Source of the DNA: a bacterium
GTDB taxonomy: Bacteria; Pseudomonadota; Alphaproteobacteria; Rickettsiales; RI-342
NCBI GenBank assembly: GCA_016124905.1
Contig: WGMV01000032.1
Coordinates: forward strand, 1-48,881
Reading direction: 5' to 3'
DNA length: 48,881 nucleotides
Each line of letters opens with the position of its first letter. Position 1 is the stretch's first letter. The notes under the pieces were generated by a model, which was not told where the DNA came from, ran no database searches, and saw only the letters and a program-made list of their open reading frames with translations. A program made the translations under genes and the position numbers. Below are positions 1-48,881 of this stretch, piece after piece.

Positions 1-185
1 CGAAACCTAAAGCCACAGCCGTGAGCGCGCCGCGCACGGCGCTGTTTCATTGCGAACAACGTGAGCAGGAAACGAAACCTAAAGCCACAGCCGTGAGCGC
101 GCCGCGCACGGCGCTGTTTCATTGCGAACAACGTGAGCAGCGCGCCGCGCACGGCGCTGTTTCATTGCGAATAACGTGAGCAGGG
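1..185. repeat. tandem palindromic repeat, 72-bp unit
   Basis: A 72-base unit (1-72) is followed by a near-identical second copy (73-140), then by a 5'-truncated third copy (141-185) that begins at unit position 26. The third copy differs by one base: GCGAATAAC instead of GCGAACAAC. Each unit carries a GC-rich self-complementary core in which AGCGC pairs with GCGCT around a GCCGCGCACG loop. The junction of the truncated copy falls in the short direct repeat GTGAGC, which suggests unequal recombination. No gene fits here. The array lies just downstream of the minus-strand cytochrome b561 gene and runs to the left edge, so its full length is unknown. Confidence 0.85.
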
Positions 186-200
186 AACAAACCCTATAAA

Positions 201-788
201 TCAGACCATCCGCCGAATGATCGGCAGCTTATCCTTCACATGATGCTTGATGACCGCCAGCACATGCAGCAGCACCAGCGCCAGCAGCGCATAGCCCACC
301 CATTCATGCACCATATGGGCGAGATTGTTGACGATCTCGCTTTCACCCGTCAGCTGCGGCATGGGCACGCCGAACCACTCCACCGCGCGGCCCTTGCTGT
401 TGCTCATCAGCCAGCCGGAAAGCGGCATCACGATCATGAAGGTATAAAAGGCGAACACCGTCGCCTTGGCCATGTGCCGCTCCGCAACCGGCATGCTGGG
501 GGGATAGGGCGGCACGCCTTTCGTCAGCCGCAGCCATATCCGGGCGAACCAGAGCATCAGCACGGTAATGCCGAAGCTTTTATGCAGCGGCATGATATCC
601 CCGCGGACCTCTTTGGGCAGCTCATCCATCAGCAACCCCGATGCCAGCAGGCAGATGATAAACAGCGCCATCAGCCAGTGCAGCAGCCGTATGGCGGAGG
701 GGTAACGGCCCAGATCGTCGATTCTTGCCCCCTCAAGCGGGGCCTCGTTCGTGGCGTTGCTTTTCGTCGATATGGTGGGTTTAACCAT
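201..788 (-). CDS. cytochrome b561 family protein
   Basis: This 195-residue integral membrane protein belongs to the CybB/cytochrome b561 family, small di-haem proteins that usually pass electrons from quinol in the inner membrane. Four hydrophobic segments are visible. Candidate haem-ligand histidines lie in RLLHWL, MPLHKSFG and the last helix (LLHVLAVIKHH). I chose the ATG at 788 because GGAGG sits six bases upstream (795-799). The open frame continues to 977, but that would overlap lepB on the other strand and adds a non-homologous leader. The gene is divergent from lepB. Its electron acceptor is unknown. Confidence 0.85.
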   Translation of the reverse strand: MVKPTISTKSNATNEAPLEGARIDDLGRYPSAIRLLHWLMALFIICLLASGLLMDELPKEVRGDIMPLHKSFGITVLMLWFARIWLRLTKGVPPYPPSMPVAERHMAKATVFAFYTFMIVMPLSGWLMSNSKGRAVEWFGVPMPQLTGESEIVNNLAHMVHEWVGYALLALVLLHVLAVIKHHVKDKLPIIRRMV

Positions 789-900
789 GTCAGTCCTCCA
801 TGAACCTCTAAATACTGTGCGTCCGTCCGTGGTAAAAGTCAAACCTAGGAACTCGCGCCATGCTATGCTATGAGGGCGGCTCTGAACCAGCGAGAGCCCT

Positions 901-1659
901 ATGGACAAAGCCGAAAGAAGAAAACAGGACTGGGAAACGGTGAAAACCATTTTCTGGGCAGTGCTGATAGCGCTCACCTTCCGCAGTTTTGCTTACGAAC
1001 CCTTCCATATTCCTTCCGGCTCCATGAAACCCACCCTGCTGGTGGGGGATTACATCTGGGTCTCCAAATTCAGCTATGGCTACAGCCGCTATTCCTTCCC
1101 CTTCGCCCCGCCCGTCATCAAAGACCGCGCCTGGCTCACCATGCCGAACCGGGGGGATGTGGTGGTCTTCCGCCCGCCCAGCAAGCCCGGCATCGATTAC
1201 ATCAAGCGCGTCATCGGCCTGCCGGGGGATAAGATCCAGGTGCTCGATGGCCATCTGCTGGTCAACGGCACGGCGGTGAAAGAAGTGGAAATGAAGAACT
1301 TCATGGACAAATCGCCGGATAATCCCGGCCGTTTCGTCCCGCAATATCTCGAAACGCTGCCCGCCGGCGAGGGCGGACACGAGGTGGAGCATTCCATCCT
1401 CAACCTCGATCCCAATGGGCCATTGGACAATACCGACATCTACACCGTGCCCGAAGGCCATATCTTCTGCATGGGCGATAACCGTGACGAATCGGTCGAC
1501 AGCCGCGTGCTGGAGGAAGTGGGTTACATCCCCATCGCCAACCTTATCGGCCGGGCGGAGGTGATTTTCTTCTCCACCGACGGCACCGCCCGCATCTGGG
1601 AGCCGTGGAAATGGTTCAGCGCCCTGCGGACGGAGCGGCTGTTCAAACCCATTCAGTAG
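901..1659 (+). CDS. lepB: signal peptidase I
   Basis: This 252-residue type I leader peptidase removes signal peptides from exported proteins at the outer face of the inner membrane. A single N-terminal membrane segment lies at about 13-30. The catalytic serine is Ser41 in PSGSMKPT and the general-base lysine is Lys102 in YIKRVIGLPGD. The GDNRDESVDSR box is near the C-terminus. The length is normal for alphaproteobacterial LepB. It is the first gene of the conserved lepB-rnc-era run, with 21 bases to rnc. Confidence 0.96.
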   Translation: MDKAERRKQDWETVKTIFWAVLIALTFRSFAYEPFHIPSGSMKPTLLVGDYIWVSKFSYGYSRYSFPFAPPVIKDRAWLTMPNRGDVVVFRPPSKPGIDYIKRVIGLPGDKIQVLDGHLLVNGTAVKEVEMKNFMDKSPDNPGRFVPQYLETLPAGEGGHEVEHSILNLDPNGPLDNTDIYTVPEGHIFCMGDNRDESVDSRVLEEVGYIPIANLIGRAEVIFFSTDGTARIWEPWKWFSALRTERLFKPIQ

Positions 1660-1680
1660 AATGCAACCCGGCAGGCCAGC

Positions 1681-2373
1681 ATGAAACACGCCTCCATTCA
1701 GGAACTGGAATCCGCCTTAGGCTATCGCTTTACACAAACAGGCCTGCTTTCGGCAGCCCTGACACACCCGAGCCACCGCGAAGCGCGCCAGCATGCGCAT
1801 GATTTCGAGCGGCTGGAGTTTTTGGGCGATGCGGTGCTCGGCTTGGTGGTTGCGCATCTTCTGTTTGATCTCTACCCCGATGAGCGCGAAGGCGAGCTTG
1901 CGCGCCGCAAGGCCCTGCTGGTGGCCCGCGCCACGCTGGTGAAAGTGGCGACCGCCTGGCACCTGCCGAAAGCCCTCCGTCTTTCCGGCGCGGAAGAAGC
2001 GCGCGGCGGCCGTTCCACCGCCACCACCATTGAAGACGCCTGCGAAGCCGTGATAGGAGCAGTGTTTCTCGATGGCGGCTACGAAGCAGCCAGGCAGCTG
2101 GTGCTGCGGGCGTGGACGCCCCTTGCGCGTGAGATCGTCACCCCGCCCAAGGATGCACGCACCGCGCTTCAGGAATGGGCGCAGGGCAGGGGCCTGCCCT
2201 TGCCGCATTACGAGGTGGTGGCACAAAGCGGCACCGCGCATCAGCCCATCTTCCGCGTGCGCGTCAGCGTAAACGGGCATGACGCGGCTGAGGCCGAAGG
2301 CAAATCCAAGAAAGCCGCATGGGCAAGTGCTGCGGAAACATTATTTGAAAAGGTAAGCCGTCATGGCGAATAG
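1681..2373 (+). CDS. rnc: ribonuclease III
   Basis: This 230-residue enzyme cleaves double-stranded RNA in rRNA processing and mRNA turnover. The signature ERLEFLGDAVLG is at 43-54. The second metal-binding motif, EDACEAVIGAVFLDGG, is at about 118-133. A double-stranded RNA-binding domain follows from about residue 158 to the end, with KSKKAAWASAAE near its C-terminus. The 3' end overlaps the start of era by 11 bases, which implies translational coupling. Length and domain order are standard. Confidence 0.96.
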   Translation: MKHASIQELESALGYRFTQTGLLSAALTHPSHREARQHAHDFERLEFLGDAVLGLVVAHLLFDLYPDEREGELARRKALLVARATLVKVATAWHLPKALRLSGAEEARGGRSTATTIEDACEAVIGAVFLDGGYEAARQLVLRAWTPLAREIVTPPKDARTALQEWAQGRGLPLPHYEVVAQSGTAHQPIFRVRVSVNGHDAAEAEGKSKKAAWASAAETLFEKVSRHGE

Positions 2374-3262
2374 CGACAACCAATCCTCCCTTGTGGTGGC
2401 CATGCTCGGCGCGCCCAACGCGGGCAAATCCACCCTGGTCAACCGTCTGGTGCAGGCCAAGCTTTCCATTGTTTCGCCCAAGGCGCAGACCACGCGCTTC
2501 GCCCTGCGCGGCATCCGCACCATCGGCAAGGCGCAATTGGTGCTGGTGGATACACCCGGCATGTTCGATGCAAACGAACGGCTGGGAAAAGCAATGGTGC
2601 AATCCGCCTTGAACGGAGTGGCAGAGGCCGACCACGTGCTGCTGCTGCTGGACGCCTCCCGCGCCAATGCGGTGGAAACGGCGCAGAAGCTGCTTGCCAG
2701 CCAGGGCGGCAACAAGGCGCCCATCTCGCTGGTGCTGAACAAGGTGGACAAGGTCGCCAAGGAAAAGCTTCTGCCGCTGACGGCGGCGCTGGCCGCATTG
2801 CATGCGTTCGACCATGTCTTCATGATCTCCGCGCTGGAAGGCGACGGCGTGAGGGAGCTGGAACAGCATCTCTGCGCGCAGGCAAAGCCCGGCCCCTGGC
2901 TCTACCCGGCCGACCAGCTGACGGATATCAACGAACGCCTCTTCGCCGCCGAACTCACGCGCGAGCAGCTCTTCATGGCGCTTCAGCAGGAAGTCCCCTA
3001 CGGCCTGACGGTGGAAACCGAAAAATGGGAAGAGAACCGAAACGGCGTGAAAATCTATCAGCAGATTGTGGTGGAGCGCGAAAGCCATAAGGCCATCATC
3101 CTCGGCAAGGGCGGCAGCAAGTTGAAAGAGATCGGACAAAGCGCACGTGAGGCCATCGGCGCGCAGCTCGGCCGCAAGGCTCATTTGTTTTTACACGTGA
3201 AAGTGAAAGAGGACTGGAAAGACCGTCCCGAATATTATCAGAGCATGGGGCTGGAATTTTAA
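2363..3262 (+). CDS. era: GTPase Era
   Basis: This 299-residue Ras-like GTPase binds 16S rRNA and helps 30S subunit assembly. The P-loop GAPNAGKS is at 16-23, the G2 region has the QTTR motif, DTPG forms G3, and NKVD forms G4. A C-terminal KH domain carries IILGKGGSKLKEIG. It overlaps rnc by 11 bases. In many alphaproteobacteria recO follows, but here the operon ends and about 200 bases of non-coding DNA follow. Confidence 0.96.
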   Translation: MANSDNQSSLVVAMLGAPNAGKSTLVNRLVQAKLSIVSPKAQTTRFALRGIRTIGKAQLVLVDTPGMFDANERLGKAMVQSALNGVAEADHVLLLLDASRANAVETAQKLLASQGGNKAPISLVLNKVDKVAKEKLLPLTAALAALHAFDHVFMISALEGDGVRELEQHLCAQAKPGPWLYPADQLTDINERLFAAELTREQLFMALQQEVPYGLTVETEKWEENRNGVKIYQQIVVERESHKAIILGKGGSKLKEIGQSAREAIGAQLGRKAHLFLHVKVKEDWKDRPEYYQSMGLEF

Positions 3263-3378
3263 CTTGCCCGTTTCAGGCGTAAACTTTCAGGGTAAGCGCC
3301 GCTGCCGATAGATGCGAAGCCGAGACAAAAAACCTTACCGATATGTAATGATTTATGGCTAGACGCATTCGCGTATTT

Positions 3379-3441
3379 ATGTCTATAGTCCCCGCGATAG
3401 GGTGGGGGGCGCAACATATAGATCCTTCTATCTATAGACAT
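3379..3441. promoter_or_regulatory. inverted repeat upstream of the Ala/Pro-rich gene
   Basis: ATGTCTATAG (3379-3388) and CTATAGACAT (3432-3441) form a perfect 10-base inverted repeat separated by 43 bases. It ends 36 bases before the start codon at 3478. A smaller hairpin (ATAGA-tcct-TCTAT) lies between the arms. The placement suits a two-site operator or a long leader hairpin. No specific regulator can be named. Confidence 0.45.
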
Positions 3442-3477
3442 CCAGCCCTTCGTTACTTAACTTTCTAGGAGGACCGC

Positions 3478-3825
3478 ATGTCCAATAAAGTGATTATCGT
3501 TATCGTGATTCTGGCCGCTCTGGTTGCCGGTGCACTGTTCCTTTCCAACAAAGCCCCGCAAGGCACGGATACGACCGCCGCTACCGGCGAAGCTCCGATG
3601 GAAGCCACCGGTGAAGCTGCTCCGGCCACCGATGCTGCTGCTCCTGCTGAAGCCCCGGCTGCTGATGCCGCCGCCGCTGCTGAAGCTGCTCCGGTTGACG
3701 CCGCTCCGGCTACCGATGCCGCTCCGGCTGTTGAGCCCGCTCCGGCTGCTCCGGCTGCTGAGAACGTCGCCCCGACCCCCGAAGCCGCTCCCGCTACGGA
3801 AGCTGCTCCGGCTGAAGCTCACTAA
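3478..3825 (+). CDS. membrane-anchored Ala/Pro/Glu-rich protein
   Basis: This 115-residue protein has an N-terminal hydrophobic helix at 5-22 with few preceding residues and no clear cleavage site. The rest is low-complexity sequence built from Ala, Pro, Glu, Asp and Thr, in degenerate repeats such as EAAPA and DAAPA. It is probably anchored in the inner membrane with an extended, acidic periplasmic tail that could span the periplasm or tether something. AGGAGG lies at 3467-3472, five bases before the ATG, and a strong terminator follows. A function cannot be assigned from such composition. Similar Ala/Pro-rich proteins are common and poorly conserved. Confidence 0.8.
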   Translation: MSNKVIIVIVILAALVAGALFLSNKAPQGTDTTAATGEAPMEATGEAAPATDAAAPAEAPAADAAAAAEAAPVDAAPATDAAPAVEPAPAAPAAENVAPTPEAAPATEAAPAEAH

Positions 3826-3846
3826 GAGCCTCTACGGTACGAAGAA

Positions 3847-3875
3847 GGGCAGCCCCAGTGGCTGCCCTTTTTTTA
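3847..3875 (+). terminator. rho-independent terminator
   Basis: GGGCAGCC (3847-3854) pairs with GGCTGCCC (3860-3867), followed by a run of seven T. It ends the transcript of the Ala/Pro-rich gene. Confidence 0.9.
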
Positions 3876-3896
3876 TGCGCGCCTTTTCGGGCGCCA

Positions 3897-4559
3897 TCAA
3901 TAAGGAACATAAGGCCCGCCATGGCGGAACAGCGTGGCCGCCAGGCTTTCCGCTTCGCTGAGGTCCCAGATAGGGCACAGGATAACCGGATTGCCAAACG
4001 CTCCGGGAATATCGGAACTGCTGGATGAATGCCCCTGCGATTCGGCGCGTTCCTGTTTCATCGGCATGCTCAGCCCCATGAGGGCATAATCCTCGGCATG
4101 ATAGGGAGAGGGTTCAAGCTCATTCCCCAAATCGCAAAACGCCTCCATTTCCACATCGGTGCCATCGAAGCGCCCCACACAGGCGATGCGGTCGCCAAAG
4201 CTGGCTAAATAGGCGCGCTGGTCTCCGGTAAGGGTCAATGCCGCCACCGTGTCGTTCCATTCATTCAGATAGTGTTCCAGCCGCGTGTTATCGGCGCCGA
4301 TTCGGTTTAGCCATTCATCCCAGTCAAGTTCGGCGGCTCCGGGCATCATGCGCGCGGTGAGCAGGTAGGTCGTTTGTATCATCACCTGCTGAAACCGGCA
4401 TTTCAGTTCCTCGCGGGAACATTCATCGTCAAATTCATGGATAAGCGCCATTCCGTCGCGATACAAAACCTGCGCCACCGCTTCCAGCCCCCGATGCATG
4501 GCAATCCGGCGGTAATCCTCACCGTCAAACGCGTTTGGCATGGCTCGTGGCTGCGGCAT
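3897..4559 (-). CDS. unknown protein, paralogue of the 6633-7229 product
   Basis: This protein of about 220 residues matches no family I recognise. It is clearly related to the protein encoded at 6633-7229. Both share an N-terminal segment of the type L..VLYRDG..LIHEF and a C-terminal block: DLSEAESLAATLFRHG here, ELSEHESIAANMYRYG there. It is acidic, has no signal peptide or membrane helix, and has a Ser-rich stretch (SSSSS) near residue 180. The frame is open to 4610, which would overlap the preceding gene by 47 bases. The ATG at 4559 still overlaps but starts closer to the paralogue's start, and an ATG at 4541 is also possible. It is the last gene of the cassette. Confidence 0.7.
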   Translation of the reverse strand: MPQPRAMPNAFDGEDYRRIAMHRGLEAVAQVLYRDGMALIHEFDDECSREELKCRFQQVMIQTTYLLTARMMPGAAELDWDEWLNRIGADNTRLEHYLNEWNDTVAALTLTGDQRAYLASFGDRIACVGRFDGTDVEMEAFCDLGNELEPSPYHAEDYALMGLSMPMKQERAESQGHSSSSSDIPGAFGNPVILCPIWDLSEAESLAATLFRHGGPYVPY

Positions 4560-4563
4560 GGAA

Positions 4564-6558
4564 CTATTGCTGGATAGGTGGTGTCTGGTCTGCGCCAAAG
4601 CGGGCAGCATGCCGTGAAATGGCTACATCACCGGGTAATTGTTGCGGCCCGCGGGCAAAGGCAGTGTAATTCATGATCTGGCTGGCAGCATCCAGCGTGG
4701 CGTTTAGCACATTGTCGCCGCACCCCGTCGCCAGGTAAACATGCTTATCGCCATCCATAGTGAAATGAGCACGCACGCTGTAGCGGGGATGTTCCCCGTG
4801 CACCCCATCCGCCATATCGATCACGGCACCTGTCTCCATGGGCACCACGCGGCAATCCGTAATCTGAATTACTCCTTGGATATTCGCCGGTGCATAGTGC
4901 CATTCCTGAAGGCCGGTAATGATGGTTTCCAGATTATAAAGCGCGGTACCGTCCTTTTGCCCATGATAAAGCGTCACGTGAAGCGGCGGTGTGTTAAACC
5001 CTTCACCCAGCGTCAGCGGGTAGGTGCCGTTGCTGCTATGCGTCAAAAACTGCCCCAGCTCATTACCGTCCTGCACAATGTTCAGCGCCAGCGGGGTCGC
5101 ATCGGGGTTGCGCAGGCCGAATCTATCGGCCACCAGCAGCATGGCGTTCACGTTATTACAGCCGCGGTAATGCGTGCCGAATGCCTGCTCCTCCTGTTTC
5201 ACGGTTTCAATCACGTCCTGCGCCTTATGGCGCGCGGCTTCCACATGCTCCTTGCGCAGGTCGAGCAGCAGCCCCATATCTGCCAGCATGAAATAAACGT
5301 TCGAAACCCCGCCCACGGGCGACAGCGCCATCTGCAGCGGCTGCCCCATCATGCCGGAAGGCACGGTATTGTAGGACTGGTCATAATGCCGTGCAAACCA
5401 GTCGAACGCCGCATCGTAATCCATCTGCGCCAGCATGGCCTGATAGGAGCCGTCCTGTTTCATGAATTCATCGAACGCGGCCATTACCCGTGCGCCGTGC
5501 ATCCCTCCCGTGCCCACATAAGCCGCTTCATTACCGATAACCTTTTCCTCCTGGCGTACACCCAGGCGTGCTTCAAAATCCTTTTGATACCGGATCATCT
5601 CCTGCACCTGGCCCTTGTCGAAGCCGCAGCGAATATCCTCCCGGCTGCCAAGCGTCGCGGCTGCCTGGGCAAGTTGCACATTCCCGCGCCGTTCGCCGAT
5701 AGGGCCAACGGTGCAGTCAAAACTGCCCGCACCCGCCTGATAGGCCACCATCATATTGCCCCCGCCCATGCCCAGGTCTTCATGCGTGTGGATATTGAAC
5801 ATACGGGCGGAAAATCCGGGCCACGTCTCTTCATCCGGGTAGCGCGCTTGCAGTTCACCCGCAATCGCCGCTTCCAGCTCGCGTAGAATATCGCCGAGCT
5901 GGTCGGGTGTCACCGCCCCGTCCGTGTCCGGCACGGTAATGCGGTCGATACCCATTTCCAATGCCCGCACCAGCGTACGCACGATATGCGCATGGTTGGG
6001 CGAACCCTCCTCCCGGCCTTCGATCCAGGAACTCAGCAGATGCTCCATGGCAATTTCCATATGCATATCCGCATTGGCTTCGCGAATCATGCGGAAGGTC
6101 CGCTCCAGGCTGGCGATACTTTCATCTTCATCCATGCCGAGATAGTGCAGGTCTTCCACCCGCGCCTTACTCAGCACATTAACCGTGTGGAACGGCTGCG
6201 TGCCAGCGCTGATATCCTTCAGCATGCGGGTAAAAGGGCTGTTGGGGTCCAGCGTTTCGGACCGCTGCAATAAGGTGTAAACCCAGAATTTAGGCGCCAG
6301 CGCCATCATATCGTTATGGCTGCGGATGTAATCCGCCATCGCCTCATCCACTGGGCTGCTATAGATCCAGCCCAGGCACATCATGTCATACCAGTGCTGT
6401 GTCTGCTGAATATGCCGAATGCCCATGGCCGCGGTGCGCGGTGCTTCGCCCTGGTTTCCGTCACGCAGGGTTTCATCCCGCATGATGAAATAATCACGTT
6501 CCAAATTGCTGAAAGCACGAGTCATAATCACACCAGTTCCGTTTCCGGAACAGAACAT
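4564..6558 (-). CDS. DRE-TIM metallolyase, isopropylmalate/homocitrate-synthase-like
   Basis: This protein of about 664 residues has the hallmarks of Claisen-condensing DRE-TIM enzymes. RDETLRDG (27-34) holds the catalytic Arg and metal-binding Asp, VPDTDGAVTP lies near 209-218, the metal-ligand pair HTH is at 257-259, and GPIGERRGN at 285-293 matches the usual GIGERAGN. The C-terminal ~100 residues (around GVIQITDCRV and onward) resemble the LeuA regulatory domain. It is longer than ordinary LeuA (about 510-560 residues), with extra sequence between barrel and C-domain. The acceptor acid is unknown. AAGGA sits six bases upstream of the ATG at 6558. The frame is open to 6582, and an ATG at 6525 is possible. 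No leuB, leuC or leuD is nearby, so a role other than leucine synthesis is likely. Confidence 0.82.
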   Translation of the reverse strand: MFCSGNGTGVIMTRAFSNLERDYFIMRDETLRDGNQGEAPRTAAMGIRHIQQTQHWYDMMCLGWIYSSPVDEAMADYIRSHNDMMALAPKFWVYTLLQRSETLDPNSPFTRMLKDISAGTQPFHTVNVLSKARVEDLHYLGMDEDESIASLERTFRMIREANADMHMEIAMEHLLSSWIEGREEGSPNHAHIVRTLVRALEMGIDRITVPDTDGAVTPDQLGDILRELEAAIAGELQARYPDEETWPGFSARMFNIHTHEDLGMGGGNMMVAYQAGAGSFDCTVGPIGERRGNVQLAQAAATLGSREDIRCGFDKGQVQEMIRYQKDFEARLGVRQEEKVIGNEAAYVGTGGMHGARVMAAFDEFMKQDGSYQAMLAQMDYDAAFDWFARHYDQSYNTVPSGMMGQPLQMALSPVGGVSNVYFMLADMGLLLDLRKEHVEAARHKAQDVIETVKQEEQAFGTHYRGCNNVNAMLLVADRFGLRNPDATPLALNIVQDGNELGQFLTHSSNGTYPLTLGEGFNTPPLHVTLYHGQKDGTALYNLETIITGLQEWHYAPANIQGVIQITDCRVVPMETGAVIDMADGVHGEHPRYSVRAHFTMDGDKHVYLATGCGDNVLNATLDAASQIMNYTAFARGPQQLPGDVAISRHAARFGADQTPPIQQ

Positions 6559-6632
6559 AGTCATTCCTTGTGAAAAATCCATGACAAAAGAAAGGCTTGC
6601 CCCATATGGCGCAAATCCGCCATTACCAGGAC

Positions 6633-7229
6633 TTAAGGGGTAAAAATTGAGCCGTAACGATACATATTAGCTGCAATGCTCTCATGCTCGCTCAGTTCCA
6701 GGAAAGGGCGCATAATGCGCGGGCTGCCCATCAGGCCGTCCTGAAGGGGCGCATGGTGGGTAACATTGAGAACGGCCTCTTCATCCGGTGTGTCATAGTC
6801 CACTGGATTGCTGAAAAGGCCCGTTGCAACCGCGTGCAGATAAAGCGCTTCTTCACCCGTCACTGCATGGCAAACCAACTGCTGCATGGCGGTGCCGAAA
6901 CGTGCCAGAAACGGCCCATGATCCCCTTTTAAGCCGCTTGCTTCAACCGCTTTGTACCATGCATTCAGTTCCCGTTGCGTGTCTTCATATAAACGTGCGA
7001 GCCGGGCGGGCTGGTGCACCGCTTCGCTCTCATGGTATCGGGCGCGGGCATCCAGCAAGGTATGGCAGCGCATATGAAGCAAGGATAAGGCCGACATCAC
7101 CGAATCAGGCGGCAGATACGCATGAATGATGGCGGAGGCATCCTGAAACAGCACATCCATGGAGGCTTTCAGGCAGCTTCTGATCAATTCCCGCTCACGG
7201 AACTCTCCAGGAAAATTCGTAATATCCAT
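6633..7229 (-). CDS. unknown protein, paralogue of the 3897-4559 product
   Basis: This soluble protein of 198 residues is of unknown function and is the first gene of the DRE-TIM cassette. It shares with the 3897-4559 protein an N-terminal L..VLFQDA..IIHAY segment and a C-terminal RPFLELSEHESIAANMYRYG segment. The middle is mostly helical and divergent. The frame is open to 7337, but that would run through the terminator at 7294-7324. The ATG at 7229, with GGTGG three to four bases upstream, is the sensible start. The two paralogues could be partner subunits or regulators of the enzyme between them. Confidence 0.72.
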   Translation of the reverse strand: MDITNFPGEFRERELIRSCLKASMDVLFQDASAIIHAYLPPDSVMSALSLLHMRCHTLLDARARYHESEAVHQPARLARLYEDTQRELNAWYKAVEASGLKGDHGPFLARFGTAMQQLVCHAVTGEEALYLHAVATGLFSNPVDYDTPDEEAVLNVTHHAPLQDGLMGSPRIMRPFLELSEHESIAANMYRYGSIFTP

Positions 7230-7293
7230 ATCCACCGGCCTTTTTTGAAAACCGTGAAATAGCCGACGAATATGGCAAACATATGAAAGAAAC

Positions 7294-7324
7294 AAAAAAG
7301 CCCGCCCCAATGGGGGCGGGCTTT
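7294..7324 (-). terminator. rho-independent terminator, minus strand
   Basis: AAAGCCCGCCCC and GGGGCGGGCTTT pair around AATG (7297-7324). On the minus strand the hairpin is followed by U-rich sequence. It ends the 7350-7745 transcript and separates it from the DRE-TIM cassette. Confidence 0.9.
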
Positions 7325-7349
7325 CTGGGTTCAACAACCTGAGATCAGG

Positions 7350-7745
7350 TTATTCTTTGGATGTGGAGCGGTCAAGCACCACCTTGCCATCCACTTTTTT
7401 CTTCTGGGTGGTTTCGGTATTGTTGCCGTGCTCGTCCTGTTTCACGTGGGTTTCGGTTTCCACGGTGGACTTGTTCATCAGCCCTTTCGGATCCTTGACC
7501 GATTTCGTTTTGACCGTCACTTCCTTGCTGCCGTCGCGGTCCACGTCCACTTCGGTTTTGGCTTCGTTTTTCACGTCCGTGCCCATGGCATCGGTGGATT
7601 TTTCGGTCACTTTTTTCTCGTAATTGCCTTTTGCATCTTTTTCGATGCTGGTTTCAGCCTTGTAGGTTTCCTTGTCGGCTGCAATGGCCGGGCTAGCCAC
7701 GGCAAACATCAGTGCGGCAAGGGAAATGGTGGTAACGGCTTTCAT
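7350..7745 (-). CDS. exported Lys/Thr/Glu-rich protein
   Basis: This 131-residue protein has a standard signal peptide (hydrophobic core AALMFAVASP, likely cleavage after AIA at about 22). The mature region is very hydrophilic and rich in Lys, Thr, Glu and Asp, made of alternating short strands such as VKTKSVKD and VETETHVKQD. It is probably periplasmic. AAGGA lies eight bases before the ATG. I recognise no catalytic motif or family. Position next to a glycine-zipper lipoprotein and other stress-type genes suggests an envelope role, which is inference only. Confidence 0.75.
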   Translation of the reverse strand: MKAVTTISLAALMFAVASPAIAADKETYKAETSIEKDAKGNYEKKVTEKSTDAMGTDVKNEAKTEVDVDRDGSKEVTVKTKSVKDPKGLMNKSTVETETHVKQDEHGNNTETTQKKKVDGKVVLDRSTSKE

Positions 7746-7795
7746 TGGATAGTCCTTTCTAGGTTATAAAACAGTCATGGGCTGGCCCGCCTGGC

Positions 7796-8038
7796 TTAAC
7801 GCCAGATGGGACGGCCCAGGTTAACGTCGCGTTCGTTGGTGAGCGCACCGGCTGCTGCGCCAACGGCGCCGCCGACAACGGCCCCGGTCAGGGCGCTGCC
7901 ACCAGTCACGGCGCTGCCAACCGCGCCAACGCCTGCGCCAAGCCCGGCCCCGCTGAGGGCACGGTCGCCCGTGGTTTGGCCGCATGCGGAAAGCAGCAAT
8001 AACGCTGCCATGGATGCAGTAATGGGTTTAATAAGCAT
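7796..8038 (-). CDS. glycine-zipper lipoprotein
   Basis: This 80-residue protein has a lipoprotein signal with the lipobox LLSAC (lipidated Cys about residue 19). Gly/Ala-rich glycine-zipper repeats (GAGLGAGVGAVG, GAVVGGAVGAAAGA) follow. Such proteins resemble the YmgG/SlyB-type lipoproteins that sit in the envelope and are often stress-induced. AGGAGA lies eight bases upstream of the ATG. The exact role is unknown. Confidence 0.85.
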   Translation of the reverse strand: MLIKPITASMAALLLLSACGQTTGDRALSGAGLGAGVGAVGSAVTGGSALTGAVVGGAVGAAAGALTNERDVNLGRPIWR

Positions 8039-8167
8039 GATTGCTTCTCCTGTTTTGGATCGTGTGAAACGAGCGTAAGCTCGCCCATATCAATCATCAG
8101 CATGGTAAGCGCCCGCATTGCATAAAAACCCGCTAAATCAGCAGGCTCTTAATGGCTTGCCGCCTAA

Positions 8168-8196
8168 GAAAAAAGCCGCATGCGAACATGCGGCTT
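8168..8196 (-). terminator. rho-independent terminator, minus strand
   Basis: AAGCCGCATG (8173-8182) pairs with CATGCGGCTT (8187-8196) around CGAA. On the minus strand it is followed by a U run (A run 8168-8174 on plus). It ends the KdpE-like gene. Confidence 0.9.
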
Positions 8197-8221
8197 AATC
8201 CGTCCGGTCGAAAAAAATGGA

Positions 8222-8941
8222 TTACGCGGCTTCCTTGCTCACCCCGTCATCCGACATTTCCATGCGGTAACCGATGCCGGGCTCGGTAACAATCAGTTCC
8301 GGCGCGCCGTTATTGGCGGCCAGCTTTTCACGCAGCTGGCCCACATACACGCGCAGATACTGGGTGTTCTCCGCATGCGCAGGCCCCCAAACATCCTTGA
8401 GGATCTGCTTGTGCGTAAGCATTTTTCCCCGGTTCACCAGGAAGTGCCGCAGCAGTTCATATTCCTTGGGCGTGAATGCGATCTTCTCATCATGAATAAA
8501 TACTTCGTGGCGGACAAGATTCATGCGCACGGGCCCGTTGACGATATCCGGCTCACCCACTTCACGCACGGCCGCTTTGCGCAGGTTGGCATGAATGCGC
8601 GCCATCAGCACATCCGGGTTGAATGGCTTGATGACATAATCGTCGGCGCCCATGTTCAGCGCTGTGGCAACCTCGTCATCCGCCGCGCGGACCGACAGCA
8701 CCACGATCGGCACCTGCGACCATTCGCGCACCCCTTTAATCACGTCCTTGCCGTCCATGTCGGGCAGGCCGAGGTCAAGCAGCACCAGGTCGGGCTTCAG
8801 GGACGCGATCATGCGCATGCCCTGTTTGGCGGATTCGCTTTCCTCAATTTTAAAATCCGATGCATCCAGGAAAATATTCAGCATCTTACGGATCTGCGGT
8901 TCATCATCAATAATGAGGATGGTGTTTTTCTTCTCGAGCAT
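8222..8941 (-). CDS. KdpE-like OmpR-family response regulator
   Basis: This 239-residue regulator has a receiver domain (5-120) with acidic pocket Asp12/Asp13 and phospho-acceptor Asp56 (LLDLGLP). A winged-helix DNA-binding domain of the OmpR/PhoB type (about 135-230) contains FTPKEYELLRHFL and the C-terminal GIGYRM. The pattern is closest to KdpE, the regulator of potassium uptake, but no kdpFABC genes lie in the window. The ATG at 8941 has GAGGA six bases upstream; an in-frame TTG at 8953 is less likely. The likely partner is the KdpD-like kinase at 9542-10303, which is not adjacent. Confidence 0.85.
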   Translation of the reverse strand: MLEKKNTILIIDDEPQIRKMLNIFLDASDFKIEESESAKQGMRMIASLKPDLVLLDLGLPDMDGKDVIKGVREWSQVPIVVLSVRAADDEVATALNMGADDYVIKPFNPDVLMARIHANLRKAAVREVGEPDIVNGPVRMNLVRHEVFIHDEKIAFTPKEYELLRHFLVNRGKMLTHKQILKDVWGPAHAENTQYLRVYVGQLREKLAANNGAPELIVTEPGIGYRMEMSDDGVSKEAA

Positions 8942-8961
8942 GATGGTCCTCAAACCCTTGG

Positions 8962-9033
8962 TTAATATAAAATATTATATAGAATGATGATGGGAATAGG
9001 AATCCCGATCAGCCACATTAATACGCTTTTCAT
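8962..9033 (-). CDS. 23-residue hydrophobic peptide
   Basis: This short open frame encodes a 23-residue peptide that begins MKSVLMWLIGIPIP and ends in Ile/Leu/Tyr residues, essentially one membrane helix. AGAGAGAA precedes the ATG at the right distance. It sits 20 bases upstream of the KdpE-like gene in the same direction, so they may be co-transcribed. Small one-helix proteins of this kind accompany DUF1328 and similar stress genes in proteobacteria. The composition and ribosome site favour a real gene, but it is too short for certainty. Confidence 0.5.
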   Translation of the reverse strand: MKSVLMWLIGIPIPIIILYNILY

Positions 9034-9291
9034 CGTGTTCTCTCTGATATGTATCGCCAATGGTCCTTTTTAACTAAACGCAAACGGCATAAAAAAAGAA
9101 TAGGTGGCGCCGGAAGCGATATAAAAAACGCATAAATTTCAAATTATTGACCTGGGTTTTGTTCAAAAAACGCAGGATTTATCCCGTTTTTATGCATTCG
9201 GTATCTTCCCAATGCTGAATTTTGAGGGGCGATGCGCCATGCTTAATCCATAAAATGAACCAAAATTACCATCAGAAGAACGGAGATTTTT
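9034..9291. other. AT-rich divergent intergenic region
   Basis: This stretch of about 260 bases separates the minus-strand 23-residue peptide gene from the plus-strand DUF1328 gene. It holds no convincing gene. It is AT-rich and has four CATAAA-type motifs (9088, 9131, 9249, and reversed at 9187-9194), so promoters for both directions probably lie here. Confidence 0.5.
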
Positions 9292-9474
9292 ATGTTAAAT
9301 TGGGTCATTACCTTTTTCCTGCTGGCCGTTGTGGCGACCATTTTCGGTTTCGGCGGCCTGGCGGGCACCTTTGTTGAGATCGCCAAATTCCTGGCTGTGG
9401 TGTTTGTGGTGCTGTTTCTTGCCAGCCTTATTTATGGTCTGGTATCCGGCCGCCGCGTGAATCCACCGGTTTAA
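9292..9474 (+). CDS. DUF1328 family small membrane protein (YtjA-like)
   Basis: This 60-residue protein is almost entirely two membrane helices. The opening MLNWVITFFLLAVVATIFGF and the central GGLAGTFVEIAKFLAVVF match the DUF1328/YtjA family closely. Members are small inner-membrane proteins of unknown function, frequent beside stress genes. CGGAG lies seven bases before the ATG. A terminator shared with the opposite gene follows at once. Confidence 0.9.
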   Translation: MLNWVITFFLLAVVATIFGFGGLAGTFVEIAKFLAVVFVVLFLASLIYGLVSGRRVNPPV

Positions 9475-9490
9475 GCAAGCAGCATAATTG

Positions 9491-9517
9491 AAAAAGGGGC
9501 GCCAGCGCCCCTTTTTT
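9491..9517. terminator. bidirectional terminator
   Basis: GGGGCGC (9496-9502) pairs with GCGCCCC (9505-9511), flanked by an A run on the left and a T run on the right. It can end both the DUF1328 gene and the convergent KdpD-like kinase gene. Confidence 0.85.
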
Positions 9518-9541
9518 ATGCCCAATGGTCAGCATTCACCC

Positions 9542-10303
9542 TCAGCGGAGAGGCAGATGCAACCGGAAAACTGCGCCGCCCTCTCCATGGTTGGCCGCAT
9601 GGATATCGCCCCCAAGAAGATGGACGATGGCCCGTGCGATGGGCAGCCCCAGCCCGGTGCCGGCATTCTGATGATCGCCCCGGCCCAGGCGGGTATATTT
9701 GGAAAATATTTCCTCTATTTTTTCCTCGGGTATTCCAGGGCCGTTATCATGGATGACAATTGTCACATTCGAGTCGTCGCGCAGGGCGCTGATGCGAATA
9801 TCTCCGCGGCCTTCCGGGCTGTATTTCAAGGCATTATCCAGTAGAAGCGAGATAGCTCTGCAGAGTAGGGCGTTGTCGGTTTCCAGCACGATTTCCGGTA
9901 TGATCGGCTCAACGGTAATGCGCATGTTCTTGAAGCGATGGCCGGATTTTTCGATGCAATCCTGCAGCAGGGCATGAACATGGCAGGTCTCGTGCCGCAC
10001 CTTGACCATGCCATTCTCAAGCTTGGCCATATCCAGAATATTGGTGATAAAACCATCCAGTCTATAGGCTTCCTTAAGCGCGGTTTCCAGCAGGGTTTGC
10101 GCCTTTTCCGGCGTAAGCATGCTTCGCATGCGCTCATGTATTTCCAGCGAGCCGATGATGGCCGCCAAAGGGGTTTTCAAATCGTGGGAAACAGATGAAA
10201 GCATCTGCCGGTGCATTTGTTCGCGCCCGCCTTCAATACCCCATTCTGCCCCCTTGATGGACGGGGTTGATACAGGATCAGCAGGGGGTTTTGTTTTGTC
10301 CAT
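9542..10303 (-). CDS. soluble KdpD-like histidine kinase core
   Basis: This 253-residue protein holds only the kinase core. The dimerisation/phospho-acceptor box SVSHDLKTPL carries His40, the N box NALKYSPEG is near 160, G1 is DNGPGIPEE and G2 is GTGLGLPIA. The sequence resembles the C-terminal half of KdpD. The KdpD, USP and membrane domains that normally precede it are absent, so the protein should be cytosolic and lack its own sensor. The likely partner is the KdpE-like regulator at 8222-8941, with DUF1328 between them on the other strand. The start is uncertain because no strong ribosome site precedes the ATG. Confidence 0.85.
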   Translation of the reverse strand: MDKTKPPADPVSTPSIKGAEWGIEGGREQMHRQMLSSVSHDLKTPLAAIIGSLEIHERMRSMLTPEKAQTLLETALKEAYRLDGFITNILDMAKLENGMVKVRHETCHVHALLQDCIEKSGHRFKNMRITVEPIIPEIVLETDNALLCRAISLLLDNALKYSPEGRGDIRISALRDDSNVTIVIHDNGPGIPEEKIEEIFSKYTRLGRGDHQNAGTGLGLPIARAIVHLLGGDIHAANHGEGGAVFRLHLPLR

Positions 10304-10324
10304 CGGGCATCTTGTTGTTTAAGA

Positions 10325-10357
10325 AAGGAAGCCTGCCGATGCATAGCACCGGCAGGC
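10325..10357 (-). terminator. probable terminator, minus strand
   Basis: GCCTGCCG (10331-10338) pairs with CGGCAGGC (10350-10357). On the minus strand the hairpin is followed by a T-rich but interrupted tract. It lies downstream of the 10375-10638 gene. Confidence 0.55.
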
Positions 10358-10374
10358 ACATAGAAGAAGTAGAT

Positions 10375-10638
10375 TTAATTCTGGGTGTTATCTTTGATTT
10401 TTTCACCGGCATCTTCCACAGCATCACCCAGTTTTTCACCGGGCGTGCGGTCTTCAAGCTGTTCGGCTGCTTTGCCAACGCCTTGTGGCAGTGCATCCAC
10501 GGCATCGCCGATTCGTTCACCGGTCGTGCGGTTGTCCGGCATGGTCAGAATGGCAAAGCCGAGGAAACCGATAATCGCAATAACGACCAGGGCCAGCAGC
10601 AATTTGCCGAGTGAGTTGTTAGTAGAAGGCGAATTCAT
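10375..10638 (-). CDS. one-helix membrane protein with duplicated motif
   Basis: This 87-residue protein has one membrane helix (LGKLLLALVVIAIIGFLGFA). A short hydrophilic tail contains a duplicated motif: NRTTGERIGDAVDALPQ followed by DRTPGEKLGDAVEDAGE. The duplication is visible directly. GGAGA lies seven bases upstream of the ATG at 10638; the longer frame to 10683 has no such site. The tail would lie on one face of the inner membrane. I do not know the family. It belongs to the set of small envelope proteins in this island. Confidence 0.75.
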   Translation of the reverse strand: MNSPSTNNSLGKLLLALVVIAIIGFLGFAILTMPDNRTTGERIGDAVDALPQGVGKAAEQLEDRTPGEKLGDAVEDAGEKIKDNTQN

Positions 10639-10746
10639 TGGTATTCTCCAAAATGTTTTTCTTATGCGCTTACCATAAATCACATTACATCAGGACGCCA
10701 TGCGTGCTGTTTATTGTACGTATAAACCCTGTATAAAGCCGCCGGA

Positions 10747-12333
10747 TTATGCCGCCTTTTTGAGTTTGGCCATGGTTTTGGCCAGAACCTCGGGGTGAAT
10801 GGGCTTGGTGATGTAATCATCCATCCCGGCATCCAGGCAGCGTTCGCGGTCTCCTGCAAGCGCATGCGCCGTTACGCCGATGATGGCATGACGAAAGCCG
10901 CGCTCCTGTTCAATCTGGCGCACCTGACGCGTGGTTTCATAACCGTCCATGCCGTTCATCTGCACATCCATCAGAATGGCCTCATACGGGCTGGCGCTGC
11001 GATGCACGCGCTCCACCGCCAGTTGGCCGGATTCCACTGCATCCACCGTATAGCCCAGATGCTCGAGCATCAGCGTGGCCACCAGCACATTGGCCGCGTA
11101 ATCCTCCACCAGCAGCACGCGCCCCTGGGCGGGTGCATGGGCGGAGGGGGCGGCGCTTTCCGAATGGGGTAGGGATAATTGCTTGGAAACAGGCAACTGA
11201 AGCACCGCATGGAAGGTTGAGCCTTTTCCGGCTTCGCTTTCCACCCGTATGTCGCCGCCCATCATCTGGCAAAGCTGGCGGCTGATGGCCAGCCCCAGTC
11301 CGGAGCCGCCAAACCTCCGGGTGATGCTCTGGTCGGCCTGAACGAACTTGTCGAATATCTGGCCGAGCTTATCCGGCATGATGCCGATACCCGTATCTCT
11401 CACGCTAAGGGTCACTTCGCACAGGTCGGATGAAAGGTTGCGATAGGCAATCGTTACGTCAATGCTTCCCTGATCGGTGAATTTCAGTGCATTGCCCACC
11501 AGGTTGACGACAATCTGCTGAATGCGGGTTGAATCCCCTATGAAGTCCATCCCCTCGGTATGGTTATGCGCGCGCCAGCGCAGCCCTTTGCGCGCCATTT
11601 CACCGCTGAACATCGCCTCCACCTGTTTGAGCAATGGAGCGAAATGGAACGGCTGCACATCCAGTTCCACCTGGCCTGATTCGATGCGGCTGAGGTCCAG
11701 CAGGTCATTGATGAGCTTGAGCAGAAGCTCCGCGCTGGAATGCAGCGTATCCACCATCTCCTTTTGTTTCTCGTTCAAAGGGGTGGATGCCAGCAGGCCT
11801 GAAAGCCCCATCACGGCGTTCATGGGCGTGCGGATCTCATGGCTCATGGTGGTCAGAAAGTCGCTCTTGGCGCGGTTGGCGTTTTCGGCTTTCTCTTTTG
11901 CGGCTTTCAGTTCTTTACGCTGCACTTCGTTTTCTTTCATCAGCCGGTCTTTGGTAAAGGCGGCCTGCATGATGGCGGGCAGAAGTTCGAGGTAAAGCTG
12001 CCCCGTGTCTTTCACCGCGTAATCCGCCGCGCCCATCTCCAGCGCCTTGATGGCCACGCGCTCATCACCCGTGGAGGTGAGAATGATGATGGGGCATGTG
12101 GTGGATTCAGAGCATTTTTCCAGCATTTCCAGCCCACTCATGCCCGGCAGCTGGTAATCCAGCAGGATCAGGTCATAATCCTGCTGCTGCAGCCTCTGCG
12201 CGCCTTCTTCCGCAGAGCTTGCCAGTTCAATGCTGAAGCCGGCTCGGCTCATGCGTTTCTGCAACAGGCGCGCCAGTCCCATATCATCTTCGATGTAGAG
12301 GATGCGCGTTAAACGGTGCTCGTCTTGCTGCAT
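10747..12333 (-). CDS. hybrid histidine kinase, REC-HisKA-HATPase-REC
   Basis: This 528-residue soluble protein starts with a receiver (phospho-acceptor Asp59, LLDYQLPG). A coiled linker with [14 protein letters not shown] and the phospho-acceptor His165 ([10 protein letters not shown]) follow, then a HATPase domain ([16 protein letters not shown]). It ends with a second receiver from about 405 ([21 protein letters not shown]). It is the last gene of a three-gene signalling operon, 12 bases after the single-domain receiver gene. Its C-terminal receiver is very similar to that of the 19919-22918 protein, including GDRERCL.(A/V)GMDDY, so these are paralogues. The N-terminal receiver probably takes phosphate from the upstream kinase. 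Confidence 0.93.
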
Positions 12334-12345
12334 GGTAGGATACTC

Positions 12346-12780
12346 TTATTGTTCACCTGGAAGTTTAACGATGGAAAGCATCAGGCCGAATTTCCGGATC
12401 GCCTCGGAAAACTGCTCATACTCCACCGGCTTGGTAATATAAACATTACAGCCCATGGCGTAGCAGCGGTCAATTTCCCTGGGGTTATCCGTCGTGGTCA
12501 GCACGATGACGGGAATGGCCTGTGTGCGTTTGTCGGATTTCAGGGTACGGAGCACTTCATATCCGTCCACCTCCGGCAGGTTGAGATCAAGCAGAACCAG
12601 TGTCTGACCTTCCCGGTCGAAACCGTCGCTCTGGAAATAATCCAGCGCCTGGCGTCCATTTTCGAAATGCACCATCCGGTTGGAGATGCCCGCCCTGCGC
12701 AGGTTTTTTTCAATCAGCTTTGCATGGCCCGGGTCATCCTCCACCATGACGATATCGATATGTTCACTGATGGCGATCAT
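12346..12780 (-). CDS. single-domain response regulator, Rcp1-like
   Basis: This 144-residue protein is a lone receiver domain with no output domain. The acidic pocket is EDD at 14-16, the phospho-acceptor is Asp65 (LLDLNLPE), and the conserved Lys117 lies in YITKPVE. The pattern is that of Rcp1-type receivers that work with phytochrome-like or CHASE3 kinases. Its start overlaps the stop of the kinase gene by four bases (ATGA), so translation is coupled. It probably shuttles phosphate between that kinase and the following hybrid kinase. Confidence 0.92.
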   Translation of the reverse strand: MIAISEHIDIVMVEDDPGHAKLIEKNLRRAGISNRMVHFENGRQALDYFQSDGFDREGQTLVLLDLNLPEVDGYEVLRTLKSDKRTQAIPVIVLTTTDNPREIDRCYAMGCNVYITKPVEYEQFSEAIRKFGLMLSIVKLPGEQ

Positions 12781-14621
12781 GCAGCGTCCTCCATTGCATG
12801 TAATTCGGCCCGTTTATCTTCCCAGGCGGGTATGGTGAAATAAAAGCATGTGCCTTTGCCAAGCGTGGAATCAAACCAGATGGTGCCACCAAGCTTGCGT
12901 ATGGAGGCTTTCACATAGGCCATGCCCATGCCCACGCCCCGCACATCGCCGCTGTTGCTGGCCCGCCGGAAGATGTCGAACACTTTCTTATGGTCGGCCA
13001 GCGCGATGCCTCGTCCGTTATCCTCAACGCAAAACTCCACCTCATCCTGCAGATTGCGGCCATGGATGCGGATGCGCCCCTTGCGTTCCGGGGCTAGATA
13101 TTTGATGGCATTATCGATGATATTGCCGAACACCTGTTCCAGGATGATGGGGTCGGACACCACATTGGGCATTGGCCCCACGTCCATGTCGATGCCGCGC
13201 TGGCTGAGTTCGTAGGCGAGGCTGTCCAGGCATCGCTGCACAAGCGCCTGGGTATCCACGCTTTCCAGCCGCACCTGTCGCCGCCCGATGCGCGAAAGAT
13301 CGAGAATGGCATTCGTGAGCGAATCCATGCGCTCCACGCCCGATTTGATGAAGGTGAGCGCCTCCGGTATATCCTCTTCAAACGCCTGCTGCAGCTTGGC
13401 CTGCTCCTTTTTGGGGAGCGTGGTGATGCAGGGTTCCAGAAGGGGTTTCGCCTCTTCCAGCACGGTGCCGATTTCCCCGGCGAATCCTTTCAGGTTCACC
13501 AGTGGCGCGCGCATATCGTGGGAGGCAATGTAAATAAAGCTCTCCATTTCCTCATTCACCTGCCGCAACGCCTCCTCGCGCTGTTTCTGCTCGGTGATGT
13601 CGGTATGGATGCCGATCAGGCGCGTCATCTGGTCCTGCTGATTCCATGTTCCCACCCCGCGAGAAAGAATCCATCGCCAGCTGCCGTCCTTGTGCCGCAT
13701 GCGAAACGTAGCATAGTAATCAGTAATTTCGTGGCGCTGGTATTTTTCCAATACTTCCAGCGCCCGGGGCAGGTCCGCCGGGTGCACCATGCGGCGGACC
13801 ATCTCCACATCCTCGGGTATTTCATGCTTGGCATAGCCCAGCAGCTCGCAATAGCTTTTGGAAAAATGGATCGTGCCGCTCAGGGGATAAAAATCATAAA
13901 TCCCATCCTTGAGGGATTCCAGCAGCAGGCCGTAGGTCTCAAGAATGCGGGCCAGCTGTTCATCCGTTTTCCGGCTTCTTGCCACCAGTCCCATGATAAT
14001 GAAATTGGCCACCAGCAACCCGCCAACCGCCAATAACGCGCCTAGAAACAGCGTGAGGAAATATTGCTTCTGCTTATGGCGGGATATTTCTGTTCTGGTT
14101 TTTAAAAGTTCCCGCTCACTGGTGATAAATGTATCCACCGACAGACGGACATCGTCCATCAGGTCTTTGGAGGTCCGCAGGTCGCCCACGGTAAGCCCGG
14201 TGCTGGCGGAATTCTCGAATGCCTGAATCTGCCGAATGACATAAAGCCGCCACGCGCGTGATTTCTGAATGGTGTCATCCAGCTGCGCAATCTGCTTGGG
14301 ACTGCGGATTTTCTTGCGCACCAGCGCAAAAGTGGGGTCGATATTGGCCAGTCCCGCATAATAGGGCTGAAGAAACTCGCGTGATTTGGTCAGCAGGTAA
14401 CCACGCTGCCCTGTTTCGATATCGATTGTCAGTTCAAGTATATGTTTGAAGAGCCGGATATTTTCATAGCTCTGGATGGTGAGCTGGTCGTATTTCTCAC
14501 GCTCCTTGGACTGCTGGTATAACGTGTAGGTGAACCCGGCCAGCATGGCGCACGATACCAGAAAGATAATCACAAAATAGCGATTAGGGGCGGAGAGCGG
14601 CGCGCGCAGCGTGGCGTACAT
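12777..14621 (-). CDS. membrane histidine kinase, CHASE3-PAS-HK
   Basis: This 614-residue sensor kinase has membrane helices at about 15-35 and 187-212. Between them is a periplasmic CHASE3 domain with the signature ETGQRGYLLT at 69-78. A PAS domain with its PAC segment follows (about 225-345, ending in GIHTDITEQK). The kinase core has phospho-acceptor His368 (ASHDMRAPL), an N box NIIDNAIKYLAP, and G1 DNGRGI. The HisKA segment is of the type that pairs with Rcp1-like receivers, and such a receiver gene overlaps it by four bases. The ligand of CHASE3 is unknown. It heads the 14621-10747 operon. Confidence 0.93.
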   Translation of the reverse strand: MYATLRAPLSAPNRYFVIIFLVSCAMLAGFTYTLYQQSKEREKYDQLTIQSYENIRLFKHILELTIDIETGQRGYLLTKSREFLQPYYAGLANIDPTFALVRKKIRSPKQIAQLDDTIQKSRAWRLYVIRQIQAFENSASTGLTVGDLRTSKDLMDDVRLSVDTFITSERELLKTRTEISRHKQKQYFLTLFLGALLAVGGLLVANFIIMGLVARSRKTDEQLARILETYGLLLESLKDGIYDFYPLSGTIHFSKSYCELLGYAKHEIPEDVEMVRRMVHPADLPRALEVLEKYQRHEITDYYATFRMRHKDGSWRWILSRGVGTWNQQDQMTRLIGIHTDITEQKQREEALRQVNEEMESFIYIASHDMRAPLVNLKGFAGEIGTVLEEAKPLLEPCITTLPKKEQAKLQQAFEEDIPEALTFIKSGVERMDSLTNAILDLSRIGRRQVRLESVDTQALVQRCLDSLAYELSQRGIDMDVGPMPNVVSDPIILEQVFGNIIDNAIKYLAPERKGRIRIHGRNLQDEVEFCVEDNGRGIALADHKKVFDIFRRASNSGDVRGVGMGMAYVKASIRKLGGTIWFDSTLGKGTCFYFTIPAWEDKRAELHAMEDAA

Positions 14622-14640
14622 AAATATTCAAACCATCTGT

Positions 14641-14679
14641 CTGAAAAAGCAAATCGGCAAGCCAGAATAGCTTGCCGAT
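14641..14679 (-). terminator. rho-independent terminator, minus strand
   Basis: ATCGGCAAGC (14653-14662) pairs with GCTTGCCGAT (14670-14679). On the minus strand it is followed by TTTGCTTTTT. It ends the entericidin-like gene just upstream of the CHASE3 kinase operon. Confidence 0.75.
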
Positions 14680-14698
14680 CGCGCATCATGAACGATTT

Positions 14699-14839
14699 TT
14701 AGTAGTCCTTATGCTTTTCTGCGCTGTTTTCCAGCTTTTGGCCACCTTTTTGGATGTCTTCACCGGCGCCGGCCATGGTGTTGCAGGCAGCCAGCAGGGG
14801 GAACAGGGCCAGTACGGCGAGTGTAGCGATCTTCTTCAT
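14699..14839 (-). CDS. entericidin-like lipoprotein
   Basis: This 46-residue lipoprotein starts MKKIATLAVLALFPLLAAC, with the lipidated Cys at 19. Its short tail (NTMAGAGEDIQKGGQKLE) is typical of the EcnA/EcnB family: a Cys-Asn-Thr start, GAGxDIxxxG and a charged end. Entericidins are small envelope lipoproteins induced by stress or stationary phase. EcnB is toxic in E. coli and EcnA opposes it. Only one copy is visible here. A GAGAG site lies eight bases before the ATG, and three tandem CATAAA-type 11-mers lie 86-118 bases upstream. Confidence 0.88.
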   Translation of the reverse strand: MKKIATLAVLALFPLLAACNTMAGAGEDIQKGGQKLENSAEKHKDY

Positions 14840-14924
14840 AACAAAACTCTCTATAAGGGGTTGAATTGATAGTTGAAACTAGCTTCCCTTAATCTAAAGA
14901 CACCACGGCATAACATGCATCGCC

Positions 14925-14957
14925 GCATAAAAATTCCATAAAAATCCCATAAATTTA
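14925..14957. promoter_or_regulatory. three tandem CATAAA 11-mers
   Basis: GCATAAAAATT, CCATAAAAATC and CCATAAATTTA follow one another without a gap, so the CATAAA core recurs exactly every 11 bases (14926, 14937, 14948), about one helical turn. They lie upstream of the entericidin-like gene and just beyond the 3' end of the LpxR gene. This phasing suits cooperative binding by an unknown protein or intrinsic DNA curvature. Confidence 0.4.
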
Positions 14958-14972
14958 AAACCGGCCGTGGGT

Positions 14973-16049
14973 TTAGAACCGATAAGACAGGGTAACCGCG
15001 CCAAATTGCGAGGCTTCATCCTGGGTTTTGAATTCCTTGGTCATAAACACATGCGTATAGGAAAGCCGCGCATCGCCATAGGTAACGGCAATGCCCGCTT
15101 GAACGCTGCCGATAAGGTTTTCCTTATCCACGCTGTGGCTGTCCTCAAATGTATTCCCGTCCAGAAAAATATTGCGCGCCACGGCCCGCCCCTCAAACCC
15201 GGCGAACAGATATCCGCCCAGTTCCTTGGTAGGCACAAAAAAATCAGACCCCGGCAGGCTGGGGCGGATGCGCGGCGGCCCGTAATCCGAGGGCAGATCA
15301 TAACCCAGGCGAAACATCATGCCTGCCGATGCATCCGTATTCACGTTACCCAGGTTCACGCCGACCGAAGGCGTCGCGTCCAGACCAAGCCCGAAAGGGG
15401 AGAACTGGTACATGCCGCGCCATTTATGCTCATAGGTAAGATTAACGCCAAGCTCGTCATGCAGCTGGTTATCCCACCCTTTCGGGTCCTGGCTTCCAAT
15501 GGCTTCATGCACGAATTTCTGAACGGCCTCCGCCTGGGAGGACGGCCCGACCATGCCCACCGTCAGCACCACGTTGTCCAGCTGTTTACCCGTGTCGGAA
15601 ACCGCGCCGACCGAACCGTAAAGCCACCCTGCATAAGGGCGGTCGCCGGGTATGTAAGCCGTGGACTTTAGGTTATCCGGCGTGAACATGCTCTGGCCGA
15701 TGGCCAGGCTCAAACGCCGTTTGCCATTGGGGCTGAACGGAAACAGATAGCCCGCAACGTCATTGAACCGGTCCTCGCCGGAATATTCCGGCGAAAGCCA
15801 GGCCATGCGAAACCCGTTGGTGTAATTATTATCCCTGTTGGCAAACACATCATTTTCCCACACGATGCTGACAATGCCTTTGTCATCAACGGGGCGTGCC
15901 TCGGCGGGGGTCACGGGTTTGCTGGTATCGACGTCTGGGGGGCCAAGGGGTGTCAATGCATCTTCCGCCCAGGCGCTCCCGTGCGATAGGCAGGCGACCA
16001 TGCCCGCCGCCATAATGGCGGCGATGGGCCGGGCTGAAAGCTTCATCAT
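14973..16049 (-). CDS. lpxR: lipid A deacylase, LpxR family
   Basis: This 358-residue outer-membrane beta-barrel has a signal peptide (cleavage near SAWA, about 28). The family is LpxR (DUF2219), which removes the 3'-acyloxyacyl chain of lipid A. Visible family marks are WENDVFANRDNNYTNG (catalytic-type Asn66/Asp67), DRPYAGWLYG, and WDNQLHDE with the candidate catalytic His197. It ends in aromatic TLSYRF, a normal barrel C-terminus. Its start overlaps the stop of the YqjE-like gene by four bases (ATGA), so the two are coupled. It would change lipid A, and thereby the outer membrane, under the same signal as its neighbours. Confidence 0.88.
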   Translation of the reverse strand: MMKLSARPIAAIMAAGMVACLSHGSAWAEDALTPLGPPDVDTSKPVTPAEARPVDDKGIVSIVWENDVFANRDNNYTNGFRMAWLSPEYSGEDRFNDVAGYLFPFSPNGKRRLSLAIGQSMFTPDNLKSTAYIPGDRPYAGWLYGSVGAVSDTGKQLDNVVLTVGMVGPSSQAEAVQKFVHEAIGSQDPKGWDNQLHDELGVNLTYEHKWRGMYQFSPFGLGLDATPSVGVNLGNVNTDASAGMMFRLGYDLPSDYGPPRIRPSLPGSDFFVPTKELGGYLFAGFEGRAVARNIFLDGNTFEDSHSVDKENLIGSVQAGIAVTYGDARLSYTHVFMTKEFKTQDEASQFGAVTLSYRF

Positions 16050-16540
16050 ATGCGCCTTTGGGTCTTCATGTTGACATTGGCGGCGGCGCCTTTAACCGTC
16101 ACCGGTTTTAGCCCGGGCTTTTCAGCCGCTTTTCCGGGTTTTGGCTTGCGGGATGCGGACGCGCTGAACCCCTCTACAAATGCCCCGATGACACCCTGAT
16201 GCAGGAATTTATCGATCGGGTTGCGCATGGCGGTAAAGGGATTGGGCGTTTTCAGCAGATGACGGAACCACAAGGCCGTGGCGGTGACGACACCGGCCGT
16301 GGACAAAACGCCAAGCAACCCGGTGGCAATCAGCGCGGCATGCTCCTCCATGCCGTAACTGACCATCAGCTGAAACAGCAGATAGAACAGTCCAACAATC
16401 AAAATGCCGGTCATCATGCTGGATAGCACCACCAGGCCCAGACCGATGGCGATGCCGACGATGAAACGACGCATAAGGCGTGCTTCGACCATACTCTCAC
16501 CCACGGTCAACAGCCCGAGGATACTACCCAGAAACGACAT
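16046..16540 (-). CDS. YqjE-like (phage-holin-superfamily) membrane protein
   Basis: This 164-residue inner-membrane protein has two strong hydrophobic hairpins (about 27-60 and 72-95) and a basic, Lys/Pro-rich C-terminal tail. The layout and position after a DUF883 gene match the YqjD-YqjE pair known from enterobacteria, where YqjE is a small holin-like membrane protein. GGGAG lies six bases upstream of the ATG. Its end overlaps the LpxR start. The function of YqjE itself is not established. Confidence 0.72.
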   Translation of the reverse strand: MSFLGSILGLLTVGESMVEARLMRRFIVGIAIGLGLVVLSSMMTGILIVGLFYLLFQLMVSYGMEEHAALIATGLLGVLSTAGVVTATALWFRHLLKTPNPFTAMRNPIDKFLHQGVIGAFVEGFSASASRKPKPGKAAEKPGLKPVTVKGAAANVNMKTQRRI

Positions 16541-16561
16541 GACAAACTCCCTGCGTGAGGA

Positions 16562-16834
16562 TTAACGACGCAACAGCGCGCCGATGACCACACCCACGCC
16601 GAGGGCGATCAGGCTGGACTGAATCGGCTTTTCCTTGATCTGGGCCGTTACCACATCCTTGGCATGTTCCAGCTCAGTACTTGCATCGTCAAGCAGCAGG
16701 CGTGCTTTGCAGCCTGCGGCATTGGCCACTTCATACATGTCTTCTTTCATATGGGCGGCTGCCTCGCTCAGATTTACCGTATTGCCCGTTGCTTTAGCGC
16801 TCAGGGCTTCTTTTTTATTGCGGGTCATATACAT
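16562..16834 (-). CDS. DUF883 family protein (YqjD/ElaB-like)
   Basis: This 90-residue protein has an amphipathic helical body and a C-terminal hydrophobic segment, SSLIALGVGVVIGALLRR, preceded by KEKP. That is the signature end of the YqjD/ElaB family. Family members are C-tail-anchored inner-membrane proteins that associate with ribosomes in stationary phase. AGGAGA lies seven bases upstream of the ATG at 16834. It heads a three-gene operon with YqjE-like and LpxR. Confidence 0.85.
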   Translation of the reverse strand: MYMTRNKKEALSAKATGNTVNLSEAAAHMKEDMYEVANAAGCKARLLLDDASTELEHAKDVVTAQIKEKPIQSSLIALGVGVVIGALLRR

Positions 16835-17067
16835 GGTCTTTCTCCTAAGGGTGAGGCGTCTGCCAAACAGACGCGAACGGTATGATGGTAATCCCGCCCA
16901 TCTCAAAAAGCCATGAAAGACAGCGCATAAAGCATAAAAATGACGTTTTTTCCGCCATTTATGGCTTGTTTATATGTTTTTTATGAAAAGATACGGCCTT
17001 TTGACGCATGGGAGATTAAAAACAGTACAATTAATTCAGATAAAAGCAATGACGCGGGAGAATTGCA

Positions 17068-17556
17068 ATGCGTACCATCATTACCTCAACCATTATCACT
17101 GTTGGCCTGCTGGGCCAGGCATATGCTCTGGATGTGAACGGCACCGTGCAGGATCTTACCCGGAAAGCGCCGTCGGTGAACGCCTCCACAAGCCTTAGCG
17201 CGGCCATCGCTCCGTCCACGACCATGGCCCTGACGCCAGTTAACGTCAATGGCGCCACCTATGTGACCGGTGGCGTAGGCGAAGCCGAGCGTAACCAGCT
17301 TGAAGCCACCAAAGGTGATTACAATCTGCATATTATGAGCGCAGGAAAAGACGGCGCCTTTGTGGCCGATGGGCAGATTGCCATTTCCGATAAAAAAGGC
17401 AATGAGGTCATCAACACCAAAAGCGGCCCGCTTTTCTACGCGCAATTGCCCGATGGCAGCTACACGGTTAATGCCAGCTACGAAGGCCAGACCAAAACCC
17501 AACGTATTACGGTGGGTAAAGGCAAGCCTGCCAATCTCCACCTGTCGTGGAAATAG
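17068..17556 (+). CDS. exported carboxypeptidase-regulatory-like protein
   Basis: This 162-residue protein has a signal peptide (cleavage after AYA, about 20). The C-terminal ~85 residues have the beta-sandwich pattern of carboxypeptidase-regulatory-like domains: ISDKKGNEVINTKSGPLFYAQLPDGSYTV, here described as GNxV...GxFxxxLPDGxYTV, followed by EGQTKTQRITVGKG. It is probably periplasmic. GGGAGAA precedes the ATG at good spacing. The gene is monocistronic, with its own terminator. Specific function unknown. Confidence 0.8.
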   Translation: MRTIITSTIITVGLLGQAYALDVNGTVQDLTRKAPSVNASTSLSAAIAPSTTMALTPVNVNGATYVTGGVGEAERNQLEATKGDYNLHIMSAGKDGAFVADGQIAISDKKGNEVINTKSGPLFYAQLPDGSYTVNASYEGQTKTQRITVGKGKPANLHLSWK

Positions 17557-17584
17557 TTTCCCCGCTCCTCGCCAGAGCACCTTG

Positions 17585-17615
17585 ACCCGGCCAACCCCTT
17601 GGCCGGGTCTTTTTT
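17585..17615 (+). terminator. rho-independent terminator
   Basis: ACCCGGCC (17585-17592) pairs with GGCCGGGT (17601-17608), followed by a T run. It ends the 17068-17556 gene. Confidence 0.92.
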
Positions 17616-17730
17616 ATACACAAAAAAGGATTTGCGTGCTTTTTATACCAACCATCGCTGCCCGTATCGCCCGTTGATATTAAAAAGATTAAATTGCTGA
17701 CATATAGCCATAATATTACAGGAGTCCGCT

Positions 17731-18372
17731 ATGAAAACGTCCCTTCGCCTTTTATCCGCCACGGCCGTTGCTGCCTTGGCGGTTGCAGCCGCACCGGCGC
17801 ATGCCGCCAACCAGATGGTAGAAAAATCTCTTTCCTCCCGTCCGGAGCTTTCGGCATTCTATATGGCGCTGAAAAGAACCGGCGTATTGAACGAGCTGAA
17901 CAGTAACACTCCCTATACCATCTTCGCACCAACGAACCAGGCTATGGAGGATCTGAACGTAGATAAATATGCCTGCTTCAACGCTGGCAAATGTGGTGCC
18001 GAAATCGCCGACATCCTGCGCAATCACATTGTTCCGCAAGAGATTAATTTTAACAGCCATTCCGTCGGCGCGGTCTTCAGCATCGACAAAACCCACCTCA
18101 ACATTGCCGAGCCAAGCAAAGGCCGTTACCGGGTGGAGGGTCACAAGATCGTGAAAACCTATCAGCAGTTCCCGGGCATGCTTTATGAGATCAATGGCGT
18201 GATTGCCAGCCCGCAGGAACAGGTAAACCTGGTGCGCCTGGAATACATCCCCGTGGCCGAAGTACAAACCGAAGTGGTAAAACAAACCACCACCAAGGAA
18301 CATTACTACACGCCCGATGGGTTCCCCGCAGGCACCACCACCAAGGTGACGACAACGACCCAGGTCCAATAA
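17731..18372 (+). CDS. exported fasciclin-domain protein
   Basis: This 213-residue protein has a signal peptide (AHA, about 25) and one fasciclin (FAS1) domain from about 35 to 165. The domain shows FYMALKRTGVLNELN, the conserved YTIFAPTNQAMEDL, and the final LYEINGVI strand with the family's NG. A Thr/Lys/Val-rich tail follows. FAS1 proteins act in adhesion or matrix binding at the cell surface. AGGAG lies seven bases before the ATG. It has its own terminator. The tail may be a linker or an attachment segment. Confidence 0.88.
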   Translation: MKTSLRLLSATAVAALAVAAAPAHAANQMVEKSLSSRPELSAFYMALKRTGVLNELNSNTPYTIFAPTNQAMEDLNVDKYACFNAGKCGAEIADILRNHIVPQEINFNSHSVGAVFSIDKTHLNIAEPSKGRYRVEGHKIVKTYQQFPGMLYEINGVIASPQEQVNLVRLEYIPVAEVQTEVVKQTTTKEHYYTPDGFPAGTTTKVTTTTQVQ

Positions 18373-18391
18373 TAACCTAAGCCATATGCTG

Positions 18392-18420
18392 CCGCCCGCA
18401 CCTGTTGCGGGCGGTTTTTT
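18392..18420 (+). terminator. rho-independent terminator
   Basis: CCGCCCGCA (18392-18400) pairs with TGCGGGCGG (18406-18414), followed by six T. It ends the fasciclin gene. Confidence 0.92.
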
Positions 18421-18437
18421 ATTGTCTGAAAACCCAT

Positions 18438-18471
18438 AAAAAAATCCCGATGCCTGTGAAGGCATCGGGAT
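18438..18471 (-). terminator. rho-independent terminator, minus strand
   Basis: ATCCCGATGCC (18444-18454) pairs with GGCATCGGGAT (18461-18471). Seven A on the plus strand become the U run on the minus strand. It ends the CsbD-like gene, convergent to the fasciclin gene. Confidence 0.92.
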
Positions 18472-18494
18472 AGGGGTGGGAGGCAATGGGTAGG

Positions 18495-18716
18495 TTAGGC
18501 TGCTTTATTGTATTTATAATCGCAGGATTTTTCGAATTCGCTGACGCGTTTCTCAGCTTCTTCGCGGGCAATGCCGTATTTTTCCTGCAGCTTGCCATAA
18601 AACTGTTCGGCACGGCCGTTATACAGCGCGATATCATCGTCGGTCAGCTTGCCCCAGCTTTCCTTGATTTTGCCTTTGAACTGGTTCCAGTTACCTTGCA
18701 CTTGTTCCTTATTCAT
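18495..18716 (-). CDS. CsbD family stress protein
   Basis: This 73-residue hydrophilic protein begins MNKEQVQGNWNQFKGKIKE, the standard opening of CsbD/YjbJ proteins, and continues with WGKLTDDDIALYNGRAEQ. CsbD-like proteins are abundant, helical and induced by general stress or stationary phase; their mechanism is unknown. I chose the ATG at 18716 because AGGAG lies seven bases upstream; the ATG at 18722 is too close to that site. The C-terminal YKYNKAA is ordinary. Confidence 0.93.
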   Translation of the reverse strand: MNKEQVQGNWNQFKGKIKESWGKLTDDDIALYNGRAEQFYGKLQEKYGIAREEAEKRVSEFEKSCDYKYNKAA

Positions 18717-18850
18717 CTTCATTCTCCTATTTTCGTTGCTCAGCCAAAACGGCTGTTACGCCCCTATTGATGACACAAACCTTTTCAACATGCGATTAGG
18801 GCTGAACGCTTAGTCATAAGAATCGCGTAAGCCGACATGCGTGCTGTGTC

Positions 18851-19114
18851 TCAGCGCCCCTCAACATCACCGGTGCCGCCCACGCGGTCGGCCGGTGCGG
18901 TGGCGCCGCTGTTGGTTGCAGGCGGGTTCAAGGCACGTCCGCTCGGGCTGGCAGCACTATATTCGGGCATGGCGGCTTCATGGTCGCGGTAGCTGGCATA
19001 GCCTGCATAGGCAAGCACGGCAAGCACCACCACGGCCAGGAACCCCCACAGCATATTGCGGCTGCTTCGCTCGTTTTCGGTTTGTCCGGTTTGGTTCTGA
19101 TGTGTCGTGGCCAT
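18851..19114 (-). CDS. one-helix membrane protein, unknown
   Basis: This 87-residue protein has a polar N-terminus, one membrane helix (MLWGFLAVVVLAVLAYAGYA, about 22-41), and a flexible Ala/Pro/Ser-rich tail. The layout matches the 29653-29901 protein: short polar head, NMLWGF or GMWALF, one helix ending in GY, polar tail. They may be distant paralogues. The ATG at 19114 has AGGAG seven bases upstream. No function can be assigned. Confidence 0.72.
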   Translation of the reverse strand: MATTHQNQTGQTENERSSRNMLWGFLAVVVLAVLAYAGYASYRDHEAAMPEYSAASPSGRALNPPATNSGATAPADRVGGTGDVEGR

Positions 19115-19268
19115 CGTCATTCTCCTTTCCAGTAGTGGTTCATGAAGGCGGGGATAATTGACGGAAAGATTACAGCGATCCGTAAACAGGCATACCGCCT
19201 CATCCAAAGCCATAAGGCACCCATCCTTAAATGGCCGCACGTCATAGGGGGAGGGGTATAAATTTCAT

Positions 19269-19300
19269 ACAAAAATGCCGGCCCCGCAGGGGGCCGGCAT
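19269..19300 (-). terminator. rho-independent terminator, minus strand
   Basis: ATGCCGGCCCC (19275-19285) pairs with GGGGCCGGCAT (19290-19300). An A run on the plus strand supplies the U tract on the minus strand. It ends the DUF4142 gene. Confidence 0.92.
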
Positions 19301-19333
19301 CCATGTCGCAACAAAATTCTAGGAAGAAAATGC

Positions 19334-19849
19334 TTAGTGAGCCTTATCCAGCTGCTCGACATTCTCTTTATGCTGCTCAAGCGCTGGAAGTGTTTTGGAA
19401 GCGAAGTTTTTCAACGCGGCATCCTTGCCGTCATCGGCGTAATCCTTGAAAAGCGCAACCGCTTCCTTGTGCGCTTTCTGCTGAACATCCACATATTCAT
19501 CGTCAAACTTGCTGGCTGGCTTTTCTTTCAGCTCGTCATACATTTTCTGATGTTTCTTATCGAGCGTCACCTCGGTGGAAGCCGTCTTTACGGTGGATTC
19601 CGGCAATACGGCCTTCAGGTTGTTGTTGGCCTCGGTATGATCGTCGATCATTTTCTGAGCGAAGGTTTTCACATCCTGGCTCTGGGATTTCTCCAGCGCA
19701 AGTTTGCTGGTGGCGATTTCAAACTGGTTGCCCATGGCTGCTTTCTGCACAAATTCCGAGGCATCTTTGGCGTCATTGGCAAATGCCCCGGTGGCGCCTG
19801 CAAGGTAAAGGCCCGTGGTCAGGCTCAGTACGGTTAGGAATCGTTTCAT
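19334..19849 (-). CDS. exported DUF4142 protein
   Basis: This 171-residue protein has a signal peptide (cleavage near AFA, about 25) and a helical DUF4142 domain. Family marks are FVQKAAMGNQFEIATSKLAL, the central KTFAQKMIDDHTEANNNLK and the C-terminal KTLPALEQHKENVEQL. DUF4142 is ferritin-like in fold prediction and common in stress clusters; function is not established. The ATG at 19849 has GGAGA six bases upstream. A CATAAAAAA motif at 19899 lies about 50 bases upstream. Confidence 0.9.
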   Translation of the reverse strand: MKRFLTVLSLTTGLYLAGATGAFANDAKDASEFVQKAAMGNQFEIATSKLALEKSQSQDVKTFAQKMIDDHTEANNNLKAVLPESTVKTASTEVTLDKKHQKMYDELKEKPASKFDDEYVDVQQKAHKEAVALFKDYADDGKDAALKNFASKTLPALEQHKENVEQLDKAH

Positions 19850-19918
19850 GATATTCTCCATTCATCTAAGGGGAAGAAGACCTGCCTATTCCGTTGGCCA
19901 TAAAAAATCAGTCCGTGA

Positions 19919-22918
19919 TTAGGCTGCTTTGCTTTCCCCGGTGTAATGAAGCAGCTTGCGTTTGAACTCATCCGGGTTGAACGGCTTGGGCAGATAATCA
20001 TCCATCCCAACCGAGAGGCATCGCTCCCTGTCTCCCGTCAGCGCATGGGCCGTCATGCCGATAATGGGCAGGCGCTGCCTGCCGTGCTGCCGTTCATATT
20101 CGCGGATGATGCGGGTGGCTTCCAGCCCGTTCATGCCGTGCATCTGCACATCCATCAGCGCAAGGGCGTAATGGCCGTGCTTGATTTTCTCGATGGCCTC
20201 CATGCCGTTGCTGGCCACATCCGTGTCAAAGCCGAAATGTTCCAGAAACGTGGTCGCCACCATCACGTTGGGCGCATAATCCTCCACCAGCAGAACCGTG
20301 GCGCGGTGCATGGGCGAAACGGGGCTTTCGACAGCCTCTCCCCGTTGCGAAGGCGCGTCATGCGGCTGCTCTTCCCGCTCAAGCGGCAGCACAATGATGA
20401 AGCTGGAACCCTCGCCGGGCGTGCTTTGCACTTCGATGGTGCCGCCCATCAGTTCCGTCAGCGTTTTGGTAATGGCCAGGCCAAGGCCCGTGCCGCCATA
20501 TTTGCGGTTGATGGAGGAATCCGCCTGGGTGAATTTATGAAAGATATTCGCCAGGTTCTTTTTATCGATGCCGATGCCCGTATCCTTCACCGTGATGCGA
20601 ATCTGCTCGATGGATGGATGATGCGTGGGGATGCAGGCCAGCTGAATGTCAATGCCGCCCTGCTCGGTGAATTTCACGGCATTGCTGCACAGGTTGAGGA
20701 TAATCTGCCTGATTCTCGCCGGGTCGCCGCGAAACATCAGGCGCTGGGCATTATCGGCATTGCTGGTCAGCGTCAGCCCTTTTTCCTTCACCCGCACCGC
20801 CACCATGCTGATCACTTCCTGAATAAGCTGCGTCAGGCTGAAGCTTGTTTTTTCAAGCTCTACGCTGCGCGCTTCAATCTTGGCGATATCCAGCAGGTCA
20901 TTGATCAGCGCCAGCAGCGAATCGGCGCTGAGTTGCAATGTTTTGATGAATTCCGCCTGCTTGGCGGTGAGGGGTGAGCTTTGTGCCAGAATATTCGCAA
21001 GCCCCACCACCGCGTTCATTGGCGTGCGGATTTCATGGCTCATGTTGGCCAGAAATTCCGATTTGGCGATATTGGCCTCCTGCGCCATATTGCGGGATTC
21101 GATAAGCTCCTGCGTATCCGTGCAGGTGCCATACCATTTCAGGATGCGCCCTTTTTCATCCCGCACCGCCACCCCGCGCGTGCGGAACCAGCGATACTGG
21201 CCGTCCTTGGCGCGAATGCGGTAGTCCAGGTCGTATGGCGCGCGATCGGCCACAGCCTCGTTCCACGCATGGGCGGCCCGTATCCGGTCCTCGGGATGCA
21301 GGATATTCAGCCATCCTTCGCCCAAAAGGTCTTTCACCTCAACGCCGGAATAGGTGTGCCACTGGTTGCTCATATAGTCGCACCAGCCGGTATTGTCGCA
21401 CATCCATACAAGCTGCGGCATGGCGTCCGCCAGTGCGCGCCACCGGTGCTCGCTTTCCTGCATTTTAGTGTAAAGCTGGGCGTTATCAATGCTTACCGCG
21501 GCATAGGAGGCGGCGCTCTCCACCAGATGCGCGGCGCGTTCGGTGAATATGCCCGCCTTGGAATGGCCGAAAAATAGTCCGCCCAGCACCGCCCCATTGC
21601 GGGAGATAACCGGCACGGCCAGATAGCTTGTCACCGGAAGGTGCCCCTTCGGCATGCCATGATAAGGCGCGCTCTTGCCATAGCGCGGGTCCTGCCGCAC
21701 ATCATCCAGCCTCACCGTTCCCTTGCCGCCGAATGTATGGCTGAACAGGCTGGTGTTGCGGGGCATCGGAAAACGGGAGAATGCCTCTCTCGGCACTCCC
21801 GAGATCGTATAGAGCATGTAGGATTCGCCCTCATCATCCACCACATTATAGAAGAATGCGCCGAATTCAGCGCCGGTCAGCTCTGTCAGCACATCGGTGG
21901 TGTTTTGAACAACCTGGTTAAGGTCAAGGCTGGAACTGAGCTGTTTGCTGAGATCGTTCAACAGCTCAAGCGTTTTGGTTTCCTCCCGCAGCGATGCCTC
22001 GATGGCTTTTTGGCGCTCGGCGCTGATAACGCGTTCCAGAATCACGCTGGCGGTACCGGCCAGATAATCGATGATTTCCATATCGTCCTGGTTCGGCATG
22101 CGCGATTCGGCATAGTAAATGGCAAAAGTCCCCAGCACATCGCCATCGCTGGAGATGATGGGCCGCGACCAGCAGGCATGCAGCCCGTTGCCAAGCGCCA
22201 CCTCCTTGCAGTCCTTCCAGAGCGGGTGCGTGGCGATATCCTCCACGATCACCGTTTCCTTCTGAAAAACCGCCGCCCCGCAGGATCCCAGCTCCGGCTC
22301 GATGCGCAAATGATCGACGGCGTCATTATAGGCTTTTGGCAGGCTGGATGCGGCGATTTGCCGGAAATAGGCGCCGTCCTCGCGCTGCTCGACCAGAAGG
22401 ATGGAGGCCATTGCCTGGCTTATATGCTTTTCCACGCCGCCCGTCAGCACGCCAAGCGTTTCCGATAGTGGCGCATTGTTCATGGCCATTTCCAGCGCTA
22501 TCTTCTGACTTTCCGCGATAATGGCGAGCCGTCGCTCACGCGTCACGTCCCGCGCGATTTTAGATGCCCCGATCACCTGGCCCGCGTCATCCCGAATGGG
22601 GGATACGGTAAGCGAGACCATCACTTCGCGCCCATCTTTCGTCATGCGAACGGTCTCAAAATGTTCCAGCCGTTCGCCTTTTCTCAGCTTTTCGATGATG
22701 CGCTCTTCTTCCTGTATTCTCTGGGCTGGAATAAGCATGGTGATAGAGCGGCCGATTGCCTCTTCCGCCGTATAGCCGAACACACGCTCAGCGCCCTTAT
22801 TCCAGGAGGTAATGATGCCGTTCAGGTTTTTGCTGATGATCGCATCGTCGGAAGACTCCACGATGGCGGCCAGATAGGCGTTCGCTTTATCAAAAGGCAG
22901 CGGCAGGTTGGATGACAT
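19919..22918 (-). CDS. hybrid histidine kinase, PAS-GAF-GAF-PAS-HK-REC
   Basis: This 999-residue soluble sensor kinase has PAS (10-130, ITSWNKGAERVFGY), GAF (about 150-300), a second GAF (about 320-485), and PAS with PAC (490-605). The kinase core has phospho-acceptor His628 ([10 protein letters not shown]), G1 DTGIGI and GGTGLGLAIT. A receiver follows from about 873 (VEDYAPNVM, LMDVQMHGMNG). No membrane helix is seen, so it should sense cytosolic signals. It is the last gene in the 29471-19919 run, 61 bases after the REC-HK-REC gene. Its kinase and receiver are paralogous to those of the 10747-12333 protein. Confidence 0.93.
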   Translation of the reverse strand: MSSNLPLPFDKANAYLAAIVESSDDAIISKNLNGIITSWNKGAERVFGYTAEEAIGRSITMLIPAQRIQEEERIIEKLRKGERLEHFETVRMTKDGREVMVSLTVSPIRDDAGQVIGASKIARDVTRERRLAIIAESQKIALEMAMNNAPLSETLGVLTGGVEKHISQAMASILLVEQREDGAYFRQIAASSLPKAYNDAVDHLRIEPELGSCGAAVFQKETVIVEDIATHPLWKDCKEVALGNGLHACWSRPIISSDGDVLGTFAIYYAESRMPNQDDMEIIDYLAGTASVILERVISAERQKAIEASLREETKTLELLNDLSKQLSSSLDLNQVVQNTTDVLTELTGAEFGAFFYNVVDDEGESYMLYTISGVPREAFSRFPMPRNTSLFSHTFGGKGTVRLDDVRQDPRYGKSAPYHGMPKGHLPVTSYLAVPVISRNGAVLGGLFFGHSKAGIFTERAAHLVESAASYAAVSIDNAQLYTKMQESEHRWRALADAMPQLVWMCDNTGWCDYMSNQWHTYSGVEVKDLLGEGWLNILHPEDRIRAAHAWNEAVADRAPYDLDYRIRAKDGQYRWFRTRGVAVRDEKGRILKWYGTCTDTQELIESRNMAQEANIAKSEFLANMSHEIRTPMNAVVGLANILAQSSPLTAKQAEFIKTLQLSADSLLALINDLLDIAKIEARSVELEKTSFSLTQLIQEVISMVAVRVKEKGLTLTSNADNAQRLMFRGDPARIRQIILNLCSNAVKFTEQGGIDIQLACIPTHHPSIEQIRITVKDTGIGIDKKNLANIFHKFTQADSSINRKYGGTGLGLAITKTLTELMGGTIEVQSTPGEGSSFIIVLPLEREEQPHDAPSQRGEAVESPVSPMHRATVLLVEDYAPNVMVATTFLEHFGFDTDVASNGMEAIEKIKHGHYALALMDVQMHGMNGLEATRIIREYERQHGRQRLPIIGMTAHALTGDRERCLSVGMDDYLPKPFNPDEFKRKLLHYTGESKAA

Positions 22919-22979
22919 AGGGTTCTCGTATCAACGGCTCTTATAATAAGGATTTATCGTTACATACATAGGGTTTTCC

Positions 22980-24563
22980 TCAGGCGGCACTGCTGGGCTC
23001 GCTGGTTTTCGTCGGCTCAATGCTGGCCAGCAGCTTGGACAGTTCCTTGAAGTCAACCGGTTTGACGAAATGGTGATGAAACCCGGCTTCCCGGGCTTCG
23101 GTCTTGTCGCGCTCCTGCCCCCAGCCCGTCTGGGCGATCATCACCGTATGCTGCAGCCGTGGGTTTTTGCGAAGTTCGCGGCACACCTCATACCCATTCA
23201 TGCCCGGAAGGCCGATATCCAGCAGAATAACATCGGGCAGAAGCGTCGTCGCTACCTCCAGCGCTTCCTTGCCGTTATGCACCAGTTGAAACCGATGCCC
23301 CACCATTTCCAGCATCCAGCCCGTAGTTTTGGCGGAAGCCACATTGTCATCCACCACCAGCACGGAGAGCGAATGCCCCGCCATCGTTGAGCCGTCGGCA
23401 TCCTTGCTATCCGGCTGCTCCTGTGGCGCTACCGAAGGCAGAGACAGGGTAAAGCAGCTTCCTTTATTCAGGCCGCTGCTTGTCACCGCAATGGTGCCGC
23501 CATGCATTTCCACCAGCCGTTTGACCAGTGCCAGCCCGATGCCGAGCCCTCCCTGCGATCGCTCCAGATGACGGTCGATCTGGGTGAAGAGATCAAACAC
23601 GCGCGGCAGCATCTCGGCGGGAATGCCTAGCCCGTTATCGGCGACTTCCAGAACAGCCGATGCCCCATCCTTGCGTGCCCTCAGGGTAAGGGTGCCGCCA
23701 TCGGGTGTGTATTTCGCCGCGTTATTGAGCAGGTTGCTGACGATCTGCGCCAGCCGTGTCATGTCCGCGTCCACCCATAGCGGTTCCTCCTGCATCTCAA
23801 GTACCAGTGTGTGCTTGCTTGCCTCGATCAAAGGCTTGCTTGCCTCAATCGCCGCCTGCACGGCCGACTGCAGTGTTATGCGCTCCTTACGCAGGTCGAT
23901 TTTTCCCTGACTGATGCGCGACACATCGAGCAAATCATCGATCAGCCGCACCAGGTGCGTCAACTGCCGTTCCATCATGTCGCGGATTTTCTCCGCCACG
24001 TCGCCGGTGGGTGACATGCTGAGTATCTGCAATCCATTGCGGATGGGCGCCAGCGGGTTGCGCAGCTCATGCGCCAGCGTGGCGAGGAATTCATCCTTGC
24101 GGCGGTCGGCCTCTTTCAGGGCATCGGCATAGGCTTTCAACTGATCGCGGTGGTTGGCCAGCAGCTGCTGCTGGCGATACAGCTCAAAAAACACCTGGGA
24201 TTTGCTCTTCAGCACATCCGGCTCAATCGGCTTATGGATGAAATCCACCGCACCCGCTTCATAACCGCGAAAGCGCCTTTGCCGGTCCGCGCTTCCGGCG
24301 GTCAGAAAAATAATGGGGATGCGCCGCGTGCGTTCCGTTCCACGCATCAGCTCCGCCAGTTCAAACCCGTCCATGCCGGGCATCTGCACATCCATCAGCG
24401 CCAGCGCCACCTCATGCTTCAACAGCAGCTCCAGCGCCTCCGGGCCGGATTGCGCCTTAAGCAGCACCAGCCCGTCGCGCTTCAGCAGCGCTTCCAGCGA
24501 CAGGAGGTTCTCCTCCAGGTCGTCCACCAGCAGAAAATAAACAGGTTCTGTGGAAGTGTTCAT
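22980..24563 (-). CDS. response regulator-histidine kinase, REC-HK-REC
   Basis: This 527-residue protein has an N-terminal receiver (Asp58, LMDVQMPGMDG). A coiled segment precedes the phospho-acceptor His165 (LAHELRNPLAPI). A HATPase domain has DNGLGIP and GLGIGLALV, and a C-terminal receiver from about 400 has VVDDN and LLDIGLPGMNG. The HELRNPLAPI type of kinase is often encoded beside CheB/CheR-type genes in proteobacteria. Its start overlaps the CheB stop by four bases (ATGA). It could accept phosphate from the large upstream kinase through its first receiver and relay it. Confidence 0.93.
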   Translation of the reverse strand: MNTSTEPVYFLLVDDLEENLLSLEALLKRDGLVLLKAQSGPEALELLLKHEVALALMDVQMPGMDGFELAELMRGTERTRRIPIIFLTAGSADRQRRFRGYEAGAVDFIHKPIEPDVLKSKSQVFFELYRQQQLLANHRDQLKAYADALKEADRRKDEFLATLAHELRNPLAPIRNGLQILSMSPTGDVAEKIRDMMERQLTHLVRLIDDLLDVSRISQGKIDLRKERITLQSAVQAAIEASKPLIEASKHTLVLEMQEEPLWVDADMTRLAQIVSNLLNNAAKYTPDGGTLTLRARKDGASAVLEVADNGLGIPAEMLPRVFDLFTQIDRHLERSQGGLGIGLALVKRLVEMHGGTIAVTSSGLNKGSCFTLSLPSVAPQEQPDSKDADGSTMAGHSLSVLVVDDNVASAKTTGWMLEMVGHRFQLVHNGKEALEVATTLLPDVILLDIGLPGMNGYEVCRELRKNPRLQHTVMIAQTGWGQERDKTEAREAGFHHHFVKPVDFKELSKLLASIEPTKTSEPSSAA

Positions 24564-25177
24564 AACGCGGCTTTCATGCTTTTTTGATAGGAATGTTTCA
24601 GGGTTGAGAGAATATCCTCCAGACTGAGCGCCAGGGCATGACGGCAGGCTTTCAGCGCGGCTTCCGGCATGGCGCTGGCGAAGGCGAGCTCCGGCTTCTG
24701 CACCAGCACGCGTCCGCCTGCCTCCTCCACCGTGCGTGCGCCGTGCGCGCCGTCCTCGTTGGCTCCCGTCAGCACGATGGCGGTCAGGCCAGGGCCATAG
24801 GCATCCGCCGCCGTCTCAAACAACACATCGATGGATGGCCGCGAAAACAGCACCGGCTCCTCGGTGGAAAGCGAAACCCGTTTATCGGGCTCCACCAGCA
24901 GGTGATAATCGGGCGGGGCGAAATAAACGGTGCCGCTTCGGATGGGCTCCTTATCCTCCGCCTCTTTCACCGAAACCTTGCATTTATCTCTGAACAGCTC
25001 GGCCAGGATGCTTCGTTTATCCGGCGGTATATGCACCACCACCATCACGGGGCAGGGGAAATCCTTCGGCAGCTTTGGCAGCAGCTGCGACAGCACATCC
25101 ACCGCCCCCGCCGATGCGCCGATGACAACGGCCTGGGGCATATCCGTTTTACCATTCTCAAGCAGATGCTTGTTCAT
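24560..25177 (-). CDS. cheB: CheB methylesterase domain protein without receiver
   Basis: This 205-residue protein is only the CheB catalytic domain, which hydrolyses gamma-glutamyl methyl esters (and deamidates glutamines) on receptors. The triad is visible: Ser22 in IGASAG, His49 in VVHIPP and Asp142 in GANEDGAHG. The usual N-terminal receiver is missing, so control by phosphorylation must come from elsewhere, or the enzyme is constitutive. It overlaps cheR by four bases and the following REC-HK-REC gene by four bases. No chemoreceptor, cheA, cheW or cheY is in the window, so this is not a standard chemotaxis cluster. Confidence 0.92.
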   Translation of the reverse strand: MNKHLLENGKTDMPQAVVIGASAGAVDVLSQLLPKLPKDFPCPVMVVVHIPPDKRSILAELFRDKCKVSVKEAEDKEPIRSGTVYFAPPDYHLLVEPDKRVSLSTEEPVLFSRPSIDVLFETAADAYGPGLTAIVLTGANEDGAHGARTVEEAGGRVLVQKPELAFASAMPEAALKACRHALALSLEDILSTLKHSYQKSMKAAL

Positions 25178-26001
25178 ACGATGGCCCGCCTCTGATAGAT
25201 GCGCTCCTCGCGTGAGAATTCATCAAACGCGTCATTATGCGCCGAGAAGCGGAGATTCTCTTTAGACCCCAGCCCGAGAAAGCTCTTGCGCGGCAAGGCG
25301 TCCTTGAACAGGCCGATGGCGCGGTCCTGCAGCTCACGGTCAAAATACTTCAGCACATTGCGGCAGGAGATGTACTGCATTTCCGCAAACACCGCATCGC
25401 TCACCAGGCTATGGTCGGAAAACACCGTCCGCTTGCGCAGGCTTTTGTCGAAATGCGCCGCGCCGTAAGCGGCCGTGTAATACTCCGACAACGAGGTCTT
25501 CCCGCCGGACAGGCGATGATTCTCGGTAAACAGCTTGATGCGGTCCAGCCCATAAACGCCCGCCTCCGCCTTGCTGAGCGCATCGGGGTTGATATCGGTT
25601 GCATAGAACATGGTGCGTTCTTCCAGCCCCTCCTCGCGAAAGAGAATGGCAAAGGAATAAAGCTCCTCCCCCGTGCTGCATCCGGCTATCCAGACTTTCA
25701 GCGAGGGGTAGGTGCGCAGATGCGGCACTACTTTCTCGCGGATGGCTTTGAAATAAGGTGGGTCACGGAACATCTCGCTCACCTGCACCGTCAAAAAGGA
25801 AAGCAGCTTGGGCAGCGCATGCGCGTTATGCAGCACCATGTCCTGCAATTGCGAATAATTCTGGCAGTTGAAATGCTCCTTCGCCTGCTTAAGGCGGCGC
25901 TTGATGGAGGCCATGGCATAGCCGCGGAAATCGTAATGATACTTCTGGAACAACGCCTCCAGAAGCAGCTTCAGTTCGATATCCTCCACCTTTTCGTTCA
26001 T
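25174..26001 (-). CDS. cheR: CheR-type protein-glutamate methyltransferase
   Basis: This 275-residue SAM-dependent methyltransferase methylates glutamates of receptor-like proteins. The N-terminal helical domain holds IKRRLKQA, the conserved SEMFRD is at 75-80, the SAM loop GCSTGEE is at 107-113 and TDINPDAL follows. The C-terminal EMQYISCRNVLKYF matches the family's D.I.CRNVLIYF. The ATG at 26001 has GAGG five bases upstream; a GTG at 26019 would overlap the preceding gene. It lies two bases after the large hybrid kinase and overlaps cheB. Its substrate is unknown; see the finding on the kinase coiled coil. Confidence 0.92.
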   Translation of the reverse strand: MNEKVEDIELKLLLEALFQKYHYDFRGYAMASIKRRLKQAKEHFNCQNYSQLQDMVLHNAHALPKLLSFLTVQVSEMFRDPPYFKAIREKVVPHLRTYPSLKVWIAGCSTGEELYSFAILFREEGLEERTMFYATDINPDALSKAEAGVYGLDRIKLFTENHRLSGGKTSLSEYYTAAYGAAHFDKSLRKRTVFSDHSLVSDAVFAEMQYISCRNVLKYFDRELQDRAIGLFKDALPRKSFLGLGSKENLRFSAHNDAFDEFSREERIYQRRAIV

Positions 26002-26003
26002 GG

Positions 26004-29000
26004 CTACCTCGGCATCCACACGCGCACGAGCGACAAGAGCTTGTCCACATCCAGCGGCTTGGCCATGTAGTCATTGGCCCCCGCGTCAAGGCAGCGCTCC
26101 TGGTCGTCCTTCATGGCCTTGGCTGTCAGCATGATCACCGGTAGCTTTTTCCAGCCGGAGCGCTTGCGTATCTCACGCGTTGCCGTCAGCCCGTCCATCT
26201 CGGGCATCATCACATCCATCAGCACCAGGTCGATACGCTCATCCGGCTTGTCCATGCGCGCCTCCAGCACATCCAGCGCCTCGCGTCCGTTCCGGGCGAT
26301 ATGCACCACCGCCCCGCGTGGTTCCAGGATGTTGGTGAGCGCGTAAACATTACGCACATCGTCTTCCACCACCAGGATGTTACGTCCTTCCAGCACCGCG
26401 TCGCGGTTTCGTGCTTTCTCCAGCATTTTCTGCTGCTCGGCCGGCAGCGTGGCCACCACCTGGTGCAGGAACAGCGTCACCTCGTCCAGCAGCCGTTCAG
26501 GCGATTTCGCCCCTTTGATGATGATGGATTTGGAATAGCGCCGCAGGCTCTGTTCCTCGTTCGCCGAAAGGTCGCGCCCCGTATAGACGATGACCGGCGG
26601 AAAGGAATAGGCGTCCTCCTTGCTCAAGGTCTCCAGCAGCGAATAGCCCGATGCATCCGGCAGGGAGAGATCCAGCACCATGCAATCGAAGGTGGATTGC
26701 TTCAGGCGTTTCAGGCATTCCCCGGCGGTGCCCACCGCCACCGTTTCCACCTCGTGCGAGCCAAGCAGCTTCTGCATGCTGTCGCGCTGTACGGCATCGT
26801 CCTCGACAATCAGCACGCGGCGCATCCGTTGCGAAAGCTTTGTCTCCAGCTGCTGTAGCGCCTTCAGCAGTTCGTCCCGTTTCACGGGTTTGAGCATGTA
26901 GCCCACCGCGCCGAGCGAAAGCGCCGTCTGGGTATAGTCGCTACCCGATACCACATGCACGGGGATATGCCGCGTGCGCACGTTGCGCTTCAACCTGTCC
27001 AGCACGGAAAGGCCGGAATTATCCGGCAGCCCCACATCCAGCACCACCGCATCGGGGCGGTAATGGTCCGCCACGGCAAGCGCGTCTTCCGCCGTGGAGG
27101 CCATCAGGCACTGGAAGTTCAGCTCATGCGCCATGTCATACAGAATCCGCGCGAAAGACTCGTCATCCTCCACCACCAGAATCGTGTGCCGGTCGCCCTT
27201 CAGGTGATCCCTGTCATCCTCAATACTCGGCGCAGGAAGGGCAGATTCGCCTTTTTTCTGCTTGCCTTTCTTCGGCTTAACGGCGGTTTCGGCAATTGGT
27301 TCGATTTCCTGTTCGCTTTGGGAGATTGCCACCACACGCACATGGTCCGGCACCAGGCTCGGATCATAGGTTTCAGGAATTATGACGGTGAAGCTGCTGC
27401 CCTTGCCGGGTTTGCTTTTCAGTTCAATACTGCCGCCCAGCAGACGCGCCAGCTCGCGCGAGATGGAAAGGCCAAGCCCCGTGCCGCCGTATTTACGGCT
27501 GATGGTGCCATCCGCCTGGCGGAAGGCCTCAAAAATCAGCTGCTGTTGTTCTTTCGCAATCCCGATACCCGTGTCGCTCACCGTCAGGGCCACCTGGTTG
27601 ACGTGATAGCGCGCGATGGAAAGCTCCACCTTTCCCTTCTCGGTGAATTTAAGCGCGTTGGAGATCAGGTTGCGCAGCACCTGCTCCAGCCGCTGCCGGT
27701 CGGTTTCCACCGTCATGGGGCAGTTGGGCGCCACCTGCACGTCAAATTTCAGTTTCTTCTGCGCGGCCACCTGCTTGAAGCTATGCGTCATGTCCTTGGC
27801 CAGCTGCTCGATCAGCACGGGCTCCGGCCTCACTTCCATATGCCCGGCCTCGATTTTGGAAAGATCGAGAATATCGTTGATCAGCGCCAGCAGGTCATTG
27901 CCGGAAGACTGGATGGTCTGCGCGAATTTCACCTGCTCTTCCGTCAGGTTGCCTTGAGGGTTATCCGCCAGCAGCTTGGCCAGGATGAGCGATGAGTTCA
28001 GCGGTGTGCGCAATTCATGCGACATATTCGCCAGAAAGTCCGATTTATACTGGCTGGCGCGTTCCAGTTCCTTCGCCTTGAGCTGCACCTCCGTGCGTGA
28101 CCGTGCCAGAATGTCGCGCTGGTTTTCCAGCTGTTGCGTCTGTTCCTCCAGCTGGGAGTTGGTCTGCTCCAGCTCCGCCTGCTGCTGCTCAAGCCTCACC
28201 TGGGATTCCTTCAGGGCACGGCTCTGCTCCTCCAGTTCTTCGTTTGAAACGCGAAGCTCCTCGCTTTGCGACTGCAGCTCCTCCGACTGGCGCTGCGTTT
28301 CCTCGAGCAGGTTCTGCAGGCTGGCCCGATAATTGGCCGATCGCACGGCAACGCCTATTGCATCGGATACTTTCCTCATCAGCTCTATGGTTTTTTCATC
28401 TAGCGGATTCATGAAGCCGAGTTCGATCATCGCATTCACATCCCCGTCCACGGCCGCCGGTGCGATGAGCAGATAGCGAGGCTTGCCATATCCCAGTGCC
28501 GAGCTGATGGTGAGGTACCCGTCCGGCACCTCGTTAAAGCTCATGATGCGGTTATCCTTCGCGGCTTGGCCAATCAGCCCGTCGCCCATTTCAAAATGCT
28601 GCAGCGTTTCATCGCCGGTGGAAATGCCGTAGGTCGCCACACGCTGAAAGCTGCCACCCTCTTTGATGAAAAAGGCACCCGCCGGCGCATTGAAATACTG
28701 CGCCAGAAAGGTGATGACGCTAACGCCCAGTTCCATCGCGCTTTGCTCGCCTAACATGGAGCTGCTAAGGCCAACCTGCCCGGATTGCAGCCATTCCTGC
28801 CGTTGCCGGGTCAGGGTGGAACGTCGCACCAGAAAGGCCACCACCACTGAAAGGCAAAGCCCAAGCAGAGCCGTCACAATCCCGCCTGCCACCGCGATGC
28901 GATAGGCATTATCCATATCTGCAAACCGTGAGGCGCGGCGTTCGCGTTCCGCCTGTTTCATGGTGTTCACCTGGTCTCGCAGGCCGTCCATCGTCGCCTT

Positions 29001-29471
29001 GCCACGGTCGGTTTCGATAATGGCGAGCGTGGCGGCGAATCCTTTTGTCCGTCGCACCTGGATGCTTTCCTTCAGTTCCTGAAGCTTCAAACCGATGAAG
29101 GACTTAATTTCGGGCAGCCGTGCCGACTGCTCGCGGCTGTTTTTGCACAGCTCGCTCAGGCGCTTGAATTCGTCATTGATCAATGAAAGCGCTACGTTGT
29201 AGGGCTCCAGATAGCGGTCATCACCGGTGATGACATAACCCCGCTGCCCTGTCTCCGCGTCTTTCATCAAGGAAAATAAACGTTCGATTGATGTGATGAC
29301 ATCATGCGTTCGCGTCACTTCCTGGGCATTCTCACTTAGGTTGCGCGTGTTCCAATAGGTAATGTAGCCGCTGAAAACGAAAAATAAAAATACGGCGGTA
29401 AGCCCGATGCTGACGGAGAGATTTCCTCTGAGCTGGCTCGGCTCGGCAATCGGCATTTTTGTATGTGGCAT
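26004..29471 (-). CDS. hybrid kinase, CHASE3-GAF-coiled coil-HK-REC-REC-REC
   Basis: This 1155-residue membrane sensor has helices at about 20-40 and 192-215 around a CHASE3 domain (ETGQRGYVITG, 73-83). A GAF domain follows (240-380), then a long Glu/Gln-rich coiled coil (383-475). The kinase core has His485 (MSHELRTPLN), DTGIGIA and GGTGLGLSIS. Three receivers come last, at about 770-885, 893-1010 and 1033-1150, with LDVGLPDNSG, LDLSLPDASG and MDVMMPEMDG. A Lys-rich linker (KPKKGKQKKGE) precedes the receivers. It heads the operon with cheR, cheB, REC-HK-REC and the PAS/GAF kinase, so it is likely the main sensor. The periplasmic signal is unknown. Confidence 0.94.
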   Translation of the reverse strand: MPHTKMPIAEPSQLRGNLSVSIGLTAVFLFFVFSGYITYWNTRNLSENAQEVTRTHDVITSIERLFSLMKDAETGQRGYVITGDDRYLEPYNVALSLINDEFKRLSELCKNSREQSARLPEIKSFIGLKLQELKESIQVRRTKGFAATLAIIETDRGKATMDGLRDQVNTMKQAERERRASRFADMDNAYRIAVAGGIVTALLGLCLSVVVAFLVRRSTLTRQRQEWLQSGQVGLSSSMLGEQSAMELGVSVITFLAQYFNAPAGAFFIKEGGSFQRVATYGISTGDETLQHFEMGDGLIGQAAKDNRIMSFNEVPDGYLTISSALGYGKPRYLLIAPAAVDGDVNAMIELGFMNPLDEKTIELMRKVSDAIGVAVRSANYRASLQNLLEETQRQSEELQSQSEELRVSNEELEEQSRALKESQVRLEQQQAELEQTNSQLEEQTQQLENQRDILARSRTEVQLKAKELERASQYKSDFLANMSHELRTPLNSSLILAKLLADNPQGNLTEEQVKFAQTIQSSGNDLLALINDILDLSKIEAGHMEVRPEPVLIEQLAKDMTHSFKQVAAQKKLKFDVQVAPNCPMTVETDRQRLEQVLRNLISNALKFTEKGKVELSIARYHVNQVALTVSDTGIGIAKEQQQLIFEAFRQADGTISRKYGGTGLGLSISRELARLLGGSIELKSKPGKGSSFTVIIPETYDPSLVPDHVRVVAISQSEQEIEPIAETAVKPKKGKQKKGESALPAPSIEDDRDHLKGDRHTILVVEDDESFARILYDMAHELNFQCLMASTAEDALAVADHYRPDAVVLDVGLPDNSGLSVLDRLKRNVRTRHIPVHVVSGSDYTQTALSLGAVGYMLKPVKRDELLKALQQLETKLSQRMRRVLIVEDDAVQRDSMQKLLGSHEVETVAVGTAGECLKRLKQSTFDCMVLDLSLPDASGYSLLETLSKEDAYSFPPVIVYTGRDLSANEEQSLRRYSKSIIIKGAKSPERLLDEVTLFLHQVVATLPAEQQKMLEKARNRDAVLEGRNILVVEDDVRNVYALTNILEPRGAVVHIARNGREALDVLEARMDKPDERIDLVLMDVMMPEMDGLTATREIRKRSGWKKLPVIMLTAKAMKDDQERCLDAGANDYMAKPLDVDKLLSLVRVWMPR

Positions 29472-29652
29472 TCGGCGATCCGGTGAAAAATGACATTAAA
29501 AACCTAGGATTTTTAAGGTCACTCACATATGAAATCCATCAATTTACGCATGATTTGAATTATTTATGGAAACATATGGATTTTTTATGTGCCCGTAATG
29601 CCTTAAAATTAAAGCATAATAATCAATCTGTTGGACGTAACAATGGGCGGTG

Positions 29653-29901
29653 TCAATGTACCAGCGCCAGCGTGCACTGCTTCCCGCAGGATACCAGCGC
29701 CCCCGCATTTTCATGGTCAAGGGCCGAGCGCTTCGTCTCATGTTCCACTTCACGGTTCAAACGGTCGTTGGCAACCACTTGAACATGATAAACCGCGTAT
29801 CCACCCAGCGCGATGGCCAGCAGCACAATGGCGAAAAGGGCCCACATCCCGTTGCTTCTGTCGGTCCGTGGCGGGTCGGGCTGCTGGATGTCGATGACCA
29901 T
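29653..29901 (-). CDS. one-helix membrane protein, unknown
   Basis: This 82-residue protein has a polar head (DIQQPDPPRTDRSN), one membrane helix (GMWALFAIVLLAIALGGYAV) and a charged tail with two cysteines (SCGKQC). The ATG at 29901 has AGGGGG five bases upstream. Its layout resembles the 18851-19114 protein. No family recognised. It closes the stress/signalling island on the right. Confidence 0.68.
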   Translation of the reverse strand: MVIDIQQPDPPRTDRSNGMWALFAIVLLAIALGGYAVYHVQVVANDRLNREVEHETKRSALDHENAGALVSCGKQCTLALVH

Positions 29902-30099
29902 AAAAACCCCCTGATGCTGATGATAAGCAGCATACACAACACCGTATCAAATCATGCGGTCATATAGTGCGACATGTATCAACGGATGATAAACAAGCGG
30001 TAATTTTACAGCCTTTCCGCGCTAAATCATGGCCTCCTTATATGAACTTTCTTATGAATACTGGTCCCAGTCATTGATGAATCATCATCGGAACCCACC

Positions 30100-31194
30100 A
30101 TGCAGTGGATACACGCGATAACCGGTTTCTTGTGGAAGTACCCTTTATGGAATAATCCATTCCTGCAGTTTGGCGGCTGGGTCGTCGTCTGCACAGCCCT
30201 GTATCTTCTCATCGGCAAGCTCACGCAGATTCTGGGCCGTTCGCAGCGTTCCGCGCTGATGGCCAAGTTGATTCACTCATCCCAAAAGCCACTCACACTT
30301 ATTTTCTTCGCGCTCCTTGCCAAATCAGCATTGGTGATTAATGCGGGCGATGCCGAATGGCGCGATTCAATGAGCCATGTCTCATCCCTTCTCGCCATTG
30401 CCTGCACCGGGTGGCTTGCCGTCTCGCTCATCAGCGTGTGCAAGGCGCACTTTATCCAGCGCTATAACATGCTGACGGCGGATAATTACCGTGCCCGGCG
30501 CATGCACACGCAGTTCAATGTGCTTTACCGCGTCATCATCGTACTCATCATCATCATCACCCTCGCGCTCATGCTGATGACCTTTGACAGTGTCACCAAG
30601 CTTGGCACCAGCCTGCTTGCATCGGCAGGCGTCACCGGTATCCTCATCGGCTTTGCCGCGCAAAAGACCATCGGCTCCATCTTCGCGGGCATTCAAATCG
30701 CCATCACCCAGCCCATCAACATCGAGGATGCCGTGGTGATCGAAGGCGAATGGGGCTGGATCGAGGAAATCACGCTCACCTATGTGGTGGTTCGCATCTG
30801 GGATTTGCGGCGGCTGGTCGTGCCCATCACCTATTTCAATGAAAAACCTTTTCAAAACTGGACGCGCCGCACGGCCGAAATCATCGGCACGGTGGAAATC
30901 TATGCCGATTATACCGTTCCCGTGGATGAAATGCGCGAGGAGTTGACCCGCCTGCTGGAGGCCTCGCCCCTCTGGAATAAACGGACCAACGTGCTGCAGG
31001 TCACCGAAACGACGGAAAAAGCCATCAAGCTCCGCGCGCTGGTTTCCGCCAAGGATTCGCCCACCACCTGGGATCTGCGCTGCTATGTGCGCGAAGGGCT
31101 GATGAGCTGGCTTCAGCGGCATTATCCCCATGCCCTGCCGCAAAACCGTGTGGTGGGCGATGAGGCCGTCAAATTGCCTGATTTTCAGCGGTAA
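30100..31194 (+). CDS. MscS-family mechanosensitive channel
   Basis: This 364-residue inner-membrane protein has four membrane segments (about 20-38, 66-84, 95-118, 142-163). The MscS pore helix region (TSLLASAGVTGILIGFAAQK) leads into the conserved beta domain (NIEDAVVIEGEWGWIEEITL, WDLRRLVVPITYF). MscS channels open under membrane tension and release solutes on osmotic downshift. The sequence is of the longer YbdG/YnaI-like sort rather than E. coli MscS itself. Its 3' end overlaps the opposite gene's 3' end by 10 bases. The start lacks a strong ribosome site. Confidence 0.92.
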   Translation: MQWIHAITGFLWKYPLWNNPFLQFGGWVVVCTALYLLIGKLTQILGRSQRSALMAKLIHSSQKPLTLIFFALLAKSALVINAGDAEWRDSMSHVSSLLAIACTGWLAVSLISVCKAHFIQRYNMLTADNYRARRMHTQFNVLYRVIIVLIIIITLALMLMTFDSVTKLGTSLLASAGVTGILIGFAAQKTIGSIFAGIQIAITQPINIEDAVVIEGEWGWIEEITLTYVVVRIWDLRRLVVPITYFNEKPFQNWTRRTAEIIGTVEIYADYTVPVDEMREELTRLLEASPLWNKRTNVLQVTETTEKAIKLRALVSAKDSPTTWDLRCYVREGLMSWLQRHYPHALPQNRVVGDEAVKLPDFQR

Positions 31195-31895
31195 TCAATT
31201 TCCACCAGCAACGGCAGATGGTCTGACAGGGCGCGTATGCCCCGGCTGCCCAGCCGGTGCGCGGTGACATTGAGGCCCGGCGCGTCATGCCACACGCGGT
31301 CGAGCTTCAGCAATGGCAGCCAGGAAGGAAAGGTCGGCCCACAGGGCAGGGGGGTCATCACGCTGTTGAGGTAGCGAATCAAACGCGAGGGATATTGCCA
31401 TTCATTGATATCCCCCATCAGCAGCACCGGGTTGGGCTCTTTTTCTTCCACATCCCGCATCAGCCGCAACAGGTTGCGCGCCTCCCACCAGCGTTCAAAA
31501 ACCGATAGCGATAAATGCGTGCCGATCAGCCTCAGCTTTCCGCGCGGGGTTTCAATCAGCGCGTCCACCGCATTGCGCGGTTCAAGGTCGGGTTTTGTTT
31601 CCAGATGATGTACCAGCCCGCGCAGGATGGGATAACGGCTGACGATAAGATTGCCATACCACCCCTTGCCCTCGCGGATGCTGGCCCCGCACAGCCGGTG
31701 CGGGCGGCCCGGTCCTGCCAGCCGTTCCACATCCCCTTCATGCCCCCCGCGTGAAGCGCGTGTTTCCATCTCCTGAAACACGCCGATATCCACGTCCAGC
31801 CGTTCCATCAGTGCGTGTAGGCGGCTCAGGTCACGCACACCCCTGAGGCTGCGCCCCCCGTGAATATTGAACGACAGGAAGCGCAGCTTGTTCAC
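31185..31895 (-). CDS. endonuclease/exonuclease/phosphatase family protein
   Basis: This 236-residue protein has the EEP fold marks: LSFNIHGG at the start, VFQEME (metal-binding Glu), the central GTHLSLS, LMGDINEW, and the final LSDHLPLLVEI (catalytic Asp-His). Such enzymes cleave phosphodiesters in nucleic acids or lipids. I chose GTG at 31895, which overlaps the upstream stop as GTGA and has GGAG at suitable distance. The frame stays open to 32024 but that part is the other gene's sequence in another frame. In many bacteria PLD, VTT and EEP domains occur together, sometimes fused, so the three proteins here probably act together on membrane phospholipid. Confidence 0.85.
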   Translation of the reverse strand: MNKLRFLSFNIHGGRSLRGVRDLSRLHALMERLDVDIGVFQEMETRASRGGHEGDVERLAGPGRPHRLCGASIREGKGWYGNLIVSRYPILRGLVHHLETKPDLEPRNAVDALIETPRGKLRLIGTHLSLSVFERWWEARNLLRLMRDVEEKEPNPVLLMGDINEWQYPSRLIRYLNSVMTPLPCGPTFPSWLPLLKLDRVWHDAPGLNVTAHRLGSRGIRALSDHLPLLVEIDYR

Positions 31896-32605
31896 TTTGC
31901 TGCGCTCCGCAACTTGCGGCGCTGCCATTGCCGGTTTGCCAGATGAGAACCGGCAACCACCACCAGCCACGCCAGCACACCGCCCCCCACCATCATCAGG
32001 TTTTCCGGCGATGGATTTTCCCACAGTTCAAGCGCCGAATAGCCGAGCAGGGAAGCGATAATGGCCCCGGGCAAGGCGCCAAAAAACGTCCCCGCGAGAA
32101 ACACAAAAAACGGCACTTCCAGCATCGCCAGCGCCAGGTTCACTACCATATAGGGCGCAATCGGCAGCATCCTGAGCAGCGCGATGCCAAGCACACCGCC
32201 CTTTTTCGCATAGCCGGAAACCTTCTGCGCCGCATCCCCCACCAGCGCGCGCGCCGAACGCAAACCGAGCCTGCGCCCGATGCCATAGCCGATGCTGGCG
32301 CTGATGAGCGATCCCGCCATGCAGATGCAAATGGCTTCAAGCGGTGGAAAAATCAGCACCACCGCCGCGCTCATGGCCATATGTGGAAAAAAACAGAGCA
32401 TGGCGATGGTGTAAATGCCGATGGCTGCAGGCACGGCCCATGCGGTCGAACGAACGGATTCCAGCAGGGGGCGAATATGTTCCGGCGTGGCGTAATCCGC
32501 CAGGGGCGTCACCTTCCACACCAGCGCCAGCATGCATATGGCCGCAACCACCATCGCCAGGCGCACCCAGCGGCGATAACGCGGTGGAATGGAAAGCGCA
32601 GGCAT
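31892..32605 (-). CDS. VTT domain (TVP38/DedA-like) membrane protein
   Basis: This 237-residue inner-membrane protein has hydrophobic segments at about 15-32, 55-75, 78-105, 135-180 and 195-220. The VTT/SNARE-associated core is visible as FPPLEAICICMAGSLISASIGYGIGRRLG and later LLRMLPIAPYMVVNLALAM, with the conserved Arg and Pro; it is here summarised as G(x)2ASxGYxxGR...LRxxPxxPYxxxN. VTT proteins are lipid scramblases or transporters. It lies three bases after the PLD gene and overlaps the EEP gene by four bases. Confidence 0.87.
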   Translation of the reverse strand: MPALSIPPRYRRWVRLAMVVAAICMLALVWKVTPLADYATPEHIRPLLESVRSTAWAVPAAIGIYTIAMLCFFPHMAMSAAVVLIFPPLEAICICMAGSLISASIGYGIGRRLGLRSARALVGDAAQKVSGYAKKGGVLGIALLRMLPIAPYMVVNLALAMLEVPFFVFLAGTFFGALPGAIIASLLGYSALELWENPSPENLMMVGGGVLAWLVVVAGSHLANRQWQRRKLRSAAK

Positions 32606-32608
32606 GGT

Positions 32609-34114
32609 TCAACCCCAATGGAAAAAAGGTTCTTTCGGATCGGCAAGGCGGGCGGCGATACCGGCGAAACGTTCATGACGGTAGGCTTCGTCTTTTACAC
32701 GGCGCAGATGCTGGCGGCTATGGGGCACTTCCTCAAGCAGCCGGTCGATGCCCGCGCCCTCGCGGATGCAGGCTTCGATATAGGCAAGCTCATGCCCCGT
32801 ATGCTCGCGAATCAGGTCGGCCCGCACCATGCTGATATTGCGCCGTGAGCGTGCATCGACGCCTTCCACCACCAGGTCGCATTCCGTATCCACCCGCATG
32901 GAACGCCAGTTGAGATTGGAAGAACCCACGCGCAGATAGCGGTCATCCACGATCATGGTTTTGGAATGGATGCGCACACGCTTCTCAACATTCTTGACGC
33001 GCGATACCGGATAGGTGAGAGCCACACGGTTGGTGATGCCTTCTTCCAGAATACGGCGAAATCGATACCGGCCGTGCCACATGGCCTTGCGCTCCATAAT
33101 GCCTTCAGGCTCATAGGAACCCACCAGCAGCACCCGCAGCTCTGGCCGCTCCTTCATGCGTCGGTTCAGCGCATGTGCCACGGGCTCGTAGCAAAAATAC
33201 TGGTTCTCCATGTAAATGAATTGCTCCGCCTGGGCGACCAGTTCCAGGTAAAGTTTCTCCACCTGATGAACGCCTTCCTCCTGCTCGGGGCGCGGCGGCA
33301 TGGTCAGCGCCATGCCCACCGGCGCCTGGATGAATTGCGGCGCGGTGGAATCCGGCCAGGCATCCGGCAGCACATGGTCGGTCTGCGGCCGTATGGGCGC
33401 AGCCTCTTCACCGGCGGCGTGTTTCCAGCGGTCGCGCGCCAACTGCGCCAGCGGCCGCACGGCGGGCCCGGCCACCACCATCTGCACATCGTGGTAGGGG
33501 CCAAAACGCTTCCACCCAAAACCCAGCGTTCCCTTGGGGTCAACCCGGTGACGATTCAGGGGGTAATGTTCGCGCCGGTCCCAGCGGCATTGGGCAATAT
33601 CCATGCCGCCGCAAAATGCCACCTCATCATCCACCACCACGATTTTCTGATGGTGGCATCCGCCAAGGGCCACGGCATGATCCGCGCAATAATGCACATT
33701 GGCCGGTGAGCCGAGTCGCCATTTCCATCCGGCGAACATCTCGCGCTCCAGCGCCAGATGCAGCGTGTAATCCCACCGGTTAAGGTAAATCTTCAGCCCG
33801 GGGTTTTGCCGTGCTTTCCATTGAATCAGGTCAAAAAAGCGTATGGGGCATTCGGTTTTTTTCGCATCATCGCTACGCAGCAGGCGAATGCGGCTGTCAA
33901 TGTCCCATCCCAGCACGAACACGGAATGCCGAGCCTTGCAGATAGATTCATACAAAGCCCTGTAATAATTGGCATAATCCACCAGCACGCTGGCATGGCT
34001 GGCCTTGGCCACGGCCTCGCAATGCTGGCGCAGATCAAACGCCACGCCGCTGCCAGCATCCGCAACCGGTAAGCGTTCCTGCACGTCGATGATCTCCATG
34101 GTCTCGTTCAGCAT
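32609..34114 (-). CDS. phospholipase D family protein
   Basis: This 501-residue enzyme has two HKD motifs: His155-Lys157-Asp162 (HHQKIVVVDD) and His383-Lys385-Asp390 (HSKTMIVDD). PLD enzymes hydrolyse or transfer phosphatidyl groups. Similar bacterial proteins act as phospholipases D or cardiolipin-type synthases. No signal peptide or membrane helix is evident. It is the first gene of the PLD-VTT-EEP operon. The ATG at 34114 has only a weak site; an ATG 15 bases further in is possible. Confidence 0.92.
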   Translation of the reverse strand: MLNETMEIIDVQERLPVADAGSGVAFDLRQHCEAVAKASHASVLVDYANYYRALYESICKARHSVFVLGWDIDSRIRLLRSDDAKKTECPIRFFDLIQWKARQNPGLKIYLNRWDYTLHLALEREMFAGWKWRLGSPANVHYCADHAVALGGCHHQKIVVVDDEVAFCGGMDIAQCRWDRREHYPLNRHRVDPKGTLGFGWKRFGPYHDVQMVVAGPAVRPLAQLARDRWKHAAGEEAAPIRPQTDHVLPDAWPDSTAPQFIQAPVGMALTMPPRPEQEEGVHQVEKLYLELVAQAEQFIYMENQYFCYEPVAHALNRRMKERPELRVLLVGSYEPEGIMERKAMWHGRYRFRRILEEGITNRVALTYPVSRVKNVEKRVRIHSKTMIVDDRYLRVGSSNLNWRSMRVDTECDLVVEGVDARSRRNISMVRADLIREHTGHELAYIEACIREGAGIDRLLEEVPHSRQHLRRVKDEAYRHERFAGIAARLADPKEPFFHWG

Positions 34115-34176
34115 GGAGCAACCTAAGCAAGGGCCGAATAAATTTTCGACCCCTTAGCAGGCAAAGAATCGTGAAT

Positions 34177-35280
34177 TTACCGTAGGGATGGCGTCGGCAT
34201 ATCCGGCTTGGCGCCCTGCGCCTGGCTTGCGTCGGGGCTGAAATTCTCGCTTACTCCAAGGCTGGAGGCCATCGGCTGCGGCAGAATACCCACCGCCTGC
34301 AACAGGGCCGTCACCTCGGGTGAAAGCTGCGCCGCAATGTCAGACGCCAGCACGGCCGCATTATCCGTCTCCGGTTCGGCGGTTTCCGTCACCTCCGCGC
34401 CATCGGTCGTTGTGATCGCCTCACCCTCCGGCATGGGCATGTCCATATCGATGGAGGGCATGCTCACTCCGTCATCCAGCAGGCCCATTTCCGACGCCAG
34501 ATCCAGGATATCCTGAAATGCCGCCATCTCTTCCGGCGGAAGATCGGCGATATCTTCCGAGATAGATTCCATCCAGTCGAATGCCTGCGTCAGCGTATCT
34601 GCGCTTTCGCCCGAAAGTGGCATATCACCGATCGTATCCATCATGCCCCGGAGAAATTCCGGTATCATGGTGGCATCCTGAATGCCGAGCTGCTGTTCTA
34701 GCGTTTCCCTCAACGCGGCAAAAGCCGGTTCCTTCAGCCGGTCGCCCAGCGCATCGGCAAACCGGGCAATGGCCTCCTTCGCATCCGGCAGCGGCATGTC
34801 GAAGGGCAAGTCAACTACCTGCTCTGCCATCCACAGGGGCTCAAGCAGGCCGAATGCCTGCTGGTCTTCCGCCAGGTCCAGCTCCTCGCGCACATGGGGG
34901 AGATATTCATCCATCAGGCGTTTATTGAGGTCGATCACCGCCTGCACGTCCGCCGGGCGGCTTTGTGCATCCGGATAAGCGGTCAGCAGCTCCGCATTCA
35001 CCAGCAAAGCCGCTTCCCGCAGGTAAAAATGATAGGCCTCGGCCTGGTCGGGGGAGGCATTACGGGCCATATCCACCAGCTGATGCATGTAATCATTGGC
35101 ACGCAGCCCGCTGGGCGGCAGTGGGATGGAAAGATTGGCGATCTGCGGGGCAGCGCCCGCAATCTGCCGCAAATCCGGCATGCAGTCGGCAAAAAGAGGC
35201 AACCCCGCCGCGCCGGTATTCGCCCGCCGCGCCAGTGCATCATAAACCTGCCGGGTCTCGCTGGCCGTAACGTCGCTCAT
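34177..35280 (-). CDS. acidic unknown protein
   Basis: This 367-residue protein is strongly acidic and helical, with long stretches such as EEMAAFQDILDLASEMGLLDD and a Met/Pro/Asp-rich linker (SIDMDMPMPEGE). It has no signal peptide, membrane helix or catalytic motif that I can see. The C-terminus is low-complexity (Ser, Gln, Pro). It lies 62 bases upstream of the PLD gene in the same direction, so it might be in that operon. Function unknown; no family recognised. Confidence 0.72.
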   Translation of the reverse strand: MSDVTASETRQVYDALARRANTGAAGLPLFADCMPDLRQIAGAAPQIANLSIPLPPSGLRANDYMHQLVDMARNASPDQAEAYHFYLREAALLVNAELLTAYPDAQSRPADVQAVIDLNKRLMDEYLPHVREELDLAEDQQAFGLLEPLWMAEQVVDLPFDMPLPDAKEAIARFADALGDRLKEPAFAALRETLEQQLGIQDATMIPEFLRGMMDTIGDMPLSGESADTLTQAFDWMESISEDIADLPPEEMAAFQDILDLASEMGLLDDGVSMPSIDMDMPMPEGEAITTTDGAEVTETAEPETDNAAVLASDIAAQLSPEVTALLQAVGILPQPMASSLGVSENFSPDASQAQGAKPDMPTPSLR

Positions 35281-35422
35281 GCCATGCCCTTAAACCAATA
35301 CCCCATTATGCCCACAGATTATTAAAGCCCCATGACAGCGCCAAAAGGCGTCCAATAGGCAATTGTGGTCAGGTGTTTGGTCGAATATAACCTAGTGGTT
35401 AGCCATAGACAGAAAGTGCCCT

Positions 35423-38209
35423 ATGCCCCTAAGCTGGAATGAAATCCGCGCCCGCGCCGCCCGCTTTGCCGCCGATTGGCAGGGCAAAGGGTATGAAAAA
35501 GGCGATACCGCCAGCTTTTACCACGATTTTTTCCATGTTTTCGGCCGCGCCCGGCGCGACGTGAACATCTATTTCGAAAAGCGCCTGAAGCTGGGCGAAC
35601 ACCAACGCGGTTTTATCGACCTTTTCTGGCCGGGCGTGCTGCTGGTGGAACAAAAATCCATGGGCAAAAACCTGGTCGCCGCCCGCGTCCAGGCCACGGA
35701 CTATTTTTTGAGCCTGAAAGAGCGTGAAAAGCCACGCTATATCCTGCTATCCGACTTTCAGACATTCGAACTACTTGACCTGGACACGGGAGAGGAACAC
35801 CACTTCACCCTGTCGGCATTGCCGGAGAAAATCCGCCTGTTCGGCTTTATCGCCGGTTATCAGCAGCAGGCTTATAAGGACCAGGACCCGGTTAACGTGG
35901 AAGCCGCCGGGCTGATGAGCAACCTGCACAACAAGCTGGCCGAAACGGGCTACACAGGCGCCCATCTGGAGCGGCTGCTGGTGCGCATAATGTTCTGCCT
36001 CTTTGCGGATGACACCGGCATTTTTGAGCGTGACAGCTTCTTGCGTTACATCGAGGACCGCACCAGCGAGGATGGTAGCGACTTGGGCCAGCACATGATT
36101 CATTTGTTTCAGATCATGGATACGCCGGAGGCGCGTCGCTCATCATCGTTGGATGAAGACCTCGCACGCTTCCCTTATGTCAACGGCCAGCTTTTTGCAG
36201 AGCGCATCGACATCCCCAGTTTTGACGCAGCCATGCGCGAGGCCCTGCTGACCTGCTGCTATTTTGACTGGAGCCGCGTCTCGCCCGCGCTGTTTGGCTC
36301 GCTCTTTCAAACCGTGATGCTGCCGGAGGAACAGCGCAAAAAAGGCGCCCACTACACCAGTGAGAAGAACATCCTCAAAACCATCCATCCGCTGTTTCTG
36401 GATGAATTGCAGGCCGAGCTGGCCGCCATCAAGGCCGATAAAAGCAGCCGCCGCCAGTCGCGGCTGGAAGCATTTCATACCAAACTTGGCACGCTCACCT
36501 TCATGGACCCGGCCTGCGGCTGCGGCAACTTCCTCATCCTTGCCTACCGTGAGCTGCGCCTGCTGGAAATCGAGCTGCTGGAAGCGCTTTATCCGGCGAA
36601 GGAACGCCAGCGGGTGCTGGATATCCGCGCCCTGTGCAAAGTGGATGTAGACCAGTTCTACGGCATCGAGCTGGAAGAATTCCCCGCCCGCATCGCCGAG
36701 GCCGCCATGTGGCTGGTGGACCACCAGATGAACATGCTGCTATCCAGCGCCTTCGGGCAAAGCCTGGTGCGCCTGCCGCTCAAAAAATCCGCCCACATCA
36801 CGCATGGCAATGCGCTGGAAATTGATTGGAAAACGGTGATTGCACCGGAGAATCTGAATTACATGCTCGGCAATCCGCCGTTTGTGGGCTCAAAATATCA
36901 ATCAGTAGAGCAAAGGGAAGAGCTTGCAACAATCTTCGCAGGTGTTCACGGTGCAGGTGTGCTGGATTATGTAAGCGCCTGGTTTTGGAAAGCCGCCCAT
37001 TTTATTCAAGGCACAAAAATCATTGTGGCGCTGGTATCAACCAACTCCATTACACAGGGCGAGCAGGTGGGCGTGCTATGGCAGCCCATGCTGCAGCGTC
37101 TGGGCATTCATATTCACTTTGCCCACCGCACGTTTAAATGGACGATTGATGAAAAGCGCATCAAGGGGCTGGATATTGCGGCTGTGCATGTGGTGATCAT
37201 TGGTTTTGCCGCCTATGCACCCGAAGAGCGTTGGCTGTTTGACTACGATCAACCCACAGCTGAACCGCACCGCATCCGTGCGGCAAACATTAATCCTTAT
37301 TTGGTGGATGCTGTGAATGTGGTTGTTACAAAGCGCAGCAAACCGATTTGTAATGCTCCAGAAATAGGTATTGGTAATAAACCTATTGATGGCGGTCATT
37401 ACCTTTTCACTACAGAGGAAAAAGCGGAGTTTTTAGTCAAAGAGCCTCAAGCTGCGGTTTATTTTCGCCGCTGGTTAGGATCAGATGAATTTATAAATGG
37501 ATGGGAACGTTGGTGCTTATGGCTTGGCAATTGCCCACCAGAAGCATTGAGGCAAATGCCAGAAGCAATCAAACGTGTTGAGCAAGTTCGGAAGCTTCGT
37601 AGTGAAAGCAAAAGCAAGCCGACTAATGCGATCGCGGCGACACCGACCAGGTTTCACGTAGAAAACATGCCAAGCAATAACTTCTTAATCGTGCCAAAGG
37701 TGTCTTCTGAGCGACGCTATTATATTCCCATAGGACTCTCTGCGCCTGAAACATTATGTAGCGATTTGGTTATGATTGTTTCAAACGCCACCCTCTATCA
37801 CTTTGGCATCCTCACCTCCCTCATGCACAATGCCTGGATGCGGCAGGTGTGCGGCAGACTAGAAAGCCGTTATCGCTACTCCAATACGCTGGTGTATAAT
37901 AATTTCCCCTGGCCAACACCCACCGAGGCACAGCAACAGGCCATCGAAGCCAAGGCGCAGGCCGTGCTGGATGCACGAGCAGAATTCCCCCACGCCACAA
38001 TGGCCGATCTCTATGACCCGCTCACCATGCCGCCCGCGCTGCTAAAAGCGCATCAGGCGCTGGATAAGGCCGTGGACGCCGCCTACCGCAAACAGCCCTT
38101 CGCCAACGAACGCGAGCGCGTAGAGTTCCTCTTCGCCGAATATCAACGCCTCACCGCCCCGCTGGACGTGCCTACCCAAAAGAAAAAACGCAAAACCAAC
38201 GCCGCCTGA
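35423..38209 (+). CDS. MmeI-like type IIL restriction-modification enzyme
   Basis: This 928-residue protein joins cutting and methylation in one chain. The N-terminal nuclease site is Asp66-X9-Glu76-X-Lys78 (IDLFWPGVLLVEQK), exactly the D-X9-EXK spacing of MmeI. A helical spacer follows. The N6-adenine methyltransferase domain has DPACGCGNF (362-370, SAM) and NPPF (484-487, catalytic). The target recognition region (about 620-830) comes next, then a C-terminal helical part ending in a Lys-rich tail. Such enzymes methylate one strand and cut about 20 bases away. DNA in the recognition region is more AT-rich than the flanks: I count 23 G/C in 60 at 37321-37380, versus 37 in 60 at 36481-36540. 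No separate methylase gene is present. Confidence 0.92.
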   Translation: MPLSWNEIRARAARFAADWQGKGYEKGDTASFYHDFFHVFGRARRDVNIYFEKRLKLGEHQRGFIDLFWPGVLLVEQKSMGKNLVAARVQATDYFLSLKEREKPRYILLSDFQTFELLDLDTGEEHHFTLSALPEKIRLFGFIAGYQQQAYKDQDPVNVEAAGLMSNLHNKLAETGYTGAHLERLLVRIMFCLFADDTGIFERDSFLRYIEDRTSEDGSDLGQHMIHLFQIMDTPEARRSSSLDEDLARFPYVNGQLFAERIDIPSFDAAMREALLTCCYFDWSRVSPALFGSLFQTVMLPEEQRKKGAHYTSEKNILKTIHPLFLDELQAELAAIKADKSSRRQSRLEAFHTKLGTLTFMDPACGCGNFLILAYRELRLLEIELLEALYPAKERQRVLDIRALCKVDVDQFYGIELEEFPARIAEAAMWLVDHQMNMLLSSAFGQSLVRLPLKKSAHITHGNALEIDWKTVIAPENLNYMLGNPPFVGSKYQSVEQREELATIFAGVHGAGVLDYVSAWFWKAAHFIQGTKIIVALVSTNSITQGEQVGVLWQPMLQRLGIHIHFAHRTFKWTIDEKRIKGLDIAAVHVVIIGFAAYAPEERWLFDYDQPTAEPHRIRAANINPYLVDAVNVVVTKRSKPICNAPEIGIGNKPIDGGHYLFTTEEKAEFLVKEPQAAVYFRRWLGSDEFINGWERWCLWLGNCPPEALRQMPEAIKRVEQVRKLRSESKSKPTNAIAATPTRFHVENMPSNNFLIVPKVSSERRYYIPIGLSAPETLCSDLVMIVSNATLYHFGILTSLMHNAWMRQVCGRLESRYRYSNTLVYNNFPWPTPTEAQQQAIEAKAQAVLDARAEFPHATMADLYDPLTMPPALLKAHQALDKAVDAAYRKQPFANERERVEFLFAEYQRLTAPLDVPTQKKKRKTNAA

Positions 38210-38266
38210 CCCAACAGACCTTCTAATATGCATTGGAATGATTCGGACGCTATTGGAGCGTGTGCT

Positions 38267-38341
38267 TGGTGACCCCTACGGGACTCGAACCCGTGTTACC
38301 GCCGTGAAAGGGCGATGTCCTAACCGCTAGACGAAGGGGCC
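38267..38341 (-). tRNA. tRNA-Glu (UUC)
   Basis: On the minus strand a 75-base cloverleaf with encoded CCA is seen. The acceptor stem is GGCCCCT/AGGGGTC (one G-U pair), the anticodon stem is TCGCC/GGCGG with loop CTTTCAC (anticodon TTC at 38306-38308), and the T arm is ACGGG-TTCGAGT-CCCGT. Its 3' end points at the restriction-modification gene, 57 bases away. Confidence 0.96.
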
Positions 38342-38692
38342 ATGAAGCGGGCGCAAAAGCTGCGCTCAGTGAGGTTGAAGGCTCTACAGGCCGGTGCTGC
38401 AAAAATCAAGTGCAAATTGGGCCAAAAGCAAGCGGGCAGGTAAAATCCACCAATTGTTAATAAATTATGCGAAAATAAATAGAGAAAATGCGCGCAATAA
38501 ATTTGAAGAAAATGCATGAAATTAACCAGGGCGCGGCCAAAGATTGGCAATAAAACCCATAATTATAAAAAGCTTAGGTAAAATATCAAAAATAACGATC
38601 TGCCATAAAAATTAACCAGAAAATTAATCTCGCTTTAAATAAGAGGTACTAGAAAAGGGGAAACAACGCATTCCCAACAGGGAGTTACGAAC
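38342..38692. other. AT-rich intergenic region, no gene seen
   Basis: This 351-base stretch is strongly AT-rich, with several A runs and CATAAA-like motifs (one at 38604). I find no open frame with a ribosome site. It should hold the promoters of tRNA-Glu (minus) and of the plus-strand gene at 38693. Confidence 0.5.
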
Positions 38693-39310
38693 ATGCCACT
38701 GCATATCGCCAATGCCCAACGTTTCATGACGATTGTGGCCAACAATGCGGTCAACGGTATCCGGGCGGGTAAGAACCTGAGCCCCGGTACAGTGAAGGAA
38801 GCCTCCAAACGGCGTGACCTGGTGGCCGCGTTCCGTTCACTGGCCGGTTTTTCCGGCGAGGCTGCCGCCTTATTTACCGAAGCCGTGCGCGACATTCATG
38901 ATCTTCTCACCCAGCCGCAACGCATGAACCTGCATCAGCTGGAAGAAGTAAACAGCAAAATGGTAACGGTCATTCAGTCGCTGGAGGAAGTACAGCAGGT
39001 GCTCTCCAATGATCTGATCCCCAACCTGGAGCAGGTGGCCAATGCCAACGACGTATTCCCCGGCAGCATCGATGCCGAAACCAACGAGGATGACGTGATC
39101 TTCTCCCCCTGGTTCTGGCAGGAAGGGCTGGATCACCTGCATCTTGTGCTGCAGGATCTGCGCGATTTCCATCACGACAAGCTGCTGCTCGAGCTGGTTC
39201 GCCAGAGCGAGGAGCAATTCAACCCCGTCGCCCGCGCCATTCCGCAGCGCCTGACGGATATTCCGCCGGAGCTCTGCCGCTATGCCAACGACAACGGCAC
39301 CATGCACTAG
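38693..39310 (+). CDS. unknown helical protein
   Basis: This 205-residue protein is soluble and mainly helical, with no signal peptide or membrane helix. A central acidic segment (DAETNEDDVIFSPWFW) separates two helical halves. GGGAG precedes the ATG. It is monocistronic, with a long AT-rich upstream region and a strong terminator. No family or motif recognised. Confidence 0.78.
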   Translation: MPLHIANAQRFMTIVANNAVNGIRAGKNLSPGTVKEASKRRDLVAAFRSLAGFSGEAAALFTEAVRDIHDLLTQPQRMNLHQLEEVNSKMVTVIQSLEEVQQVLSNDLIPNLEQVANANDVFPGSIDAETNEDDVIFSPWFWQEGLDHLHLVLQDLRDFHHDKLLLELVRQSEEQFNPVARAIPQRLTDIPPELCRYANDNGTMH

Positions 39311-39326
39311 AATCGGCTGAACGCAT

Positions 39327-39360
39327 AAAAAAGAGCGCCTGGGAAACCGGGCGCTCTTTT
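39327..39360. terminator. bidirectional terminator
   Basis: AAGAGCGCC (39331-39339) pairs with GGCGCTCTT (39350-39358), with an inner TGG/CCG stem, a GAAA loop and A and T runs on both sides. It serves the convergent 38693-39310 and 39379-40080 genes. Confidence 0.9.
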
Positions 39361-39378
39361 CCGTTGATGGTCGTTTCC

Positions 39379-40080
39379 TTACTCGGTCGGCGCCTGACCG
39401 TGCGCGCCATGGTCCATATGGTCCATGTCATGCCCGACCGGGGTGCCTTCAGCGGCGGGTACAGCCGAGCCAGAGGCAGGCAGCGGGCTTTCCGTGGCTG
39501 GGGCAGGGGCTGCTTCCGGTTCCGCCTGAACGCTCACATCCGTCTCCAGCACTTTGCCATCATTGAATTTCAGGCGCAGCGGAAAGCTTTGCCCGGCAAC
39601 GATGGGCTGTTTCAGATCAAACAGCATCACATGCAGCCCACCCGGCTTCATTTCCACCGTCTGGCCCGCGGGCAACACCACCGTGCCGATGGGGCGCATG
39701 CGGGCAATGCCGGCATCCATGATGTGGGTATGGAATTCCACGCGCTTAGCCACGGGGCTTTCGGCCGCCACCAGAATGGTATTGCCTGCGCCCTTATTTT
39801 CAAGCGTCAGAAAGGCCGCGCCCGTTTTGCCGTTGGAGGCCATAGCCCATGCTTTCACCACCGTCACATCGGCTTTGCCTTTGGCGTCCTTGATGGCGGC
39901 GGCTACGGGGTCTTTGCTGGTCACATCATGGGCCGGGCCGGCGGCGGGCGAGATGGCGGCCTCTTCCGCGCCGCTCATTTCCGCACGTTTATCGGCCATT
40001 TTCGGAATGGCGTAAGCCGCCACCGCCACCAGAAGGAGGCAGGCGAAAAGGGCGGTTTTATTGCTGCTGTTCATGGACAT
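39379..40080 (-). CDS. copper chaperone, PCu(A)C family
   Basis: This 233-residue protein has an N-terminal membrane helix or signal (LFACLLLVAVAAYA), an Ala-rich linker, then a PCu(A)C domain (about 70-190). The copper-site pattern is visible: HTHIMDAGIARM, then GGLHVMLF, fitting H-(M)-X10-M-X21-HxM. The C-terminus is Pro/Ala-rich and ends with a Met/His-rich motif (HDMDHMDHGAHG), likely a second copper site. It delivers Cu(I) to cytochrome c oxidase in the periplasm, usually with Sco. It follows the Sco gene by 18 bases in the same operon. Confidence 0.92.
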   Translation of the reverse strand: MSMNSSNKTALFACLLLVAVAAYAIPKMADKRAEMSGAEEAAISPAAGPAHDVTSKDPVAAAIKDAKGKADVTVVKAWAMASNGKTGAAFLTLENKGAGNTILVAAESPVAKRVEFHTHIMDAGIARMRPIGTVVLPAGQTVEMKPGGLHVMLFDLKQPIVAGQSFPLRLKFNDGKVLETDVSVQAEPEAAPAPATESPLPASGSAVPAAEGTPVGHDMDHMDHGAHGQAPTE

Positions 40081-40098
40081 GCTCTCCCCGGAGTGAAT

Positions 40099-40761
40099 CT
40101 AATTGGATGATTTCCGGCCAATAGAGCCTGCTTTTATCTGTTTGGCAAGCTCTCTGTTAACACGCTCAAGGATGGTCTCGGCTGGGGTACCGTGGTTGAA
40201 ATGGGTGATGTAGCGCCCGTCCGGCCCCATCAGGTAGATGAAGGTGGAATGGTCCACCAGATAATCGGCCGAGGTGCCCTCGGGCGTCGCCTTGGCGCTG
40301 TAAACCTTATAGGCCTGTTTGGCGGCCTCCACCTGCTCCAGGCTGCCGGTCAGCGCCAGCATGTCGGGGTGGAAATTGCTCATCACGCTGGCCAGATGCT
40401 CCGCCGTGTCGCGCTCCGGGTCCACCGTGATGAACATGGCGGCCACCTTCTCCCCGTCCTTGCCGAGCCGTTCCAGCACCTGGCTCATGGCCAGCATGTC
40501 GGTTGGGCAAATGTCAGGGCAAAACGTATAGCCGAAATAAACCAGCATGAAGCGGCCGCGAAATTCCTCGTCCTTGCGTATCTTGCCGTGCTGGTCGGTC
40601 AGGGTGAAGGGGCCGCCCAGGTCAAGCGAGGCCACCGGGCTTGCGGTGATGCCGTCCAGGCTGGTGCGCTCCCTGCCGGGCTGTGGGCCATAAACCCATA
40701 AAACGGCGCCCAGCGCGACCAGAAACAGAATGATGCCGACGGGCAGGATAAAGGCTTTCAT
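40099..40761 (-). CDS. Sco1/SenC copper chaperone
   Basis: This 220-residue thioredoxin-like protein is anchored by one N-terminal helix (5-25). The copper-binding CPDICP has Cys81 and Cys85, with the third ligand His171 in VDHSTFIYL. Sco proteins help assemble the Cu(A) site of cytochrome oxidase. With the PCu(A)C gene downstream it forms a two-gene copper delivery operon. The length is normal. Confidence 0.95.
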   Translation of the reverse strand: MKAFILPVGIILFLVALGAVLWVYGPQPGRERTSLDGITASPVASLDLGGPFTLTDQHGKIRKDEEFRGRFMLVYFGYTFCPDICPTDMLAMSQVLERLGKDGEKVAAMFITVDPERDTAEHLASVMSNFHPDMLALTGSLEQVEAAKQAYKVYSAKATPEGTSADYLVDHSTFIYLMGPDGRYITHFNHGTPAETILERVNRELAKQIKAGSIGRKSSN

Positions 40762-40808
40762 GACGGTGCTCCCTGAAGGGCCATGCGTGTATCATGGGCG
40801 CACCATAC

Positions 40809-40839
40809 AAAAAAAGCCCCGGACCGCAACGTCCGGGGC
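40809..40839 (-). terminator. rho-independent terminator, minus strand
   Basis: GCCCCGGAC (40816-40824) pairs with GTCCGGGGC (40831-40839). Seven A on plus give the U run on minus. It separates Hsp20 from the copper operon. Confidence 0.92.
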
Positions 40840-40851
40840 CTCCATCGGCGC

Positions 40852-41340
40852 TTATTTGCCTTTGAGGGGGATTTTCCGGGCCTCGCCGCGCGCCTCGTTG
40901 GGCTTGTGGATGCGCACCGTCAGCGTGCCGTTGGCGAAGCTCGCCTCCACATCCTCGTCCCGCACCGCATAGGGCAGGCGGACGGAACGTGAAAAACTGC
41001 CATAGCTGCATTCCATCAGGTGATACTGAGTGTTCTTGTCTTCCTTCTCGGCGCGTTTCTCACCGCGTATGGTCAGAACCTGCTCCTGAAGTGTCACCTC
41101 CACATCCTTTTCCTCCATGCCGGGCAGTTCGGCTTTCACCGTCAATGCCTCCGGCGTCTCCGCGATATTCATGCGGACATGGGCGATCGGCTGCGGGTTG
41201 CTCGGGCTCGGCAAAAAGCTGGATTGGCCGAAGAACTGGTCCATCAGCCGGTCCATCTCGCCGCGAAAATTATCAAATGGGTCATAGCTGCTCGAACGGG
41301 CAAGGTTGGAGCGCGTTGCAAGCGGTGCTAACCAGGACAT
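40852..41340 (-). CDS. Hsp20 family small heat-shock protein
   Basis: This 162-residue chaperone has a central alpha-crystallin domain (about 55-150). Conserved patterns are VKAELPGMEEKDVEVTL, LTIRGEKRAE, the SFSRSVRLP strand and the terminal FANGTLTVRI. The C-terminal KIPLK matches the I-x-I/L anchoring motif in altered form. AAGGAG lies seven bases before the ATG at 41340; the open frame continues upstream without a better site. It holds unfolded proteins during heat or other stress. Monocistronic. Confidence 0.95.
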   Translation of the reverse strand: MSWLAPLATRSNLARSSSYDPFDNFRGEMDRLMDQFFGQSSFLPSPSNPQPIAHVRMNIAETPEALTVKAELPGMEEKDVEVTLQEQVLTIRGEKRAEKEDKNTQYHLMECSYGSFSRSVRLPYAVRDEDVEASFANGTLTVRIHKPNEARGEARKIPLKGK

Positions 41341-41421
41341 GGCATTTCTCCTTTCATGCATGTTCAACATTGTTACATACAAAAAAGTAGGTGCCGCAAA
41401 CGGCGTTTCAAGCCCCATGCC

Positions 41422-42588
41422 CTATGGCAGGCAGGCGCCGAAATAATGGTTGCTGAAGCTGGTGTTCAGGAATTTGGGATAGGCATTGATGGAGCTGTCC
41501 ACAAAGCCCGGGCACTGGCAGTCGATGCTCGTGCGGCGGTCCATCCCCGCATAGATGGTTCCATTCGACATGGCGTAGTTATATTGCTCCCCGTCCGAAT
41601 AGCTCATGGTCGTGCAGGTTCCGCCGGAAATCTCGCTGGCCAGGCATGGCCCCAGATACAGCGTGTTGCGCGGGCAATGCACCGGCGCCACCAGGGTGGA
41701 GTTGCTGCAATACTGGTCCATCTTCAGAGCGATGTTATAGATACGGTTAGCATGGGTCTGGTAGGCCGCAGCGAAATAACCTACCCAGGTGTCACGCGGC
41801 ACGCGCACGATGCTACGTGCATTGGTGCAGGTCACCGTTCGCGGTTCCACCACGCGGGCGAAGCGCTTGGTCACATAAATATCCCCCTTGGCGCGGAACA
41901 GCACCACATCATCAAAACTCGCGGTCTTTTCGGAATAAGTGAAGCGCCCGTCCAGCCCGCTGCCATTGTCGATGTCGGCGCCCGTATAGCCGCCGGGGAT
42001 GCTCAAGCGCGATCCATCGGCCAGATAGGCGTAATATCCGTTGCGCCCATGGCTGATGAGCACATAAGCCGCACCGCCCGTGGTGTCCGTCAACACCGAC
42101 CCGTCGAGCTTATGCACGTCGATATCCCCATCGACGGACTGGTTCAGCCAGTTATCTGTATGGCGTAAATTGGATGTCAGCTGATAGCTGATGCGCCGTC
42201 CCCAGGCGTCATAGGCATATTCCGGCGGCAGCCCGAGCGTGCGCACCGGCACGATGCCGAGCATCTCCGCCCCGCCCTGCGGCGCCACGCAGGTCATCCG
42301 TGGCGCCGTGGCAGTGCCGCTGTTGGTGGCCATCTCCAGCCCCAGCGCGGCGGAATTATCCGGCACCGCGCCATTCGCCGCGCAGGGCAGGTAACGGTTG
42401 ATGGCAAAAAACCGTTTCAATGCCTGGTCGATCTGTATGAGCCGCTCGCGCGTTTCATCAAATTTCTGCGCATCATTGGCCTGCGTATACACCGACAACG
42501 CGCCGCCCAGCAGCACCCCCAGCACCGCTAGCACCAGGGCGATTTCCAGAAGCGTGTAACCGTGGGATGGGGAATGTCTCATGGTCAT
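41422..42588 (-). CDS. large pseudopilin-like protein
   Basis: This 388-residue protein has a type IV prepilin start: a short basic leader, then Gly10|YTLLEIALVLAVLGVLL with the conserved Glu at +5, so it should be cut and built in by a prepilin peptidase. The large exported domain is shared with the upstream gene: LPCAANG, RTLGLPPEYAYDAWGRR, AAYVLISHGRNG, FDDVVLF. It has many cysteines near the C-terminus (CQCPGF and others), which suggests disulphides. The ATG at 42588 overlaps the previous stop by four bases (ATGA). Such large pilin-like proteins may be tip or minor pilins. No pilus assembly genes are nearby. Confidence 0.8.
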   Translation of the reverse strand: MTMRHSPSHGYTLLEIALVLAVLGVLLGGALSVYTQANDAQKFDETRERLIQIDQALKRFFAINRYLPCAANGAVPDNSAALGLEMATNSGTATAPRMTCVAPQGGAEMLGIVPVRTLGLPPEYAYDAWGRRISYQLTSNLRHTDNWLNQSVDGDIDVHKLDGSVLTDTTGGAAYVLISHGRNGYYAYLADGSRLSIPGGYTGADIDNGSGLDGRFTYSEKTASFDDVVLFRAKGDIYVTKRFARVVEPRTVTCTNARSIVRVPRDTWVGYFAAAYQTHANRIYNIALKMDQYCSNSTLVAPVHCPRNTLYLGPCLASEISGGTCTTMSYSDGEQYNYAMSNGTIYAGMDRRTSIDCQCPGFVDSSINAYPKFLNTSFSNHYFGACLP

Positions 42589-44378
42589 GGTGGCGGTGTA
42601 ATGCATGAGTTGGTAACGGGATCCCACACCAGACCACCGCCGCATGCCGGGTCGCAGGTGAAGGTGATAGTATTCCAGTTAGGCGTGGCACCGCCGCACG
42701 CGGCCTGGCAGACGCCGGTATTGTTGTTCCATACCGGCAATGTCGAGGGGCATGCGCAAAAACCGATACGCCCATTGAACAGGTCATTGGCCTTCATCTT
42801 GCCCAGATGGCTTGTGGCGGCGGGTTTGTTCGGTGAGCTCACCCTGTCATCCGCAAGCGCGGGGTCTTTATATCCAATCGGATTGGGGTTTTTATAAGCC
42901 GTATAGCTACCCGCGCTATTGCCTGAATTGGGATAAAAGCCACTATCGGGTGGAGTACCCGGATCATATTGACTGACAATCACCCCGCCGCCCGTATCCA
43001 CATCCGTGTTAATACCGCCATCAAAATCATCGGTATCCCACAGCGTCCGGTTAAACTTCCGCCCCGTCGCACTGGATGAGCCCGGGCATGCCATCGGGTC
43101 GCCGTTGACGGCAACCTGGCTGTAAGCACTGGTAAGCGCCGTTCCTGCGGCAAGGTTCACCGTCGTGAGGTTCGTACCTGCCGCATAGCTTGAACTCGCC
43201 ACGTTACGGGTAATGGCCCCCCCGCCGACCGGATCGGTGAAGCGAATGCTTCTGCCCGCCGTATAAATATCGGTTTTATCGCCAACAACGGTAAAGCTGT
43301 TGGCATTGATCAATGTCATGCCATGCGACAGCGTGGTAAAGCCCGACCCATTATACACCCCGCTATAAAGCTTGGCGCACACTTCCTGCGTTTCCCACAG
43401 CAGGTCCAGCAGCGCGGCATCCGGCTGCATGCCGGTGGTAAACAAGGCTGTAAGCGTCCCGCTTCCATTGACGCTGCCGGCCTCTGCATTGGTAAACTGG
43501 CTGAGCGTCAGGCTCGCCATATCCTGGCACTCCTCCTGCGAGAAGGGAATCCGGTCGAAATCGGTGGTGGACTGGTTCACCTGGTCGCGCGTTTCGTAAT
43601 AAACGAGATCGTCAAAACTGTTAGAAAAATGGTCGTCCCAGAAATCCGTATCGCCATCGCCATTATGGCGGTTCCGGTCTTCCCTGGCGGAAATGCTCCC
43701 CACGCCTTTCTGCACGCCGGACGGCAGCCAGGCGCCAAATCCGTTCGGGCCATGGCTGATGAGGATATAGGCAGCACTATCCGTAACGGGAATATCGCAG
43801 CTCACCCCGTCGGCACAGTTGCTCGTCGGGTCGGTGGTGCTGATGCTGAGCCAGCCGGACCCGGCACCCGCCGCCCCCGTTCCCTGCTCATAATCCCCGG
43901 CGGAGCAATTGATCGGCTGTCCCACCTGGTTGGCAATCGGCGCGGTGGGGTCAAAATCGCAAATCATGCGCGACACCTGATAGGTGAACAACCGGTTCCA
44001 TCCATCCTGCGCATATTCCGGTGATATGCCGAGCGTGCGCGTGGGGATGCTACCGCGCATGGAATACCTGAAATTCGGCGTGCCCGTATGTTCCCAGCAA
44101 TCCTCCATCCCGTTATTCTGATGGTCTTCGCCATAGGCCGGGTTGGCCGGGCAGGGTAGGCGGCCGTATTTGCTGCGAAAGGCATGCAGCGCCTGGGTAA
44201 CAACGTCCATCCGCTCCCGCGTGGTGGTGATGCGCTGGGCATTTTCGGTGGAAGACGGGGCGATCCAGCTCAGCGTGGCCACCATGGCGGCGGCCAGCAC
44301 GGTCATGAGGACGGCCAGCTCGATCAAGCTGAAGCCGCGACTGTTCCTTCCGCCATGATGCCGGACGCATTTCCCCAT
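42585..44378 (-). CDS. large pseudopilin-like protein, paralogue of the next
   Basis: This 597-residue protein starts with a prepilin signal, Gly15|FSLIELAVLMTVLAAAM, with Glu at +5. The exported part shares blocks with the 41422-42588 product: LPCPANP, RTLGISPEYAQDGWNR, AAYILISHGPNG, FDDLVYY. It is longer because of a beta-rich, Thr/Ser/Gly-rich middle. The C-terminus has Cys-rich repeats with CGG and CDPACGGG. It is probably a surface or periplasmic filament component with a large globular head. The neighbouring gene overlaps by four bases. Confidence 0.8.
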   Translation of the reverse strand: MGKCVRHHGGRNSRGFSLIELAVLMTVLAAAMVATLSWIAPSSTENAQRITTTRERMDVVTQALHAFRSKYGRLPCPANPAYGEDHQNNGMEDCWEHTGTPNFRYSMRGSIPTRTLGISPEYAQDGWNRLFTYQVSRMICDFDPTAPIANQVGQPINCSAGDYEQGTGAAGAGSGWLSISTTDPTSNCADGVSCDIPVTDSAAYILISHGPNGFGAWLPSGVQKGVGSISAREDRNRHNGDGDTDFWDDHFSNSFDDLVYYETRDQVNQSTTDFDRIPFSQEECQDMASLTLSQFTNAEAGSVNGSGTLTALFTTGMQPDAALLDLLWETQEVCAKLYSGVYNGSGFTTLSHGMTLINANSFTVVGDKTDIYTAGRSIRFTDPVGGGAITRNVASSSYAAGTNLTTVNLAAGTALTSAYSQVAVNGDPMACPGSSSATGRKFNRTLWDTDDFDGGINTDVDTGGGVIVSQYDPGTPPDSGFYPNSGNSAGSYTAYKNPNPIGYKDPALADDRVSSPNKPAATSHLGKMKANDLFNGRIGFCACPSTLPVWNNNTGVCQAACGGATPNWNTITFTCDPACGGGLVWDPVTNSCITPPP

Positions 44379-44438
44379 GCAATTCAGGCTAAGCCCAAGG
44401 GATTAAAGAATCCTTATGACACACCGTTTTTCAGGTGT

Positions 44439-44705
44439 TTACGCAGGCGGGTATTCCGCGCGGATAAAGTCATTCACCGGCCCCGGCACCTGATCTCCAA
44501 ACCCCTGGATGATCACATCGCCCGCTTCCCACAGCGGAAAAAAATCATCCCGCCCTTCCATTTCGCGCAGTTTCAGCAGCCCGTCGCCGTCGCAAAGCAA
44601 AAAAGCATAAAACGCCGTTCCCCGCTTATCATGCGCATGCACCTCCACCACGGCCTTATGGTCTTTCAGCAGATGCTTCTCGGCAAATGTCAGGCTGCAG
44701 CCCAT
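44439..44705 (-). CDS. 88-residue unknown protein
   Basis: This 88-residue soluble protein is of unknown function. It has a compact, probably alpha/beta sequence (AVVEVHAHDKRGTAFYAFLL, then GDGLLKLREMEG). The ATG at 44705 shares one base with the preceding stop (TGATG), so translation is coupled to the 590-residue gene. It sits 60 bases before the pseudopilin pair. It may be a partner or chaperone of the 590-residue protein, which is inference from coupling only. Confidence 0.68.
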   Translation of the reverse strand: MGCSLTFAEKHLLKDHKAVVEVHAHDKRGTAFYAFLLCDGDGLLKLREMEGRDDFFPLWEAGDVIIQGFGDQVPGPVNDFIRAEYPPA

Positions 44706-46477
44706 CAGCAAATCTCCGTAACGGGCGGTGTCATGCCCTGGCCGGTGAAAAGCAGCACGCTGGTCATATCCACCTGTGCGGCTTCCAGGCTGGGAATCGC
44801 ATGCGTCAGGGCATTCATCAGGTCAGGCGCCTGGTGCTTCTCGCAAATGCAATGAACCTGCTGCAGAAACTGTGCGGCATCCTGTTTGCTGGGAGTGTGG
44901 CCGTCCAGATGCGCGCCGTAACCATCCAGCAATCCCGCAATTTCCCTTAGCCCGTCAAACCCGATATGTTCCGCCAGCCAGGCGGCGATGGGCGAGCCTT
45001 CCTTATCCTGGTTTCGCCAGTTCGGCGTGGGGCGGTTGCCGTCGCCTGCGTCGCTGCGGTTATGCAGCGCGTTGAGCACCGCTTTTTCATTGTCCGTCAT
45101 AGGAAGGGGCGATTCGGGCAAGGTCATGGCCGCCAGATTTTCCGCCACGCCTTTCATGAAGGGCGCAAGGCTCAGGCTGTCCGGCACGATGCAAGCCATG
45201 CTGCCGAACCGCGCCAGCGCATCCACAATGCTGGCCGACACCAGCTTGGATTGCAGATAAAGCGGCGCAAGTTCAGTCACGGTCAGGGCGAAAGCCTCCT
45301 CCAGAACCGCGCATACGGATGAGGGCGGCACATTGTCAAAGGATTGCAGCAGCCGTCCCGTATTCGCCAAAGGCGCCAGCACCACGCCGTAGCCAATGCT
45401 CAATTGTTTATGAACGAACTGGCAATATTCGGCGGTGCTCAATTCCGCGCCGCCATTATTCATGCGGTGGATTGCGGTGCGGATCACCGGGCTCTGTTCC
45501 GCGGCCAGCGCCCAGGTGCCGACCAGGCAGCCGCGCAGACGCTCGGTCATGGCCTCCGCAGTCTGGGGCAGGGCGCCTTTTTCCTGCGCTTGCTGATAGG
45601 CTCGCTCGCCACCGGCCATGCTCAACACATCGTCAAAGCCCAGCAATGCGGCACCCCGGCAGATGCGCCTGGCAATATCGGTCGGTTCAATGGAGGAGGC
45701 AGGGTCCGTATGCGCCTCAATGGAATCGTGAAGCCGCTCAAAAAACTCGGCGCGTTTGGGAAACAGCGTGGAGGCGATATTGCCAATCACCGTATTGGCG
45801 GCATTGTCGAAGGAAATAGGCCATGAATCCAGCCCGTCCACCCCATGAAGTAATGCGAGTTGATGCACGGCGAACACCGCGCTGATCAGCTCATTGCCGC
45901 CGTTATTCGCGCCGTTGGGCGTGTTATTCGTGCCATCCGCCCGAACGGGAATGGGCAAGTCGATGCCGTCCACCTGTTCATTGACCCCATCCTTATTGAT
46001 ATACCCCACATCCCGGAAAATCTCGCACGCCCTGCGTATATGGGGCGGCGCATCCTCGCGCAGATAAAATCCCGCCGGTTCGCCGCGCTGCTCGAAATAC
46101 TGATCGAAAATAACCTGTGCCTCCACCGGCACGCGATGGTCGGCCTGGGAGTAGAACATATCGTGAAAATCGATGCTGTATTCGCCCAGCAGATGAAAAA
46201 ACTGGTTCAACGGAATGGAAGAAGCAGAAGGCGGCGGTTCCGGCAGATCGGCCAGGGAGCGTTTTTCCTCCCATCCGTTGCGCAGTGCTCCCAGGTGGAG
46301 CTCGCCGTGAAAAGCGCGGTTGCCGTCCGTGCGCACGGTTCGGCCGTCAGGGGAGGCATAGGCGGTGGAAAGCAGGAATATATTATCCTGCAACAGCGAT
46401 GAAACATTGAGCGGCAGGCTGCCTTCGGTATTTAATGACAGTAATTGCCGAACCGTAGTGGCATGGAATTCATACAT
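44705..46477 (-). CDS. 590-residue unknown protein
   Basis: This 590-residue protein has no signal peptide, membrane helix or catalytic motif that I recognise. It is largely helical, with an Asn/Gly-rich segment (TNNTPNGANNGGN) near residue 185. It begins the cluster 590 aa, 88 aa, pseudopilin, pseudopilin. It may be a cargo or cytoplasmic partner of the pilin-like proteins, but nothing in the sequence shows that. An A/T palindrome lies just upstream (46512-46527). Confidence 0.75.
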   Translation of the reverse strand: MYEFHATTVRQLLSLNTEGSLPLNVSSLLQDNIFLLSTAYASPDGRTVRTDGNRAFHGELHLGALRNGWEEKRSLADLPEPPPSASSIPLNQFFHLLGEYSIDFHDMFYSQADHRVPVEAQVIFDQYFEQRGEPAGFYLREDAPPHIRRACEIFRDVGYINKDGVNEQVDGIDLPIPVRADGTNNTPNGANNGGNELISAVFAVHQLALLHGVDGLDSWPISFDNAANTVIGNIASTLFPKRAEFFERLHDSIEAHTDPASSIEPTDIARRICRGAALLGFDDVLSMAGGERAYQQAQEKGALPQTAEAMTERLRGCLVGTWALAAEQSPVIRTAIHRMNNGGAELSTAEYCQFVHKQLSIGYGVVLAPLANTGRLLQSFDNVPPSSVCAVLEEAFALTVTELAPLYLQSKLVSASIVDALARFGSMACIVPDSLSLAPFMKGVAENLAAMTLPESPLPMTDNEKAVLNALHNRSDAGDGNRPTPNWRNQDKEGSPIAAWLAEHIGFDGLREIAGLLDGYGAHLDGHTPSKQDAAQFLQQVHCICEKHQAPDLMNALTHAIPSLEAAQVDMTSVLLFTGQGMTPPVTEIC

Positions 46478-46533
46478 AATCGCCCCTTACGAACAGAGGC
46501 AGAATAGGCCAAAAAAATTAATTTTTTAACAAA

Positions 46534-47457
46534 CTAGCCCAGTGCCCGGTGATGCGTCAGGCAGGGTAGGGCGCCTCTGGCTTCTTCCAGCGCCTTCAGC
46601 GGCAATTCGGCAATCATCGTATGCGCATGTTCCCCGCCATCGGCCAGCACCTCGCCCCAGGGGTTGACCACAAGCGAATGGCCGTAGGTAAAACGCTTCT
46701 CGCTATGCTTGCCCGTTTGCGCCGGGGCGATGACGAAACAGCCGTTCTCGATCGCGCGCGCGCGCAGCAGCACATGCCAGTGCGCCGCGCCGGTCTTTTG
46801 GGTGAACGCCGCCGGCACGGCCAGGAAATCCGCCCCCGCCTGCGCGTAGTAACTATACAGGTAAGGAAAGCGCAGGTCATAGCACACGCTCATGCCGAGC
46901 TTGCCCCAGGGCGTTTCGGCCAGCACCGGCGCCTCTCCCGGGCGGTAGCGGGCGGATTCATGGTAGCGCCCCACGCCGTCCCCCACGGTGGCATCGAACA
47001 GGTGCAGCTTGTCATAACGTGCGGCCACTTCGCCCTTGTGATTGATAAGGAGCGACCGGTTGGCCAGGCGATTATCGGGTGTTTGGAGCGAAGCGACTGG
47101 GTGCGACTGCGCCCCGCCGCTTATTGCGGCGCAATCCTGCCCGGAGGGCAGGTTAGGTAAACCGGTTTCGTCGGGCTTCACGACGGCGGAGCCGATCAGC
47201 ACCCACATCCCTCGTGCTTTTGCCTCTTCCTTCAGCCGGTTGATAAACGGGTCCTCCGCCTCATGGCGGGTATCCTTCAACACCCGCTCGAAATCCTCAT
47301 CCATCACGTTGCAGGTCTCGGGCGTCAGCACCCAGGCCGCGCCTTGGGCCTCTGCCTCGTCCATGGCGCGCAGCACGGCATCCAGGTTGGCCTGCCGGTC
47401 GGGGCCGGAGGTCATTTGGGCAATAGCGATGCGAAGCGTGGCGGATGCGTTCATCAT
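46534..47457 (-). CDS. Nit-family carbon-nitrogen hydrolase with insert
   Basis: This 307-residue amidohydrolase of the nitrilase superfamily is most like Nit1/Nit2 deaminated-glutathione amidases. The triad is visible as Glu47 (TPETCN), Lys150 (YDKLHLFD) and Cys192 (SVCYDLRFPYLY). Typical members have about 275 residues. Here about 30 extra residues (98-127, GLPNLPSGQD...VASLQTP) sit between VVKPDE and NRLANRSLLI, where the family is normally continuous. The insert is encoded by palindromic DNA (47077-47166) and keeps the frame. It falls in a surface loop before the catalytic lysine, so the enzyme may still work. Confidence 0.92.
   Translation of the reverse strand: MMNASATLRIAIAQMTSGPDRQANLDAVLRAMDEAEAQGAAWVLTPETCNVMDEDFERVLKDTRHEAEDPFINRLKEEAKARGMWVLIGSAVVKPDETGLPNLPSGQDCAAISGGAQSHPVASLQTPDNRLANRSLLINHKGEVAARYDKLHLFDATVGDGVGRYHESARYRPGEAPVLAETPWGKLGMSVCYDLRFPYLYSYYAQAGADFLAVPAAFTQKTGAAHWHVLLRARAIENGCFVIAPAQTGKHSEKRFTYGHSLVVNPWGEVLADGGEHAHTMIAELPLKALEEARGALPCLTHHRALG
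47077..47166. repeat. in-frame palindromic element inside the hydrolase gene
   Basis: This 90-base stretch encodes the extra loop of the hydrolase. It holds two adjacent perfect hairpins: CGCCGC-TTATT-GCGGCG (47115-47131) and CCTGCCC-GGA-GGGCAGG (47136-47152). At its edge is the palindrome AAACCGGTTT (47159-47168). The layout resembles palindromic elements inserted in frame in Rickettsia genes, although the sequence is not one I can name. Confidence 0.6.
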
Positions 47458-47539
47458 GGTATCCTTTTCACCTAAACTATAGGGTGGCAGACCGTTAATA
47501 AAATCTAAATCTGGACCCTCTAAGGTCCCACACAGCCCC

Positions 47540-47566
47540 TGTGGATAATGGGGATAGCGTGGATAA
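47540..47566. promoter_or_regulatory. three contiguous DnaA-box-like 9-mers
   Basis: TGTGGATAA (47540-47548) is a perfect DnaA box (TTATCCACA on the other strand). It is followed without gap by TGGGGATAG (two mismatches) and CGTGGATAA (one mismatch). They lie about 300 bases upstream of nrdA and about 85 bases upstream of the hydrolase start. DnaA is known to bind upstream of nrdAB in E. coli. Confidence 0.55.
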
Positions 47567-47654
47567 CTATTCCACCATCATGAACATGGCCCGGTTTTTA
47601 CCATTTCCAGACTGTGCACTACATCTGGGGCGGGAGGGCTTTTTTGGCCCGTAC

Positions 47655-47670
47655 CTACTATATATAGTGT
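47655..47670. promoter_or_regulatory. NrdR box 1
   Basis: CTACTATATATAGTGT matches the NrdR consensus ACACWATATATWGTGT at 14 of 16 positions. It lies 190 bases upstream of the nrdA start and is probably close to the promoter. NrdR represses ribonucleotide reductase genes when dATP is high. Confidence 0.78.
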
Positions 47671-47685
47671 TTGGGATGGGTAATG

Positions 47686-47701
47686 ACACAAGATATGTTA
47701 G
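47686..47701. promoter_or_regulatory. NrdR box 2
   Basis: ACACAAGATATGTTAG is a weaker NrdR-type match (good left half). It starts 31 bases after box 1, which is the three-turn spacing known for paired NrdR boxes. The spacing raises its credibility. Confidence 0.62.
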
Positions 47702-47859
47702 TTTTACATGGACACCCTTCTCTCCATATGGTAATATTACGGTAACAATGATGGGGAGGCGCCCCCTGCTGAAACCGCACCGATGATTCGTCCCGAAACG
47801 GGTCAAACGTGTTAAGGCAAACAGGGTGCTTCAACTGAGCAGGATCTGGGAGAAAACGA

Positions 47860-48881
47860 ATGGGTAAAACGCCGACACATGCTTCCGTACGCAAGGCGGA
47901 GCGCGAGCCTTTCGCCGTTAAAGTGGATCGTCGGCGCGATGATAATCTCTCCGATTTCGGCAAGGCGGTGCTGAAGGACCGTTACCTGCTGGATGGTGAA
48001 TCCTATCAGGACATGTTCGCCCGCGTGGCCGGCTATTATGCCGACGATGCCGCCCATGCCCAGCGCCTGTATGATTACATGAGCCAGCAATGGTTCACCC
48101 CGGCCACGCCGATCCTTTCCAACGGCGGCGTCGATCGCGGTCTGCCCATCTCCTGCTTCCTCAACGAAGCCGAAGACAGTCTGGAGGGCATTGTTGACCT
48201 CTGGAACGAAAACGTCTGGCTCGCCGCCCGCGGCGGGGGCATCGGCAGCTACTGGGGCAACCTGCGCTCCATCGGCGAATCCGTGCGCAGCAACGGCAAA
48301 ACCTCGGGCGTCATTCCCTTCATTCGCGTACAGGACAGCCTGACGCTCGCCATTTCCCAAGGCTCGCTCCGTCGCGGCAGCTCGGCCGTGTACATGCCGA
48401 TCCACCATCCCGAGATCGAGGAATTTATCGACCTTCGCCGCCCCACCGGCGGTGACCCCAACCGCAAGGCTCTCAACATCCACCACGGCGTCGTCATCAC
48501 CGACGAATTCATGAAAGCCGTGGAAGCCGATGAGGATTTCGATCTGCGCTCCCCGCGCAGCGGCCGCCCGGTGCACACGCTGAAAGCCCGTGCGCTGTGG
48601 ATCAAGCTGCTCACCGCCCGCATCGAAACCGGCGAGCCGTATCTTCTGTTCATCGACAACGTCAACCGCGCCATCCCCGAGCACCACAAGCGCGCGGGCC
48701 TGTACGTCAAAATGTCCAACCTCTGCAGCGAAATCACCCTGCCGACCGGCCTTGACCATCTGGGCCAGAACCGCACGGCCGTCTGCTGCCTGTCCTCGCT
48801 GAACATCGAGACCTTCTACGAATGGCGCGGCCACCCGACCATGATCGAGGACATCATGCGCTTCCTCGACAACGTGCTGGA
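47860..48881 (+). CDS. nrdA: class I ribonucleotide reductase, alpha subunit (partial)
   Basis: This gene runs off the right edge; 340 residues are visible. It reduces ribonucleotides to deoxyribonucleotides. Visible marks are TPATPILSNGG, the redox Cys99 in PISCFLN, ENVWLAARGGGIGSYWG, GVIPFIRVQDSLTLAISQG and SAVYMPIHHPEIEEF, ending in KMSNLCSEITLP. The catalytic Cys and C-terminal pair lie beyond the edge. About 30 residues precede the first catalytic helices, so the usual N-terminal ATP-cone is missing. GGGAG lies eight bases before the ATG. NrdR-box-like and DnaA-box-like sites lie upstream. A beta subunit gene probably follows outside the window. Confidence 0.93.
   Translation, partial: MGKTPTHASVRKAEREPFAVKVDRRRDDNLSDFGKAVLKDRYLLDGESYQDMFARVAGYYADDAAHAQRLYDYMSQQWFTPATPILSNGGVDRGLPISCFLNEAEDSLEGIVDLWNENVWLAARGGGIGSYWGNLRSIGESVRSNGKTSGVIPFIRVQDSLTLAISQGSLRRGSSAVYMPIHHPEIEEFIDLRRPTGGDPNRKALNIHHGVVITDEFMKAVEADEDFDLRSPRSGRPVHTLKARALWIKLLTARIETGEPYLLFIDNVNRAIPEHHKRAGLYVKMSNLCSEITLPTGLDHLGQNRTAVCCLSSLNIETFYEWRGHPTMIEDIMRFLDNVL

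Follow-up and report, generated by a model that had tools for sequence, protein, structure and literature searches.

The window analysed here, the whole stretch of 48,881 nt, carries on its minus strand three closely spaced genes, in the order A-B-C and ~3.3 kb in total. The sequence of the product of the middle gene, B, places it among the DRE-TIM metallolyases, closest to the Claisen-condensing enzymes (LeuA, CimA and homocitrate synthase), and A and C encode a pair of paralogues. The explanation that we favour, with slightly more credence than doubt, is that B would be a strongly diverged, lineage-restricted 2-oxoacid/acyl-CoA condensing enzyme, and that A and C would be two related non-enzymatic partners. 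The features of the locus are as follows.

6633-7229, minus strand: gene A, 198 aa (open reading frame and sequence)
4564-6582, minus strand: gene B, 672 aa, or 664 aa from an alternative start at 6558
3897-4559, minus strand: gene C, 220 aa, or 214 aa from an alternative start at 4541
6565-6569, minus strand: AAGGA, Shine-Dalgarno-like, 6 nt before the ATG at 6558 (read from the sequence)
7295-7326, minus strand: strong intrinsic-terminator-like hairpin of 14 bp upstream of A (consensus match only)

The AAGGA at 6569-6565 makes 6558 the likely start of B (664 aa), and for C the start at 4541 gives a closer match to the N-terminus of A than does that at 4559. A and B are separated by ~50-75 nt, B and C by 4 nt when C is counted from 4559. 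The first-pass annotation had described three closely spaced minus-strand genes with small gaps or an overlap. All three open reading frames were confirmed, and so were the gaps, but the overlap of B and C stems from a mechanical reading-frame start at 4610. Because of the terminator-like hairpin upstream of A, which probably sets A-B-C apart, the gene at 7350-7745 probably lies outside the unit. From the close spacing and this hairpin we infer co-transcription, so that within the favoured explanation A-B-C would form a single transcription unit. When the six frames were compared, the codon usage of the A, B and C frames resembled that of the window, and that of the other five frames did not. 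The codon scores of the three genes (0.12-0.16) were lower than those of their housekeeping neighbours (0.25-0.30), which hints that they are accessory or weakly expressed genes. A similar score (0.14) was obtained for the gene at 35423-38209, which encodes a lone, by-eye DNA methylase/restriction-like protein of 928 aa with an NPPF motif.

The assignment of B begins with its match to the Pfam HMGL-like family PF00682 (70.1 bits against a cut-off of 29, E 2.5e-19) and with the presence of the DRE-TIM metallolyase residues R40, D41, H265, H267 and N301. The metallolyase motifs reported earlier are indeed there: RDETLRDG at residue 35, HTHED at 265 and GERRGN at 296. Among the best NCBIfam models were LeuA (at most 63.3 bits, cut-off 517), the NifV homocitrate synthase TIGR02660 (51.8 bits, cut-off 462.9) and CimA TIGR00977 (44.4 bits, cut-off 450). 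B passed none of the curated NCBIfam cut-offs, usually falling short by hundreds of bits, and its identity to the aligned relatives was only 17-25%. A profile comparison with 23 full-length LeuA/CimA sequences nevertheless gave a probability of 99.2% (E 1.9e-19) over residues 31-453, a match that extends beyond the barrel into the post-barrel region. This region is particular to the Claisen-condensing subgroup and supplies a catalytic His.

The residues of the active site are largely retained. In an alignment with 44 relatives, B keeps R40, D41, Q44, E180, T220, H265, H267, the GER/GN residues of 296-301 (including N301) and H362, of which E180 and H362 align with the Glu and the post-barrel His of the Claisen-condensing subgroup. 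Which Tyr partners the catalytic His depends on the alignment: Y380 in the profile comparison, the Tyr of SYNTVP in the sequence alignment. Two positions that are near-universal in the compared enzymes are changed: the Lys of the first barrel helix is missing, and the IE(A/V)GFP segment reads MCLGWIY. Together with the insertions in B, this changed segment would point to a changed substrate pocket. Mutants of Arg89, Glu227 and His388 have been studied in MAM synthase, which belongs to the same Claisen-like subgroup; activity was lost in most of them (PMC11532901). By alignment B has the same catalytic set, its R40, E180 and H362 presumably corresponding to R89, E227 and H388.

The structure model of B (pLDDT 70, pTM 0.73) has a barrel at about residues 30-345 followed by LeuA-like post-barrel helices. 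The barrel superposed on those of isopropylmalate, citramalate and homocitrate synthases with Z 24-26.5 and an rmsd of ~3 A over ~275 residues; because the alignment behind the model contained LeuA-type rows, the modelled fold is not independent proof. Against M. tuberculosis LeuA, residues 30-641 were aligned with an rmsd of ~14 A, and the orientation of the domains differs. In this model, whose alignment had those LeuA-type rows, the C-terminal domain is predicted to be LeuA-like. A Pfam search found no LeuA_dimer domain in B, and hhalign of the C-terminus alone scored no better than shuffles.

Set beside the known systems, B shares with LeuA (M. tuberculosis 1sr9/3hps, N. meningitidis 3rmj) the TIM barrel, the metal and active site of HxH and GERxGN, the post-barrel His and, in the model, the C-terminal fold. 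It differs from LeuA in having only ~20% identity, in the undetected LeuA_dimer domain, in scores far below the LeuA cut-offs and in length. The earlier estimate that B exceeds LeuA by about 100 residues was right in direction and too small, the excess being about 130-150 residues over the 525 and 532 aa of the LeuA and CimA of this genome; extra segments are inserted behind H362 and ahead of the last domain. CimA (LiCMS 3ble) belongs to the same subgroup, forms the nearest clade in the tree and matches the barrel with Z 26. The barrels of homocitrate synthase/NifV and MAM synthase match with Z ~24-26.5. Compared with these enzymes, however, B has an extra C-terminal region, and no nif context was seen among the open reading frames of the window.

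Is B, then, the leucine enzyme? The genome encodes a regular LeuA on contig C8 (818.8 bits, cut-off 729), a CimA on contig C25 (669 bits, cut-off 450) and a LeuC on contig C20 (820 bits, cut-off 560), and because of these three ordinary genes elsewhere B is unlikely to be the housekeeping leucine enzyme and probably is not. In the phylogeny that had been proposed as a check, B fell outside LeuA and adjoined the citramalate synthases with a support of 0.94; the branch leading to B measures 2.6 substitutions per site (median of the terminal branches 0.12), which leaves this placement prone to long-branch error. The genome's CimA grouped with Rhodospirillales sequences, so the host is probably an alphaproteobacterium. 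The proposal of a non-leucine, Claisen-condensing-type enzyme is thus strengthened by its divergence, by its position outside LeuA and by the regular LeuA, CimA and LeuC. The idea of a three-gene pathway fared worse: B is the only recognisable enzyme of the three, and nothing was found to process its product. As noted before, leuB, leuC and leuD are not nearby, none being recognised among the open reading frames of the window.

Several other genes of the window were read from translations of their open reading frames. Sensor histidine kinases and response regulators, several of them hybrid, are densely packed in the segment 10747-29471, which also holds a CheB-like methylesterase at 24560-25177 and a CheR-like methyltransferase at 25174-26019. 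A 590-aa protein without an obvious relative by eye (44705-46477) lies beside a pair of pilin-like proteins (41422-44378) whose N-termini resemble those of type IV prepilins.

The flanking proteins A and C are homologous over their full length (BLASTP 52.0 bits, E 4e-13, 26% identity), as compared with a best score of 23.9 bits among 1000 shuffles of C, and the paralogy first noticed at their two ends is thereby borne out. In a tblastn search of the genome the pair was recovered with E 1.1e-6 and 30% identity. Invariant columns occur in the N-terminal and C-terminal blocks alike; the common C-terminal block reads LSE-x-ES-[IL]-AA-x-x-[FY]-R-[HY]-G, and the conserved C-terminal helix of A is ELSEHESIAANMYRYG, the C-terminal sequence of C DLSEAESLAATLFRHG. 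A whole-genome scan with a pattern for the first half of this block returned only A and C, and no third user. Within the favoured explanation, the two would be products of the duplication of one ancestor.

The profile searches that had been suggested for A and C assigned neither to a known family, with nothing significant in Pfam, NCBIfam, PHROGs, PADLOC or the PDB sequences. For a defence or phage role of A and C, PHROGs and PADLOC likewise offered no match. Marginal matches to A/C elsewhere, at C43, C35 and G076, look like chance, lying in or against unrelated genes (by eye L,D-transpeptidase-like, respiratory complex I and cytochrome oxidase genes). The AlphaFold model of A, made from a two-row alignment and of low confidence (mean pLDDT 60), predicts a four-helix bundle at residues 8-124, a low-confidence linker at 127-179 and a final helix at 181-192. 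A fold search of this model against the PDB returned only generic bundles, none significant (best E 0.21), copper storage proteins and YtfE among them. On this low-confidence model A and C look like helical, non-catalytic proteins, which is consistent with the earlier suggestion of paired subunits or regulators.

The locus appears to be confined to a narrow lineage. Searches of 344 genomes of its order, of 385 genomes sampled from the class and 398 from the phylum and, by protein, of plasmids and phages yielded no orthologue of B; in the order, no other genome had A or C, and A was missing from the plasmids searched. The family was sampled by two genomes, one of them 81% complete. Peptide-pattern scans, which miss relatives with changes in the chosen motifs, found no B orthologue in 85,000 species genomes or in viral contigs (IMG/VR). 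The pattern HxHED-x26-GERxGN occurred in 95 stretches of the species genomes and in none of the viral contigs. The best of the 95 matched B with 77 bits; they had no A/C homologue, and in the tree they fell with ordinary LeuA, CimA and homocitrate-type enzymes. In relatives the lepB-rnc-era order was kept wherever the contig reaches, and no relatives of A, B or C lay near era in the five examined; no match to era was obtained in G008, a genome of the same family. The restriction of A-B-C to this lineage is therefore well supported at the level of the order, and suggestive beyond it. In the window itself, a plus-strand gene between era and A-B-C (3478-3825) encodes a short protein with an N-terminal membrane segment, the remainder being almost entirely Ala/Pro/Glu-rich.

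These data have to be weighed against other readings of the locus. B might be a decaying or non-catalytic copy of a former LeuA or CimA, a pseudoenzyme that acts as a scaffold or merely drifts, with A and C as unrelated neighbours. Its very long branch, the loss of the IE(A/V)GFP segment and of an otherwise universal Lys, and the relatives devoid of B orthologues all fit such a history. Nevertheless, its frame of 672 codons is unbroken with gene-like codon use, and none of the metal ligands has been lost in B, nor have the catalytic Arg, Glu and His or the GERxGN loop. Decay should strike such active-site residues first, so their retention counts against it, and we regard this history as quite improbable. 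It is also quite unlikely, in our view, that the product of B is a known one, made by a second citramalate, isopropylmalate, homocitrate or Re-citrate synthase that was acquired from outside and has diverged, with A and C serving as its chaperones or regulators. The ranking of its models (LeuA, then homocitrate and citramalate synthases) and its place beside the citramalate synthases point that way, but this long-branch placement is unreliable, the shortfall from every curated cut-off is large, and LeuA and CimA are already present in the genome.

A further reading concerns A and C rather than B: they could be an independent pair, for example metal- or stress-related four-helix proteins, that flanks B by chance. 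The generic bundles that were the sole, non-significant fold matches of A would agree with this. By contrast, the close spacing on a common strand behind a terminator-like hairpin, and the finding that within the order both A and C are missing wherever B is missing, argue for an association, and we consider the chance arrangement somewhat unlikely. A functional link among A, B and C is plausible; it rests on a single gene order in one genome, because no orthologues were found that could show conservation of the order or A and C travelling with B.

We return to the favoured explanation of a diverged condensing enzyme with two partners. LeuA, CimA, NifV and MAM synthase form 2-alkylmalate-type products by condensing an acyl-CoA and a 2-oxoacid. 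By analogy of its residues, B would probably bind a divalent metal and a 2-oxoacid; H362 would probably enolise an acyl-CoA, probably acetyl-CoA; and the condensation of the two would most likely yield a 2-alkylmalate-type acid. B probably acts on a substrate other than those of the LeuA and CimA of this genome. A and C are most likely non-catalytic partners, pictured as a helical bundle whose flexible linker carries the conserved C-terminal helix; they would bind to B or to each other and thereby stabilise or regulate B. A bolder version, in which B founds a new Claisen-condensing DRE-TIM subfamily with a new substrate and works only in complex with the A/C pair, has in our judgement an outside chance; we know of no obligate accessory subunits like A and C in the Claisen-condensing subgroup.

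As it stands, the evidence reaches as far as a single genome, in which an orphan enzyme of divergent sequence lies between neighbours that are orphans too. An active B would represent a new branch in a small and well-studied group of carbon-chain-extending enzymes, and would suggest that an enzyme of this kind can become dependent on partner proteins of its own.
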